Assembly: GCF_001570405.1 (NCBI RefSeq)
Contig: NZ_BBYM01000018.1
Span: 62,001 to 126,000, forward strand
Reading direction: 5' to 3'
Source of the DNA: Microtetraspora niveoalba
GTDB lineage: Bacteria > Actinomycetota > Actinomycetes > Streptosporangiales > Streptosporangiaceae
DNA: 64,000 bases
The notes under the pieces were generated by a model. The model was not told the origin of the DNA. It made no database searches and worked only from the letters and a program-made list of their open reading frames with translations. Of the stretch, positions 1 to 64,000 are shown in pieces. The stretch's first letter is position 1, and each line of letters starts with the position of its first letter. A program made the position numbers and the translations under genes.

Positions 1-2
1 GG

Positions 3-623
3 CGGCTGATCGAGCAGCGTATCGCCGAGGAGTTCGAGCTGTCCCGCACGCCGGTGCGCGAGTCGCTGCGCATGTTGGAGGCCGAGGGGCTCGTGCACAG
101 CGAGCCCAACCGGGGCGCGGTCGTCCGTTCCGTCTCCGTTGAGGAGGTGGCGGACATCTACGCCCTGCGCGCGCTCCTGGAGTCGTTCGCAGCGGAGCTG
201 GCCGCGAGCCGGGCCACCGACGAGGATCTCGCCCGTATCGACGAGGGCATCGCCCTCTTCGCCGCCGCGATCGAACCCTCCGCCCGCGGCACGCTCGAAC
301 GGGTGCGGGCTCTGAGCGAGGCGAACCGGCGCGTACACGGCGCGATCATCGACGCCGCCCGGCACGACCAGCTCGGCCAGTTGCTCGCCCGTACGGTCGA
401 GGTCCCCCTCGTGTTCCAGGCGTTCCGGCAGTTCGACCGGAGCGAACTGGAACGGTCGCACCTGTTCCATCGGCTCATCCGTGACGCCGTCGCGTCCGGC
501 GAGGGTGCCCGAGCGGCGCGGCTGATGAGCGAGCACGTGCTCCAGGGGCGCGACGTGCTCGTCGCGCACATCCGGGCGCACCCGCAGGGCGCCGAGCAAC
601 TGTTCACCCCGCCCACCCCCTGA
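3..623 (+). CDS. GntR/FadR-type transcriptional regulator, 5' end missing
   Basis: The frame is open from the window edge, so the true start lies upstream. The first visible residues (RLIEQRIAEEFELSRTPVRE) are the recognition part of a GntR winged helix, where the SRTPVREALR-like motif contacts DNA. The rest, from about residue 60 of the visible part, is an all-helical FCD ligand domain (IYALRALLESFAAELAA, then NRRVHGAIIDAA and HLFHRLIRDAV), which in this family binds small organic acids, often through metal-coordinating Asp/His residues. The length fits a FadR-subfamily repressor. Its targets probably lie upstream of the window, because the next gene runs towards it. The family call is firm; the ligand is unknown. 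Confidence 0.9.
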   Translation, partial: RLIEQRIAEEFELSRTPVRESLRMLEAEGLVHSEPNRGAVVRSVSVEEVADIYALRALLESFAAELAASRATDEDLARIDEGIALFAAAIEPSARGTLERVRALSEANRRVHGAIIDAARHDQLGQLLARTVEVPLVFQAFRQFDRSELERSHLFHRLIRDAVASGEGARAARLMSEHVLQGRDVLVAHIRAHPQGAEQLFTPPTP

Positions 624-707
624 CGGGTCCGGGTCTTCCCGCGCACCGGGCGACGACGGTGGCCACCTCTCTGCGGGTTCGACGGACTTTCGCACGGACT
701 TTCGGCG

Positions 708-731
708 GATGCGCCCTCCGACGGGCGCATC
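708..731. terminator. Hairpin between convergent genes
   Basis: A perfect 9-bp stem (GATGCGCCC with GGGCGCATC) encloses a 6-nt loop. It lies between the converging ends of the GntR gene and the next minus-strand gene. There is no T-run, which is usual for actinomycetes, so it may work as a bidirectional terminator. Confidence 0.5.
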
Positions 732-758
732 GGCTCCGCCCGCGGAAGGCAACCGGTT

Positions 759-1490
759 TCACGATCGGCGCCGAGAGAACGCGCTGTTGAACTGCGTATC
801 CATACTGAGGGGGAGATCCACCCCGATCAGACCCGCCCCCGCCGCGGCCGTCACCGCGTTGACGGACAGCGCGTTCCGCCCGCGCCCGGCGGCGATCTCG
901 GTGGCACCGTGATCGAGAGTCCGGCCGGTGAACGCCGTCTGGGCGATCAGAACGGGCACGAACGCGGCGGGATCCGTGAAGGCCTCCTCCATCACCGACA
1001 GCAGCTCTGACGAGCGGAACACGGGGCTCCACGGCTCCCGTCCGGGCACGACGGGGAGGTCGCCGTCCGCGACCCCTGGCGCGCTCGTGTCGCGGATATG
1101 GGCGGCATCGTCCACGTCGCTGATGTATCCGGCCAGGATGCGCCCGGTGCTGGCAGGCCGTACGAATGACCCGGACGGCTTTCCGCCATGAATCCGCTCG
1201 GCCTGCAGATGGACGAACTCCGACGCGAGTTTCGCGGAGAGGTAACCGCGCGAGGGATTCCGCGACGAACCCTCGTGGTCGCGGAAGGTGAGCGTGGCGG
1301 CTTCCAGCGCTCCGCCCAGCGCGGCGCCGCCGTCGGCCATCCTGCGTTCCGTCAGGTAATGCCGCAACGCGGTGGGATCGCCGACGAAGAAATCCTGGGC
1401 CGCCTCGGCGTTCCGGCCGAGCGCGTCCATGAGCGCGACCATGACGCCGGGATCCGTGTTCAGCCGATATCTGGAAACGCGGTCGGCCAT
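759..1490 (-). CDS. Hypothetical protein, possibly the C-terminal part of a larger secretion-associated protein
   Basis: This 243-residue protein has no recognised catalytic motif. Stretches such as ALGRNAEAAQDFF, GGAALGGALEAATLTF, LASEFVHLQAE and ILAGYISDVDDAAH recall long actinobacterial proteins of the DUF6571 type that sit near WXG100/type VII genes; this is from memory and not certain. The ATG start has AGGAAGG five bases upstream. However, the frame stays open for about 50 further codons with protein-like content (SLYGGFDAGFLVAVARK) up to a stop at 1641-1643 and has no good start there. The gene may therefore be a 5'-truncated remnant that is re-initiated internally. The C-terminus ends in a basic RRRS tail. 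Confidence 0.5.
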   Translation of the reverse strand: MADRVSRYRLNTDPGVMVALMDALGRNAEAAQDFFVGDPTALRHYLTERRMADGGAALGGALEAATLTFRDHEGSSRNPSRGYLSAKLASEFVHLQAERIHGGKPSGSFVRPASTGRILAGYISDVDDAAHIRDTSAPGVADGDLPVVPGREPWSPVFRSSELLSVMEEAFTDPAAFVPVLIAQTAFTGRTLDHGATEIAAGRGRNALSVNAVTAAAGAGLIGVDLPLSMDTQFNSAFSRRRS

Positions 1491-1663
1491 GTCGACCTTC
1501 CTGGCGACGGCGACCAGGAACCCGGCGTCGAAACCGCCGTACAGCGACGGCCAGAGGTCCGGCGTCCGCCGAATTCTGGCCGAGGCGAGGTGCGCCTGAG
1601 GACGAACGGGCGCCGCGCCGGCCGCCGTTCTCCATATGGGTCACTCAGCCTCCGACCGTGCCG

Positions 1664-2116
1664 TCAGCCCCAGCCGAGATTCCCCAGGACAGGGGAGCCG
1701 GCGGCATCCCAGCCGATTTCGCCCTTCAGCAGCCCGGCGACCGCGTCACCGCACATCGCTATCGCGCTGCTGTTGATGAGCCCGCTCGACCCGGCGTACC
1801 CACAGGGCGCGAGAACCTCGTCGGGAACGGCCGGCCCGAAGGACGACACGCGCCTGTTCACGCGTTCGACAAGGTTCAGCACCACCGCCATCCGGTCCGG
1901 ATCGTCTCCGACGTACTCGTCCAGCCTGGCGCCCCTCCATGCTCCGTACGCGTCGTCGGTGGCCTGCAGACGCCAGTAGTCGCGGGCCTCGGCCAGCCAG
2001 CCCGGCGCCTCGGGGTAGGCGCCGGCCTCCAGCCACATCAGGTGAAGCCAGATCTGGACATACGCGTCGACGGACCAGAACCCGCGTTCCCGGTATTCGA
2101 TGAACGATCTCGCCAT
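1664..2116 (-). CDS. Hypothetical small protein, 150 aa
   Basis: I do not recognise a family. The protein is Trp/Tyr-rich in its first half (FIEYRERGFWSVDAYVQIW, then LAEARDYWRLQ), has a DEYVGDDPDRMAVVLNLVERVNRR segment in the middle, and ends LGNLGWG. No signal peptide or membrane segment is visible. It lies on the same strand as the preceding 759-1490 gene and the encapsulin gene upstream. The start has only a weak GGGA Shine-Dalgarno sequence. Pairing of a large secretion-type protein with a small acidic partner could mean a toxin/immunity pair, but nothing here proves that. Confidence 0.45.
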   Translation of the reverse strand: MARSFIEYRERGFWSVDAYVQIWLHLMWLEAGAYPEAPGWLAEARDYWRLQATDDAYGAWRGARLDEYVGDDPDRMAVVLNLVERVNRRVSSFGPAVPDEVLAPCGYAGSSGLINSSAIAMCGDAVAGLLKGEIGWDAAGSPVLGNLGWG

Positions 2117-2250
2117 GGCGGTCCCAGCCTCGGAGTCGCGGTCGGCCTGTGGTGCGCCGGCGCTTCGCGCCGACGCCGCCACGTCAGAATGCCCTCCGGA
2201 ACACCGGATGTCGCCCGGTTTGCCGACGATCGAGCACACCGCCGACGCTG

Positions 2251-5930
<3,680 letters not shown>

Positions 5931-7322
5931 CTAGCCGATCTCGACGCTCTCGAGGACGCCGAGCGCGTCCGGGACCAGGACCGCCGCCGAGTAGTAGACG
6001 GTGACCAGGTACGAGATGATCGCCTTGTCGCTGATCCCCATGAACCGGACCGACACGCCGGGCTGGTACTCGTCCGGCAGCCCGGTGCGGTGCAGGCCGA
6101 TGACGCCCTGGTTCGCCTCGCCGGTCCGCATGGCGATGATCGAGCTCACGCCGCGGTCGCTGACCGGGATCTTGTTGCACGGCAGGATCGGCACCCCGCG
6201 CCAGGCCGGGACGCGGTTGCCGTGCAGCTCGGCGCTCTGCGGGTAGAGACCGCGGCTGTTGCACTCGCGGGCGAACGCGGCGATGGCGCGGGGGTGCGCC
6301 AGGATGTAGCCGGGTTCCTTCCACACCTTGGCGAGCAGCGCGTCCATGTCGTCGGGGGTGGGCGGGCCGCTGCGCGTGTGGATCCGCTGTCCCAGGTCCG
6401 CGTTGTGCAGCAGGCCGAACTCGCGGTTGTTGACCAGCTCGTGCTCCTGCCGCTCCCGCAACGCCTCGACCGTGAGCCGCAACTGCTGCTCGGTCTGGTT
6501 CATCGGCTCGTTGTACAGATCCGCCACCCGCGTGTGGACCCGCAGGATCGTCTGCGCCACGCTCAGCTCGTACTCACGCGGCTCGGCCTCGTAGTCCACG
6601 AACGTCCCCGGCAGCGCCACCTCCCCCACATGCCCCGCCGCCAGCTCGATCTCCGCCTCGCCGTGGGCGTTGACGGCCCGGTTCCCGTCGGGCTCCCTGC
6701 TGTCGAGGTACTCCTGGAGGACGGGCGACTGGGACGCGACCTCCTGGAACGCTCCACGTGACAGGATCAGCGCGGTGCAGGGGGTGATGGCCTTGGCCGT
6801 GAAGTCCCACACGGCCGTCTCGTCGGTCAGGGCCCGGTCGCCGAAGTGGTCGCCGTCGGCCAGGACGTCGCCCACCGTCTCGGTCCCGTACGCGCCGGGG
6901 ATGAGCCGGTTCACCTTGCCGTGCGCGATGAGCACGACCCGGTCCGCGGGTGCGCCCGCGCCGACGATCACCTCGCCCGGCTCGAACTCCCGCTGGGTGA
7001 ACCGTCCGGCGAGGGCCTCGAGCACGTCGCCGTCGTCGAAGCGGCGCAGCGTGGGCAGCTCGCACAGCTCGGCCGGGATGACGCGGACGTCCGCCCCGGT
7101 GGAGACGAACGTGATCCGGCCGTCCCCGAGGGCGTAGCTGAGCCGCCGGTTCACCCGGTAGACGCCGCCCGCGACCTGCACCCACGGGAGGATCCGGAGC
7201 AGGTGCCGCGAGGTGATCTCCTGCATCTGCGGCACGGACTTGGTCGTCGTCGCCAGGTTCCGCGCGGCCGCGGTGCCGAGGCTGAGCTGCGGCTGCTCGT
7301 TGGCGGGAACGGTTTCGGTCAT
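5931..7322 (-). CDS. Family 2B encapsulin shell protein B with a cNMP-binding-like insertion
   Basis: A 463-residue paralogue of the shell encoded at 2251-3633, with the same order: an N-arm ([17 protein letters not shown], 13-29), a Crp-like insert (about 85-215, including a [16 protein letters not shown] segment) and a HK97-like shell domain ending [20 protein letters not shown]. The ATG at 7322 is chosen because GAGAGG lies 11 nt upstream; a GTG four codons earlier overlaps that site. Outside residues 220-311 the two shells differ substantially, especially in the insert, so they are likely distinct subunits. Two-component family 2B shells are known, which fits two subunit genes in one operon. 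It lies upstream of the cyclase and downstream of the prenyl synthase. Confidence 0.88.
6391..6665 (-). repeat. 275-bp block identical to 2708-2982
   Basis: Second copy of the identical tract shared by the two encapsulin genes. The first mismatch on the high-homology side is at 6390 (position 2707 in the partner), and divergence begins at once after 6665. Confidence 0.9.
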
Positions 7323-7521
7323 GACGTGAACCACCTCTCTGTGGGTTTCCTGGGCGTGCCCGCGGAACGCGCGGCGGAAGGCATGGGGCCTCCCGCCGCG
7401 CGGTCAGGGTCTCCGCGGCTGGTACGACTGCGGTCTTCGGGGGCCGAGGCGTGGACACGGCGCCGCCGCCCATGCGCTGTGGGCGCGCCGGGCTCGGACG
7501 GGCCGGGTGACGGCCCCGGGG

Positions 7522-8676
7522 TCAGCGGGTGCGGTGGATGAGGCCGTCGGCGAGCAGGCCGAGCCCGTCCCTGGCCTCGGGGTCGATCGGGGCGGTGCGC
7601 AGGACCTGGAGCGCCTCGCGGGCGCGTTCGTCGATCATGGCCTCCACGCGCGCCAGCGCCCCGGTGCCGATCACGATCTGGCGTACTCCCGCGGCCTGCT
7701 CCTCGGTCAGCTCCGGGTTGCCGTGCCAGGTCCGCAGGTGGGCGGCCTCGGCGGGCGACGCGTGCTGGAGCGCGTGCGCGATGAGGATGGTGTGCTTGCC
7801 CTCCCTGAGGTCGTCGAGCACGGGCTTCCCCGTCTCGGCCGGGTCGCCGAACATGCCGAGCACGTCGTCGCGGAGCTGGAACGCCTCTCCCAGCGGGACG
7901 CCGAACCCGGAGTAGAGATCGAGCAGGGACGGGGCCGCCCCGGCCAGCGCCCCGCCGATCTGGAGGGGGCGCTCCACGGTGTACTTGGCCGTCTTGTAGC
8001 GCACGACGGTGAGCGCCTGCTCCACGGTCGGCAGGTCGCGCACCTGGGCGAGGATGTCGAGGTACTGCCCGGCGATCACCTCGGTGCGGAGCCGGTCGAA
8101 GAGGGTCCGCGCCCGCTTCAGCCGGGACGGCTCGACGCCGCTGCCGGACAGCAGTTCGTCGGACCAGGCGAGGGTGAGCGTGCCGAGCAGGATCGCCGCC
8201 GCCTGCCCGAACGAGCGGGCGGCCAGCCCCGGGTGCAGCCCGGCGAGGCTGCGGTGCATGGTCGGGCGGCCCCGGCGCAGGTCGCTGCTGTCCATGATGT
8301 CGTCGTGGATGAGCAGGCCGGCGTGGCACAGTTCGAGGGCGGCCCCGGCGGAGATGATCTGGTCGCAGTCCGCGCCCCCGGCTCCCCGCCATCCCCAGTA
8401 GCACAGGAGCGGCCGCACCCGCTTGCCTCCGCCGAGGATGAAGCCGCGCAGCAGCCGGTAGGCCGTCGTCACCTCGGGATCGGCCACGGGCGCGGCGTGC
8501 TCGTCGAGGAACGCGGCGAGCCGCCGGTCGACGAGCGTTCTGATCCGGTGGTCGGTCTCGGCGGCGCTCCCCCCTGCCGTCTCGCGGCCCGCGTCCCCGG
8601 CCGCCTCCTGGAACGTGTCGCCGGCCGGCTCCGCGGCCGTCCGCCGGACCGTCGCCCGGTCGCTCTCCACCGTCAT
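7522..8676 (-). CDS. Polyprenyl diphosphate synthase (FPP/GGPP synthase type)
   Basis: The 384-residue enzyme condenses isopentenyl diphosphate with allylic diphosphates. Visible motifs are GGGKRVRP (82-89), the first Asp-rich motif DDIMD (125-129), RRGRPTMH and the second Asp-rich motif DDVLG (270-274), followed by GKHT. Residues 1-45 are rich in Ala, Glu, Thr and Asp and look disordered; in the encapsulin field such extensions can direct cargo loading, but no clear match to the shell-like motif is seen. It starts with ATG and GAGGGG upstream and is the first gene of the minus-strand run prenyl synthase - shell B - cyclase - shell A, with about 200 nt before shell B. It probably supplies farnesyl diphosphate to the cyclase. 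Confidence 0.9.
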   Translation of the reverse strand: MTVESDRATVRRTAAEPAGDTFQEAAGDAGRETAGGSAAETDHRIRTLVDRRLAAFLDEHAAPVADPEVTTAYRLLRGFILGGGKRVRPLLCYWGWRGAGGADCDQIISAGAALELCHAGLLIHDDIMDSSDLRRGRPTMHRSLAGLHPGLAARSFGQAAAILLGTLTLAWSDELLSGSGVEPSRLKRARTLFDRLRTEVIAGQYLDILAQVRDLPTVEQALTVVRYKTAKYTVERPLQIGGALAGAAPSLLDLYSGFGVPLGEAFQLRDDVLGMFGDPAETGKPVLDDLREGKHTILIAHALQHASPAEAAHLRTWHGNPELTEEQAAGVRQIVIGTGALARVEAMIDERAREALQVLRTAPIDPEARDGLGLLADGLIHRTR

Positions 8677-8943
8677 CGTCCGTCCCCCTCAAGGAAGCTC
8701 CGACGCACAGGACGCTATTGATCGGTTACCGGCCGGGGGAAGGTGCCGTTCCGGAGAATGGAACGCGCCACGATCCGCCCCGGCTGCCGTACCGGCTCCG
8801 ACGTGCGGGTCCACGGCGCGCCGCCCGGATCCATAACATCTTTGACACGCAGTGTGGCGATTCATCGCCGTGGGTAATCATGGTCTTGCGAATCCCCAGC
8901 CGGAGCTTGCTCTCACATCGCTCGTAAGGTGCACACCGACAGA

Positions 8944-9864
8944 ATGCCGCGAACCATCACCCATCAGGCGTCGTCCCTGCCCCGACCGCTCCCCGCGGCG
9001 CAACCGCCGGGCACACCGGGCACCCCCCGTCCCCTGGAGAGATCGAGCCCCCTGGAGAACGGGGGCCCGCTCGAGAAGCCGAGCAGTCTGGAGAAGGCGA
9101 TATCGATCCTCACCTCGCTCAGCGCGGCCGTGCAACCGGTGAGCCTCGCCGAGCTGTCCAGGCGGACCGGCCTGCCGAAGACGACGGCGTACCGCCTGCT
9201 CGGGGTCCTGTGCGCCAAGGGGCTCACGCAGCGGATCGGCATCGACTACGCCATCGGCGACCGGCTGGTCAGCCTGGCCGGTCCGGGGCCGAGGATGATC
9301 CCCGGCACGCGTCCGCTCGTCCTCCCGCACCTCGTCCGCCTGTACGAGCGGACGCGGCAGACGGTCAACCTGGCCGTCCCCCGGGGGCTGGAGGTCGCCT
9401 ACGTCGAGCGCGTGTACGGGCACGGCCGGGTGAGCTCGCCGTCGGACGAGGTCGACCGCGCCCCGCTGCACTGCACGGCCGGCGGCAAGGTGCTGCTCGC
9501 GTTCGACCACGCGCTCAACGCGTCCTTCCGCGAGCGCGGCACGCTGGACCGCATGACGCGGCGCACGATCGTCGCGCACGCCGCCCTCGACCGGGAGTTG
9601 CGCGTGGTGCGCCGCCACGGCGTCGCGTACGCGCGCGAGGAGTTCGCCGAGGGCGTCGTGTGCGCGGCCGCCCCGGTGTTCGACGGCGACGGCGGCGTCC
9701 GCATGGCGGTGAGCGTGGCGTGCCCCGCGCCGTCCTCCGTCTCGGGAGAGGTCGCCGCGCTGGTCAAGCAGACGGCGCACGCGGTCTCCGCCACGATCGT
9801 CACCGCCCTGTCCGCGATGGCGCTGCGACCGCACCCCGAAGGACCGCCCGCGTCCTTCCTCTGA
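8944..9864 (+). CDS. IclR-family transcriptional regulator
   Basis: A winged helix (about residues 45-110: SLEKAISILTSLSAAVQPVS, LAELSRRTGLPKTTAYRLLG) is followed by an IclR ligand domain containing VAYVERVYGHG, PLHCTAGGKVLLAF and GVAYAREEFAEGVVCAAAPVF. The first 45 residues are Pro-rich and carry a short degenerate repeat (PLERSSPLENGGPLEKPSSLEKA-type units). A GTG 15 nt upstream is an alternative start; neither has a convincing ribosome-binding site. It is divergent from the encapsulin/terpene operon across about 270 nt and is the best local candidate for its regulator. The ligand is unknown. Confidence 0.88.
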   Translation: MPRTITHQASSLPRPLPAAQPPGTPGTPRPLERSSPLENGGPLEKPSSLEKAISILTSLSAAVQPVSLAELSRRTGLPKTTAYRLLGVLCAKGLTQRIGIDYAIGDRLVSLAGPGPRMIPGTRPLVLPHLVRLYERTRQTVNLAVPRGLEVAYVERVYGHGRVSSPSDEVDRAPLHCTAGGKVLLAFDHALNASFRERGTLDRMTRRTIVAHAALDRELRVVRRHGVAYAREEFAEGVVCAAAPVFDGDGGVRMAVSVACPAPSSVSGEVAALVKQTAHAVSATIVTALSAMALRPHPEGPPASFL

Positions 9865-9924
9865 CCTCCCCGGTGTACGGGTGTGCCGAGAGTCGGTTCC
9901 GGTCGTCTCCGGGAACAGCCATGA

Positions 9925-10170
9925 TCGGCCAGGATTGCGGGCGGGGCCCTACCTCTCCAAGGCGGCGGCCCCGCCCGGGTCGGGGTCGCGAAGCCGGACC
10001 GGCGGATCTACGAGATCGCCGCCGAGCGCGCGGGCGCGGCTCCGGAACGCTGCCTGTTCGTCGACGACCGGCCGGAGAACGTCGCGGCCGCCACCGCGCT
10101 CGGCATGACCGGGGTCGTGTACGGCGGGCCCGCGGACCTGCGGACGACGCTGGCTCCCTTCACCGGGTGA
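9925..10170 (+). pseudogene. Remnant of a HAD-superfamily hydrolase (C-terminal part)
   Basis: The frame has no start codon after an upstream stop at 9922-9924, yet it encodes the typical end of a subfamily IA HAD phosphatase: VAKPDRRIYEIAAERAGAAP, then CLFVDDRPENVAAATALGM. The conserved Lys and the DD pair of motifs III/IV are present, while the nucleophile DxD and the cap domain are missing. It ends in TGA after LAPFTG. It is most likely a 5'-deleted gene. The rest of 9865-10335 shows nothing else. Confidence 0.65.
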
Positions 10171-10335
10171 CGACGCCGGGCGCGCCCGGTCCCGGGGGGT
10201 GCGGCCCGTACGGGTCGCCGAGGCGACGCCTCCGCCGGAACGGATTCGGAGCGGAGCCCCCGCGCGGCGAGCCGGCCTGCCTCTCCCCTTGTGCGAGCAT
10301 GATCGCCGGGGGGCTCCAGAGTGTTCGGGGGATAA

Positions 10336-10650
10336 ATGCTTCGCAGATTCGTGCTGGCGGCGGCCGTCGTCGCCGGACTGTCCGCGCCGTCCTGGGCGGC
10401 CGACGCTTCCACGTCGTCGTCGACGACCGCGACGTCGACGGCGTGCGCGCCGGGGTCGCCGTGCGCCGCGGCGCTGTGCCCTCCGGGCACCGTCTGCGTC
10501 CCCGCGCCCAAGCAGTGTTTCACCACGCCGTGCCCGCAGTTCGACTGCGTTCCGGTGCCCGGGGTCACGCGGACCGGATCGGATGGCCGCCCCGGCGAAT
10601 GGGTGTACGCCTCGACCCTGTCCTGGTCCTGGTCCTGGTCGTCGCCCTGA
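10336..10650 (+). CDS. Small secreted Cys-rich protein, 104 aa
   Basis: There is a clear Sec signal peptide (MLRRFVLAAAVVAGLSAPSWA, cleavage after AWA). A Ser/Thr linker and a compact domain with seven Cys residues follow (CAPGSPC, LCPPGTVC, QCFTTPC, FDC). The C-terminus ends in SWSWSWSSP, encoded by tandem TCCTGG units near 10621-10638. GGGGGAT precedes the ATG. An odd Cys number suggests either a free thiol or a dimer. I recognise no family; the Cys pattern loosely recalls small disulfide-stabilised inhibitors or signalling peptides. Confidence 0.6.
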   Translation: MLRRFVLAAAVVAGLSAPSWAADASTSSSTTATSTACAPGSPCAAALCPPGTVCVPAPKQCFTTPCPQFDCVPVPGVTRTGSDGRPGEWVYASTLSWSWSWSSP

Positions 10651-10842
10651 ACGTGGATCTGAACCCGCGGATCCTGTGACAGGCGGCTGAGCCGCCCGGC
10701 CGTCTGCAGGGCCGGCGACGCCGCGGAACCGTACGGCGGCCCATCCGGTCGGTGCGCACCGACCGGACGGGCCGCGGGCGTGTCCGGCCTACCGCCGCCG
10801 GCGCCCGGGGCGGCGACGCCCCCGCCGTACGCGTGGCGGCTG

Positions 10843-12105
10843 TCAACCGCCCAGGCGGACGGGGAGCCGGGCCAGCCGCCAGGAGGCGGGCAGGAGCTGG
10901 CGTTCGAGGTCCTCGGGCGGCACGGCCAGCCGGAGGCCGGGGAAGCGGCGGGTCAGCGCCTGGAAGGCGACCTCGCCCTCCTGGCGGGCCAGCGCCGCTC
11001 CCAGGCAGTAGTGCATCCCGTGCCCGAACCCGACGTGGACCTCGCGGCGTCCGTCGGGCTCGCGGGTGATGTCGAGCCGGTCCGGGTCGTCGAACCGGCG
11101 TGGGTCGTAGTTGGCCGAGACGAGCACGGCCATCACGGGCTCGCCGCGCCGCACGAGGGTCTCTCCGAACTCCACGTCCTCGGCGGCGTACCGGATCCGG
11201 GTCGCCTGCACCGGACCGCACCAGCGCATCAGCTCGTGGACGGCGCGGGGCGCCAGCGCGGGGTCGGCGCGCAGCGCCGCGAGCTGGTCGGGGTGGGTGA
11301 GCAGGGCCGCGGTGCCGTTGCCGATCAGGTGGGCCGTGGTCTCGTGCCCGGCGAGGACCAGGGTCAGCACCATGGTGACCATCTCGGTGTCGCTGAGCCG
11401 GTCGCCGTCCTCGTCGTGGGCCCGGATCAGGCCGGTGAGCAGATCGTCACCCGGCCGGGCGCGGCGGCGCTCGAACAGGTCGTGGATATGCTCGACCATC
11501 CGGGACAGCGGCTCGTTCAACGCCCCCGGCCGGAGGGAGACCAGAGCCCTGCCCCAGTCGCGCCACTGGGGGCGATCCTCCTCCGGGATGCCGACCAGCT
11601 CGCAGATCACCGTGATCGGCAGCGGGTAGGCGAACCCCTCGATGAGGTCGGCGACGCCGTCCTCGGCGAGGCCGGGGAGCCGGTCGAGGAGGTCCTCGGT
11701 GATCCGCTCCACGCGGGGGCGCAACTCGGCGACGCGGCGCGCGGTGAATGCCCGGGAGACCAGCCTGCGCAACCGGATGTGGTCGGCGCCGTCGGCGTCG
11801 AGAACGCTGTCGAGCACGTATTTGGCGTACTCGCGCGGCACCCCGCGGGCCTCGATGAGCTCCTCGCGGATGTTGTGGGCGTCCGTCCCCGGCACGTTCG
11901 CCGGGTTGTTCACGAACCGGTGGTCGCCCAGCACCGTCTTGACGTCGTCGTACCGGGTGACCAGCCAGATCGGGGTGCTCGCTCCGGCGAAGACGGCGCG
12001 CGTGATCGGCGCCTGCTCCCTGATGCGCGAGTAGCCCCGGAACGGGTCGCTCAGCAGGCCGGGGTCCATCATGTCGACGGGACCGACGATGCCGGAAGTG
12101 CTCAT
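10843..12105 (-). CDS. Cytochrome P450
   Basis: A 420-residue soluble bacterial P450. The I-helix oxygen-binding motif AGHETT is at 252-257, the ExxR pair ELMR at 291-294, and the heme-ligand loop FGHGMHYCLG at 360-369 with Cys367. The sequence style (MDPGLLSDPFRGYSRIREQ near the start) resembles CYP107-type oxidases of secondary metabolism. The start is well supported by AAGGAG seven bases upstream. No ferredoxin or biosynthetic enzyme is adjacent; a possible 65-codon small ORF ends 25 nt before it. The substrate cannot be read from the sequence. Confidence 0.92.
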   Translation of the reverse strand: MSTSGIVGPVDMMDPGLLSDPFRGYSRIREQAPITRAVFAGASTPIWLVTRYDDVKTVLGDHRFVNNPANVPGTDAHNIREELIEARGVPREYAKYVLDSVLDADGADHIRLRRLVSRAFTARRVAELRPRVERITEDLLDRLPGLAEDGVADLIEGFAYPLPITVICELVGIPEEDRPQWRDWGRALVSLRPGALNEPLSRMVEHIHDLFERRRARPGDDLLTGLIRAHDEDGDRLSDTEMVTMVLTLVLAGHETTAHLIGNGTAALLTHPDQLAALRADPALAPRAVHELMRWCGPVQATRIRYAAEDVEFGETLVRRGEPVMAVLVSANYDPRRFDDPDRLDITREPDGRREVHVGFGHGMHYCLGAALARQEGEVAFQALTRRFPGLRLAVPPEDLERQLLPASWRLARLPVRLGG

Positions 12106-12130
12106 CGAATCTCCTTGAGGTGTGGAACCG

Positions 12131-12328
12131 TTACCGGCGATGTGCCCGGATGTGAGCCCGGGGCAGCGGGCCGGGGCCTCGTGGCCCGGCGTCCCCGTGT
12201 CCGGATTCCCGCTCCGGCGTGAAAAGGAAGCGCGGCGGTGACGGACGAACCGCGTCGAGGATCCGCTCCGCCCGCCGGTCGCTCCCGGCCTCTGCCGGGC
12301 CGGCCGTCCCCCTTGCGACGTGCGTCAT
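12131..12328 (-). CDS. Possible small ORF (65 aa) immediately upstream of the P450
   Basis: An ATG with AGGGGAAG upstream opens a 65-codon frame that begins MTHVARGTAGPAEAG and ends PRAHIRAHRR. It stops 25 nt before the P450 start on the same strand. The middle (ILDAVRPSPPRFLFTPE) is less repetitive than random GC-rich translation. No known precursor-peptide family is recognised. It could be a real small gene coupled to the P450 or chance; I lean slightly to chance. The remainder of 12329-12792 holds only the dyad at 12609-12633. Confidence 0.25.
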   Translation of the reverse strand: MTHVARGTAGPAEAGSDRRAERILDAVRPSPPRFLFTPERESGHGDAGPRGPGPLPRAHIRAHRR

Positions 12329-12608
12329 GGCTTCCCCTGCCCCCCAGGGTCGTGGCCGGATGACGGATCGGGTCACCGCCAGTCGAACGTAAGCCGGATC
12401 GGGCTCGCGGGCAACGCTCCCTGCCGGTACGGAGTGCGATCCGGGCGGTTCGAGTCCTGCTACCGGGTGCGTGCGGTGCTCCGGCCTCCGGTCCGGGAGG
12501 CGGGACACCGCCCCATACGCCTCGGGCCCGCACGGCCGCCTGCCCTGACCTCGCGGCCCCCGGCTCGGGCCGCGGCCGCGCGATCGTATCCCCGGCGTTC
12601 CCACGGCT

Positions 12609-12633
12609 CATTAGGAACGGAACCCTCCTAATG
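12609..12633. promoter_or_regulatory. AT-rich palindrome with a downstream -10-like TAGTGT
   Basis: CATTAGGA and TCCTAATG form an 8-bp inverted repeat with a 9-nt spacer in otherwise very GC-rich DNA. TAGTGT at 12640-12645 fits an actinobacterial -10 hexamer. This is a candidate operator for the plus-strand gene at 12793. Confidence 0.35.
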
Positions 12634-12792
12634 GCGGTCTAGTGTCGGAGACACGGAAACCGCCGCCGGACTCCGGTCCGGCCTCCCGTACGGCGAGGCG
12701 AGGCGGTGCCCGCGTCCGATCTTCCCCGCGCTCCGTGGCCCCGCCCGCGCGGGCCCCTCCCCCGAACCGCGTCCGAGAATGAGGAGAACCAC

Positions 12793-13389
12793 ATGACCGC
12801 GAACACGACGAGCTGGGCCGTACTGGACGAGGCGCACGAGGCGCTGCGGACCGTCGTCCGGGGCGTGGCGGACGGGGACTGGGCGCTGCCGACCCCCTGC
12901 TCGTCCTGGAACGTCACCCAGGTGCTCCAGCACGCCGCCGGCGACCAGACCGCCTTCGCCGCGTTCATCACCGGCGGCCCGGGGCCTACGGAGGATCCGT
13001 TCGCGCCGTCGGGCACCCTCGCCGCGGACGCCCGGGGCGTGGCCGAGGAGGCGATGAAGGCCGCGGCCGACGCCTGGGCGACGGTCGCCGCGGACGCCGA
13101 GAACGTGTCGGTCCCGGTGCCGCCCGGCAAGCTGCCCGCCGCGGTCGGCGCGGGAGCCTGCGCTCTCGACGCCGCGGTGCACGCGTGGGACATCGCCGCC
13201 GCCACGGGGCAGCCCTCTCCGCTCACTCCGGGGCTCGCGCGGGTCCTGATGGACGTCGCCGAGCGCATCGTCGAGCCGCTCCGGGCCTACGGCGCGTACG
13301 GCCCGGCGCTGGAAACGCGGGACGGGGACGACGACGTGGCCGTGCTGCTGCGCTACCTGGGCCGCGACCCCAGGTGGTCCGCCCGCTGA
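12793..13389 (+). CDS. TIGR03086-type metal-binding (DinB/mycothiol-dependent isomerase-like) protein
   Basis: A 198-residue protein of the DinB-like four-helix group. The N-terminal [14 protein letters not shown] and the later [18 protein letters not shown] are the usual metal-ligand regions (His plus Asp/His). Relatives include mycothiol-dependent maleylpyruvate isomerases and related thiol-S-transferases, so a mycothiol-linked detoxification role is possible. The ATG at 12793 is preferred over upstream in-frame starts because GAGGAG lies six bases before it. It stands alone, 185 nt before the RraA-like gene. Confidence 0.75.
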
Positions 13390-13506
13390 CCCTCCCGCGG
13401 GCGAAGGCCGCTTCGACACACACCGCCGCTTTGTGGCACGGTTCGAACCTGCCCCGTAAACGGGGACGAGACGGCCACGACGGAGGTTCGCCCGACCCGT
13501 GCCAGG

Positions 13507-13538
13507 GACGCCGGCCGCAGGGCCGGCGCTCCGGCGTC
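13507..13538 (+). promoter_or_regulatory. Alternative hairpins in the leader of the RraA-like gene
   Basis: CGCCGGCC (13509-13516) can pair with GGCCGGCG (13521-13528). The overlapping GACGCCGG (13507-13514) can instead pair with CCGGCGTC (13531-13538). The two foldings exclude each other and lie 37 nt before the start codon. This may be a regulatory structure or only a consequence of the GC-rich sequence. Confidence 0.25.
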
Positions 13539-13574
13539 GAGCCGGGTGGCCCCCGCCGGACAGGAGAGGCATCC

Positions 13575-14045
13575 ATGGACATCGTCACGGCGGACCTGTA
13601 CGACGAGCGCGGCGCGGAGCTGGACTCCTGCGACCTCCAGCTCCGCCAGTACGGCGGGCGCCGCGCGTTCCACGGCACGATCGCCACGGTGCGCTGCCAC
13701 GAGGACAACGCGCTGCTCAAGGCCGTCGTGTCGGAACCCGGCGAGGGGCGCGTCCTCGTCGTCGACGGAGGCGGGTCGCTGCACGCCGCGCTGATGGGCG
13801 ACATGATCGCGGGCATCGCGGTCGCCCGCGGCTGGGCGGGAGTGGTGATCAACGGCGCGGTCCGTGACGTGGCGGCACTGCGCGAGCTGGACCTCGGCGT
13901 CAAGGCCCTCGGCTCCAATCCGCGCAAGAGCGCCAAGAACGGCACGGGAGACCGGGACGTTCCCGTCACCTTCGGCGGTGTCGTGTTCCGCCCCGGCGCC
14001 GAGTTGTTCAGCGACGACGACGGGATCCTCGTCACCGCGATGTGA
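13575..14045 (+). CDS. RraA-family protein (HMG/CHA aldolase or RNase E regulator-like)
   Basis: A 156-residue single-domain protein. The family signature [15 protein letters not shown] followed by [17 protein letters not shown] is clear, and the G-x-x-R-D element carries the Arg/Asp that bind metal and oxo-acid in 4-hydroxy-4-methyl-2-oxoglutarate aldolases. Similar proteins inhibit RNase E in Escherichia coli, but in actinomycetes the short forms are often aldolases or oxaloacetate decarboxylases. CAGGAGAG precedes the ATG by six bases. It converges with the YceI gene, with only 14 nt between the ends. Confidence 0.85.
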
Positions 14046-14059
14046 GAGGCGCGAACCGC

Positions 14060-14608
14060 TCAGGCGCGGGTGGTGAGGGCGATGTCGAACTCCACGCCCA
14101 CCTCGTCGCTGAGTTTCAGCGCGCCGAAGAGAGCGGAGTAGGGCCGGATGCCCCACCGGCTCTGCACCACCGTCGTCGATCCGCGCACGCGGTCGCCGGC
14201 CGCCCGGCCGTCGATGGTGACGGTGTGGGTGGCGCCGGCGATGGTGAGGTCGCCCTCCACGTGGAACGACTCCAGGGTGCCGTCCACACGCGACGACCGG
14301 AACGTGATCGTCGGGTGCTCGCGCGCGTTCAGGACCTTCTCGCGGAGGTTCCGCACGATGTCCGCGCGGTCGGAGTCGCTCAGCGGCTTGATGCCGCCGG
14401 AGCCCTCCTTCACCTCGATCGACGCGACGTCGACCTCCACGGTGACCGACGAACCCGCCGGGTCGGCCACGACGGCCCGCCCCCGCCAGCGCGCGGGCTC
14501 AAGGGTGAGGTCGTGACCGGCCTTCGCGCCCAGGCCCGCCCGGGTCGTCTTGATGAGGAGCCGCCCGGCCTCGGGGCCGATGTCGTAGGTGCCAGGCTCG
14601 ATGCCCAT
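14060..14608 (-). CDS. YceI-family protein
   Basis: A 182-residue lipocalin-like beta-barrel protein. It starts MGIEPGTYDIGPEAGRLLI and contains KAGHDLTLE, the NAREHPTITFRS strand and the DLTIAGATHTVTI strand typical of YceI proteins, which bind isoprenoid or amide lipids. No signal peptide is present, so it is cytoplasmic. A nearly identical copy of a 60-nt repeat (14653-14712) lies just upstream of its start. The physiological ligand is unknown. Confidence 0.85.
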   Translation of the reverse strand: MGIEPGTYDIGPEAGRLLIKTTRAGLGAKAGHDLTLEPARWRGRAVVADPAGSSVTVEVDVASIEVKEGSGGIKPLSDSDRADIVRNLREKVLNAREHPTITFRSSRVDGTLESFHVEGDLTIAGATHTVTIDGRAAGDRVRGSTTVVQSRWGIRPYSALFGALKLSDEVGVEFDIALTTRA

Positions 14609-14652
14609 GTCCCCCAGCCTAGGACGTGTGCGACGGGCGCCCGACAGGGGGC

Positions 14653-14712
14653 GCGACCTCCCACGGTCGGCAGGCATCGGACAGTGCCGCGAGCCGGGAA
14701 GGCGGCGACGGC
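14653..14712. repeat. 60-bp dispersed repeat, copy 1
   Basis: It matches 16921-16980 at 59 of 60 positions; the only difference is A/G at position 31. It begins GCGACCTCCCACGGTCGGCA. It lies in non-coding DNA between the YceI and epimerase genes. The remaining gap, 14713-14830, shows nothing. Confidence 0.85.
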
Positions 14713-14830
14713 TCGCTCTCCAGCTTCTACCGGGTCGCGATCGACGTGGTCGCCGGGGGGCAGGCCGGGCGGCTGAGCTCCGGGGCCGCGCTGCGAACCC
14801 CGACGCGGTCCCCGTCACCGCCCTGACCGC

Positions 14831-15751
14831 TCACAGTGTCCCGAACCCTTCGTGAATCGACGGGTAGACCGGTTGCCAGCCCAGCTCGCGCTTGGCCTTG
14901 GCGTTGCTCAGGCGGATGCGGCTGTCGACCATGAACGCTTTCATGTACGGCACAGCCGACAGCACCCAGGCCGGCACGGCCCTCGGCGGCGCGGCGCCGA
15001 CGGAGGCGGCCAGCACGCTGAGGTAGTCGGCGAACTCGACCGGCTCGTCGTCGCAGATGTTGTAGGCCTGGCCGGGACGACCGCGCTCCAGCGCCGCCAC
15101 CGCGGCGGTCGCGGCGTCGTGGATGTGGATGGGCGAGGTGACCCCCGAAGGGCGGGGCACGGGCAGCAGCCCGCGTCTGGTCTTGTCGGCCAGTTGCCGT
15201 GTCATGGGCTCCGGGCCGTAGAACATGCCGTAGCGCAGGGCGACGCCGTCGACGCCCGGCGTGCCCAGGACCTGCTCCTCGTTGGCACGCAGGGAGCGCA
15301 TATGCACGTCCATCCCTCGATGTCCGGTCAGCGTCGCGAACGGCCGGTCCTCCGTCACCGGTTCCGTGCCATGGTCGCGGTAGCCGTACCCCAGGTAGAA
15401 CGACTGGGTGACGAAATGTCGGGCGCCGACGAGCGCGGCGGCGCGCAGCAGGTTCGCCGTTCCCTGATCGCGCAGCGCGTCGGTGGCATAGAGGCTGCGA
15501 TGGAACATCGGCATGCCGGTGATCGAGGTGGCCTGGTGGATCACCGCGTCGGCTTCGCGCCCGTCGAGCGCGGCCAGCAGCTCGCCCGCGTCCATGATGC
15601 CGACGCGCACCGGCTCGGCACCGGCCGCCGCCAGACGACCGGCCCCGCGATCGGACCTGGTCAGGCCGAGCACCTCATGACCGGCGGCCAGCAACAGCGG
15701 AACCAGCGCGCTTCCTATCGTGCCGGTGGCCCCGGCCAGAAGCACCCTCAT
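14831..15751 (-). CDS. NAD-dependent epimerase/dehydratase (extended SDR)
   Basis: A 306-residue protein with the Rossmann motif GATGTIGSAL at residue 7. It has an extended-SDR body, but the usual YxxxK is replaced: the region reads FYLGYGYRDHG, so the catalytic type may be atypical. PICDDEPVEFADYLSVLA-like and RELGWQPVYPSIHEGF segments match nucleotide-sugar-type epimerases. The start ATG overlaps the stop of the upstream membrane gene (ATGA), so the two are translationally coupled and likely controlled by the divergent TetR gene. Confidence 0.8.
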   Translation of the reverse strand: MRVLLAGATGTIGSALVPLLLAAGHEVLGLTRSDRGAGRLAAAGAEPVRVGIMDAGELLAALDGREADAVIHQATSITGMPMFHRSLYATDALRDQGTANLLRAAALVGARHFVTQSFYLGYGYRDHGTEPVTEDRPFATLTGHRGMDVHMRSLRANEEQVLGTPGVDGVALRYGMFYGPEPMTRQLADKTRRGLLPVPRPSGVTSPIHIHDAATAAVAALERGRPGQAYNICDDEPVEFADYLSVLAASVGAAPPRAVPAWVLSAVPYMKAFMVDSRIRLSNAKAKRELGWQPVYPSIHEGFGTL

Positions 15752-16131
15752 GCCGCCACCTTCATACGGCGTGCCCGCACCGAACGGAGCCGCATCACCA
15801 GCCCCGGCACCGCGAGCGCGGACACCGCCGACAGCACCCATGGGTCGGACGCTTTACCGCCCATCTCCAGGTCGAGAGCATGGTTGAGGGCGTGGAACGT
15901 GTTGGTGAAGATGAAGCCGGCCAGCACGAGGGTGATGACATCACGCCACCAGAGCGCCAGCAGCATCATCAGTCCGATGCCGATCTGGAAGACACCCGCA
16001 TCGTGCAGGAAGTGCACGTGATTCGGCCAGTTCGCCCATGCGGCGAAGCCCGCCGGATCCAGCCGCGCCCACCAGCCGGTGGCGAGCATGGACAGCGCCG
16101 CGAGCACGACGACGGCTCTGACGATCCGCAT
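15748..16131 (-). CDS. Small four-helix membrane protein (DoxX-like)
   Basis: A 127-residue protein with four predicted membrane helices: IVRAVVVLAALSMLATGWW, then GVFQIGIGLMMLLALWW, VITLVLAGFIFTNTFHALNH and VLSAVSALAVPGLVM. The arrangement resembles small DoxX/DUF-type integral membrane proteins. GAGGAGG lies upstream of the ATG. It is the first gene of an operon with the epimerase, under a promoter flanked by two copies of a TetR-like operator. Its function is unknown. Confidence 0.7.
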   Translation of the reverse strand: MRIVRAVVVLAALSMLATGWWARLDPAGFAAWANWPNHVHFLHDAGVFQIGIGLMMLLALWWRDVITLVLAGFIFTNTFHALNHALDLEMGGKASDPWVLSAVSALAVPGLVMRLRSVRARRMKVAA

Positions 16132-16154
16132 GAAAATCCTCCTCGAGTCCTGGG

Positions 16155-16169
16155 GAGCCGAGTCGGCTC
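16155..16169. promoter_or_regulatory. TetR-type operator, copy 1
   Basis: GAGCCGA-G-TCGGCTC is a perfect 7-bp inverted repeat. It lies just downstream of the -10 of the minus-strand operon promoter, a good place for a repressor to block transcription. A second copy is at 16221-16235. Confidence 0.65.
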
Positions 16170-16188
16170 GGCTCCCCGGAATTCTGGA

Positions 16189-16217
16189 CGTTAACGACGG
16201 CGCGCAGCTCCTGTCAA
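16189..16217 (-). promoter_or_regulatory. Promoter of the DoxX-like/epimerase operon
   Basis: Reading on the minus strand, TTGACA (16217-16212) and TTAACG (16194-16189) are 17 nt apart, a good housekeeping sigma match. The two operator copies flank it closely. Confidence 0.6.
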
Positions 16218-16220
16218 TAC

Positions 16221-16235
16221 GAACCGACTCGGCTC
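16221..16235. promoter_or_regulatory. TetR-type operator, copy 2
   Basis: GAACCGA-C-TCGGCTC is the same dyad with one mismatch. It lies directly next to the -35 of the minus-strand promoter and 24 nt before the start of the divergent TetR gene, so it could serve autoregulation. Confidence 0.65.
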
Positions 16236-16258
16236 CTCGTGCCGTGTAAGCTGCGCGC

Positions 16259-16852
16259 ATGCGTAAGGAACCGGATCCGGCGCGACGCAACCCCCAGTCG
16301 ACCAACGCGATCCTGCGAGCCGCCCTCCAGCTGGCGCAGGAGGAAGGCTTGTCCAAGGTCAGCATCGACGGCATCGCCGCCCGCGCGGGCGTGGGCAGGC
16401 GGACCATCTACCGGTGGTGGCCTTCCAAGAGCGCGGTCGTCCTCGACGCCTACGTGCAGCGACTGCGAGACACTCCCTTGATGCGCCCCCGCTCGGCGCC
16501 GAGCGACGACGTACGTGCCGACCTGGTCGGCATGGTGAAGGACACCTGGATCGAGGTGGTGGGCGACTCGGCCCCCCTGGTCGCCGCCCTGATCGGGGAA
16601 GCGCAGCACGACAAGGAGGTCGCCGCCCGCCTGTGGGAGCGGCTCATCGCCCCGTCGAGCGAGCCGGTGATGGCGCGCATCAAGCTGGCCCAGGACCAGG
16701 GGCAGATCGCGGCCGAGGCCGACCCCTACCGCTGCGCCGAGCTCCTCTACGGCCAGATCTACCTGCGACTGCTCCTCACACCGAACGACCTCGACGAGTC
16801 GTTCCTCGAAGACTGCGTCGATCTGGCGCTGAACGGACTACGGGCGCGATAG
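16259..16852 (+). CDS. TetR-family regulator
   Basis: A 197-residue repressor. The DNA-binding domain is at residues 15-65 with the helix-turn-helix IDGIAARAGVGRRTIYRWW. The rest is a helical ligand and dimer domain with a C-terminal LLYGQIYLRLLL segment typical of the TetR_C_11 type. It is divergent from the DoxX-like/epimerase operon, and two copies of a perfect or near-perfect dyad lie in the 127-nt gap, strongly suggesting local control. The ligand is unknown. Confidence 0.9.
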   Translation: MRKEPDPARRNPQSTNAILRAALQLAQEEGLSKVSIDGIAARAGVGRRTIYRWWPSKSAVVLDAYVQRLRDTPLMRPRSAPSDDVRADLVGMVKDTWIEVVGDSAPLVAALIGEAQHDKEVAARLWERLIAPSSEPVMARIKLAQDQGQIAAEADPYRCAELLYGQIYLRLLLTPNDLDESFLEDCVDLALNGLRAR

Positions 16853-16920
16853 CCGTACAGCACCCTCGTTCGGCCCGGCGAACGGGAGATTCAGGTGCGC
16901 CTGTTCGCCGCTCCGTGCTT

Positions 16921-16980
16921 GCGACCTCCCACGGTCGGCAGGCATCGGACGGTGCCGCGAGCCGGGAAGGCGGCGACGGC
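16921..16980. repeat. 60-bp dispersed repeat, copy 2
   Basis: It is 59/60 identical to 14653-14712. It lies between the converging ends of two TetR genes. It has no terminal inverted repeat or target duplication that I can see. Confidence 0.85.
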
Positions 16981-16987
16981 GTCGGGT

Positions 16988-17554
16988 CTACTTGAGGCCC
17001 GCCGGCAGCAGGACACGGAGCGTGGCGTGGACGGCGTCCAGGTCCACCGCCTCGGGGGAGACCCGCCACTGGGCGTGGACACCGATGAGCGCCCCCACCA
17101 GCACCACCGCGAACGCCTCCGGGGCGGTTCCCGCAGGCAGCGTCGCCTCCGATATCCGGGCCAGTACCGACTCCCGGAGCGCCGCATGGAGCCGCGCATA
17201 GTGCTCGCGGATCGGCGAGCCGACCTCCACCGCCTCGGCGAGCAGGGTGATGAACAATCGCGTGACAGGCCGGCGCATGAAGCCCATGACCTCGTCCAGC
17301 GGATCACTGGAGCGTTCCCCCGCGGGCAGGGTGGACGCGGTCAGGACGACATCGATTTGGTCGTCGATCACGGCTTCCAGCAGGCCCAGCTTGTTGCCGA
17401 AGTGCCAGGGGATGGAGCCGCGGCTGATGCCCGCCTTGTCGGCGATGTCGATGAAGCTCGTCCGCTGGTATCCCTTCTCGGCGAAGAGCTCGGCGGCGGC
17501 CGTCACCAGCAGTCGGCGGCTCTCCTCGGTCCTCTGGATACGTCGCGTGGCCAT
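16988..17554 (-). CDS. TetR-family regulator
   Basis: A 188-residue regulator with the helix-turn-helix FIDIADKAGISRGSIPWHFGNK at about 32-53 and a helical C-terminal domain (VTRLFITLLAEAVEVGSP, AFAVVLVGALIGVHAQW). The Pro in SIPWHF is seen in some subfamilies. It is divergent from the FAH-MBL fusion gene with 92 nt between starts, which contains nested inverted repeats. It probably represses that gene. Confidence 0.9.
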   Translation of the reverse strand: MATRRIQRTEESRRLLVTAAAELFAEKGYQRTSFIDIADKAGISRGSIPWHFGNKLGLLEAVIDDQIDVVLTASTLPAGERSSDPLDEVMGFMRRPVTRLFITLLAEAVEVGSPIREHYARLHAALRESVLARISEATLPAGTAPEAFAVVLVGALIGVHAQWRVSPEAVDLDAVHATLRVLLPAGLK

Positions 17555-17580
17555 GCGAACCATCAAACCAGGCATGCCGA

Positions 17581-17625
17581 ATGACAGAGCAAATGTTGGC
17601 CGCTATAGCCTGTGTCATCCAACAT
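17581..17625. promoter_or_regulatory. Nested inverted repeats between the TetR and fusion genes
   Basis: ATGTTGG (17593-17599) mirrors CCAACAT (17619-17625), and ATGACA (17581-17586) mirrors TGTCAT (17613-17618). The region is AT-richer than its surroundings. This is a candidate operator for the regulator at 16988-17554. Confidence 0.5.
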
Positions 17626-17646
17626 AGAACCACAAGGAGGCTCTCC

Positions 17647-19578
17647 ATGCGTTGGGTGACCTACGCGACGGACACCGGCGACCGCGTCGGAGTGATCGGA
17701 GAGGACCTGATCCATCCCGTCGCCCCCGGCGTGAGCTTGCTCGATCTCATCGGCCGCGGCGCGGAGGAGCTGCGTGCGACGGGAGAGGCGGCGTCGGCGT
17801 CGTCCGCGGAGACGGTTCCCCTGGGCGAGGCGAGGCTGCGCCCGCCGATTCCGCGGCCGCCCTCGATCCGCGACTGCCTGTGCTTCCTCGATCACATGCG
17901 CAACTGCCAGCAGGCCGCAGGGCAGCCGCGCGAGCTCAAGGACGCCTGGTACCAGATCCCGGCCTTCTACTTCGCCTGCCCCTCGACGATCGCCGGCCCG
18001 TACGACGATGTGACGATCTCGCCGGGCAGCGCCTGGTTCGACTTCGAACTGGAGATCGCCGCGGTCATCGGCCCGGGCGGCCGGGACCTCACGCCGGAAC
18101 AGGCCGAGGAACACATCATCGGCTACACGATCTACAACGACTGGTCGGCACGGGACCTGCAACTGCGCGAGACGCCGCTGGCGATCGGCCAGGCCAAGGG
18201 CAAGGACGGTGCGACCACGTTCGGCCCGTTCCTGGTCACTCCGGACGAGCTGGAGCCCTACCGCCGCGACGGCAAGCTCGCCCTTCGGGCCGAGGCCGCT
18301 GTCAACGGTGAAACCATCGGCTCAGGCTGTACCGACACCATGGACTGGAGCTTCGGAGAGGTCATCTCCTATGCCTCGCGCGGCGTGGACCTGCTGCCCG
18401 GTGACGTGTTCGGCTCCGGCACCGTGCCCGGCTGCTGCCTCATCGAGCACCTGTCCATGACCGACCCGACCGCGTTCCCCGGCTGGTTGCGGGACGGCGA
18501 CGTCGTCGAACTGACCGTCGAGGGACTGGGCCGTACCCGTCAGACCGTCCGCGCGTCCGCGCGTCCGTACCCGCTGACGCCCCGGCACAACCCCGACCGG
18601 CGCCCGCCCCGCCCGCGCGTCAACAGCGCCCCCTCCAGGCTGCCCTACACCCGCGGGCTGCACGAGGTCGGCGCAGGCGTACGGGCCTGGCTCCTGCCCG
18701 ACGGCGGGTACGGCCTGAGCAACGCCGGACTGGTCACGGGCGACGGCGCCTCCCTCCTGGTGGACACCCTGTTCGACCTGCCGCTGACCGCCGAGATGCT
18801 CGACGCCATGCGCGAGATCACCGATCGGCACCCGCTCACCCACGCCGCCATCACGCACTCCAACGGCGACCACACGCACGGCAACCAGCTGCTGGGCGAG
18901 CACATCAGGATCATCTCCGCCGAGGCCACCTGCGCGGAGATGCGGCATGAGATGCCCCCCGAGATGCTGACCGCCACCCAAGTCATGGACATCGGCCCGG
19001 CGACCTCCTACTTCCGGGAACGCTTCGACGCCTTCGACTTCAGCGGCATCCGCCTGCGGCTGCCCAGCATGACCTTCGACAGGGACCTCACCCTGAACAT
19101 CGGAGGCCGCGAGATGCGCCTGATGAACCTCGGCCCCGCCCACACCAGCGCCGACACGGTCGTGCATGTGCCGGACGCGGGTGTGCTCTTCGCGGGCGAC
19201 CTGTTGTTCATCGGCTGCACCCCGATCGTGTGGAGCGGTCCGATCGCCAACTGGATCGACGCCTGCGACAGGATGATCGCAACCGGCGCCCACACGATCG
19301 TCCCCGGTCACGGCCCGGTCACCGACCCCGACGGGATCCGCGCGGTGCGCGGCTACCTCACCCACGTGGTCGAGCAGGCGGACGCAGCTCACGCCCGCGG
19401 CCTCTCTTTCCCCGAGGCGATCAGGACGGTGGACCTGGATGAGTACGGGACCTGGCTGGACGCCGAGCGGATCGTGGTCAACCTGCACCGCCGCTACCGG
19501 GAACTCGACCCCACCACCACACCTCATCTGGACCAGATGACGCTGATGGCCATGATGGCCGAGAAAGCGCTCGCATGA
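17647..19578 (+). CDS. Fusion: fumarylacetoacetate-hydrolase domain + metallo-beta-lactamase domain
   Basis: This 643-residue protein joins two enzymes. Residues about 1-310 are a FAH-family hydrolase or decarboxylase with the metal-binding FDFELEIAAVIG and the core YTIYNDWSARDLQ. A Pro/Arg-rich linker (about 310-330) leads to a metallo-beta-lactamase fold with THSNGDHTHGN (His404, Asp408, His409), GPAHTSADTVVHV, AGDLLF and VPGHGPVTD. The second His of HxHxDH is Asn (HSNGDH), as in some sub-families. The ATG at 17647 is chosen for AAGGAGG upstream. No stop or frameshift lies between the parts. I infer consecutive steps in ring-cleavage or lactone catabolism, controlled by the divergent TetR gene. 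Confidence 0.85.
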   Translation: MRWVTYATDTGDRVGVIGEDLIHPVAPGVSLLDLIGRGAEELRATGEAASASSAETVPLGEARLRPPIPRPPSIRDCLCFLDHMRNCQQAAGQPRELKDAWYQIPAFYFACPSTIAGPYDDVTISPGSAWFDFELEIAAVIGPGGRDLTPEQAEEHIIGYTIYNDWSARDLQLRETPLAIGQAKGKDGATTFGPFLVTPDELEPYRRDGKLALRAEAAVNGETIGSGCTDTMDWSFGEVISYASRGVDLLPGDVFGSGTVPGCCLIEHLSMTDPTAFPGWLRDGDVVELTVEGLGRTRQTVRASARPYPLTPRHNPDRRPPRPRVNSAPSRLPYTRGLHEVGAGVRAWLLPDGGYGLSNAGLVTGDGASLLVDTLFDLPLTAEMLDAMREITDRHPLTHAAITHSNGDHTHGNQLLGEHIRIISAEATCAEMRHEMPPEMLTATQVMDIGPATSYFRERFDAFDFSGIRLRLPSMTFDRDLTLNIGGREMRLMNLGPAHTSADTVVHVPDAGVLFAGDLLFIGCTPIVWSGPIANWIDACDRMIATGAHTIVPGHGPVTDPDGIRAVRGYLTHVVEQADAAHARGLSFPEAIRTVDLDEYGTWLDAERIVVNLHRRYRELDPTTTPHLDQMTLMAMMAEKALA

Positions 19579-19660
19579 GGCTGCCGAAGACCGCGCACAC
19601 CTCCCGCCCGTGGCACGTCCACGAATTCAGTGAGCATTCCTGGTGGAGGAGGTCTCAGAG

Positions 19661-20368
19661 GTGACGAATGACCGCACGCCTCACGGAAAAGGCTCCGAAG
19701 TACACGGGATCTTCGAAAAGATCGCCGGGTACTACGATCGGATGAATTTCGTCATGACGCTCGGCCGTCATGAACAATGGTGCCGCGAGGTCGCCGCACG
19801 TGTCGCACCGGCCGCGGGCGGACGACTCCTGGACCTGGCCACAGGGACAGGTGTGATCGCCTTGGAGGCGGCACGGAGGTACCCTGCCGCCACCGTGACG
19901 GGCGTCGACTTCTCGCAGGAGATGCTGAGTCGCGCCAAGGCCAAGCCCGGGGCGGACGCGGTTCGATGGCGGCAGGCGGATGCGGCCTGCCTGCCGTTCG
20001 AGAACGAGTCCTTCGACGGGATCACCGAGGGTTATCTCCTCAGGAACGTCGACGACCTCGACGGAGTGCTCCGCGAACAGTACCGAGTTCTCAAGCCCGG
20101 CGGCCGGATCGTGATCCTCGAAACGTGTCCCCCGAGCGGCCTGCTGAAGCCGGTCGTGGAGTGGGGAGTCCGCGTATTCGTCCCGCTGCTGGGGCGGGTC
20201 CTGGCTCGCGACCGATCGTCTTACACCTATCTCGAATCCAGCATGCTCGCCTTCACGTCACCGCACCATATCGCCCGCATTCTGAGTGGACTCGGTTTCC
20301 GGGACATCGGGTGGAGCAAGAAGTTCTTCGGCACGAACGTCATATTGTGGGCGACCAAGCCGAGATGA
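19661..20368 (+). CDS. UbiE/MenG-like SAM-dependent methyltransferase
   Basis: A 235-residue class I methyltransferase. The UbiE-style start (VHGIFEKIAGYYDRMNFVMT, LGRHEQWCREV) is followed by the SAM motif LLDLATGTGVIALEAA, then VTGVDFSQEMLSRA and LKPGGRIVILET. The C-terminal HHIARILSGLGF segment is also typical. Demethylmenaquinone methylation is the family role, but the genomic setting beside the FAH-MBL gene suggests a specialised homologue. The GTG at 19661 has GGAGGAGG eight bases upstream; a GTG at 19643 lies inside that site. Confidence 0.85.
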   Translation: MTNDRTPHGKGSEVHGIFEKIAGYYDRMNFVMTLGRHEQWCREVAARVAPAAGGRLLDLATGTGVIALEAARRYPAATVTGVDFSQEMLSRAKAKPGADAVRWRQADAACLPFENESFDGITEGYLLRNVDDLDGVLREQYRVLKPGGRIVILETCPPSGLLKPVVEWGVRVFVPLLGRVLARDRSSYTYLESSMLAFTSPHHIARILSGLGFRDIGWSKKFFGTNVILWATKPR

Positions 20369-20592
20369 CGGCGTTGGCATGCCGTGCCAAATGCGTCCCC
20401 CCTCTCCGAAGGTCACCGCTCCGAAGTCGGCGACATTCGCACCATTCAAAAATATCCAACGCGATATCGGCGATGCCACCGGTCGTCCGTAGTGCTCCGG
20501 CCTTCGCACCTGTCGCCGCTCCCCGAGGAGAGGGAACGGCATCCCCCTCGCAGGGGAGCACACAGGACCACGGCCGAGAAAGGCTGTCAATC

Positions 20593-21027
20593 ATGAACAC
20601 AACATCCGCGGCTTCCTCACCTGCCGCGTCCGCGTCCCCGAGTCGGCTCACCATCTGGGCCGGCCGAAGCATGATCTTCATCGCCGTGGCGCACATCGCC
20701 GTGTTCGCCCCCTCCGCCCCTTGGTCCAGCTGGCTCGCCGGGGACCTTCGCACCGGTGCCGCGGACGGTGAGTCGAAGGCGATTTTCTGGGCCCTGCCCG
20801 GTGGATTCGTCGTGCTGCTGGTGCTGCTGGGGCTACTGGTGGCACGGGCAGGACGGCAGGGACAACACGTTCCCGGGTATGTCGGCTGGGCGATCCTCGG
20901 CTGGGGAGCGCTGGGCGTGAGCCTGGTCGGAATGAGCGGTTTCGTTTCCGCGATCATCCCTTTCGGGCTGCTCATCGCGGCGGACATCACCGCCAAGCGC
21001 AAAACCCATGACCGGCGAACCGCCTGA
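20593..21027 (+). CDS. Small integral membrane protein (DUF6463-like)
   Basis: A 144-residue protein with a Ser/Ala-rich N-terminus and four hydrophobic helices: MIFIAVAHIAVFAP, IFWALPGGFVVLLVLLGLLV, VGWAILGWGALGVSLVGM and SAIIPFGLLIAADI. It ends in a basic tail (KRKTHDRRTA). The pattern matches small membrane proteins of the DUF6463 kind. The upstream gap 20369-20592 shows no other gene. Its function is unknown. Confidence 0.65.
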   Translation: MNTTSAASSPAASASPSRLTIWAGRSMIFIAVAHIAVFAPSAPWSSWLAGDLRTGAADGESKAIFWALPGGFVVLLVLLGLLVARAGRQGQHVPGYVGWAILGWGALGVSLVGMSGFVSAIIPFGLLIAADITAKRKTHDRRTA

Positions 21028-21107
21028 CAGTGGAGCATTCCGCGAGGCGGCCTGGGGTGACGGCGCCCCGGCGAAGCGGCGGGCGGACGCGGGGATACGG
21101 CCCGGCC

Positions 21108-21368
21108 TCAGCCGCCGCCGGTCTCCTCGGCACGGGAGGACACGTAGGCCCCCTCACCGGGGAGGATGTAGACGAGGCCCTCGTCACTGAGCTCCTGGAT
21201 CGCCCGGCGCACGTCCTCGGGCGGCACGCCGTACCGTTGCCGCAGGTCCGCCTCGGTGGGGAGCGGGCGGTCCGGTTCGATCCGGCCGCTCAGGATCTCG
21301 TCGCGAAGGATGCCCGCGAGCTGCCGGTACACGGGCTCGGGGCCCTCGTGCTGGATCCTGGTGGCCAC
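21108..21368 (-). CDS. Short GntR-type winged-helix protein
   Basis: Only the GntR DNA-binding domain is present: PVYRQLAGILRDEILSGRI, LPTEADLRQRYGVPPEDVRR and GLVYILPGEGAYV. There is no effector domain, and the length of about 86 residues fits the small stand-alone GntR proteins common in actinomycetes. The start is uncertain: the GTG at 21368 gives the conserved core, while a TTG at 21416 would add 16 unconserved residues. It is likely a dimeric repressor; its targets are unknown. Confidence 0.75.
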   Translation of the reverse strand: MATRIQHEGPEPVYRQLAGILRDEILSGRIEPDRPLPTEADLRQRYGVPPEDVRRAIQELSDEGLVYILPGEGAYVSSRAEETGGG

Positions 21369-21463
21369 GACCGGTAAATGTCCGCATTCGCCAGACTTCC
21401 ACCTGCATAGCCGCAAATATCCGGCAATAAGCTCTTTTCAGCGTCCCGGCGCTCCCGCGTGCC

Positions 21464-22444
21464 TCACCGGCCGCGGAGGGTGGCCGAGGGGGCCTGGCCG
21501 TACCGGGCCCGGTAGGCCGCGGCGAAGCGGCCCTGGTGGAGGAAACCCCATCGGGCGGCCACGGTGGTGACGGTGCACCGGGCCGGGTCGCCCGCCACGA
21601 GCTCGTCGTGGACCCGCGCCAGACGGACGTCCCTGAGGTGGGCCATCGGGCTCAGGCCGAGGTGCCGGCGAAACCCTTCCTGGAGAGAGCGGCTGCTGAC
21701 CGCGACCGCCCGCGCGACGTCGTCCGTGCTGAGCGGCCGGCCGGCGTGCTCGTGCATGAACTCCATGGCCCGCCGCACCACTTTGGGCAGCGCCGGGGGC
21801 GCCGGGGCCGCGAACCGGGCCGAATAGTTGGACGGCTGCATCGTGAGCAGCGAGGCGAGCAGCGCGTTCTCCAGGTGCGCGACGGCCAGCGGCTGGCCCG
21901 TCAGCCCGTCGCCGTGCTCGGCCTCGCCGACGAGCAGGTCCGCCATCGCGCACCAGGCCCGCGCGGGGCCCGTCGTCATGTCCAGGCCGGGGTCGAAGAC
22001 GAGCGGCCGGTCGAGCGGCGCGCCGAGCATCTGCTCCAGCGCCCGTTCCACCGCGGACCGGTCGAACTTCACGATCAGTTGGGGGCACCCGGCCGCCCAG
22101 CGCATGTCCAGGTACTCCGTCGGCGAGGGCAGCGAGGCCAGCCGGGGCGTGGACACGATCTCCCGGGTCCCGCACCTGATCAGGCTGCTCCCGGCCAGAG
22201 GGATCTGCACGAGGTAGAAGGACTCCAGCTCTCCCGGCTCGATGTGGACGTCGGCCGCGTAGTCCAGGTAGCTCACCCGTACGGACCCGAACCCGGCCGA
22301 GTTGAACCGGGCGAGCAGCGGCGCGGGGCCGCCGGACAGGTCCAGCCGATGCGGGCAGAACACCCGCCCCACCAGCTCGCGGACCTCGTCGAGATCGTCA
22401 CTGGCGAAGACGGCGTGGTTTCCGAGCAGGACCCTTCCGGCCAT
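21464..22444 (-). CDS. AraC-family transcriptional activator
   Basis: A 326-residue activator. The N-terminal sensor (about 1-180) resembles the AraC-binding-like domain of FeaR/AlkS-type regulators of aromatic degradation. The C-terminal double helix-turn-helix includes STDDVARAVAVSSRSLQEGF, RRHLGLSPMAHLRDVRLARV and VAARWGFLHQGRFAAAYRAR. GGGAG precedes the ATG at 22444. It is divergent from the styrene-monooxygenase-type genes (217 nt between starts) and is the likely activator of them, with an aromatic inducer. Confidence 0.88.
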   Translation of the reverse strand: MAGRVLLGNHAVFASDDLDEVRELVGRVFCPHRLDLSGGPAPLLARFNSAGFGSVRVSYLDYAADVHIEPGELESFYLVQIPLAGSSLIRCGTREIVSTPRLASLPSPTEYLDMRWAAGCPQLIVKFDRSAVERALEQMLGAPLDRPLVFDPGLDMTTGPARAWCAMADLLVGEAEHGDGLTGQPLAVAHLENALLASLLTMQPSNYSARFAAPAPPALPKVVRRAMEFMHEHAGRPLSTDDVARAVAVSSRSLQEGFRRHLGLSPMAHLRDVRLARVHDELVAGDPARCTVTTVAARWGFLHQGRFAAAYRARYGQAPSATLRGR

Positions 22445-22661
22445 CGGCGCTCCCGGCCTCACGTCGCGTTGACGTGGTCATGCTGACCGACCGGGGGCCG
22501 CCCGTCCAGGGACAATCCCGTACTCGCGCGGCCGATGTCCGCGCCCAGGGGACAGGATCCGCGCTCAGCGGATGGTCAGCGCACGGTCACCGACCGTACT
22601 TTCTCAGCAGCCCCGTATTTATGGACCCGCCGGGGTCATCGAACGAGAAAGGAGAAGTCCC

Positions 22662-23885
22662 ATGCGCGACATCATGATCGTCGGGGCCGGGCAGTCCGGC
22701 CTGCACCTCGCGCTCGGCCTGCTGCGGCACGGCTACGACGTCACGGTGGTCTCCAACCGCACACCGGAGGACATCGCCGGCGGCCGGGTGATGTCGAGCC
22801 AGGCCATGTTCGGCACGGCCCTCACCCACGAGCGCGCCCTCGGCCTCGACTTCTGGGGCGACGCCTGCCCGCCCATCGAGGGGATCGGGTTCACGGTTCC
22901 CGCGCCGGACGGCGGCCGGGCGATCGACTGGGCGTCACGGCTGCGCGCCCCGGCCCGCTCGGTGGACCAGCGGATCAAGATGCCCGCGTGGCTGGCCGAG
23001 GTCGAGCGGCTGGGCGGCAAGCTCGTCTTCCACGAGGCGACGCCCGCCGACCTGGAGACCTACGCCGCGCGGTACGACCTGGTCCTGGTCGCGGCGGGCA
23101 AGGGGGCCGTCGCCTCGCTGTTCCGGCGGGACCCGAGACGCTCGCCGTACGACACCCCGCAGCGGGCGCTCGCCCTCACGTACGTCAACGGGCTCGCGCC
23201 CCGGCCCGAGTACCCCGCCGTGTGCTTCAACCTCGTGCCCGGTGTGGGCGAGTACTTCGTGTTCCCCGCGCTGACCGTCACCGGGCCGTGCGAGATCATG
23301 GTCTTCGAGGGTGTGCCGGGCGGCCCGATGGACTGCTGGGCCGACGTGCGGACTCCCGAGGAGCACCTGGCGAGGAGCCGGTGGATCCTGGAGACCTTCC
23401 TGCCGTGGGAGGCCGAGCGCTGCGCCGCGGTCGAGCTCACCGACGAGCTGGGCGTCCTGACCGGCAGGTTCAGCCCGACCGTGCGCAGGCCGGTGGCCAC
23501 GCTGCCGTCGGGCGCCTCGGTCCTCGGGGTGGCCGACGTGGTCGTGCTCAACGACCCGATCACGGGACAGGGGTCGAACAACGCCGCCAAATGCGCCGCC
23601 TCCTATCTGGAGTCGATCCTCGACCGGGGAGCGCGGCCGTACGACGCGGAGTGGATGGAGCGGACCTTCGAGCGCTACTGGGCGGACGCCTCGCATGCCA
23701 CGGCGTGGACGAACGCCCTGCTCGCGCCTCCGCCGCCGCACGTGCTCGATCTGCTGGGCGCGGCGGGCGAGCTGCCGGAGGTGGCCTCCCGCTTCGTCAA
23801 CGGGTTCGACGACCCGCGGGACTTCGCCGCCTGGTTCATGGACCCCGACCGGGCCGGGGCCTACCTGGCGAGCCTCGGCCGGTGA
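22662..23885 (+). CDS. styA: Styrene/indole monooxygenase, FAD-dependent oxygenase component (StyA-like)
   Basis: A 407-residue single-domain group E flavoprotein monooxygenase. The FAD motif GAGQSGLHLALGLL is at residue 8; YDLVLVAAGKGA and the second FAD-binding segment LNDPITGQGSNNAAKCA follow. Such enzymes epoxidise styrene or oxidise indole using FADH2 from a separate reductase, which is encoded 10 nt downstream. AAAGGAGAAG precedes the ATG. The downstream isomerase and aldehyde dehydrogenase genes of classic styrene operons are absent, so it may act in indole or other alkene oxidation. Confidence 0.85.
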   Translation: MRDIMIVGAGQSGLHLALGLLRHGYDVTVVSNRTPEDIAGGRVMSSQAMFGTALTHERALGLDFWGDACPPIEGIGFTVPAPDGGRAIDWASRLRAPARSVDQRIKMPAWLAEVERLGGKLVFHEATPADLETYAARYDLVLVAAGKGAVASLFRRDPRRSPYDTPQRALALTYVNGLAPRPEYPAVCFNLVPGVGEYFVFPALTVTGPCEIMVFEGVPGGPMDCWADVRTPEEHLARSRWILETFLPWEAERCAAVELTDELGVLTGRFSPTVRRPVATLPSGASVLGVADVVVLNDPITGQGSNNAAKCAASYLESILDRGARPYDAEWMERTFERYWADASHATAWTNALLAPPPPHVLDLLGAAGELPEVASRFVNGFDDPRDFAAWFMDPDRAGAYLASLGR

Positions 23886-23894
23886 GGGCGGGCC

Positions 23895-24365
23895 ATGAGG
23901 TCGCTGCGTGACGCCCTCGGGCAGTTCGCGACCGGGGTGGCGGTGGTCACCACGGCCACCTGGGACGGGGAACGGGCCGGGGTCACGGTCAACTCCTTCA
24001 CCTCGGTCTCGCTCGACCCGCCGCTGGTGTTGTGGTGCCTGTCCCTCCGGGCGCCCAGCGAGCCGGTCTTCCGCCGGGCGGGCCGGTTCGCGGTCAACGT
24101 CCTGGCGGCCGACCAGGACGGGCTGTCCCGGCGGTTCGCGACGCCCGGTCCGGACAAGTTCGCCGGGGTGGAGACCTGTCTCTCCGCCTGCGGCCTTCCC
24201 GTACTGGCCGGGACGGTGGCCTTCTTCCTGTGCCGTACGCTGACCGCGCACGACGGCGGCGACCACCGCATCTTCGTCGGCGAGGTCGAGCGGTTCGAGC
24301 GGCGGGGCGGCGAACCGCTCGTCTTCCACTCCGGGAGGTATCGGGCGCTGTCGGCCTGCGCCTGA
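23895..24365 (+). CDS. styB: Flavin reductase component (StyB-like)
   Basis: A 156-residue NADH:flavin oxidoreductase of the HpaC/StyB group. LGQFATGVAVVTT, GVTVNSFTSVSLDPPLVLWC and the later GDHRIFVGEVERFE with the terminal His-containing LVFHSGRYR are all characteristic. It would supply reduced FAD to the adjacent StyA-like oxygenase. The two genes are 9 nt apart and form one operon. Confidence 0.88.
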   Translation: MRSLRDALGQFATGVAVVTTATWDGERAGVTVNSFTSVSLDPPLVLWCLSLRAPSEPVFRRAGRFAVNVLAADQDGLSRRFATPGPDKFAGVETCLSACGLPVLAGTVAFFLCRTLTAHDGGDHRIFVGEVERFERRGGEPLVFHSGRYRALSACA

Positions 24366-24440
24366 CGTCGAGACGCCCCAGAGACGAGGCGTCGGGGGCA
24401 TCCCGCACACCCGGCCGGGACAGCCGCCCGGGCATCGCGA

Positions 24441-24657
24441 GAAGCCGAAGACCCGGAGCAGACGGCGCGGGCGATCGACGCCGGCGGCCGGCTGCACATG
24501 GGGGACATCGGGACCATGGACGAGGCCGGCAACGTCCGCGTGACCGACCGGCTCAAGGACATGTTCATCGTGGGCGGGTTCAACGCCTATCCGGCGGAGA
24601 TCGAGAACATGCGCGACCGGCAACGTGCTCAAGACCGCCCTGCGGCGGCTCGCCTGA
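24441..24657 (+). pseudogene. Remnant of an acyl-CoA synthetase (FadD3-like)
   Basis: The frame without a start codon reads [20 protein letters not shown] and then [20 protein letters not shown], a near-perfect piece of the adenylate-forming A8 region. It then breaks off after EIEN. In another frame [12 protein letters not shown] followed by TGA matches the enzyme's usual last residues. The gene thus lost its 5' part and roughly 70-80 codons of the C-terminal lid. It may once have belonged to the styAB operon. Codon use is like the neighbours. Confidence 0.75.
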
Positions 24658-24717
24658 CCCGCCTCCCCGGCCGGGTGTCCCCCGTCCGGGACCGCGTAAG
24701 CGCGTCGCGGCGGGCGG

Positions 24718-25470
24718 TCACACGCGCGGGGTGAACTGGGACAGGTCGTAGATGCCGAGGGCCTTCTCGATGTCGGCGACCTGGTCCACCACTCCCTCGA
24801 ACCCGCGCGCGCCGAACCGGCGGTGCTCCTCGTCCTCGAAGATCTCCCCCAGCTCGGTGAACCGCGCGGGCGGCACCACGTCGCGAAAGGCGGGGAAGAC
24901 GACCGTGTCCTCGCGCGCCTCGTGCGGCTCGTACATGCGGATGAACGCGCTCATGTCGGCGACGAGGTCGCGGCGGCCGCGCGTCCCGGGGCTCGCGGCC
25001 GCCGGCGACCCGCCGGTGGCCTTCAGGATGCGGGCGGTGAGCACCCGTCCGCGCTTGTGCTGCAGGTCCAGGACGGAGACGGTGTCGGTGAGCTTCCCCG
25101 CCCTGGTCAGCGCGGGGAAGACGTACTTCTCCTCCAGCTCCTCGTGGTACTGCTCGATGAAGGTGCGGATGATCCGCGCGCCCGCGTTCAGCTCCCGCGC
25201 CGGGACGGGCTCGCCGCGGTCGATGCGCCGGATGCCCTCGCGGTAGACGAGCAGGATGCGCTTGAGCACGCCGTGCTCACGCATCAGGTCCTCCGGCGGG
25301 GTGACCGGCACCTGCGCCTCGGACGCCGGAGGCTTGGCCGAGCCGGACGGCGCGGGGTCCGGCGGCGCATCGTGGGTCTCCACCAGTCGCAGCGTCGTCG
25401 GCCCGCAGGCCGTCAGCGCCAGCCCGCCGGCCAGGGCCGCCGGGACGCGCAGCAGTTCGCGCCGTCCCAT
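24718..25470 (-). CDS. Hemerythrin-domain lipoprotein
   Basis: A 250-residue protein. The N-terminus [21 protein letters not shown] is a twin-arginine signal with a lipobox (LTAC), so it is predicted to be anchored outside the membrane. A Pro-rich linker leads to a hemerythrin HHE domain with [30 protein letters not shown] and [16 protein letters not shown], which together supply the His and Glu ligands of a di-iron site. Extracytoplasmic hemerythrins may sense or scavenge O2, NO or oxidants. A GTG 48 nt upstream is an alternative start. It stands alone. Confidence 0.85.
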
Positions 25471-25751
25471 TCCCGCAGTTCCCGGCGTACGGGATTCCCC
25501 CGGATCGTCCGCTCTCACCCTGCCATCGCCTCCCCGATCGCCCGGCGCACCCGGCAGGGAGGTCCTTCCCCGGCCACCTGATCGGGTCGCCGGTCGCGGG
25601 GTAATCGTTCGACCACCGCTTCATCCACTTTGTCCGAGTCGTCCCGGCAGGCGTGCCCGGCCGCGCGGGGACGCTCCCGCGTCCCCGCGCGCTCCGCTCG
25701 CCGCCCCACCGGGCTCGTCGAGAACGACGCGCGGCCTCGCCGTACGGCGGC

Positions 25752-26693
25752 TCAGACGGTGATCTCGCCGATCGTCCGGACCGGGTTGGCGAGCTCGCCG
25801 ATCCCCTCGATCTCGATCCGCACCTCGTCTCCGGAGAGCAGGGTGAAGTCGCCGTCCGGCACGAGGCAGGTGCCGGTGGCCAGGATCACGCCGTGCGGAT
25901 ACCGGTCGGCGCGGAAGAGGTGCTCCACCAGGTCGTCGATCCGCCGGTGCAGCTCGCCGGTGGAGGCGGCGCCCTCCCAGAGGGGGGCACCGGATGACCC
26001 GGCCGGACCGCGGAAGACGCGCATCCGGATGCCGAGGCCGTAAGGGTCGGGCACCTCCCAGGCCGGGCGGATGCCGGGACCGAGGGCCGTCGCGCCGAGG
26101 TACATCTTGGCCTGCGGAAGGTAGAGCGGGTTCTCCCCCTCGATCGACCGTGAGCTGACGTCGTCGCAGATCGTGTAACCGGCGATCTCTCCGCTCGCGC
26201 AGACGACCACCGCCAGCTCGGGCTCGGGGACGTTCCAGTCCGAGTCGGGCCGTACGGCGATCGCCTGGCCGTGGCCGCGCGCCCGCCAGCCCAGGGACTT
26301 GAAGAACAACTCGGGCCTGCGGGCGTCGTAGACCCGCTCGTAGATGTCGGGGTCGCGGCTCTCCTCGGTCCTGGCCTCGCGCGACCGCCGGTAGGTGACC
26401 CCGGCCGCCCAGATCTCGGTCCCGTGGTCGGCGGGCGCGGCGAGGACAGTGCTCGGCCCCGGGGCGGCGGCGCCCGCCGCGCCGTCCGCCACCCCCGCCG
26501 TCGTGCCGGACGACCGCCCGGAGGCCGGGCCCAGGGCACGGCGGAAGTGGGCGAGGTCGCCCGACAGCGCGCCGGCGAGGGTGAAGTCCCGGGGCAGGGA
26601 CCGGTCGCCGCCCTCGTCGCGCAGCGCCCAGCGGCCGGACGCGGAGCCGTCGGGAGCGGGGGCTCCGCCGGGGAGAGCCTGGACAAGGAGCAT
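25752..26693 (-). CDS. FAH-family hydrolase (2,4-diketo-3-deoxy acid type)
   Basis: A 313-residue fumarylacetoacetate-hydrolase-fold enzyme with [16 protein letters not shown], the metal-binding [29 protein letters not shown] and a C-terminal [20 protein letters not shown]. Members of this subgroup, often beside enolase-superfamily dehydratases, cleave 2,4-diketo-3-deoxy sugar acids to pyruvate and a hydroxy acid. It is the last gene of the minus-strand sugar-acid operon, about 200 nt after the secreted hydrolase. GAAGGCAGG lies upstream of the ATG. Confidence 0.82.
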
Positions 26694-26896
26694 GCTGGCC
26701 TGCCTTCGCCGTCTGTCGCCGCGGTGCGGGGATGGATGTGTCGCGGATGCCGGTGCCGGATCGATGGGATGAGGGGGCGCTTCCGGATCGTGTGAGGGAG
26801 GTGGCGGGCGGGGCCGCGGCGCCCATTCCGCGGCCCCCGCCCGCCTGCTGCCGGGGCGGCGCGCCATCGCCGGATGATCCGCCCCGGCAGGCCTGG

Positions 26897-29401
26897 TCAG
26901 CGCGTGAACCGCGCCGTCACGGTGACGTGCCCGCGCAGGCCGGTGAGGTCGATCGTGTCACCGGTCACCGGGAGCGTCCGGCCGCCCGCCTCGGCCCCGG
27001 CCAGCGTGTGCCCGGCGGGCACACGCAGCCGCAGCGTCGCCGACGCGTCTCCGAGACGGGAGGGCAGCCGCACCTCGGCCTTGACGACGCCGCTCGCCAG
27101 CCGCGAGGTCAGCGTGTACGCGAGCGGGCCGTACACGGTGGGCAGGTCGGCGACGGCGACGCTCTTGCCGTCGGCGAGCCACCCGCGCGGTGTGGCGGAG
27201 GCGAGCCGCAGGCCGGTCGGCTTCCCGTGCTCGTCGCCCACCTCGTGGACGAGGATCTCCCGCAGGCTCTTGAGGTACCCGGCGTTGTTGGCGCTCAGCG
27301 GCGAGAGCCAGGTGCCGCGGTAGAACTTGCCGGGGCACGGGTCGATGTTGGCGCCCTCTCCCACGCTGAACGTGTCTCGGGAGAACCCGTGGGCGAGCTG
27401 GCCGTAGAACGAGAGCACCTGCCGGTCGGGCTGGTCGGTCGCCGCGAGGAACCGGTTGTACTGGTAGCCGTACACCTGGTCGACGCCGGTCCCCTCGTAC
27501 CCGGCGAGCCCGTCGGGCCTGCAGTCGCCGATGGCCTGGCCGGTGTAGTTGAACCGGATCATCCCGAGGAACGTGCCGCCGTGGGTGTGGACGTACTTCA
27601 GCAGCTTGGCGTTCTCGTCGTCGGTGAAGAACCCGGAGGCGAAGCCGTAGTACGCGAGCAGGTTCCAATAGCTGGAGTCCCGGGTCTGCGTGATCGTCTC
27701 GTACGGCTGGTCGCCGGAGAACAGCTCGCGCGGCACGAACAGCGACCCGTCGGGCAGCTCCGTCTTGGACGCGTCGACCGCCGCCCGCAGCTTGCCGGTG
27801 AAGGCCTCGTACGGCCCGGCGTAGGCGTCCACGAGGTCCTGGCGGCCGATGGCGCGGAAGACCTCGACCATGTCGCGCCAGCCCCACCAGGAGACGAGCT
27901 GGGCGTGGGTCCAGTAGCCGGCGTTCCAGTTGTCCTCGCAGCAGCGCTGCTTCTCCAGGATGCCGTTGGGGTCGGCGGCGGCCTGCCCGACGTAGTCGTC
28001 GAGGTAGCCGCGCAGCTTGCCGAGGTTGTGCCGGACGAACTCCGCGTCGCCGGTCAGCCGGTAGTAGCGGGCGGCGGCGAGGAGCTTGGCGCCCTGCTCC
28101 CAGTTCCGGTACATCACCGGGTAGGCGGGGCCGCCCTCCTTGGTCAGGTCGAGCAGCGTCTGCAGGTCGCGGCGGTAGTCCTCGGTGAAGCCGAACTCGC
28201 CGAGCGCGGAGACGGTGTCGACCATCTCCGGCACGTACTGCTGCTCGTAGAAGTTGCCGATGCTGTAGCGCCAGCCCATCGTGAGGTTCTGGACGAGCAG
28301 GTTGCGCAGGGCGTCGGTGGCGTACCGCTCGGGGATGGAGACGGTCGCGCCGCCCGACAGCTTCTTCTTCCAGTAGCGCGCCACCTCGTCGCGGGCGCCG
28401 CTGTACCGGCCGGGGGCGAGGACGGAGGCGCCGTTGCCGCGCACCTCCGCCGGGTTGTTGATCACGGCGAGGGTGACGGTGCGCGGGCCCTCGGCCAGGT
28501 CGAGGTCGTAGGTGAGGTCGGCGCCGGAGAGCGTGGGCCGCCCGTCGGCGAGGAGGTAGACGCGGCCGTCGGCGGCGACCTTGCGCCCGTCCAGGGACAG
28601 GGCGGGGTTCTTCGGATCCCTGATGTGGACGCGGAGTCTGGCCGAGCGGGCGTTCCCCGCGCCGGTCGCGGTGATCTTGACCAGGCTGACCAGCGACGCG
28701 GTCTCGGGCACGCGCGCCGCGAACGACTCCTGCGTGTACCTCACGCCGGCGGCGTCGCGGTAGTCCGTGCGCAGGACCGGGAGGTAGCCGTCGAGCAACC
28801 GCTGCCCGGAGAGCCGTCCGAGGTCACCGCCGTAGCGCTCGCTCCCGTCGGGGCCGACGAAGAACCGCGCCTGCCAGAAGTTCCCGCAGCGGGCGTTGAA
28901 CGCCTCGGAGTAGTCCTTGGTCCACGGCGCGGCGTCGCAGGGGGTGTGCCAGTCGGCGGTGATCCCGCTGCCGTCGGCCGCGTGCAGGGCGTAGTGGTTG
29001 TCACTCGGCTCCGGCGGCGACTGGGTGTCCGCCGTGTCCCCCTTGGGCAGGGTGAGCGGCAGGTAGTGGTAGCCGGTGTCGGAGATGCCGTTGGCCCCGG
29101 TGTCCGGCTCGCCGGTCGCGACGCCGCCGGTGGCGATCGGCACCAGGTAGTCCTTGATGTTCTCGAAGGTGGGGCCCTCGGGCGTGGAGATGAGGTGCTC
29201 GCCCCACAGGTCGGTGCCCGAGCGCAGGGCCTCGCGCACTCCGTCGATGTACGGCTGGCTCAGGGTGGGCCAGGTCTGTTCGCCTCCGAGCGGCGGGGGC
29301 GGGCTCGCCGCCCGGTCCGCCCGCGCGGGCACGGTGAACGCGCCCGCGCCGACCACGGTCGCGATCAGCCCTGCCACGAGGATTCGTCGGCCTTGCTGCA
29401 T
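26897..29401 (-). CDS. Secreted six-hairpin ((alpha/alpha)6) glycoside hydrolase-like protein
   Basis: An 834-residue exported protein. The signal peptide is [20 protein letters not shown] followed by ARA. An N-terminal beta region (about 30-340) precedes a helical barrel with repeated aromatic helices ([55 protein letters not shown]). A C-terminal beta domain (about 740-834) ends VTVTARFTR. The fold recalls GH78/GH95-like deoxyhexosidases and trehalase-like families, but I cannot assign one. Its start overlaps the preceding gene by 37 nt. It probably releases the sugar that the ABC importer in the same operon takes up. Confidence 0.75.
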
Positions 29402-30792
29402 CCAGGTTCCTCCTCGGCGTGCTGCTTTCGGCAAGAGGCGATGGCGCGTGCTTCTCGGACGCGGTCCAGAGCCGAGAGGGGGCTCAGGCCGTAGTGGTAG
29501 AAATCCACGCGGTCGACGTGGAGTTCGCGGGCGACGCCGAGCTTGTGGGCGAGGTTCTCGGCGGAGTCGCAGTCGGGGCTCATGGGGCGCAGCGCGATCC
29601 CGAGCCGGGCTGCTGGCCCCGCCTCGGCGCGGTAGGCGGCGATCTCGTCCCGCACCCGCGCCGGGTCGCGCGCGTACGGGGTGAGGGTGATGGGGCAGGT
29701 GGCGGCGACGGCGGCCGGGTCGACGCCCAGCTCGCCCGTCGTGGCCACGCCGGGCGGGCCCGTGGGGCGGCCGTCCGCCCACCCGAGCATCCCGGCGGAC
29801 AGGTCGAGCAGCCGGAACCCGGCGCCGGCGGCCGCGGCGGTCGTGGCGAGGCGGGCGACGAGGGTGGTCACCCGCTCGCGGCGCGCGTCGAGGTAGCGCC
29901 GCAGCCCGGCCCGCCGTACGGCGTCGGCCGTCGCGGCGGGGGGCGGGCCTCCGGTCAGGCACGCCTCGACGTGCGCCTTCGCCGCGGCCGTCAGGCCGGG
30001 CACGTCGGCGCCGCGTCCGGAGGCCGCGTCGCGGCAGTGCGCGCAGAAGCACAGCCCGAGCAGCAGGGCCGCGGTCGGGTCCAGCGGCACGGAACGGCGC
30101 TCGTGGCCGTACCCGTGGTCGAACGGCAGCCAGTGCGGCGCCTCCGCGAGCACGGTGCCGACCGGGTAGCGGCAGACGTCCTCGGTCAGCGCCACCGCGT
30201 ACGCGCGGACGTCGGGGTCGGACGCGCACAGGACGTGCGGGTAGACGTCCCCGAACAGGTTGCGCACCGCTCCCGGCCGCGCCGAGTCCTCGCGGTCGTC
30301 GTGCAGGTAGACGATCCAGGCGTCCACGGCGGCGCCGTACGCGCCGGCCCGCCCGCACAGCTCGCCGAGCAGGTCGCGGCCCATGGCGAACGCGCTGCGG
30401 ACCGGGCGCAGCGCGGCGGGGTACCGGTCCCACTCGGGCGCGAAGCACACGCCCGCTCCTCCGGTCGCCACCCTGCGCAGGGGGTTGTGCGGGAGCAGGT
30501 CGCGGGCGGCGTGGTAGGCGACGGCGGGCGCGATCCGCTCGACGCCCGCGCGCTCGCGCACGTTCCGCAGCACCGCGTCGACGCCTTCCCCGGCGAGGTC
30601 GAGCGGGCCGCAGAAGATCGAGGTCTCCGGCCCCCGGCCCGGCACGGGAGAGGCGGACGCGGATGAGCCGGACGTGGACGGAGGCGGAGCGGGCGGGCCG
30701 GGCGGCGGCGGAGCGGACCCCGGGCCGGGCGCCGGAGCGGGCGGGCCGGGCAGTGGGCCGGGCGGCGGCGCGGGCGCAGGCGGGCTGGGCAT
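29365..30792 (-). CDS. Unrecognised TIM-barrel-like protein, 475 aa
   Basis: The first 55 residues are almost pure Pro/Ala/Gly/Ser. The following domain contains SIFCGPLDLAGEGVDAVLRN, WIVYLHDDRED, FGDVYPHVLCASDPDVRAYA, EAPHWLPFDHGYGHER and a FCAHC pair, and ends VDFYHYGLSPLSALDRVREA. The order of strands and acidic or aromatic residues suggests a beta/alpha barrel, possibly sugar-acting, but I know no family name. GGGGAG precedes the ATG. It is the operon member between the SDR and the secreted hydrolase and overlaps the latter by 37 nt. Confidence 0.6.
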   Translation of the reverse strand: MPSPPAPAPPPGPLPGPPAPAPGPGSAPPPPGPPAPPPSTSGSSASASPVPGRGPETSIFCGPLDLAGEGVDAVLRNVRERAGVERIAPAVAYHAARDLLPHNPLRRVATGGAGVCFAPEWDRYPAALRPVRSAFAMGRDLLGELCGRAGAYGAAVDAWIVYLHDDREDSARPGAVRNLFGDVYPHVLCASDPDVRAYAVALTEDVCRYPVGTVLAEAPHWLPFDHGYGHERRSVPLDPTAALLLGLCFCAHCRDAASGRGADVPGLTAAAKAHVEACLTGGPPPAATADAVRRAGLRRYLDARRERVTTLVARLATTAAAAGAGFRLLDLSAGMLGWADGRPTGPPGVATTGELGVDPAAVAATCPITLTPYARDPARVRDEIAAYRAEAGPAARLGIALRPMSPDCDSAENLAHKLGVARELHVDRVDFYHYGLSPLSALDRVREARAIASCRKQHAEEEPGCSKADESSWQG

Positions 30793-30804
30793 GGGCGGAC
30801 TCCC

Positions 30805-31686
30805 CTACATGCCCACGGTCAGGCCGCCGTCGACGACCAGCGCGTGGCCGGTGACGTAGGAGGCGTCGTTCCCGGCGAGGAACGCCACCACGGCCGCGAT
30901 CTCGTCGGGCCTGGCGAACCTGCGCAGCGGGATCCGGCCGGTGAAGCGCGCGCGGTCCTCCTCGCCCCAGCCGCCCTCCTCCCAGATCTCGGTCCAGGTC
31001 GATCCGGGGCAGACCGCGTTGACCCGCACGCCGTCCCCGGCGTACTCGACGGCGAGGGTCTGGGTGGCCGAGACCAGCGCCGCCTTCGACGCGTTGTAAT
31101 GCAGCATGTCCGGCTGGCCGCGCAGCGCGTTCACCGAGGCCACATTGACGATGGAGCCGCGCCCGGCGGCGCGCATCGCCCGCCCGGCCTCCCTGCTCAG
31201 GAACACGGCCGCCTCCACGTTGACGCGCAGCACCTCGCGCAGGTCGTCCGGCCGCAGTTCGTCGAGCGCGATGCGCGGCGCGATCGCCGCGTTGTTCACC
31301 AGCACGTCGTACGGCCCGCCGTGCGCGGCGAGCAGCTCCGCGACGGCCGCGTGGTCGGCGACGTCCACGACCCGGCCCTCGATCTCGCCGTACGCCCCGA
31401 TCTCGGCGACGGCCGCGGCGAGCAGGTCTCCCTGGACGTCGCAGGCCGTCACGCGCGCGCCCTCGGCGGCGAGCCGCGCCGCGACGGCCTTCCCGATGCC
31501 GCGCGCCGCGCCGGTCACCAGCGCCGCGCGCCCGGCCAGCCGCTTCGGCCCGCTCCTGCCCCCCGTCTCGTCCGCGCCCCTCTCCTTCGCGGTGCTGTCA
31601 CTCGCGGTGCTGTCACTCGCGGCCCTGTCCATCGCGTCCATGTCCTGCGCGGCCTCCGTCCCGCTCGCTCCGTCCATGCCGTTCAC
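30805..31686 (-). CDS. SDR-family oxidoreductase (sugar/sugar-acid dehydrogenase)
   Basis: A 293-residue classical short-chain dehydrogenase. It has the NAD(P) motif TGAARGIGKAVA, NNAAIAPR, the catalytic Ser in NVASVN and YNASK (Tyr/Lys), and ends with VTGHALVVDGGLTVG. The GTG start overlaps the upstream amidohydrolase stop (GTGA). About 45 N-terminal residues are a low-complexity extension with a 15-nt tandem repeat (SDSTASDSTA). In the pathway it could oxidise the free sugar or the 2-keto-3-deoxy acid. Confidence 0.85.
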   Translation of the reverse strand: MNGMDGASGTEAAQDMDAMDRAASDSTASDSTAKERGADETGGRSGPKRLAGRAALVTGAARGIGKAVAARLAAEGARVTACDVQGDLLAAAVAEIGAYGEIEGRVVDVADHAAVAELLAAHGGPYDVLVNNAAIAPRIALDELRPDDLREVLRVNVEAAVFLSREAGRAMRAAGRGSIVNVASVNALRGQPDMLHYNASKAALVSATQTLAVEYAGDGVRVNAVCPGSTWTEIWEEGGWGEEDRARFTGRIPLRRFARPDEIAAVVAFLAGNDASYVTGHALVVDGGLTVGM

Positions 31687-32636
31687 GCGGGCGCTCCGGT
31701 CCGCCGCGCGGGCGCGTCCAGCCCGAACAACGCGGCGGCGTTGACGCCGAGGATGCGCTCCTTGGCCGCGCCGTCCACCCGCGCGTACACGCATCCGCCG
31801 AGCTGCAACGCGGCGTTCATGAACGGCATGTCGCTCCCGAAGACCATCCGTTCCGGGCCGAGCTCGCGGACCAGGAACTCGACCACGCCGTCCCAGGAGA
31901 GCGGGCCGGTGAGGTCGAGGTGGATGTTCGGGCGGTCGGCGACCACGTCCACGACCCGGTCGAGGCCGTAGTCCAGCCCGGCGTGCCCGAGCAGCAGGGG
32001 GATGGTGGGGTACTCGTCGGCCAGGGCGGCGAACACGCCCAGCGGGTCGCCCGCGAAGTAGCTGTGCGAGAGGACCGGAACGCGGTGCTCCGCGGCGTAC
32101 TCCCACACCGGCCGGTACGCGGGCCCGTCGAGGGGATAGTCGCCGTGCAGCTCCGGGTGCAGCTTGATCCCGCGGAAGGCCGGGTCGGCGAAGCAGCGCT
32201 CCAGCTCGTCCCGCACCTCGGCGGCGTAGTTGGGGTTGATGCAGCAGTAGCCGAGCACCCGGCCCGGGTGCCGGGCGGCGGCGGCCTTCACCTGGTCGTT
32301 GCCGAAGCGGTAGTCGGCGTAGATCCCGGCGTGGGCGGCCACGACGGCGACGTCCACCCCCAGGAGGTCCATGACGCGGACCATGCCGTCGATGTCGTTG
32401 GCCGGGATGTGGAAGTTCCGGAACGCCCCGAGATGGCAGTGCGCGTCCACGACCAGCGGCCAGTCCGTGGGCCCGGCCTTCCCGCTCGCGCGCTCGGCCA
32501 CCGCTCCGTCCGTCACGCCGCCCGTCACGCCGCCCGTCATGCCGGCCGTCATGTGGTCCACCCGGGCATCCCCCGTTCCGTTCGTCGCGGCCCCGTCCAC
32601 CGTGCCGGCCGCCGAGGTCACCGCGTCAGCGCGCAT
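31683..32636 (-). CDS. Amidohydrolase-family protein (TIM-barrel hydrolase/lactonase)
   Basis: A 317-residue protein. The metal-dependent hydrolase core starts at about 60 with VVDAHCHLG, then IKLHPELHGDYP, VLSHSYFAGDP, LLLGHAGLDYG and FGSDMPFMN, which give the His and Asp ligands of the amidohydrolase_2 (COG2159) family. Members cleave sugar lactones or decarboxylate aromatic acids. The first 58 residues are low complexity with 12-nt tandem repeats (MTAGMTGGVTGGVTDG). It overlaps both neighbours, which indicates one operon. Confidence 0.82.
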   Translation of the reverse strand: MRADAVTSAAGTVDGAATNGTGDARVDHMTAGMTGGVTGGVTDGAVAERASGKAGPTDWPLVVDAHCHLGAFRNFHIPANDIDGMVRVMDLLGVDVAVVAAHAGIYADYRFGNDQVKAAAARHPGRVLGYCCINPNYAAEVRDELERCFADPAFRGIKLHPELHGDYPLDGPAYRPVWEYAAEHRVPVLSHSYFAGDPLGVFAALADEYPTIPLLLGHAGLDYGLDRVVDVVADRPNIHLDLTGPLSWDGVVEFLVRELGPERMVFGSDMPFMNAALQLGGCVYARVDGAAKERILGVNAAALFGLDAPARRTGAPA

Positions 32637-33483
32637 GCGCGGCCGCCTCCTTCGTCTCCACGCCGGCGTCCGCGTCCGCGCCCGCCGCCGTCCCGGTCCG
32701 TACGTCCGCGAGCAGCCGGGTCAGGGTGCCCGAGGCGATCAGCTCGCGGTCGGCCGCGGGCAGGCCCGCGCGGTCGAGCTGGAGCAGCGCCCCGCCCATC
32801 GACCGCAGCGGGTAGCCCGAGCCGAACACCACCCGGTGCGCCCCGAAGCGTTCGCACAGGTCCTCGAGCCCGTGGTGCACGTTGAACCCGGCCGACTGCA
32901 CGTGCAGGTTGGCGAACCGCTTGAGCAGGGGGTAGAGGGTCCGGTTGTTCCGTCCCTGGACGTCCATCAGGATCACCGGCAGGTCCGGGTGGCACTCCAC
33001 CAGGTCGTGGATCTCCCGCCACGGCGGCTCGCCCCGCCGGAACAGGGTGAAGTCGACCGCGAGCGGCATCCGCACACGTTCGAGCGCCGCGAGCAGCTCG
33101 CCGGAGCACCAGGGCGCGAGCGAGAACCGGTGCCCGGCCATGTCGGACGACGGGAAGATCCGCGCCATGCGCACCCCGGACGCGAGCAGCCCGGCGACCA
33201 GCGGCTCCGGCTCGGCCGCCTCGCCGGTGTGCGGCGGCAGCACCACCCCCACCGGGCGCAGCCGCTCCCGCACGCCGCCCGCCGCGCCGGCCAGCTCGCG
33301 CAGGAGCAGCTCGTTGCCCGCCTCCGGGGCGTACTCGTGGGCGAGCACGTGGTAGACGGCCGCCTCGTGGACCCCCACCCGGTCCATCTCCGCGACCAGG
33401 TCCGCCGCCGTCACCGCCCGGGTGATGTACGGCCGGTGCCCGGCCGGGCGGCCGATGAAGGTGTTGCAGTCGAGATACCGCAA
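32626..33483 (-). CDS. Amidohydrolase-family protein, divergent metal site
   Basis: A 285-residue paralogue-type TIM-barrel. It begins MRYLDCNTFIGRP, so the usual DxHxH at strand 1 is replaced by DCNTF. Later segments include YHVLAHEYAPEAGNELL, PVILMDVQGRNNR and VVFGSGYPLRSMGG, in which the final Asp is replaced by Gly. Loss of several ligands suggests a non-hydrolytic or partner subunit role beside the intact homologue, whose start it overlaps by 11 nt. Pairs of this type occur in sugar-acid operons of actinobacteria, to my recollection. Confidence 0.72.
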   Translation of the reverse strand: MRYLDCNTFIGRPAGHRPYITRAVTAADLVAEMDRVGVHEAAVYHVLAHEYAPEAGNELLLRELAGAAGGVRERLRPVGVVLPPHTGEAAEPEPLVAGLLASGVRMARIFPSSDMAGHRFSLAPWCSGELLAALERVRMPLAVDFTLFRRGEPPWREIHDLVECHPDLPVILMDVQGRNNRTLYPLLKRFANLHVQSAGFNVHHGLEDLCERFGAHRVVFGSGYPLRSMGGALLQLDRAGLPAADRELIASGTLTRLLADVRTGTAAGADADAGVETKEAAAHAR

Positions 33484-33578
33484 AGATCCTCGCTTCTCTC
33501 AGGGCGCCGAGCTTCCGGCGGCGGGGGCTCCCGGTCGTGGAAACCCCGGCCGCGGGCGTCTCCGCGCGCGGAAACCTG

Positions 33579-34742
33579 TCAGGACGCGCGGGTCGTCCGG
33601 AGCGTCGCGTACGGGTCGCCGCCGTCGGGGGCGGGGATCCGGTACGCGGCGAGCCTGTCGGGGTCCAGCTCGACGCCGAGGCCGGGCCCCGGGGGCGGGA
33701 GCAGGAATCCGTCCTCGATCGTCAGGCCGGTGCGGACGACGTCGTCGGCGTGGTAGAGGTGCCCGGCCACGTCGCTGGGCTGGTCGAGCCGGGGCGAGCT
33801 GAAGGCCACGTGGGCCGCGGCGGCGGTGCCGATGCCCAGCTCCGGCATGCTGCCGATCGCCACGCCGGCCCCGGCCGTCGCGCACAGGTCGGCGATCCGC
33901 CGCGCGCCGACCGGCCCGCCCGCCTCGGGGACGTACACGTTGACGATGTCGGCGGCGCGGGCGCGCAGCACCCGCCAGGCGTCGCCGGGCGACCACACGC
34001 TCTCGTCGGCCATGATCGGGACCGTGGAGCGGGCGCACAGCTCGGCCATGCCCTCGACGTCGGCCGCGGGCAGCGGTTGCTCGACAGACAGCACGTCGTA
34101 CGGCTCCAGCCGCCGGATGAGCCGGAGCGCGTCCTTGGCGAGTGTGCACGCCATGTTGAGGTCCACCCGGATGCCGAGGCGCGGGCCGAACTCCGCGCGC
34201 AGCGCGGCGACGACCTCGACGAGCCGGTCGTGGTCGCCGCCGCCCTTGGCCTTGAGCGTGGTGAAGCCCTCGCCGGTCAGGCGGCGGGCCCGATCCAGCA
34301 CCTCGTCCACCGGGGCGATCGGCAGCGACATCGACAGCGGCACCCGGTCGCGGGCGAGCCCGCCGAGCAGGTCGTACACGGGCCGGCCGGACGCCTTGCC
34401 GGCGAGGTCGAGCAGCGCGGTCTCGACCGCCGCGACGGCGGCGAGTGAGTGCCGGCCGAACGCGAGCACCCGCGACGCCGCCTCGTGGAAGCGGGTCAGC
34501 GCGAACGGGTCGGTCCCGACGACGACGGGCGCGAGCAGCCGGTTGACGAGGCCGCACAGGGCGGCGCCGTTGCCGTGCCAGATGAGGGAGATCTCGCCGA
34601 GCCCGGTCGTGCCGTCGTCGGCCTCGGCGACGACGACGCCGTAGTCGGAGGTGGCCTGGACGCCGAGCGCGGAGGTGAACGGCTCGCGCAGCGGCACCGA
34701 GACGGGCACGGCCTCCAGCCGCGTGACTCTCATGGCACTCAT
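33579..34742 (-). CDS. Enolase-superfamily (mandelate racemase/muconate lactonizing) enzyme
   Basis: A 387-residue enzyme. The N-terminal capping domain (RLEAVPVSVPLREPFTSALG) is followed by a barrel with the KxK acid/base pair in TLKAKGGG and the metal ligands in VDLNMA (Asp), VEQPLP (Glu) and IMADESVW (Asp). This ligand set is that of the MLE subgroup, which includes dipeptide epimerases, lactonising enzymes and acid-sugar dehydratases. In this operon a sugar-acid dehydratase or cycloisomerase role is most likely. The ATG at 34742 overlaps the permease stop (ATGA); a second ATG is three codons in. Confidence 0.85.
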   Translation of the reverse strand: MSAMRVTRLEAVPVSVPLREPFTSALGVQATSDYGVVVAEADDGTTGLGEISLIWHGNGAALCGLVNRLLAPVVVGTDPFALTRFHEAASRVLAFGRHSLAAVAAVETALLDLAGKASGRPVYDLLGGLARDRVPLSMSLPIAPVDEVLDRARRLTGEGFTTLKAKGGGDHDRLVEVVAALRAEFGPRLGIRVDLNMACTLAKDALRLIRRLEPYDVLSVEQPLPAADVEGMAELCARSTVPIMADESVWSPGDAWRVLRARAADIVNVYVPEAGGPVGARRIADLCATAGAGVAIGSMPELGIGTAAAAHVAFSSPRLDQPSDVAGHLYHADDVVRTGLTIEDGFLLPPPGPGLGVELDPDRLAAYRIPAPDGGDPYATLRTTRAS

Positions 34743-35713
34743 CCCTTGGTCGAACCGGCGAGGACGTCGCTGAAGAAGAAGCGCTGCAACACGAGGAAGA
34801 TCACCACGACGGGCAGGGAGGCGATCACCGCGATGGCGGCGATGTGGTGCCAGTTGGACGTCAGCGTGGACATGAAGTACTGCAGCCCGACCGAGATGGT
34901 GAACCGGCCGTGGTCGCGCATGATGACCAGCGGCCACAGGAAGTCGCTCCACGTCAGCGTGAAGACGAGGATCGCCGACGTGGCGAGCGGCGCCTTGACC
35001 AGGGGCAGCATCACGCGGAAGAGCAGCCGGGCCGGCGAGCAGCCGTCGATGACGGCGGCCTCCTCCAGCTCGTCGGGCAGCCCGCCGAACGCCTCGCGCA
35101 GGATGTACACCGACAGCCACAGGTTCATCGCGGCGGTCGGGATGATGATCCCGAGGAGGTTGTCGGTGAGGCCCATCTCCTTGGTCGCGATGAACAGCGG
35201 CAGCATGATCGCGGGGAACGGGATCACCATCGTGCTGAGCCCCAGCAGGAAAAGCAGGCGCCGGCCCCTGAAGCGGAACCTGCCCAGGGCGAACCCGAGC
35301 AGGGCCGCCGCCGCGACGTTGAGCAGCACCGTGCCGACGGACACGATGAGGCTGTTGGCGAAGTACCGCTGGACGTCGGCCTGCCCCCACACGTACGCGT
35401 AGTTGTCGAGGGTGGGCTGGGTCGGGATCAGCTCGGGCGGCACGGAGAAGACGTCGCCGCGGCTCTTGAACGACGTGGAGACCAGCCACAGGAGCGGTCC
35501 GACCGCGACCACCGACGCGACCGCGAGTACGGCGACGACCACCGTGCGGGAGACCGGGCCGAAGGCCCTCCCGGCCCCGGCACGGCCCGGCCTGCGCGCC
35601 GGCCTCCGCCGCCTCGCCGCCGCCGGGACGCCGCCGCCCGCCCCGCTCGTCGCGCCCGCCGTATCCGGAACGCCCGTCGTGCTCATCGCGCCCGGCAAGC
35701 CCGTCGTGCTCAT
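34739..35713 (-). CDS. ABC sugar transporter permease (MalG-like)
   Basis: A 324-residue inner-membrane protein with six membrane segments. The coupling loop EEAAVIDGCSPARLLFRVMLPL is the EAA motif that docks to the ATPase. The N-terminus is a cytosolic Ala/Arg-rich stretch, and the first codons are duplicated (MSTTGLPGAMSTTGVP) by a 20-nt repeat. It overlaps the upstream permease by 4 nt (ATGA). No ATPase is encoded in the operon; a shared MsiK-type ATPase elsewhere would be expected. Confidence 0.92.
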   Translation of the reverse strand: MSTTGLPGAMSTTGVPDTAGATSGAGGGVPAAARRRRPARRPGRAGAGRAFGPVSRTVVVAVLAVASVVAVGPLLWLVSTSFKSRGDVFSVPPELIPTQPTLDNYAYVWGQADVQRYFANSLIVSVGTVLLNVAAAALLGFALGRFRFRGRRLLFLLGLSTMVIPFPAIMLPLFIATKEMGLTDNLLGIIIPTAAMNLWLSVYILREAFGGLPDELEEAAVIDGCSPARLLFRVMLPLVKAPLATSAILVFTLTWSDFLWPLVIMRDHGRFTISVGLQYFMSTLTSNWHHIAAIAVIASLPVVVIFLVLQRFFFSDVLAGSTKG

Positions 35714-36633
35714 CGCGCCACCCTGGCGAGCCGCAGGCCGAGCAGGACCAGGCCGAGGACGAGCGCGAGCAGTACCACGGCCATCGCGCTGCCGTACCCG
35801 AACTTGAAGAACGAGAAGGCCGACTCCCAGATGTAGTAGGCGGTGTTCTTGCTGGCGTTCACCGGGCCGCCTCCCGTCAGGACGTAGATCTCGTCGAAGG
35901 TGCGCATGGCCGCGACGAAGGCGATGACGGAGCTGAGCACGATCGAGCCGCGCAGTTGCGGCACGACGATGTTCGCGAAGGTCCGCACGTGCCCGGCCCC
36001 GTCGATGGCGGCGGCCTCGAAGTGCTCGCCCGGCAGCGTCGCCAGCCCGGCCAGATAGATCAGCAGGTAGATGCCGAAGGCCCGCCAGACGATGACCCCG
36101 GCCACCGACCAGATCGCCCAGCCGGGGTCGGAGAGCCACGAGACCGGCTCGCGTGTGATGCCGAGCGACACCAGGACGTGGTTGACCAGCCCGTTGTCGT
36201 CCAGCATCCACTTCCAGGCCACCGACGAGACGATGATCGGCACGACCACCGGCAGGTAGAGCACGGTCCGGAAGAAGCGCCGGAACGGGATGCCCCGGTG
36301 GATCCAGTACGCCACCGGCAGCGGCAGGCAGACCAGCAGGACGGTCACCGTCACCGTGATGAGCGCGGAGTTCAGCAGGGTCCGGTGGAAGACGGCGTCG
36401 GTCGCGAGCGCCTCGTACTGACGCGTCCCCACGAAGGAGGCGGGGGTCAGGCCGTTGAAGTCGGTGAAGCTGAAGAGCAGGGTGTTCAGGGCGGGGTAGA
36501 GGACGAACCCGCCGATCAGCCCCACGGCGGGGACGGCGAGGAGCCATCCCCAGCGTGAGTCCCTGACCGCGCGCCACGCCCGGGGCGGCCGCGCCGCGCG
36601 GCCGGGGCGGGTCCGGAGTGCCGTTCCGCTCAC
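35710..36633 (-). CDS. ABC sugar transporter permease (MalF-like)
   Basis: A 307-residue permease with WGWLLAVPAVGLIGGFVLYP as the first membrane helix and the EAA loop EAAAIDGAGHVRTFANIVVP. The GTG start overlaps the stop of the solute-binding protein gene (GTGA). It forms the importer with the MalG-like permease and the lipoprotein encoded on either side. Confidence 0.92.
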   Translation of the reverse strand: MSGTALRTRPGRAARPPRAWRAVRDSRWGWLLAVPAVGLIGGFVLYPALNTLLFSFTDFNGLTPASFVGTRQYEALATDAVFHRTLLNSALITVTVTVLLVCLPLPVAYWIHRGIPFRRFFRTVLYLPVVVPIIVSSVAWKWMLDDNGLVNHVLVSLGITREPVSWLSDPGWAIWSVAGVIVWRAFGIYLLIYLAGLATLPGEHFEAAAIDGAGHVRTFANIVVPQLRGSIVLSSVIAFVAAMRTFDEIYVLTGGGPVNASKNTAYYIWESAFSFFKFGYGSAMAVVLLALVLGLVLLGLRLARVAR

Positions 36634-37934
36634 TGGCCCACCGGGAGGATCCGGTCCCACTCACCCGCGGCGTCCTTGAGCGCCGCCTCGGCCGTCTTGT
36701 CGCCGAGCAGCGCCGCCTGGAACTGGGTGCGCAGCGCGGCGAACAGCTCGGCCACGGCGGGGTGCTTCGGCCAGTAGAACTTCACGTCCTGGTCGACGAG
36801 CACCTTGATCTCGGGGGACGACTGGAAGTAGGGGTCGTCGGCGACGGAGGCGAGCCCGGGCAGCACCGGGGCCTGCTTCGCCAGCTCGAGGACGGTCGAG
36901 CTGAAATAGCGGGCGAAGTCGAGGGCCTCCTTGGGGTGCTTGCTCGCCTTGGGGACGGCGAACTGCTGGAGGAAGCCGTTGGCGGCGCCGCCCGCGCCCT
37001 TCGGGTGCACGGCGACCTTGAACTTCTTGAAGGTCTCGGCGTCCGTGTTGTCCTGGAGCCAGCGCAGGATCCACGGGCCGAGGAAGACCATGCCGGTCTT
37101 GCCCTGGGCGAGGACCTTGGCGCCGTCCATGACGCCGCCGTTGACGGACGTGCGGTCGATCCAGCCCTTCTTGACCCCTTCGGCGTACCGCTCCAGGTGG
37201 CGTACCGCGTCGGGGGTGGCGAAGGCGGCCTTCTTCCCGTCGTCGGACAGCAGCGGGACGCCGGCCTGGCCGGCCAGGATGTCGGACGGGTTGCCCGCGT
37301 CGTCGAAGTCGTCGAGGGTCTGCACGAACCCCGACGCCCCGGTCTTTTCGTGGATCTTCTCGGCCGCGGCGAAGACCTCGTCCCAGTCGGCGGGCGGCTT
37401 GTCCGGGTCGAGCCCGGCCTCGCGGAAGAGGTCGGCGTTGTAGATGAGCGCCGAGACGCTGCCGTAGAACGGGATCGCGTACGCCTTGCCGCCGATGACG
37501 CCCGCGTCCCACAGCCCCGGGGCGTACTCGGCGGCGATGGACGGGACGTCGGGGGCCAGCTCGTCGAGGGAGTAGACCGTGCCGGTCGCGGCGAACTTCG
37601 GCAGGATGAACGGCGTCATGTTGACGACGTCGGGCGTCGCGCCGCCGCTGATCGCGGCGAGCAGCTTGCTCTGGGTCTGCTCGAAGTCCGGGATGTCCAC
37701 CCATGTGATCGTGGTGCCGGCGTGCTCCTGCTCGTAGCGGCGGATCGCCCCCTCGATGTAGGGCGTGTAGCCCTCTTTGAGGTTGATCGTCCAGAACTCC
37801 AGCGAGACCGGGCCGGAACCGGAGGACGCGGGCTCGCCGGTCGTGCCGCCGAAGACGCCGCACGCGCTGACCACGGCGGTGACGAGTACGAGGGCGCCTC
37901 CTGTGAGGAGGCGCCGGCGCTTGATCGGCCCCAC
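36630..37934 (-). CDS. ABC sugar-binding lipoprotein
   Basis: A 434-residue family 1 solute-binding protein. Its signal is KRRRLLTGGALVLVTAVVSAC with the lipobox VSAC and a twin-arginine-like start. LEFWTINLKEGYTPYIEGAI, GGKAYAIPFYGSVSALIYN and GKTGMVFLGPWILRW are typical of carbohydrate binders. The GTG at 37934 is chosen because AAGGGAG precedes it and because it starts directly at the signal peptide. It is the first gene of the sugar-acid operon; a promoter and a candidate operator lie upstream. Confidence 0.92.
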   Translation of the reverse strand: MGPIKRRRLLTGGALVLVTAVVSACGVFGGTTGEPASSGSGPVSLEFWTINLKEGYTPYIEGAIRRYEQEHAGTTITWVDIPDFEQTQSKLLAAISGGATPDVVNMTPFILPKFAATGTVYSLDELAPDVPSIAAEYAPGLWDAGVIGGKAYAIPFYGSVSALIYNADLFREAGLDPDKPPADWDEVFAAAEKIHEKTGASGFVQTLDDFDDAGNPSDILAGQAGVPLLSDDGKKAAFATPDAVRHLERYAEGVKKGWIDRTSVNGGVMDGAKVLAQGKTGMVFLGPWILRWLQDNTDAETFKKFKVAVHPKGAGGAANGFLQQFAVPKASKHPKEALDFARYFSSTVLELAKQAPVLPGLASVADDPYFQSSPEIKVLVDQDVKFYWPKHPAVAELFAALRTQFQAALLGDKTAEAALKDAAGEWDRILPVGQ

Positions 37935-37993
37935 GCTCTGCTCCCTTCTCCGTGCTGCCCCCGGAAGCCGCGATGAATTACGGCCATGTTCGG

Positions 37994-38008
37994 AAATGGT
38001 TCGTTTAA
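37994..38008. promoter_or_regulatory. AAATRGYTCGT box in front of the sugar-acid operon
   Basis: AAATGGTTCGTTTAA closely resembles the boxes at 39590-39602 and 39698-39710. It lies just downstream of the predicted -10 of the importer operon. It is also bracketed by GGCCAT (37982-37987) and ATGGCC. Confidence 0.5.
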
Positions 38009-38016
38009 TGGCCACA

Positions 38017-38045
38017 AGTGTGCAGACGCCCGAGGGGTCCGTCAA
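38017..38045 (-). promoter_or_regulatory. Putative promoter of the sugar-acid operon
   Basis: On the minus strand TTGACG (38045-38040) is followed after 17 nt by CACACT (38022-38017). The -35 is good and the -10 weak, as expected for a regulated promoter. The rest of 37935-38208 shows nothing further. Confidence 0.4.
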
Positions 38046-38208
38046 GACCTCACCGCGGGGCCGCCCGGGGCTTCCGGCGCGGTTTCCCGGGGGGCGCCGG
38101 AAGGCGCGCCGATGAACGCGCGAGCGACACGAGACCGCCCGGCGAGCCCCACCGCAGCGGTCGAACGCTCCCGGGCCGGTGGGATGTCGCCGGGCCGGCG
38201 GCGCGCGG

Positions 38209-39564
38209 TCAGGCGGTGTGGCCCGAGCCCCTCAGGTGGGTGTTGATGGCCAGCCGGTAGAGGCTCTTGGGCCGGCCGCGCTTGCTGGGCTGCGACATCC
38301 CGGCCGGCAGGGCGAGGCCGTGCTCGCGCAGGACGCGGATGATCCGGCGCCCGCTCGGCACCGACACCCGCAGCGCCTGCCCGATCTCCTCCGCGCTCGC
38401 CGCGGCGCCGTCCAGCCGCCGCTCCAGGTCGCCGAGCCGCGACAACGTCGAGACCCCGAGGCCGGTCCGCCCGGCCAGTTCGCGCAGGCCGCCGTCGTCG
38501 GTGCGGTCGTCGGCCTTGAACGCGTAGCGCAGCGGCGTGGCCGCCGCCCCCATCGGGCCGATGATCAGGCCGTCCTCGCTCATCAGGTAGCCGGTGTCGC
38601 CGCCCTCGGCCATGGCCCGCCGCACCGCCATCTCCGCGTGCCGCACCGAGTCCCTGGCGGACTCCCCCACCCCGAAGCCGGCCGCCATCCGCACCCCGAG
38701 CCGGGCCCGGACCTCCTCGATCAGCGGCACGGTCGTCCACGACGCGGTGATCTCCTCCAGGAGCCCCTTGTGCGCGAACACCAGCACGGACTGGTCGCCC
38801 CTGCCCTCGACCCACGCCTCGGCGAACTCAGGGGCGTCGAAGAACATGCGCAGCGTGTTCACCCGCTCGACGCCCGCCTCGTACAGGCCGGAGTCCTCCA
38901 GCAGGCGGTAGACGGCGGCGGCGAAGCGCAGGTTGGAGTGCCGGGCCGAGACCGCCCGCAGCACCACCTCGTTCATCGCCGACCGGATCGAGGCGACCAC
39001 CGGCACCGACCGCAGGACCGGCACGTCCATGCTCTCCAGCAGCCGCGTGTAGACCCGGCTGCGCCCGGTCACGGCGTAGTGGGTCCGGTGCCGCCGCCGC
39101 ATCTCCAGGTGGAACGCGACGATCTCCTCGACGTCCTGCCCCGGCGCGTACGGCAGCGCGCGCATCGCCCTGACCGGGAGGCCCAGCTCTCGGGCGAGCT
39201 CCTCGACGACCGGCTCGTCGAACGTGTCGACGCTCGCCGGCGCCAGCGCGAGGCCCTGCTCGCGCGCCCTGAGCAGGGCGAGCGCCAGGTCGATGGGCCC
39301 CTGGCGGGCGACCGCCACGGGCACTCCCTCGGGCAGCATGTCGCGGCACCGGTCGAGCGGCATCGGCCCGGCGAAGAACACGGCGTCCACGTCCTGGAGC
39401 GCCTCGCGGACCGACGGCTCGATCCCGCCCTCGTCCTCGTAGCGCACCCACCGGGCCTCGACGCCCTCCAGGCGGGCCAGCGCCGCCTCGAACACGCTCT
39501 CGCTGGCGACGGGGACGACGATCCCGAGGCGCGTTCTCGTCAACGGCCGGGGATCCCTGCTCAT
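38209..39564 (-). CDS. Transcriptional regulator with sensor, GGDEF-like and C-terminal winged-helix regions
   Basis: A 451-residue protein. Residues 1-200 look like a Rossmann-type sensor (LGIVVPVASESVFEAALARL, VDAVFFAGPMPLDRCRDMLP). The middle contains DQSVLVFAHKGLLEEI and VRMAAGFGVGESARDSVRHA with GYLMSEDGLIIGP, which recalls a degenerate GGDEF or GTP cyclohydrolase III fold. The C-terminus has a winged helix (SAEEIGQALRVSVPSGRRII, then KRGRPKSLYRLA, an AT-hook-like RGRP). I do not know a named family for the whole. Placed between the sugar-acid operon and the creatininase gene, with similar boxes before all three, it is their likely regulator. Confidence 0.7.
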   Translation of the reverse strand: MSRDPRPLTRTRLGIVVPVASESVFEAALARLEGVEARWVRYEDEGGIEPSVREALQDVDAVFFAGPMPLDRCRDMLPEGVPVAVARQGPIDLALALLRAREQGLALAPASVDTFDEPVVEELARELGLPVRAMRALPYAPGQDVEEIVAFHLEMRRRHRTHYAVTGRSRVYTRLLESMDVPVLRSVPVVASIRSAMNEVVLRAVSARHSNLRFAAAVYRLLEDSGLYEAGVERVNTLRMFFDAPEFAEAWVEGRGDQSVLVFAHKGLLEEITASWTTVPLIEEVRARLGVRMAAGFGVGESARDSVRHAEMAVRRAMAEGGDTGYLMSEDGLIIGPMGAAATPLRYAFKADDRTDDGGLRELAGRTGLGVSTLSRLGDLERRLDGAAASAEEIGQALRVSVPSGRRIIRVLREHGLALPAGMSQPSKRGRPKSLYRLAINTHLRGSGHTA

Positions 39565-39589
39565 GGGCTGCGTTTCGGGCACGTGAACA

Positions 39590-39602
39590 AAATAGTTCGT
39601 AA
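39590..39602. promoter_or_regulatory. AAATAGTTCGTAA box near the regulator start
   Basis: This 13-mer differs from 39698-39710 by one base. It lies 26 nt upstream of the regulator start, suggesting autoregulation. Confidence 0.55.
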
Positions 39603-39697
39603 GCGGGACCGGTCGCGGCACTTCGCCCGGCCCCCGTCCCGCTCGGCGCCACGGCCTGCCACGATCCGTGACGACATCCCGCCCCTTGCGTGCTCGT

Positions 39698-39710
39698 AAA
39701 TAGCTCGTAA
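39698..39710. promoter_or_regulatory. AAATAGCTCGTAA box upstream of the creatininase gene
   Basis: Near-identical partner of 39590-39602, 95 nt before the creatininase start and overlapping a short AT-rich island. A further TCGTAA occurs at 39694-39699. Confidence 0.55.
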
Positions 39711-39804
39711 TATGGCCGGGAGAACGCGGGGCGCGCCCATCCGGCCGTCCCCCGGCCGCGATCCTCGGCCCCGCGTCCGGCCACGCACGCACACAGGAGC
39801 GAGA

Positions 39805-40560
39805 ATGCGATCCCACGTCCTGGGCGAACTCACCAGCGCGGAGCTGGGCCGGCTGGCCGCCGAGGCGACCCTGGTCATCCCCGTCGGCGCGACCGAGCAG
39901 CACGGAGCCCGGCTGCCGGTCGGCACCGACGCCGTCGTGAGCGAGCGGGTGGCGCTACGGGCCGCCGCGGGCGTGACCGCGCCGCCGGCGCTGGTCGCGC
40001 CCGTGCTCGCCTACGGCTCCTCCCACCACCACCTGCCCTTCCCCGGGACGCTCTCGCTGAGCAGCGGCACCCTGCTCGCGGTGCTCGGCGACCTGGTCGC
40101 CTGCGCGGCGCGCACCGGGTTCCGCAGGGTCGTCGTCTTCAACGGGCACGGCGGGAACGACGACATCATCCGCCAGGCCGCCCGGGACGCCGTGCTCGAC
40201 CACGAGATCACCGTCGCGGCCGCGTCGTACTGGACGCTCGGCGGCGAGCGGCTGGTCGAGCTGGCCCGGGAGGCGGGCATCCACCACGTCCCCGGCCACG
40301 CCGGCGCGTTCGAGGCCGCCCTCCTCCTCGCCCTCGGGACGCCGCCCGCCCCCGCCTCCCCCGACGACCCGCCCCCCGGAACGCGTACGCCGCTGGAGAT
40401 CGAGGGCGGCTTCGTCGCCGAGCACGGCTGGATCGCCGCGATCAACGGCGCCACCGACCCCGTCGCCCCCGCCACGGTGGAGGCCGGGCGCAGGATGCTC
40501 GACCACGTCGTCGAGGCGTTCACCGGCTTCCTCACCCGCTTCGGCGCGCGGGCGCGCTGA
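39805..40560 (+). CDS. Creatininase-family amidohydrolase
   Basis: A 251-residue protein with VIPVGATEQHGARLPVGTDA (Glu and His metal ligands), YGSSHHHLPFPGTLS and VVFNGHGGNDDIIRQA, all hallmarks of the creatininase/MftE fold. It has a later HVPGHAGAFEAALLLAL with the usual Glu. Members hydrolyse cyclic amides or act in peptide maturation. CAGGAGC precedes the ATG. It is divergent from the regulator and shares its operator box, so it probably serves the same catabolic pathway. Confidence 0.85.
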   Translation: MRSHVLGELTSAELGRLAAEATLVIPVGATEQHGARLPVGTDAVVSERVALRAAAGVTAPPALVAPVLAYGSSHHHLPFPGTLSLSSGTLLAVLGDLVACAARTGFRRVVVFNGHGGNDDIIRQAARDAVLDHEITVAAASYWTLGGERLVELAREAGIHHVPGHAGAFEAALLLALGTPPAPASPDDPPPGTRTPLEIEGGFVAEHGWIAAINGATDPVAPATVEAGRRMLDHVVEAFTGFLTRFGARAR

Positions 40561-40564
40561 CACC

Positions 40565-40583
40565 GCCGCCGTGGCCCGGCGGC
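40565..40583. terminator. Short hairpin between convergent genes
   Basis: GCCGCC and GGCGGC pair around a 7-nt loop directly after the creatininase stop. It is a weak candidate, possibly bidirectional with the RtcB gene end. Confidence 0.3.
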
Positions 40584-40664
40584 GCCGAGCCGGCGTGCCG
40601 CGCGCCGGGAGTCACCCGTCGACGACGCGGCCGGGGGAACCGGACACGGCATCCCCCGGCGGCG

Positions 40665-41819
40665 CTATCCCTTGTAGTTGAAGACCTGCCGCAGGGTGTG
40701 CTCGACCTCGACGAGGTCGCGCTGGTCCTCCATGACCTGGTCGATCGACTTGTACGCCTCGGGGTGCTCATCGATCAGCGCCGTCGCCCGGTCCGCGTTC
40801 CAGGTGCGTCCCGCCATCGCCTCGGCGAGCGACTCCGCCGAGAGCCGGCGCCGCGCCTCGGCCCGGGACATGCGGCGGCCCGCGCCGTGCGAGCAGGAGT
40901 TGTACGACGACGGGTTGCCGAGCCCGCGCACGATGTACGAGCGGGTGCCCATCGAACCGGGGATCACGCCGTGGTCGCCGGCGTCCGCCTTGATGGCGCC
41001 CTTCCGGGTGATCCACATGTCCTTGTCGCGGTGACGCTCCTGCTCCGTGAAATTGTGGTGACAGTTGATCGTCCGCACGCGCTCGCCCTTGCCGGCGACG
41101 GAGAACAGCGCGTCGGAGAGCACCGCGTCCATCCGGCCGCGCGAGGCCATGGCGTACCGCTGGGCCCAGAGCATGTCGCGGATGTAGGCGGTGAACTCCG
41201 GAGTGCCCTGGACGAGGTAGGCCAGGTCCGGGTCCTCCAGCGTGATGAAGTAGCGCGCCATCAGCTTCTTGGCCTCGGCGATGTGCCGGGTCGCGAGCTG
41301 GTTGCCGATCCCGCGCGAGCCGGAGTGCAGCACCGTCCAGACGCGGTCGCGCTCGTCGAGGCACACCTCCACGAAGTGGTTGCCCGAGCCGAGGGTGCCG
41401 AACTGGCGGGCCGTGGTGCTCCGCTGCTTGGTCGTGAGCTCGGTGTGCGGGTGGCCGATCCCGTCGAGCGCGTCGTCGATCGCCGGGTCGTCGTGGCCCT
41501 TGCCGACGCCCGCCGGGATGCGGCGCTCGACGAGCGGCATCAGCGCGTCCAGGCTGTCGGGCAGGTCGGAGGCGGTCAGCGTGGTCTCGGTCGCGACCAT
41601 GCCGCAGCCGATGTCGACGCCGACGGCGGAGGGGATGATCGCCCCCTGGGTCGGGATGACGGAGCCGACCGTGGCGCCGAGGCCGACGTGCGCGTCCGGC
41701 ATCAGCGCGACGTGGCCGGGGACGAACGGGAGCCGGGCGGCGCGAGCGGCCTGCTCGATCGTGCCCGGTTCGATGTCGGTGGCCCACGAGAGCAGGTTCG
41801 GGGCGACCCGGTTCGGCAT
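40665..41819 (-). CDS. rtcB: RtcB-family RNA-splicing ligase
   Basis: A 384-residue RNA 3'-phosphate (or 2',3'-cyclic phosphate)/5'-OH ligase. The metal-site residues are visible in VGVDIGCGMVATE (Cys) and GTLGSGNHFVEV (Asn/His/Glu), with TINCHHNFTEQE. The guanylylated His is in NSCSHGAGRRMSRAEA. The length matches the shorter bacterial RtcB2-type enzymes. AAGGAG precedes the ATG. No archease or rtcA gene is adjacent. It may repair stress-cleaved RNA. Confidence 0.95.
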   Translation of the reverse strand: MPNRVAPNLLSWATDIEPGTIEQAARAARLPFVPGHVALMPDAHVGLGATVGSVIPTQGAIIPSAVGVDIGCGMVATETTLTASDLPDSLDALMPLVERRIPAGVGKGHDDPAIDDALDGIGHPHTELTTKQRSTTARQFGTLGSGNHFVEVCLDERDRVWTVLHSGSRGIGNQLATRHIAEAKKLMARYFITLEDPDLAYLVQGTPEFTAYIRDMLWAQRYAMASRGRMDAVLSDALFSVAGKGERVRTINCHHNFTEQERHRDKDMWITRKGAIKADAGDHGVIPGSMGTRSYIVRGLGNPSSYNSCSHGAGRRMSRAEARRRLSAESLAEAMAGRTWNADRATALIDEHPEAYKSIDQVMEDQRDLVEVEHTLRQVFNYKG

Positions 41820-41904
41820 GGTTGCTCTCCTTTACGTCGCCGCCAAGTCTGCACGGGCACGAAAGGAGATTCGACTCATTTGATCGGTGACCGGGCTTCG
41901 ACGC

Positions 41905-42507
41905 TCAGAGGAGGGCCGGGGCGAGCGTCCGGCGGGCGTGGTCCTTGGCGTGGTCGGCCAGGACGTCGCGGTCCACGCCGGGCACGCCGATGACGATCTG
42001 GGTGCTGAAGCCGTCGAGCATCGCGCGCAGCCGGACCGAGAACGCCTCGGCGTCGGTGGGCGCGAACTCGCCCGCGCGCACGCCGTCGTCCACGAGACGT
42101 ACCAGGTCCTCGTGCCAGCCCCGGTCCAGCTCGGCCTGGGCCTCGCGCAGCTCGGGGACGGCGATGGTGCGGCTCCACACGTCGACCCAGAGCAGCCAGC
42201 GCGGATCGGCCGCTCCCGTCGGGAGGTAGAGGTCGACGTACCCGGCGAGGCGCTCCCCCGCCGGTGCGCTCCCGGCGACGAGCTCGGCCCTCCGGGGCGC
42301 GAGCCGTTCCTCGCTCCAGCGCAGGGTCTCCACGAGCACCTGGTCCTTGCTGCCGAAGTAGTACAGGATGTGGCCCCCGCTGGTGCCGAGGCGCCGGGCC
42401 AGCCCCGCCATCGTGAGCTCGGCCAGGCCGTGCTCCGTGATGGCGGCCATCGCCGCCTCCAGCATCTGTTCCCTCGGGCGGTCCAGCCGGCGACGCTCCC
42501 GTGCCAT
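41905..42507 (-). CDS. TetR-family regulator
   Basis: A 200-residue regulator with the helix-turn-helix MAGLARRLGTSGGHILYYFGSK and a long helical ligand domain (WLLWVDVWSRTIAVPELREA, MLDGFSTQIVIGVPG) of the BetI-like TetR_C_6 kind. It is divergent from the amino-acid permease gene. Two perfect dyads lie in the 118-nt gap, making it the probable repressor of the permease and amidohydrolase genes. Confidence 0.9.
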   Translation of the reverse strand: MARERRRLDRPREQMLEAAMAAITEHGLAELTMAGLARRLGTSGGHILYYFGSKDQVLVETLRWSEERLAPRRAELVAGSAPAGERLAGYVDLYLPTGAADPRWLLWVDVWSRTIAVPELREAQAELDRGWHEDLVRLVDDGVRAGEFAPTDAEAFSVRLRAMLDGFSTQIVIGVPGVDRDVLADHAKDHARRTLAPALL

Positions 42508-42569
42508 TTCTCACCTTGCGATAACGCTCGTTGACGGGTCCTTGACGGACCACTGTACGGCAGTGCATT

Positions 42570-42605
42570 TTGAATGCCATTCAATCGCTTTGAACGGCGT
42601 TCAAA
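42570..42605. promoter_or_regulatory. Tandem palindromes upstream of the permease
   Basis: TTGAATG-C-CATTCAA (42570-42584) and TTTGAACG-G-CGTTCAAA (42589-42605) are both perfect inverted repeats with one central base. They share TTGAAYG half-sites and lie end to end. This is a strong operator candidate for the divergent TetR protein. Confidence 0.7.
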
Positions 42606-42625
42606 GACCGTTTCGAGGAGCCACG

Positions 42626-44005
42626 ATGACCCAGCCGCAAACGGCGTCCGCGGCCGCTCCCCCGGCACCGTCCCTGTCCCGAGTTCTCGGCGTCTTCGGC
42701 GCGGTGCTGCTCACCCTGTCGTGCATCACGCCCGCGTCCTCGCTCTTCATCATCGTTCCGGAGGTGCTCGCCGGGCAGGGCAGCGGCGCGGTGCTCACCC
42801 TGCTCGCCGGGGTGGCCGTGTCCGCCGCCGTCGGCTGCTGCTACGCCGAGCTGGGCACGCTCAAGCCCAGCTCGGGCGGCGAGTACGCCATGGTGACGGC
42901 GATGCTCGGCCGCTTCTGCGGCTGGCTCACCTTCGGCCTGTCCATCTCGCTGCTGGTCGTGATCCCGCCGATCATCGCGCTGGGCACCGCCGACTACCTG
43001 GGCGACCTGTTCTCCGTGGACCGGGCGGCGGCCGGCGCGGTCGTGATGCTGGCCGCCACGGCCTTCGCGATGCTCGACGTCCGGTCGAACGCCCTGGTCA
43101 CCGGCATCTTCCTGGCCGTCGAGGTCGTCGCGGCGGGTGTGGTCGCCGTGCTCGGCCTCGCGCACACCCAGCGCGGCGCGGACGTCCTCGTGTCGCCGGT
43201 GCTGCCCGACGGGAACGGCGGGGTGTCGCCGTTCGGGATCACCGCTCTGATGGCCGGGCTCACCGTGGCGATGTTCGTCGTCAACGGCTTCGGCACGGCC
43301 ACCTACCTCTCGGAGGAGATCAAGGACCCGCGCCGCAACATCGCCCGCACCGTGTTCTGGTCGCTCGGCCTGGCCGCCGTCGTCATCGTCGTGCCGGTCG
43401 CCGCGACCGTGCTCGGCGTCGGCTCGCTCGACGACCTGGTCAACGGCTCCTTCTCCGACCACGTGCGGGCGTGGGGCGGCGACGGCGTCGCCACCGCCGT
43501 CAACCTGGGCATCGCGATCGCGATCCTCAACGCCGTCCTGGTGATGGTGCTGCAGAACGGCCGGGTCGTGTTCGCCTCGGCCCGCGACCGCGCCTGGCCG
43601 GCTCCCGTCTCCGCGCTGCTGACCCGGATCCACCCGCGCTGGGGCTCCCCGTACATCGCGACGCTCGTCATCGGCCTGCCCGGCGTCGCGATGGCGGCGC
43701 TGCTCGACATCGAGCAGTTGCTCGGCCTCACCTCGGTGATCGTGACGGTCGTCTCGCTGCTGCTCGCCGCGGCCGCCCTCCGCTCCCGTACGGCGGCGCA
43801 CCGCGGGGAGCGGGCGTGGCGGATGCCGCTGTGGCCGCTGCCGCCGCTCGTCGTGATCGCCGCCCTCGGCTACGCGCTGTTCGAGCAGAGCGCGCGTGAC
43901 CTGCTGGTCGCGGGCGGCGTGGTCGTCGTGTTCACCGCGTACTACGTCTTCTACCTGCGGCCGCGCCGCGCGACCCACTGGGTGGTCACCGCCCCAGAGG
44001 ACTGA
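42626..44005 (+). CDS. APC-superfamily amino acid/polyamine permease
   Basis: A 459-residue membrane protein with about 12 hydrophobic segments. The first helix motif (ITPASSLFIIVPEVLAGQGS) and SSGGEYAMVTAMLGRFCGW (helix 2-3), plus YLSEEIKDPRRNIARTVFWS after helix 6, are typical of APC transporters. GAGGAG precedes the ATG. The downstream amidohydrolase gene suggests that it imports an amide or amine that is then hydrolysed. Regulation by the divergent TetR protein is likely. Confidence 0.9.
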   Translation: MTQPQTASAAAPPAPSLSRVLGVFGAVLLTLSCITPASSLFIIVPEVLAGQGSGAVLTLLAGVAVSAAVGCCYAELGTLKPSSGGEYAMVTAMLGRFCGWLTFGLSISLLVVIPPIIALGTADYLGDLFSVDRAAAGAVVMLAATAFAMLDVRSNALVTGIFLAVEVVAAGVVAVLGLAHTQRGADVLVSPVLPDGNGGVSPFGITALMAGLTVAMFVVNGFGTATYLSEEIKDPRRNIARTVFWSLGLAAVVIVVPVAATVLGVGSLDDLVNGSFSDHVRAWGGDGVATAVNLGIAIAILNAVLVMVLQNGRVVFASARDRAWPAPVSALLTRIHPRWGSPYIATLVIGLPGVAMAALLDIEQLLGLTSVIVTVVSLLLAAAALRSRTAAHRGERAWRMPLWPLPPLVVIAALGYALFEQSARDLLVAGGVVVVFTAYYVFYLRPRRATHWVVTAPED

Positions 44006-44009
44006 CCGG

Positions 44010-44038
44010 CCGGGGACCGCCCGCCGGGCGGTCCCCGG
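44010..44038 (+). terminator. Strong intercistronic hairpin
   Basis: A perfect 13-bp stem (CCGGGGACCGCCC-type arm, 44010-44022 with 44026-44038) has a 3-nt loop five bases after the permease stop. No T-run follows. It may partly terminate transcription or protect the upstream mRNA. Confidence 0.55.
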
Positions 44039-44084
44039 CGAGGAGTGACCGATTGTGAGACCCCGTCGAGGAGGACGGATTACG

Positions 44085-45704
44085 ATGACCGCCGACCTGA
44101 CCGTGCGGAACGCCCGGATCCACACCGTGGACGACGCACTCCCGGAAGCGGAGGCGATGGCCGTCCGCGACGGACGCATCGTGTGGGTGGGCGCCGACGC
44201 CGACGCCCCCGACGCGGCCGAGACGATCGACGCCGGGGGCCGCCTCGTGCTGCCCGGGTTCGTGGACGCGCACAACCATGTGCGGCTCGGCTCCGACGAC
44301 GCCTGCGTACAGCTCGCCGGGGCCGCCGACACGGCCGAGATCGGCCGCAGGATCGCCGCCTGGCGGGCCGCGCACCCGGACGCGGCGTGGATCGAGTGCG
44401 AGGGCTTCGACTATTCGGCGCTCCCGGGCACACCCCGGGCCGAGGACCTCGACGCCCTCACCGGTGACGTGCCCGCGATCGTCTTCAGCTACGACGTGCA
44501 CACCATGTGGGCGAACACGGCCGCCCTGCGCCGCCTCGGCGTCGACCGCGACCACACCGAGCTGCCGTTCGGCGTGGCGCGGGTGGACGGACGGGGGACC
44601 CCCACCGGCTTCGTCACCGAGTTCGCCGTACGGGGATTGTCCCGGGACGGCCATCGGGCGCTCGCCGCGCTCGGCGTGCCGTGGGCGAGCCCGGAGCGGC
44701 AGTACGCCCGGCTGCTCGGCAGCCTCGACATGGCCACCGCGTACGGCATCACGACGATCGTCGAGCCGCAGAACTCGGTGGACGACCTGGAGCTGTTCGC
44801 GCGGGCCAGGGCCGAGGGGCGGCTGCGGTCCCGGCTGATCGCCGCGCTGTTCCACCCGAGGGGGACGGGCGTCGCCGACCTCGCCGAGTTCACGCGGGCC
44901 GCCGCGCGGTACGACGACGAGTGGTTGCGGGCGGGGCCCCTCAAGCTCTACATCGACGACGTCGTGGAGCCGCGCACCGCCGCGCTCCTCGAGCCGTACT
45001 GCGGGCACGGCGACCACCGGGGCGACACGTTCTATCCGCCGGAGGAGTTCGCCGACCTGCTGGCCGGGCTGGACGCGGCCGGTTTCCAGGCCTTCGTCCA
45101 CGCGACCGGCGACCGGGGCATCCGCACCGTGCTGGACGCGGTGGAGCACGCGCGGCGGGTCAACGGCCCGCGCGACGCCCGCCACCAGGTGGTGCACGTC
45201 GAGTGCCTCGACCCGGCCGACGTGCGGCGCTTCGCCGAGCTGGGCGTGGTCGCGTGCATGCAGCCGCGGCACTGCTCCCCGGACATCGCCGGCCCCGGGC
45301 ACGACTGGGCGGAGGCGGTGGGTCCGCACCGGTGGCCGAAGGCGTGGCCGATGCGGTCGCTGCACGAGGCGGGCGCGGTCCTCGCGTTCTCCAGTGACTG
45401 GAACGTGGCCGAGATGGACCCGATGGTGGGCATCTACACGGCCGTCACCCGGCGCGGGCTGGCGGGCGGGCCCGCCTGGATGCCGGAGGAGACCCTGGAC
45501 CTCGCGACCGCGATCCGCGCGTACACGTTGGGCTCCGCGTACGCGAACTTCTGCGAGCACGACCGGGGCTCGATCACTCCGGGCAAGCTGGCGGACTTCA
45601 CGGTGCTGTCCCACGACCTCTTCGCGATCCCGGTGGAGGCCGTCCCCGACGTAACGGCCGGCCTCGTCGCCGTCGGAGGTCGTGTCGTCCACGAGGCGAC
45701 GTGA
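44085..45704 (+). CDS. YtcJ-like amidohydrolase
   Basis: A 539-residue cytoplasmic amidohydrolase_3 enzyme. It has a split urease-like beta domain at the ends ([20 protein letters not shown] at the start; [12 protein letters not shown] near the end), the metal motif [32 protein letters not shown] and the final Asp in [14 protein letters not shown]. The usual second His of HxH is Asn-His (DAHNHV), normal for the family. GAGGAGGAC precedes the ATG. It lies 80 nt after the permease and likely hydrolyses the imported amide. Confidence 0.88.
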
Positions 45705-45752
45705 GGCCCGCGACGGGCGGCGGCGGCGCTCGATAACAGGAAATATCGCCCG

Positions 45753-45998
45753 ATGCCGGAAGAAATCCACTCCGTCGGGAACTTCGCGGCCCGCTGGAAC
45801 GACAAGTCTTGTGGGGGCTCTCATCGCCGGCGTTTCTGTGACCGGCCGCGCGAGGGAGCGGCCGGGTGTCGGAGGCGAAGGGCGTCGGCATCCCGCGGGG
45901 ACGATCGCCGGCGGCGGTCGGCACGGCGCCCACCCGCCCTTGGACGGACCCCGGCGCCGGCGCGCACCCCCGCGCACCGGCACCGGGCGAAACTATGA
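45753..45998 (+). CDS. Possible small ORF upstream of the second P450
   Basis: The 81-codon frame begins MPEEIHSVGNFAARWNDKSC with CAGGAAAT about ten bases before the ATG and ends 8 nt before the P450 start. Only the first 25 codons look protein-like and less GC-rich; the remainder is Arg-rich and typical of chance frames. The rest of 45705-46005 holds a small dyad (CGATA/TATCG at 45731-45748) and nothing else. Confidence 0.2.
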   Translation: MPEEIHSVGNFAARWNDKSCGGSHRRRFCDRPREGAAGCRRRRASASRGDDRRRRSARRPPALGRTPAPARTPAHRHRAKL

Positions 45999-46005
45999 GG
46001 AACAG

Positions 46006-47184
46006 ATGTCAGAGACGGAATTTCCCCTCGTGCAGTTCATGCGGGAGGGGATGGACCCGGTGCCCGAGCTCGCCCGGATCAGGGCCGAGCATCCGGTTCA
46101 CCCGCTGCCCATGCCGGACGGCTCCACCGTGTGGCTGGTCACCAGATATGAGGACGTGCGCGCCGTACTCGGCGACCACAACAGGTTCAGCAACGACTTC
46201 GGGAACGTCATCGCCGCCGGTTCCCAGCAGGACGACCCGGGCGGGCTCGGCTTCCGCGACCCGCCGGAGCACACCCGGCTGCGCCGCTTCCTGACCCCGG
46301 AGTTCACCGTACGGCGGCTGCGCAGGCTGGAGCCGCGGATCGAGGCCATCGTGGCCGGGCGGCTGGACGCGATGGAGCAGGCGGGCAGCCCGGCCGACCT
46401 GGTCCAGTCCTTCGCCCTGCCCATCCCCTCGCTCGTGGTGTGCGAGCTGCTGGGCGTGCCGTACGAGGAGCAGGCCGACTTCCTGCGCCTGAGCACCGGC
46501 CGGTTCGACTTCTCCGGCGGCCCCGAGGCGTCGTTGCAGGCGATCAACGACTCGATGGCCTACCTGCGCAAGCTCGTGGCGCGCGAGCGGGAGAACCCCG
46601 GTGACGGCCTGCTCGGGATGCTGCTCCGCGAGCACGGCGACGAGATCAGCGACGAGGAGCTGGCCAGCCTCGCCGACGGGCTGCTGACCGGCGGCCACGA
46701 CACCAGCACGAGCATGCTCGCGCTGGGCACCCTGTGGCTGCTGCAGCACCCCGAGCACCTCGCGCTCGTACGGGACGGCGACGAGGAGCAGGTCGGCCGG
46801 GTGGTGGAGGAGCTGCTGCGCTACATGACCGTGGTGCAGGTCGCCTTCCCGCGCTTCGCCCGCGAGGACCTCGTCCTGGCCGGGCAGCCGATCGCGAAGG
46901 GCCAGATGGTCCTCTGCTCGCTGGCCGCCGCCAACCGCGACCCGCAGCTCGGCCCGGACGCGGAGACCGTCGTCCCGGACCGCGACGCGTCGTCGCACCT
47001 CGCCTTCGGGCACGGCATCCACCGCTGCGTGGGCGCCCCGCTGGCGCGGATGGAGATGCGCATCGCCTACCCGGCGCTGCTGCGCCGGTTCCCCGGGCTG
47101 CGTCTCGCCGTGCCGGCCGAAGAGGTGGAGTTCAGGAAGATCGCGATCGTGTACGGCCTGGAGGCCCTGCCCGTGGAGTGGTGA
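46006..47184 (+). CDS. Cytochrome P450
   Basis: A 392-residue P450. The I-helix reads GGHDTS (229-234), with Gly replacing the common Ala; the ExxR pair is at 269-272 (ELLR) and the heme loop FGHGIHRCVG at 334-343 with Cys341. The style (PEHTRLRRFLTPEFTVRRLR) matches CYP105/107-like actinomycete enzymes. TGAGGAAC precedes the ATG. No redox partner lies next to it, but a P450-type 3Fe-4S ferredoxin is encoded 3 kb away in the heme locus and could serve it. The substrate is unknown. Confidence 0.92.
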   Translation: MSETEFPLVQFMREGMDPVPELARIRAEHPVHPLPMPDGSTVWLVTRYEDVRAVLGDHNRFSNDFGNVIAAGSQQDDPGGLGFRDPPEHTRLRRFLTPEFTVRRLRRLEPRIEAIVAGRLDAMEQAGSPADLVQSFALPIPSLVVCELLGVPYEEQADFLRLSTGRFDFSGGPEASLQAINDSMAYLRKLVARERENPGDGLLGMLLREHGDEISDEELASLADGLLTGGHDTSTSMLALGTLWLLQHPEHLALVRDGDEEQVGRVVEELLRYMTVVQVAFPRFAREDLVLAGQPIAKGQMVLCSLAAANRDPQLGPDAETVVPDRDASSHLAFGHGIHRCVGAPLARMEMRIAYPALLRRFPGLRLAVPAEEVEFRKIAIVYGLEALPVEW

Positions 47185-47225
47185 TCGTCCCGGGTTCGCC
47201 GCGTCGGCGGCGCATCCGGAACCGA

Positions 47226-47254
47226 GGACGCCGGGCCGGTGCGGCCCGGCGTCC
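47226..47254. terminator. Strong hairpin between convergent genes
   Basis: A perfect 12-bp stem (47226-47237 with 47243-47254) and 5-nt loop GGTGC lie between the P450 and sigma-factor gene ends. It is probably a bidirectional terminator. Confidence 0.65.
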
Positions 47255-47295
47255 CGCCGCCCCGGACGGCCTTTCGCCCCGGTCAGGCTCCCCGG

Positions 47296-48063
47296 TCAGG
47301 CGGCCCGTTCGGCGTCGAGCAGCGACGTGGCGAGCTGGCCGCGGGCCCGCGCCACCCGGGAGCGCACCGTGCCGACCGGGCACCCCATCAGCTCCGCCGC
47401 CTCGGCGTACGGCAGGCCCATGATCTGCGTGAGCACGAAGGCGTCGCGGCGGTCGCGCGGCACCTCGGCGAGGAGCGCGGCCAGCGCCACCGCGTCCTCC
47501 GGGGCGGGCAGTCCGCTCGACCGGGACCGTTCCGCGGCCGTGCGCCAGTCGGGCACGTCGGCGATCACGGGGCGGGCGGCGGCCGAGCGGATCCGGTCGA
47601 CGACGACCCGGCGGGCGATGGCGCGCAACCACGTACGGGCGGAGGCCCGTCCGGCGAATCCGGGCAGGCTGCCGAGGACCCGCACGAACGTCTCCTGGGT
47701 GAGGTCCTCCGCCGACTGGGCGTCGGTCAGGTGGACGAGGAACCGCAGCACGTCGGGATAGACGGCGCGGGTGAACGCCTCGACGTCCGCGGGCGCCCCC
47801 GCGCGGGCCGCGAGGGCGAGCCCGGTCAGCCGCTCGTCGTCGGAGATCCGGTCCACGGCCGCCCCGTCACGTGCCGCGCCGGCGGCTCGGCCGCCGCTCG
47901 CGGGTTCCGAGGGTCTGCCGCCCGCGCGGTCCGCGACACGGGCATCACGCGCGCGTTTCGGGCGGCGGTCGCCGCTCCCCCGATCCGGGACGGAGGCGTC
48001 GCTCGCGCACTGGAGGGCTCGTACCGGGGGCGATGCCGGCTCGTCGGGGGACACATCCGCCAT
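47296..48063 (-). CDS. ECF RNA polymerase sigma factor (SigC-like)
   Basis: Region 2 reads VLRFLVHLTDAQSAEDLTQE followed by TFVRVLGSLPGFAGRASART; region 4 reads LAEVPRDRRDAFVLTQIMGL and AELMGCPVGTVRSRVARARG. The layout and the STARTWLLAIARHVV-like segment resemble mycobacterial SigC. The first 75 residues are an Arg/Ala/Asp-rich extension, so translation may really begin nearer residue 70; the annotated ATG has only a weak site. No anti-sigma gene is next to it, which is also true of SigC. Confidence 0.85.
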   Translation of the reverse strand: MADVSPDEPASPPVRALQCASDASVPDRGSGDRRPKRARDARVADRAGGRPSEPASGGRAAGAARDGAAVDRISDDERLTGLALAARAGAPADVEAFTRAVYPDVLRFLVHLTDAQSAEDLTQETFVRVLGSLPGFAGRASARTWLRAIARRVVVDRIRSAAARPVIADVPDWRTAAERSRSSGLPAPEDAVALAALLAEVPRDRRDAFVLTQIMGLPYAEAAELMGCPVGTVRSRVARARGQLATSLLDAERAA

Positions 48064-48318
48064 CCTCGCAGTGCGGTGCCTCGGTACGAGGATCGGCCCG
48101 CGCCGTGCCCGCCCCGGAGGGCCACGTCAGGCCCGGAGTAATCCGTCTTCAGAGCCACGTCCCACCAGGGCGTCCGCGTCGGTCCCACAGGGGCCCGTCT
48201 TCGGAGTCACCGAACACCAGAGCGGTCCGTCTTCAGAGGCGGTGTCCTGCCCGGAGCCCCTGCCCCCATGTCCGCTGTCCGCTGTCCGCAGGTGCGGTGC
48301 CGGAGGCGGGCGGAGGCG

Positions 48319-48921
48319 TCACTTCGCGGGCGCGGCCACGGCTCCGCCGACGAACGCGATGACGCTCTCCTCGGCGTCCGCCAGCGCGACCTCGCCGCCG
48401 ACGAGGGGGATGCGCTCCGCGCCGATGACGGCCAGGATGCTGCGGGCGGCGGCGTCCGTGTCGAGCCGGCGGAACTCCCCCGACTCCATGCCCCGGGCGA
48501 GGATCTCACACAGGATCTTGTGCATCGGCGCGACGTGGCCCGCGAGCGCCTGGTACGCGTCGGGGCCCAGCGCGGCGGTGATCTCGGCGGCACCCGGGTG
48601 GGGGTGCGCGAGAAGGCCCCTCAACTGGAGCCGGATGAAGGACTCCAGCCGCGCGTGGGCGGAGGCGTCCTCGGGCAGGTCCTGGTCGAACCGGTCCACG
48701 AAGTAGTCGGTCACCCGCCGGCTGAACTCGAGCAGCAGCGCGGCCTTGTCCGGGAAGTAGTTGTAGAGGACGGTGCGCGCGACGCCCGCCTCCGCGGCGA
48801 CGTCGGTCATGGAGATCGCGTCGATGCCTCGGTCCTTGGAGAGCGTGGCCACCGCGTCGATGATCCGGTTCACGGTCTGCGCACGGTGCTCGCGAAGGTT
48901 CGGGGCGGAAATCCTAGGCAT
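48319..48921 (-). CDS. TetR-family regulator, likely controller of the heme locus
   Basis: A 200-residue regulator with the helix-turn-helix ISMTDVAAEAGVARTVLYNY at about 37-56 and a helical ligand domain with several His residues (LLAHPHPGAAEI, LAGHVAPMHKILCE) that could bind heme or metal. It is divergent from the first heme oxygenase gene; the shared 282-nt gap contains a perfect dyad inside the heme oxygenase promoter. Similar dyads at the second heme oxygenase and VIT genes suggest a small regulon. The upstream 48064-48318 region contains only three imperfect CCGTCTTCAGAG repeats. Confidence 0.85.
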   Translation of the reverse strand: MPRISAPNLREHRAQTVNRIIDAVATLSKDRGIDAISMTDVAAEAGVARTVLYNYFPDKAALLLEFSRRVTDYFVDRFDQDLPEDASAHARLESFIRLQLRGLLAHPHPGAAEITAALGPDAYQALAGHVAPMHKILCEILARGMESGEFRRLDTDAAARSILAVIGAERIPLVGGEVALADAEESVIAFVGGAVAAPAK

Positions 48922-49141
48922 GTCCGCATTTTCGCACGCAGGGGGCATGGCGTCAGCGATCCGGCCGGTCCGTCCCGCCGGGGACCTCAGGTTCCCGGGC
49001 CGGCCCGGTGACGGCCCACTGCCGGCTCGGCACCTTCCTCCCGCCGCCGCTCCACCGTCGGTGAGCGGCCCCGGCTGTCACGCCCCCGCGCTGAGGCCGG
49101 ACCGGCGCGCGCGGGGCCATCGGCGACACGTGCGCGGCCCA

Positions 49142-49170
49142 TTGTTTTAACGACAGTTTGTCGTTATCTT
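49142..49170 (+). promoter_or_regulatory. Heme oxygenase 1 promoter with an operator in its spacer
   Basis: TTGTTT (49142-49147) and TATCTT (49165-49170) are 17 nt apart. The spacer plus two bases of the -10 is a perfect dyad, TAACGACA-GTT-TGTCGTTA (49148-49166). A second, imperfect dyad (TTATGGC/GTCATAA, 49170-49188) follows. A protein on this dyad would directly block the polymerase. Confidence 0.75.
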
Positions 49171-49203
49171 TATGGCACGTCGTCATAAAACGGAGGACCA
49201 GGC

Positions 49204-49869
49204 GTGGACACCAACACCGCCCAGGAACGCGAGCCGCTGTCCAAGCTGCTCTATCACGGCACGTCCGAGGCCCACCGGGCCGCCGAGAACACCCCGTACA
49301 TGCTCGCCCTGTTCCAGGGCAGGCTGCCCAAGGACGCCTACGTCGCCTGGCTGGTCCGGTTCCACGCCGTGTACTCGGAGCTGGAGCGCACCACGGGCGC
49401 CCTGCGCGAGGACCCGGCCGTCGGCTCGCTCCACCTGCCCCAGCTCAACCGGACGGAGGCCATCGAACGCGACCTCGCGCACTTCAACGGCCCCGGCTGG
49501 CGGGACTCCCTGCGCACCTCCCCGGCCACCGACGCGTACGTGGCGCGGCTGCGCCGGGTCCGCGAGGAATGGCCGCTCGGCCTGGTCCCCCATCAGTGGA
49601 TCCGCTACGCCGGCTATCTGCACGGCGGGGCGACGCTGGCCAAGCTGCTCCGCACGACGTACGGGCTGAGCGACGGGGCCGGCCTGGCGTTCTACGACTT
49701 CACCGAGATCGAGGACAACCGCGCCTTCATCTCCGACTACCACGCCCGGATGAACGCGGTGCCCGTCGCCGCGCACGACATCGAGCCGCTGGTGGAGGAG
49801 GGCAACCACGCCTTCCGCGGCAACGCGGCGATCACGGTCGAGCTGGGCGAGGAGTTCGGCGTCTCCTGA
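49204..49869 (+). CDS. Heme oxygenase-like protein lacking the distal Asp
   Basis: A 221-residue helical protein of the heme oxygenase fold. The proximal His is present (SEAHRAAEN, His24). The distal helix, normally RYLGDLSGG, reads RYAGYLHGG (134-142), so the Asp that organises the active-site water is Tyr138 and the Ser is His140. In human HO-1, loss of that Asp turns the enzyme into a peroxidase-like form, so activity may differ. An acidic C-terminus follows. GGAGG lies 9 nt before the start. It is divergent from the TetR gene and convergent with the redox operon. Confidence 0.82.
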   Translation: MDTNTAQEREPLSKLLYHGTSEAHRAAENTPYMLALFQGRLPKDAYVAWLVRFHAVYSELERTTGALREDPAVGSLHLPQLNRTEAIERDLAHFNGPGWRDSLRTSPATDAYVARLRRVREEWPLGLVPHQWIRYAGYLHGGATLAKLLRTTYGLSDGAGLAFYDFTEIEDNRAFISDYHARMNAVPVAAHDIEPLVEEGNHAFRGNAAITVELGEEFGVS

Positions 49870-49887
49870 CCGCGCGGAACCCCGAAC

Positions 49888-49912
49888 GGCCGCCCCCCGA
49901 AGGAGGGCGGCC
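49888..49912. terminator. Bidirectional terminator hairpin
   Basis: GGCCGCCC pairs with GGGCGGCC around a 9-nt loop, followed by TTCGTC. It lies between the converging heme oxygenase 1 and ferredoxin gene ends. Confidence 0.6.
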
Positions 49913-49939
49913 TTCGTCATGCCGGTCCCGCGGCTCCCG

Positions 49940-50128
49940 TCACACCGTCCTGATCGCCTGCAGCGGGCACGCTTCGACGGCCGCGCGGGTGTTGGCCTCG
50001 GCCTCCGGCGTGACCTCGTCCACCAGGACCCTGCCGTAGCCCCACTCGTCCAGCGCGAACACCTCGGGGGCGAAGCGCTTGCAGTAACCCTTGCCGTCGC
50101 ACGCGGCGGCGTCGATCACGACCTTCAT
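49940..50128 (-). CDS. 3Fe-4S ferredoxin
   Basis: A 62-residue small ferredoxin with ACDGKGYC (Cys10, Cys16) and EACPLQAI (Cys54). Three Cys with the CX5C...CP arrangement bind a [3Fe-4S] cluster, as in ferredoxins that feed cytochromes P450. Its start overlaps the NuoF-like stop by 4 nt, and that gene overlaps heme oxygenase 2, so the three are one operon. It likely passes electrons from the flavoprotein to heme oxygenase. Confidence 0.92.
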   Translation of the reverse strand: MKVVIDAAACDGKGYCKRFAPEVFALDEWGYGRVLVDEVTPEAEANTRAAVEACPLQAIRTV

Positions 50129-51345
50129 CGTTCCTCCAGAGAGACGCGGAACCTCGTGTCCGCGGTGACAGGGAAGCCGGCACACCGCGCGCACGCCCCC
50201 TCGACGTGCGCGCGGACGGTGTCGCGGTGGTGCCGGAAGAGCGACCCGACCAGGACCGACACGGCGTCGGGCGTGGCGCAGTCGCCCCGCCCTGCCAGCG
50301 CCTCCCCCCACCGTTCGAGCTGCTCCACGTCGCCCGGCGTGGCGGCGCCGGCGGCCAGCCGGGCGAGCACGTCGGCCACACCGGCCGTGCCTTTGACGCA
50401 CGACCCGCACTGCCGGGCGTTCTCCCGGTCGAAGAAGGCCGCGACGTCGGCGGCCGCGCCGACCGGGCAGTCCCCGGCCAGCAGGACGAACGCGCCGCAG
50501 CCCAGTGTGCCGCCGGCCTCGGCGAACGCGGCGTGGGTGAGCGGCAGGCCGAGGGCCGCGGGAGGCAGCAGCCCGCCCGCGAAGCCGCCGGCGAGCACGC
50601 CCGTCACGCCGTCGGCGGTCCCCCGGTGGGCGGTGACGAGCTCGCGCAGCGGCACGCCGTACGGGACCTCGTAGAGGGCGGCGGGCGTGCCCGCGCCGGA
50701 CAGCGTCGCCAGGAAGGTGCCCGGCGACTCGGGCGTGCCGTACGCCCGGTAGGCGTCCGGCCCGAGCCGCACCGCGAGCGCGAGCTGGGCGAGCGTCTCA
50801 GCGTTGCTGACCAGGGTGGGCGCGCCACGCAGCCCCGCCTGCCAGGGGCGGGGCGGCTTCGCGGCGGGCAGCGCGGGTCCGCCGCCGACCGCGCGCACGA
50901 CCGCCGTCTCCTCCCCCGCCACGTACGCGGCGGGCGCCCGCACGATCTCGACGGTGTCACCGTCGCGGGCCTCGTCGAGGCGGTGGGCGGCGCGGGCGTC
51001 GCTGACGTACACGTACGCGCGGGCGGCCCCGACGGCCCGCGCGGCCAGGGTCAGGCCGCGCAGGACGAGGCCGGGACGCTCGCGCAGCAGGAAGCGGTCC
51101 TTGGCGGAGGCGGGCTCGCCCTCCTCGCCGTTGGCGATCACGTACCGGACGGGCTCCGCGGCCGCGGCGACCGAGCGCAGCTTGACGGCCAGCGGGAAAC
51201 CGGCGCCGCCGCGCCCCCGCACACCGGCGGCCGCGGCGATCTCGATGATCTCGGCGGCCGAGGGGCCGGGGGACGGCGGCCGCTCCGGATCGGGGCCGAG
51301 CAGGCGCGCGGCCCGCAGCGGGCGGGCCGGCAAGGGGAAACTCAT
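50125..51345 (-). CDS. NuoF-like NADH:ferredoxin oxidoreductase (51-kDa subunit homologue)
   Basis: A 406-residue flavoprotein related to the complex I NuoF subunit. It has the FMN/NADH motifs GVRGRGGAGFPLAVK (41-55), ANGEEGEPASAKDR (71-84) and YVAGEETAV, and an iron-sulfur region QCGSCVKGT. The canonical CxxCxxC is incomplete: Cys313 and Cys316 are present, the third position is Gly319, and the distant ligand Cys356 is kept. Two extra Cys are at 385 and 388. A stand-alone protein cannot be part of complex I; between a heme oxygenase and a ferredoxin it is best read as their NADH-dependent reductase. ATGA overlaps occur at both ends. Confidence 0.85.
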   Translation of the reverse strand: MSFPLPARPLRAARLLGPDPERPPSPGPSAAEIIEIAAAAGVRGRGGAGFPLAVKLRSVAAAAEPVRYVIANGEEGEPASAKDRFLLRERPGLVLRGLTLAARAVGAARAYVYVSDARAAHRLDEARDGDTVEIVRAPAAYVAGEETAVVRAVGGGPALPAAKPPRPWQAGLRGAPTLVSNAETLAQLALAVRLGPDAYRAYGTPESPGTFLATLSGAGTPAALYEVPYGVPLRELVTAHRGTADGVTGVLAGGFAGGLLPPAALGLPLTHAAFAEAGGTLGCGAFVLLAGDCPVGAAADVAAFFDRENARQCGSCVKGTAGVADVLARLAAGAATPGDVEQLERWGEALAGRGDCATPDAVSVLVGSLFRHHRDTVRAHVEGACARCAGFPVTADTRFRVSLEER

Positions 51346-51998
51346 GCCACCAGGTACTCGGGCAGCCGCTTGCCGATCTCGACGATGACCTCGGTGTTGA
51401 GCTGGTAGGCGAGCACGGTCTCGGAGACGATCCGCCTGGCCTCGACCTCGTCCGGGGCGAGCGCGTCGAGCCGGTCGCGGTAGGCGGCCTTGAACGCCTT
51501 GAGGTCCGGGATGCCGGAAAAGAGGTAGAACCGCGCGCCCGCCGCGTCGCCGAACCGGTACGCGCGCTCGGCGACCTTGCGGATCACCTGGCCGCCGGAG
51601 AGGTCGCCGAGATAGCGGGTGTAGTGGTGGGCGATGAACCCGCCCGGCCACTCGGCGATCTGGTTGATCCGGGCGACGTAGGTCAACGTGGGCTTGGACG
51701 GGGTGATCTCGTCGCGCCAGTTCTCCCCGTACAGCTCCTCCAGGTCGGCTTCCAAGGCGGGCACCCGCTCCAGCTCCGGCGTCACGAACGGACCGGCCAC
51801 CGGGTCGCCGGCGAGGGCCCGCCCCGCCTCCTCGAGCGCCACGTAGGCGAAGTAGTGCTGGGCCACCATCTCGGCGTACCCCTCCCGGGAGACGCGCCCG
51901 GCCATCAGCGCCTCAAGGAACGCGGTCTGCTCCGCCTCCTCGTGGTCGCGCCAGGTCGCCTTCTTGAGCCGCTCGGCGAAGGTCTCGGTTGCAGTCAT
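51342..51998 (-). CDS. Heme oxygenase (biliverdin-producing)
   Basis: A 218-residue canonical heme oxygenase. The proximal His19 is in TWRDHEEAEQTAF, and the distal helix YTRYLGDLSGGQVIRKV (GDLSGG 131-136, Asp132) is intact. It cleaves heme to biliverdin, CO and Fe2+ using O2 and electrons. The ATG at 51998 follows a ribosome site GGAGTCC. It heads an operon with the NuoF-like reductase and ferredoxin, under a promoter with the shared ACGACA dyad. Confidence 0.93.
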   Translation of the reverse strand: MTATETFAERLKKATWRDHEEAEQTAFLEALMAGRVSREGYAEMVAQHYFAYVALEEAGRALAGDPVAGPFVTPELERVPALEADLEELYGENWRDEITPSKPTLTYVARINQIAEWPGGFIAHHYTRYLGDLSGGQVIRKVAERAYRFGDAAGARFYLFSGIPDLKAFKAAYRDRLDALAPDEVEARRIVSETVLAYQLNTEVIVEIGKRLPEYLVA

Positions 51999-52028
51999 GC
52001 CAGGACTCCATTGCGTCGGGATGCCTTT

Positions 52029-52064
52029 TAACGACAGAGTGTCAGCAACGCCGATGAGGGTCAA
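52029..52064 (-). promoter_or_regulatory. Heme oxygenase 2 promoter and operator
   Basis: On the minus strand TTGACC (52064-52059) and CACTCT (52041-52036) are 17 nt apart. The dyad TAACGACA-GAG-TGTCAGCA (52029-52047), with an intact left half, overlaps the -10. It has the same left half as the site before heme oxygenase 1. Confidence 0.65.
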
Positions 52065-52069
52065 GACTT

Positions 52070-52088
52070 TTACGACACATCGTCATGA
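52070..52088. promoter_or_regulatory. Degenerate ACGACA dyad
   Basis: TTACGACA-CAT-CGTCATGA (within 52070-52088) matches the heme-locus dyad with a weaker right half. It lies between the divergent heme oxygenase 2 and permease operons. Confidence 0.45.
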
Positions 52089-52159
52089 ACGGCGGCGCAC
52101 GCCCGCAAGCACCGGCCCGACGCACGCGACACTCCGGACGGCAATCCATCGTTCGGATG

Positions 52160-52174
52160 ATGACGATCTGTCAT
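52160..52174. promoter_or_regulatory. ATGAC-N5-GTCAT dyad before the permease operon
   Basis: ATGAC and GTCAT form a perfect 5-bp inverted repeat followed by AAAAA, resembling the second site upstream of heme oxygenase 1 (GTCATAAAA). It is about 140 nt before the permease gene. The rest of 51999-52302 contains the sites listed and no gene. Confidence 0.4.
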
Positions 52175-52302
52175 AAAAACCCTTCACGGGGCGGAAACCG
52201 CGGCCTACCATTCCGGGCACGTATCCAGCATTCCGGACAGCGGAACACTGAGAGAGGTGGTTCGCCATCGTCTCGTATCTCCTCCGGCGTCTGATCTCAC
52301 TG

Positions 52303-53238
52303 GTGGCCACCGTCCTCGCGGTGATCTCGCTGGTGTTCGTCCTCCTCCGGTTGTCGCCGGGCAGCCCGCTCTACACCCTGCTCGGATTCAGCTACAGCGA
52401 GGAGGGCAGGGCCGCAGTCGCCGCGCGGCTCGGCCTCGACGCGTCCATTCCCGCGCAGTACGTCCGCTACCTGCGGCAGCTCGCCGGCGGGGACCTCGGG
52501 GCGTCCGTGTTCTCCGGCCAGCCGGTCGTGGAGCTCCTCGCCCAGCGGCTGCCCGTCTCCCTGGAGCTGGGCCTGGTCGCCGGAGCGGTCTGGATGGCGC
52601 TCGGCGTCGTCGCGGGAGCGCTCGCCGCGCTCCGGCACGGCTCCCCCCTCGACGGCCTCGTACGCGTCACGAGCGTGGTCGCGCTCTCGGTGCCGAGCTT
52701 CTGGCTGGGCCTCGTGTGCGTGCTGGTCTTCGGCGTCTACGTCACCGGGGTGCTGCCGGCCGGCGGGTTCGTCCCCCTGTCGGAGGACGCGGTCCTGCAC
52801 GTCCGCGGCCTGGTCCTGCCCGCGTTCGTGCTCGGCCTGCCGGCGTTCGCCGTCGTGGCCCGCACGTTCCGCGGGTCGGTCCTCGAGGTGCTCGACCGCG
52901 ACTACGTCGCGTTCGCCGCGGCGATGGGCATGCCGCGCCACAGGCTGCTGGCCAGGGTGGCGCTGCGCAACGCCGCGATCCCCCTGGTGACCGTCATGGG
53001 GCTGATGCTCGGCATGCTGGTCAGCGGCGCGATCCTGGTGGAGAACGTGTTCGGCGTGCCGGGCCTCGGCCAGTTGATGGTCGACTCCTTCCGCCGCCAG
53101 GACTATCCGGTCGCCGCGGGCTGCTGCCTGGCCGTGGCCGTCCTCTACCTCCTCACCAACCTGCTGGTGGACCTCGCCCAGCTCGCGATCGACCCGCGCG
53201 TACGGGAGACGGTGCTGAACGGGGGGCGGGCCCGATGA
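52303..53238 (+). CDS. ABC importer permease (DppB/OppB-like)
   Basis: A 311-residue permease with six membrane helices, a periplasmic loop after helix 1 (RLSPGSPLYTLLGF) and the EAA-type loop VLDRDYVAFAAAMGMPRHRL. The formal start is GTG 52303, but no ribosome site precedes it. The frame reads IVSYLLRRLISL before it, the usual DppB N-terminus, and AGAGAGG stands nine bases before the ATC at 52267, hinting at a non-standard start. It belongs to an importer with the next two genes; no ATPase gene is in this operon. Confidence 0.88.
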   Translation: MATVLAVISLVFVLLRLSPGSPLYTLLGFSYSEEGRAAVAARLGLDASIPAQYVRYLRQLAGGDLGASVFSGQPVVELLAQRLPVSLELGLVAGAVWMALGVVAGALAALRHGSPLDGLVRVTSVVALSVPSFWLGLVCVLVFGVYVTGVLPAGGFVPLSEDAVLHVRGLVLPAFVLGLPAFAVVARTFRGSVLEVLDRDYVAFAAAMGMPRHRLLARVALRNAAIPLVTVMGLMLGMLVSGAILVENVFGVPGLGQLMVDSFRRQDYPVAAGCCLAVAVLYLLTNLLVDLAQLAIDPRVRETVLNGGRAR

Positions 53239-54155
53239 GCGCCGCGCTCCCCGCCCCTCACCGAGCCCCCGGCCGTGCCCGCCGCCGTGCCCGGTTCCTC
53301 CCGCGCGACGGCCTGACCTGGTTCGGCGCCGCCTGCGCGGCGCTGTTCTGCCTGCTCGCGGTGCTCGGGCCGCTGCTGGCGGGCGATCCGAACGCCGCCG
53401 GGCCGGACGTGCTCGCCGCCCCGAGCGCCGCGCACCCGTTCGGCACCGACCAGCTCGGCCGCGACCTGCTCGCCCGTACGGCGGCGGGCACCCGGGTGTC
53501 GCTGACGGTGAGCCTGGCCGCCGTGGCGCTGGGCCTGCTGGCCGCCCTGCCGCTCGGCGTTCTCGCGGGCCATCACGGCGGCCGGTTCCTCGACGACCTG
53601 ATCATGCGGGTGCTGGAGATCGTCCAGGCGCTGCCGATGTTCGTGCTGGCGATGTTCGTCATCGGGCTCAGCGGCACGGAGACCGCGCACCTGGGGCCGA
53701 TCCCGGTCACCATGACGGCCAAGGTCGTGCTGCTGCTCGGAGCGGCGTTCGTCCCCTACTTCGCGCGGGTGGCGCGCGCCGAAACCATGGCGGAGACCGG
53801 CCAGGAGTACGTGGCCGCGCTGCGGGTGGTGGGCGTGCCCCGGATGCGGATCCTCTTCGGCGAGGTGCTGCCGAACATCGCGCCCGCCGTGGTCGTCCAG
53901 GCGTTCCTCGCGATGGCGCTGGCCGTCTTCGCCGAGGGCGGGCTGGGCTTCCTGGGGCTGGGCGTGCAGCTCCCGCAGGCCACGCTCGGCAACCTGACCG
54001 GCGGCGGCACCGGCTATCTGCCCGCGGGCGTCTGGTGGTACTCCGTCCTGCCCGGCGCGGTCATGCTCGCCGGGATCCTCGGCTTCAACCTGATCGGCGA
54101 CGCCCTGTCCGACACTCTCGGCGGACGCGGCGCGACCCACGTGGAGAAACGATGA
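53235..54155 (+). CDS. ABC importer permease (DppC/OppC-like)
   Basis: A 306-residue permease. HPFGTDQLGRDLLARTAAGTRV is the family signature after helix 1, and QEYVAALRVVGVPRMRILFG is the EAA loop. It overlaps the DppB-like gene (ATGA) and the binding-protein gene (ATGA). Peptide-type importers of this class also carry heme in several bacteria (for example, DppBCDF with DppA or HbpA), and the setting next to heme oxygenases suggests heme or a heme precursor as substrate. Confidence 0.92.
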   Translation: MSAALPAPHRAPGRARRRARFLPRDGLTWFGAACAALFCLLAVLGPLLAGDPNAAGPDVLAAPSAAHPFGTDQLGRDLLARTAAGTRVSLTVSLAAVALGLLAALPLGVLAGHHGGRFLDDLIMRVLEIVQALPMFVLAMFVIGLSGTETAHLGPIPVTMTAKVVLLLGAAFVPYFARVARAETMAETGQEYVAALRVVGVPRMRILFGEVLPNIAPAVVVQAFLAMALAVFAEGGLGFLGLGVQLPQATLGNLTGGGTGYLPAGVWWYSVLPGAVMLAGILGFNLIGDALSDTLGGRGATHVEKR

Positions 54156-55690
54156 CCCCTTCCCTTTCCTGGTCCCGGCGTCGGTTCCTCGGGCTGCTTC
54201 CGGCCGTGCCGCTGCTCGCCGCCTGCTCGACCGGCTCCCGGGCGGGCGGCGGCGAGACGCTCAGGATCGGCGTCGCCGCCGGCCCCGGCAACCTCAACCC
54301 GCTCGACTCCGGCAGCGAGGTCACCCGCTGGATCGCCGAGCCGGTGATGGAGACGCTGTACGACTACGACGAGCGGCTGCGGTCGGTGCCGCTACTCGCC
54401 GCGGACGAGCCGGCCGTCTCCGCCGACGGGCTCACCTGGACCGTACCGCTCAAGCGCGGCGTGACGTTCCACAACGGCGACGCCTTCACCGCCGAGCACG
54501 TGGCGGCCTCGCTCGACCACGTCGCCGCGTTCGCCGGCGGCAGCGAGTGGGTCGTCTACTTCCTCGGCTACTACTCCGGCGCCCGCGCGGTCGACCCGTA
54601 CACGGTCGAGATCAGGCTCAAGCGCCCGTACGGCCTGCTCCGGTCGCACCTGACCAACCTGCCGATCACGCATCGCGCCTTCGCCGACCGCAAGGACACC
54701 ATGATGGGCACCGGGCCGTACCGGCTGGAGCGGGTCTCGGCCGGGCTGGGCTACGGCATGACGGCCCACCCGGGATATCACGGCCCACCCCCGGCGTACG
54801 CGCGGATGGAGTTCCAGATCATCCCGGACGGCTCGACCCGGGCGGTGAGCCTGCGCGCGGGCACCGTCGACCTCGCCGTCGAGCTGCCCGTCGCGGCCCT
54901 GCCGCTGCTCGCGGACCGGCCCGAGGTGACCGTCCACCGGGTGGACGCGCCGATCGACATCCTCACCTACGTCAAGGCGGGGGACCCGCCGTTCGACGAC
55001 GTGGACTTCCGCCGCGCGGTGGCCTACGCGGCCGACCGCCAGGGGGTGAACGACAAGGTGTTCGGCGGCGCCGCCGCCCTCGGCCAGGGGCCCATCGGCC
55101 CGGCCGAACGGGGATACGACCCGGACCTGCGGGTCTTTCCCGCCAGGCCGGACCCGGCGCGGGCCCGCGAACTCCTGCGCGGCGTCGCGGACCCCGCCTT
55201 CACCCTGACGGTCAGCGCCGGGCAGGTCATGGAGGACATCGCGCAGATCCTGGCCCAGGGGTGGGCGCGGGCGGGCATCTCCGTGAAGCTGGAGGTCCTC
55301 CAGGGCGGCCCCTGGGCGCAGCGCTGGATCTCCGGCGCGTACCAGATGATCATGAACCGCTTCTCCAGCGGCTTCACCAGCGGTGACGCGAACTATCTCG
55401 CCCTCTCTCCCGCCCAGTCCCGGAGCGTCCTGGCCTGCGGGTACGAGAACCGGGCCGTGGACACCGCGCTCGACCGGGTGTGGACGACCGCCGACCAGGA
55501 CGAGCGCGACCGGCTGCTCCGCGAGGTGAACGCCACGCTGGCCGAGGACGCGGTGATGTTCCCTCCGGTCTATCCCAAGATGATCGTCGGGCAGCGCGCG
55601 GGCGTGAGCCCGCTGGATCCCGCGCGGATGCGGATCAGCAGGCTGGGCACGCCCCGGCTGCGCCCGGCCGGCGGAGGGAAGCGGGGATGA
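54152..55690 (+). CDS. ABC importer substrate-binding lipoprotein (family 5)
   Basis: A 512-residue SBP_bac_5 protein. Its Tat lipoprotein signal is SRRRFLGLLPAVPLLAAC (Cys25). The body includes LAADEPAVSADGLTWTVPLK and VTFHNGDAFTAEHVAASLDH, typical of DppA/OppA proteins, with MGTGPYRLERV. In the heme locus it may bind heme or a peptide-like ligand. It is the third gene of the operon by ATGA overlap. It converges with the neocarzinostatin-like gene. Confidence 0.92.
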   Translation: MTPSLSWSRRRFLGLLPAVPLLAACSTGSRAGGGETLRIGVAAGPGNLNPLDSGSEVTRWIAEPVMETLYDYDERLRSVPLLAADEPAVSADGLTWTVPLKRGVTFHNGDAFTAEHVAASLDHVAAFAGGSEWVVYFLGYYSGARAVDPYTVEIRLKRPYGLLRSHLTNLPITHRAFADRKDTMMGTGPYRLERVSAGLGYGMTAHPGYHGPPPAYARMEFQIIPDGSTRAVSLRAGTVDLAVELPVAALPLLADRPEVTVHRVDAPIDILTYVKAGDPPFDDVDFRRAVAYAADRQGVNDKVFGGAAALGQGPIGPAERGYDPDLRVFPARPDPARARELLRGVADPAFTLTVSAGQVMEDIAQILAQGWARAGISVKLEVLQGGPWAQRWISGAYQMIMNRFSSGFTSGDANYLALSPAQSRSVLACGYENRAVDTALDRVWTTADQDERDRLLREVNATLAEDAVMFPPVYPKMIVGQRAGVSPLDPARMRISRLGTPRLRPAGGGKRG

Positions 55691-55746
55691 CCGCCCGCCC
55701 GCCGGCGTCGTGTGCGGGCGCCCCGGGATCTCGCCCGCCCCCGTTT

Positions 55747-55766
55747 CCCCGGCCCGCGGGCCGGGG
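55747..55766. terminator. Palindromic hairpin between convergent genes
   Basis: A 20-nt perfect palindrome of CCCCGGCCCG and its mirror is followed by three ACGGGCC direct repeats (55769-55799). It separates the SBP and neocarzinostatin-like genes and may terminate both. Confidence 0.5.
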
Positions 55767-55814
55767 AGACGGGCCGAGGAAACGGGCCCGAGAAACGGGC
55801 CGGGCGCCGACGGG

Positions 55815-56471
55815 TCAGGAGTGCCGCCTGGCGCGGCGTCGTACGGCGAGGAGCGCGGCCACCCCGAGCACGAGGAGGACGACGGCGATGACCGCGACGA
55901 GGCCCGCGGAGAGACCGCCGGCCTCGTCCGGCGCGGCCGCCCCGGCGGAGGGGACGGCGGACGCCGCCGGGCCCTGCGCGGGTGTGGCGGGCGGGGCCGA
56001 ACCCGGCGCCGGCGTGGCGGGTGCGGCGAACGTGACGGCCAGCCGCGCGAAGTTGGCGGTGTCCCGGGGGTTGGCGGGGTCGTTCGTCATGAGAGCGCAG
56101 GTTGTCGCGGTGCAGTCGGTGGAGCCGAAGACGGCCTCCGGCGTCATCGTGGTCTCCAGCCCGCCGTCGGCGTCGGTGGTGACCCGGGCGAAGTTCCCCG
56201 TGTCGCACGCCTTCCCCGGAGGTTGCGCGGTGTCGCAGAGGGCGACGAACAGGATGGTCTTCGGCGTGAACCCCGATCCGGTGACCGTGATCTCGGCGCC
56301 GGACGTGAGGTCGGCGCTGCGGCTCGCGGTCAGCTCCGGCCCGTCCGGGACGGCGGCGGCCGCGCCGGGCGGCGGGACGGCGAGTATGGCGAGCGCGGCG
56401 GGAACCGCGAGCGCGAAGGGGACGGCGAGCGCCGTCCCGAGCCGGATGAGCGGTGAGCGGTTGCGGGGCAC
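55815..56471 (-). CDS. Membrane-anchored neocarzinostatin-like (Ig-fold) surface protein
   Basis: A 218-residue exported protein. The signal segment LAVPFALAVPAALAILAVPP is followed by an Ig-like domain (about 40-150) with ASRSADLTSGAEITVTGSGF and two disulfide pairs (LCDTAQPPGKAC; STDCTATTC). This is the pattern of neocarzinostatin/macromomycin apoproteins. An Ala/Pro spacer, one membrane helix (GLVAVIAVVLLVLGVAALLA) and an RRRARR tail anchor it. NFAR occurs twice. GTG is the start, with AGGGAGG before it. Placed in the heme locus, it may bind heme or a related ligand at the surface; that role is inference only. Confidence 0.75.
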   Translation of the reverse strand: MPRNRSPLIRLGTALAVPFALAVPAALAILAVPPPGAAAAVPDGPELTASRSADLTSGAEITVTGSGFTPKTILFVALCDTAQPPGKACDTGNFARVTTDADGGLETTMTPEAVFGSTDCTATTCALMTNDPANPRDTANFARLAVTFAAPATPAPGSAPPATPAQGPAASAVPSAGAAAPDEAGGLSAGLVAVIAVVLLVLGVAALLAVRRRARRHS

Positions 56472-56533
56472 GGTGCCTCCCTGAGTGATCCGAAACGACC
56501 CCGATCGAGCCCCCGATGCCTTGCGGAACACTG

Positions 56534-56556
56534 TTTCACGACATAGTGTCGTAAAA
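56534..56556. promoter_or_regulatory. ACGACA dyad before the VIT transporter gene
   Basis: ACGACA-TAG-TGTCGT (56538-56552) is perfect, with TTT/AAA flanks. It lies between the divergent neocarzinostatin-like and VIT genes. It is the second-best copy of the heme-locus dyad. Confidence 0.7.
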
Positions 56557-56624
56557 CAAGACCGTGCGAACCCCCCGATTTCCCGACCTGTCCTCGCTGG
56601 TCACGGCAGGCGGAAAGGATGCAT

Positions 56625-64000: not shown

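Follow-up and report, generated by a model that had tools for sequence, protein, structure and literature searches.

A TetR-family protein and a shared palindromic operator proposed to control heme oxygenase genes in Microtetraspora niveoalba and its relatives

HrtR of Lactococcus lactis is described as a one-component TetR repressor that recognizes a 15-nt palindromic operator and is released by heme (PMC12839281, PMC12670364), and two palindromes in the -10/-35 region are reported for FhtR (PMC7858072); HrtR, HatR, and FhtR all control heme efflux (PMC11442138). In Corynebacterium glutamicum, the heme oxygenase gene hmuO is reported to be under heme- and iron-dependent control by HrrSA and DtxR (PMC7337898). 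PfsR, a TetR-family protein of iron homeostasis in Synechocystis, alters heme oxygenase expression when deleted; we set it aside as a precedent because, in the gel shifts of that report, it bound its own promoter and not those of ho1 and ho2 (PMC4092027). PA3973 was not retained as a precedent either, HemO being only mentioned in a table. Among the titles listed by our search, which most subscription journals fell outside of, none dealt with a TetR-controlled heme oxygenase in the actinobacteria considered here, and with the same coverage no paper was found on heme oxygenase in Nonomuraea.

The locus studied here lies in a window of 64,000 nt from the soil actinobacterium Microtetraspora niveoalba (GCF_001570405.1, NZ_BBYM01000018.1, positions 62,001 to 126,000 of the forward strand). 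As with HrtR, HatR, and FhtR, a one-component TetR-family regulator (48319..48921, - strand) stands beside a set of heme genes and a palindrome of about 15 nt; those three act on efflux, whereas the genes found here serve heme degradation and iron transport, and no HrtBA-type efflux pump is among the 10 window proteins scanned. Heme oxygenase 1 (HO1) is encoded at 49204..49869 (+; PF01126, 1.7e-47) and heme oxygenase 2 (HO2) at 51342..51998 (-; PF01126, 1.6e-58), in a gene row with a NuoF-like FMN/4Fe-4S NADH dehydrogenase subunit (50125..51345, -; Complex1_51K 7.6e-35, NADH_4Fe-4S 1.7e-16), the presumed electron donor to ferredoxin and heme oxygenase, and ending with a 4Fe-4S ferredoxin (49940..50128, -; Fer4_15, 2e-12). 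A peptide/nickel-type ABC transporter follows, with two permeases and a family-5 solute-binding protein (52267..55690, +; BPD_transp_1, SBP_bac_5), then a neocarzinostatin-like gene (55815..56471, -; PF00960, 1.9e-12), divergent from the gene of a VIT-family (vacuolar iron transporter type) protein (56619..57344, +; PF01988, 2.3e-68) and having one dyad in common with it.

Deciding whether the dyads of this region are more than chance was not a matter of counting. The genome-wide motif search suggested with the original prediction found the perfect 15-mer three times in the 8.47-Mb genome, versus once for a reversed control: two copies are window dyads, and the third (C8:194589) was ruled out as a target since it lies inside an 870-aa ORF that, by eye, we take to be an FbiC-type radical SAM protein. 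Mismatched copies are weakly above controls (with up to three mismatches, 35 matches in the window against 25.0 +/- 5.0 expected, 4 of 100 shuffles reaching 35; with up to two, 443 in the whole genome against 383 for the control), and we dropped their tally as proof. We relied instead on a matrix built from 110 sites of loci L050-L126, Microtetraspora and the window being excluded; its training sites had to show an exact core and at least three flanking T/A, which biases it toward strong sites. The six best-scoring sites of this matrix in the 64-kb window are the six dyads described below, and the seventh scores 2.4 bits. The six dyads are real, as decided by this matrix from other genera and not by the window counts.

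In the HO1 promoter (49142..49170, +), a -35 TTGTTT (49142-49147) and a -10 TATCTT (49165-49170) are separated by a 17-bp spacer filled by a perfect dyad, TAACGACA-GTT-TGTCGTTA at 49148-49166 (putative operator 49146..49168, core 49150-49164; 29.9 bits). This layout recurs before HO1 in L048, L049, L050, L051, and L066. A degenerate putative second dyad (49168..49190, core 49172-49186; 16.5 bits) is centered 22 bp downstream of the first, a spacing kept in L051 with a perfect core. For HO2, ACGACAGAGTGTCAG at 52031-52045 overlaps the likely -10 region (putative operator 52027..52049; 31.3 bits), and a degenerate putative dyad (52068..52090, core 52072-52086; 26.5 bits) stands 41 bp away, just upstream of a -35 TTGACC read from the sequence between the two (52059..52064, -). 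Another degenerate copy (52156..52178, core 52160-52174; 25.3 bits) precedes the ABC transporter genes. Upstream of VIT, the perfect ACGACA-TAG-TGTCGT at 56538-56552 (putative operator 56534..56556; 37.2 bits) overlies a promoter-like TTGCGG (56521-56526), 17 bp, TAGTGT (56544-56549). The original prediction had named each of these placements, in the HO1 spacer, on the HO2 -10, and before VIT, together with three degenerate copies, and all are borne out.

It had further named the neighboring TetR as the candidate protein acting on this shared operator. To compare promoters with and without this protein, we collected, in 73 loci, 78 heme oxygenase genes with a TetR ortholog no more than 8 kb away (all of them passed a minimum upstream length of 150 bp), the named loci being the best 80 of 303 TetR matches; as half of these (40 of 80) are from Nonomuraea, the promoters are not independent. 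The other set was drawn from the 144 family genomes without the TetR: 80 were chosen, mostly on completeness, and 17 of these have a heme oxygenase, giving 18 promoters from five genera. Within 300 bp upstream, the core GACA-N3-TGTC, in a palindrome of about 15 nt such as HrtR has at its target promoter, was found for 77 of 78 genes with the TetR (best 80 of 303 matches) and for none of the 18 without it (Fisher test, 1e-18). The remaining gene (L113) has two one-mismatch sites (27.1 and 24.8 bits) 43 bp apart, and elsewhere in the same loci the core is rare (11 sites in 1.226 Mb). At E <= 1e-20, a threshold that also admits low-identity matches (e.g., G068, G173, G208, G258, G264, and G278), 153 of 297 family genomes are TetR-positive. 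By-hand comparison showed a near-perfect extended dyad (at most one mismatch) in 67 of the 297, against 2 for the reversed control, and 65 of those 67 have the TetR. The other 88 TetR-positive genomes lack it: the dyad core is conserved and its flanks are variable. These co-occurrences strongly support a shared operator, presumably bound by the adjacent TetR.

One could still argue that a different regulator of wider reach uses the dyads, with the TetR as a bystander, all the more so as another TetR (P0001, L240) resembles ours in its N-terminal arm (MPKISA..HRA) and has a similar dyad core. We hold this to be very improbable, given that a near-perfect extended dyad is present in 65 of 153 TetR-positive genomes against 2 of the 144 without the TetR and that no dyad occurs in the heme oxygenase promoters of the 17 TetR-lacking genomes. 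The two exceptions are G092 and G260; in the latter, as at G000:C7:157728, the dyad (G260:C56:162605) lies upstream of an MFS gene followed by that gene's own TetR, a pair with the similar core GCGAC..TGTCGC, and both sites were discarded. A dyad at G156:C1:6163461 resembles this type by ORF layout only, and further dyads were noted at G025:C15:83147 and G054:C14:93393.

The arrangement of the dyads bears on the sign of the control. A second site lies 15-60 bp away in 71 of the 77 heme oxygenase promoters with a core (best 80 of 303 matches); in 57, the pair is exactly 44 bp apart, with a -35 TTGAC at the same position in 57/57 and the second dyad over the -10 region. FhtR's two palindromes, as reported, resemble these pairs. 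The dyad just upstream of the HO2 -35 (52068-52090) has an activator-like position and could suggest a heme-dependent activator; however, with the second dyad on the -10 in the 57 paired promoters and the HO1 spacer filled, polymerase would be blocked, and we find an activator barely credible. The conserved position over the -35/-10 elements agrees with the original prediction that such placements are those of a repressor.

VIT is a second predicted target of the TetR. Five VIT genes carry the dyad (those of the window, L210, L211, and L212, and one from Nonomuraea lying on a different contig from its TetR); it is absent from 18 VIT paralogs, in a check from which six VIT matches (L204-L209), weak or incomplete, were left out. 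In G235, an imperfect dyad (27.1 bits) precedes a gene for DUF2470, described as a heme-binding domain (PMC11014987); the dyad-bearing genes examined are heme oxygenase, VIT, and DUF2470. The dyad before the ABC transporter is present in all three Microtetraspora loci having the region (window, L048, and L212). By eye, it is absent from L050, L051, and L066, three heme loci whose genes follow the same order, where another palindrome (CATCGTTCGGATGATG or similar) is conserved at that place, and we downgraded the transporter accordingly. The part of the original prediction concerning 52160-52174, therefore, stands as to the sequence, while the transporter appears a weak candidate target, seen only in Microtetraspora.

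The TetR ORF is open to 48948, with a conserved start (MPRISA) at 48921, and the protein matches TetR_N (PF00440, 1.6e-12) and TetR_C_27 (PF17935, 4.7e-8). Its AlphaFold model is all helices (pLDDT 85), and its best structural matches are TetR proteins (2g3b: Z 18.6, rmsd 3.1, 181 aligned); HrtR was not recognized among the 50 matches listed, which excludes nothing. Of 19 curated NCBIfam families matched, none reached its equivalog cut-off; the best, KstR, scored 51.2 bits against 280, too far below for KstR or another characterized equivalog. R49 and Y53 are conserved in at least 97% of 81 sequences and, in each protein's own numbering, are four apart like R46 and Y50, the reported DNA contacts of HrtR (PMC12839281). 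H12, H106, H108, Y123, and H129 are shared by 81 of 81 orthologs. In each of eight more distant homologs, from other families, a His stands opposite H129 in the alignment, and another His occupies the column between 106 and 108. In HrtR, the heme ligands are H72 and H149 (own numbering again). The operator reported for HrtR, ATGACACAGTGTCAT, is nearly equal to our dyad consensus; the two operators may in essence be one and the same, whether by convergence or by shared descent.

Because His106-x-His108 and His129 are invariant, and given the gene content, heme would be the likeliest inducer. The same histidines could also hold a metal, the presence of VIT in the target set is consistent with iron sensing, and TetR pockets are often occupied by pathway intermediates; the same TetR and operators might answer to a porphyrin other than heme or to a product of the pathway, be it biliverdin, CO, or ferrous iron. 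We regard this as unlikely, since induction by the enzyme's product presupposes basal heme oxygenase activity and since the distant homologs adjoin heme oxygenase or an HtaA-domain gene in four of eight loci (heme oxygenase in three; HtaA, 2e-10, in L263), HtaA being a domain known from heme receptors. The perfect core is present in three of these eight loci and absent from five; L267, beside heme oxygenase, has an imperfect site only (19.7 bits). In 7 loci of the named set (best 80 of 303 matches), some ending at contig ends, no heme oxygenase was seen near the TetR and no site exceeds 5 bits; autoregulation of the TetR gene is, therefore, not evident. M. fusca has retained the TetR (91%), but neither a PF01126 match nor a dyad at up to one mismatch.

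Returning to heme as the signal, we consider it probable that the TetR is a dedicated repressor of heme degradation released by heme. Ligand-free dimers would occupy the GACA-N3-TGTC dyads over the -35/-10 elements of HO1, HO2, and VIT and keep these genes off, together with those for the NuoF-like reductase and the ferredoxin in the HO2 row. When heme is in excess in the cytoplasm, the protein would bind it, probably through His106-x-His108 and His129, and leave the DNA; heme oxygenase would then open heme with electrons delivered via the NuoF-like protein and ferredoxin, and VIT would clear the iron set free. We infer TetR-dyad binding, repression, induction by heme, and the electron route alike. 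A heme oxygenase paired with VIT is more in keeping with a surplus of heme than with a shortage of iron.

Iron boxes are nearly absent where this TetR adjoins heme oxygenase. A DtxR/IdeR box (TTAGGTTAGCCTAACCTAA-like) sought on the + strand of the window gave a best match with 8 mismatches of 19 (10 in the HO1 and HO2 promoter regions, 9 for VIT), and we rejected such control of the window genes. Of the 78 TetR-positive heme oxygenase promoters (best 80 of 303 matches), one has an iron box at up to four mismatches, versus 11 of 18 TetR-negative ones, and 77 have none even at up to six of 19. Our locus is like C. glutamicum hmuO in its (here predicted) heme- or iron-dependent control of an actinobacterial heme oxygenase, and differs in that a single TetR replaces the two-component system and iron repressor described there. 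Since TetR-negative promoters mostly carry the iron box and TetR-positive ones almost never do, control of heme oxygenase has apparently been swapped from iron to the TetR; L110 and L264, where good iron boxes coexist with dyads, and L262 and L267, with weak ones, are possible intermediates.

We place the TetR and its proposed regulon as a new subfamily within an established class, that of HrtR and other one-component TetR proteins governing heme genes. More tentatively, and with slightly more doubt than confidence, we suggest a clade-wide swap in Streptosporangiaceae and relatives, in which heme oxygenase would have left the iron-starvation control of DtxR/IdeR for that of a novel TetR subfamily sensing heme, at promoters of a two-dyad sandwich type; an enzyme for scavenging iron would so have become one for detoxifying heme, tied to iron removal by VIT. 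A large actinobacterial group thereby gains a testable candidate regulator of heme breakdown, and the TetR with its compact paired operator could become a heme sensor part for high-GC hosts. Heme oxygenase promoters are seen trading an iron box for a TetR operator, and promoter sequence may give a first answer to the long-standing question of what a bacterial heme oxygenase is for, iron supply or heme detoxification.

The heme locus of the window (G000:C18:62001-126000, part of the 8.47-Mb genome) begins with the TetR-family regulator gene (TetR, 48319-48921, minus strand) and the heme oxygenase gene HO1 (49204-49869, plus), followed by HO2, a NuoF-like gene and a ferredoxin gene (all minus), two ABC permeases with a family-5 binding protein (plus), a neocarzinostatin-like protein (minus), and VIT, a vacuolar iron transporter type protein (56619-57344, plus). 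Among the best 80 named loci, the closest relatives of this TetR are those of Microtetraspora species (91, 88, and 85% identity). HO2 (51342-51998), the NuoF-like flavoprotein and the 4Fe-4S ferredoxin form one row (49940-51998), which recurs in L048, L049, L050, L051, and L066; this row looks like a dedicated NADH-to-heme-oxygenase electron chain, in which electrons may flow through the ferredoxin/NADH source to HO. M. glauca (G096) carries the locus in two pieces: contig C15 has TetR-HO1-ferredoxin-NuoF-HO2, and C19 has VIT, the ABC genes and a second HO2; dyads accompany the genes on both contigs.

The original prediction had distributed six ACGACA-N3-TGTCGT-like dyads over the locus of the window, and every one was found in its place. 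The perfect form occurs at only three sites in the genome, two of them inside the window; imperfect copies are too common for counting and were rejected as stand-alone evidence. For this reason, 110 sites from other genera (loci L050-L126) served to train a 23-bp matrix. In the window, its six top positions are exactly the six dyads, at 56534 (37.2 bits), 52027 (31.3), 49146 (29.9), 52068 (26.5), 52156 (25.3), and 49168 (16.5), the seventh reaching only 2.4 bits.

TetR has matches (E<=1e-20) in 153 of the 297 family genomes, and HO lies within the locus, as one or two genes, in 73 of the best 80 named TetR loci. In these 73 loci, the core GACA-N3-TGTC is found within 300 bp upstream in 77 of 78 HO promoters, against a background in the same loci of 0.003 per 300 bp (11 cores outside HO promoters in 1.226 Mb); the remaining promoter (L113) has two one-mismatch sites (27.1 and 24.8 bits) 43 bp apart. 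As a negative control, HO was sought in 80 of the 144 family genomes lacking TetR; 17 had it, giving 18 promoters, none with the core. Because Nonomuraea supplies 40 of these 80 loci and the 17 control genomes represent five genera, Fisher values overstate independence; the perfect core nonetheless spans 15 named genera. A class-wide search found the core in all ten further family loci where a whole HO adjoins TetR (L248, L250-L252, L254-L259), though species may be shared between some of these and the named loci. The extended dyad TTTNRYGACANNNTGTCRYNAAA, at one mismatch or fewer, occurs in 67 of the 297 genomes, 65 of them with TetR (lists compared by hand), and its reversed pattern in two; it is missing from 88 of the 153 TetR-bearing genomes because its flanks vary. 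The two genomes with the extended dyad and no TetR match are G260 and G092; the G260 dyad belongs to another system, in which an MFS transporter gene is followed by a TetR gene of its own. We infer that TetR binds the dyads.

A second site (at most one mismatch in the core) lies 15-60 bp from the first in 71 of 77 HO promoters, at a dyad spacing of exactly 44 bp in 57. Promoter elements were assigned by eye. All 57 have TTGAC at one fixed position between the dyads, the downstream dyad covering the expected -10 region. HO2 in the window follows this plan at 41 bp (dyads at 52068-52090 and 52027-52049, -35 TTGACC at 52059-52064). HO1 shows a second plan, TTGTTT, a dyad in the spacer, TATCTT, and a second dyad 22 bp on; its first part recurs upstream of HO1 in L048, L049, L050, L051, and L066, the second core being perfect in L051. 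The VIT dyad overlaps a promoter-like sequence (TTGCGG-17-TAGTGT). Both HO plans would place the protein on the polymerase site, as a repressor needs, in agreement with the repressor-type placement originally proposed; TetR would repress the dyad-bearing promoters. A complete two-dyad promoter (44 bp) also lies in genome G179 (L236:2687-2750), where no HO was seen and the ORF beyond it is that of an IS4-type transposase; this promoter may have lost its heme oxygenase gene.

Corynebacterium hmuO is described as controlled by HrrSA and DtxR (PMC7337898), and the DtxR/IdeR consensus box is given as TTAGGTTAGCCTAACCTAA (PMC7762939). At four or fewer mismatches in 19, this box is present in 11 of the 18 HO promoters of TetR-lacking genomes versus 1 of 78 near TetR (L110), a contrast whose Fisher value (4e-9) overstates the independence of related genomes; iron box and dyad are thus nearly exclusive. 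This exclusion, like the sites, their geometry, conservation, and co-occurrence with TetR, is a computed observation. More distant actinobacteria, beyond the family, supplied eight TetR homologs (E 1e-31 to 1e-38); three adjoin HO and one (L263) an HtaA-domain gene. There, both elements may be present: weak iron boxes (six mismatches) lie near HO in L262, with a perfect dyad core, and in L267, with a 19.7-bit dyad, and L264 has boxes with four and five mismatches beside a perfect core, the gene downstream encoding a TIG domain, not HO. From these small numbers, our reading is that HO may ancestrally have been under both controls, of which this family kept TetR alone.

Among NCBIfam regulators, TetR has no equivalog (best KstR, 51 bits for a cut-off of 280), and the structural matches listed are many TetR proteins (Z 16.0-18.6), none standing out. 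H12, H106, H108, Y123, and H129 are among the residues invariant in 81 of 81 orthologs; the eight distant homologs all have a His at the position of H129, and a further His in the alignment column that separates 106 from 108. Irr is known to bind heme through an HXH motif (PMC7762939). Biliverdin or iron would be the main rival inducers; we take heme as the likely one on account of the invariant histidines, the HXH precedent and the gene content (heme oxygenase, ferredoxin/NADH electron source, iron transporter).

The dyad stands upstream of VIT in the window, L211 (G061), L212 (G096), and L210 (G203), and in Nonomuraea G226, where VIT is on contig C2 and TetR on C10; none of 18 full-length VIT paralogs in ten genomes has it. 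The neocarzinostatin-fold protein (55815-56471), divergent from VIT with the dyad common to both, also adjoins VIT in L210, L211, and L212. In G235, a 27.1-bit site with an imperfect core accompanies a gene for DUF2470, described as a dimeric heme-binding domain (PMC11014987). M. fusca (G118; L047/L214) keeps TetR (91% identity), with no HO match, no extended dyad at one mismatch or fewer, and no site exceeding 5 bits across the 14 kb surrounding TetR. In L240, a second TetR (P0001, 4778-5365) behind an MFS gene has the N-terminal arm MPKISA..HRA common to the heme-locus TetR, and a GCGAC..TGTCGC dyad (3029-3051, 13.3 bits) lies near the MFS gene start; possibly, a wider TetR group reads a GACA-N3-TGTC-like core. 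Upstream of the ABC permease, a separate palindrome CATCGTTCGGATGATG (52147-52162), with similar elements in L048, L050, L051, L066, and L212, probably serves a different regulator. Translation of the first permease apparently starts at an ATC codon (52267, within 52249-52303) behind a strong ribosome site GAGAGAGGTGG, in a stretch identical in L048 and L212; the next in-frame ATG/GTG/TTG is only at 52303.

The operator of HrtR may be nearly identical to the dyad palindrome found here; if verified, this likeness would be striking. HrtR, HatR, and FhtR are described as TetR heme sensors controlling heme efflux (PMC11442138; PMC12670364; PMC7858072). We do not claim membership in the HrtR group for the present TetR, as no HrtBA-type target was seen among the dyad-bearing genes examined and its heme site is putative. 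It may work like HrtR, but on heme degradation rather than efflux, and the HO system may serve in detoxification.
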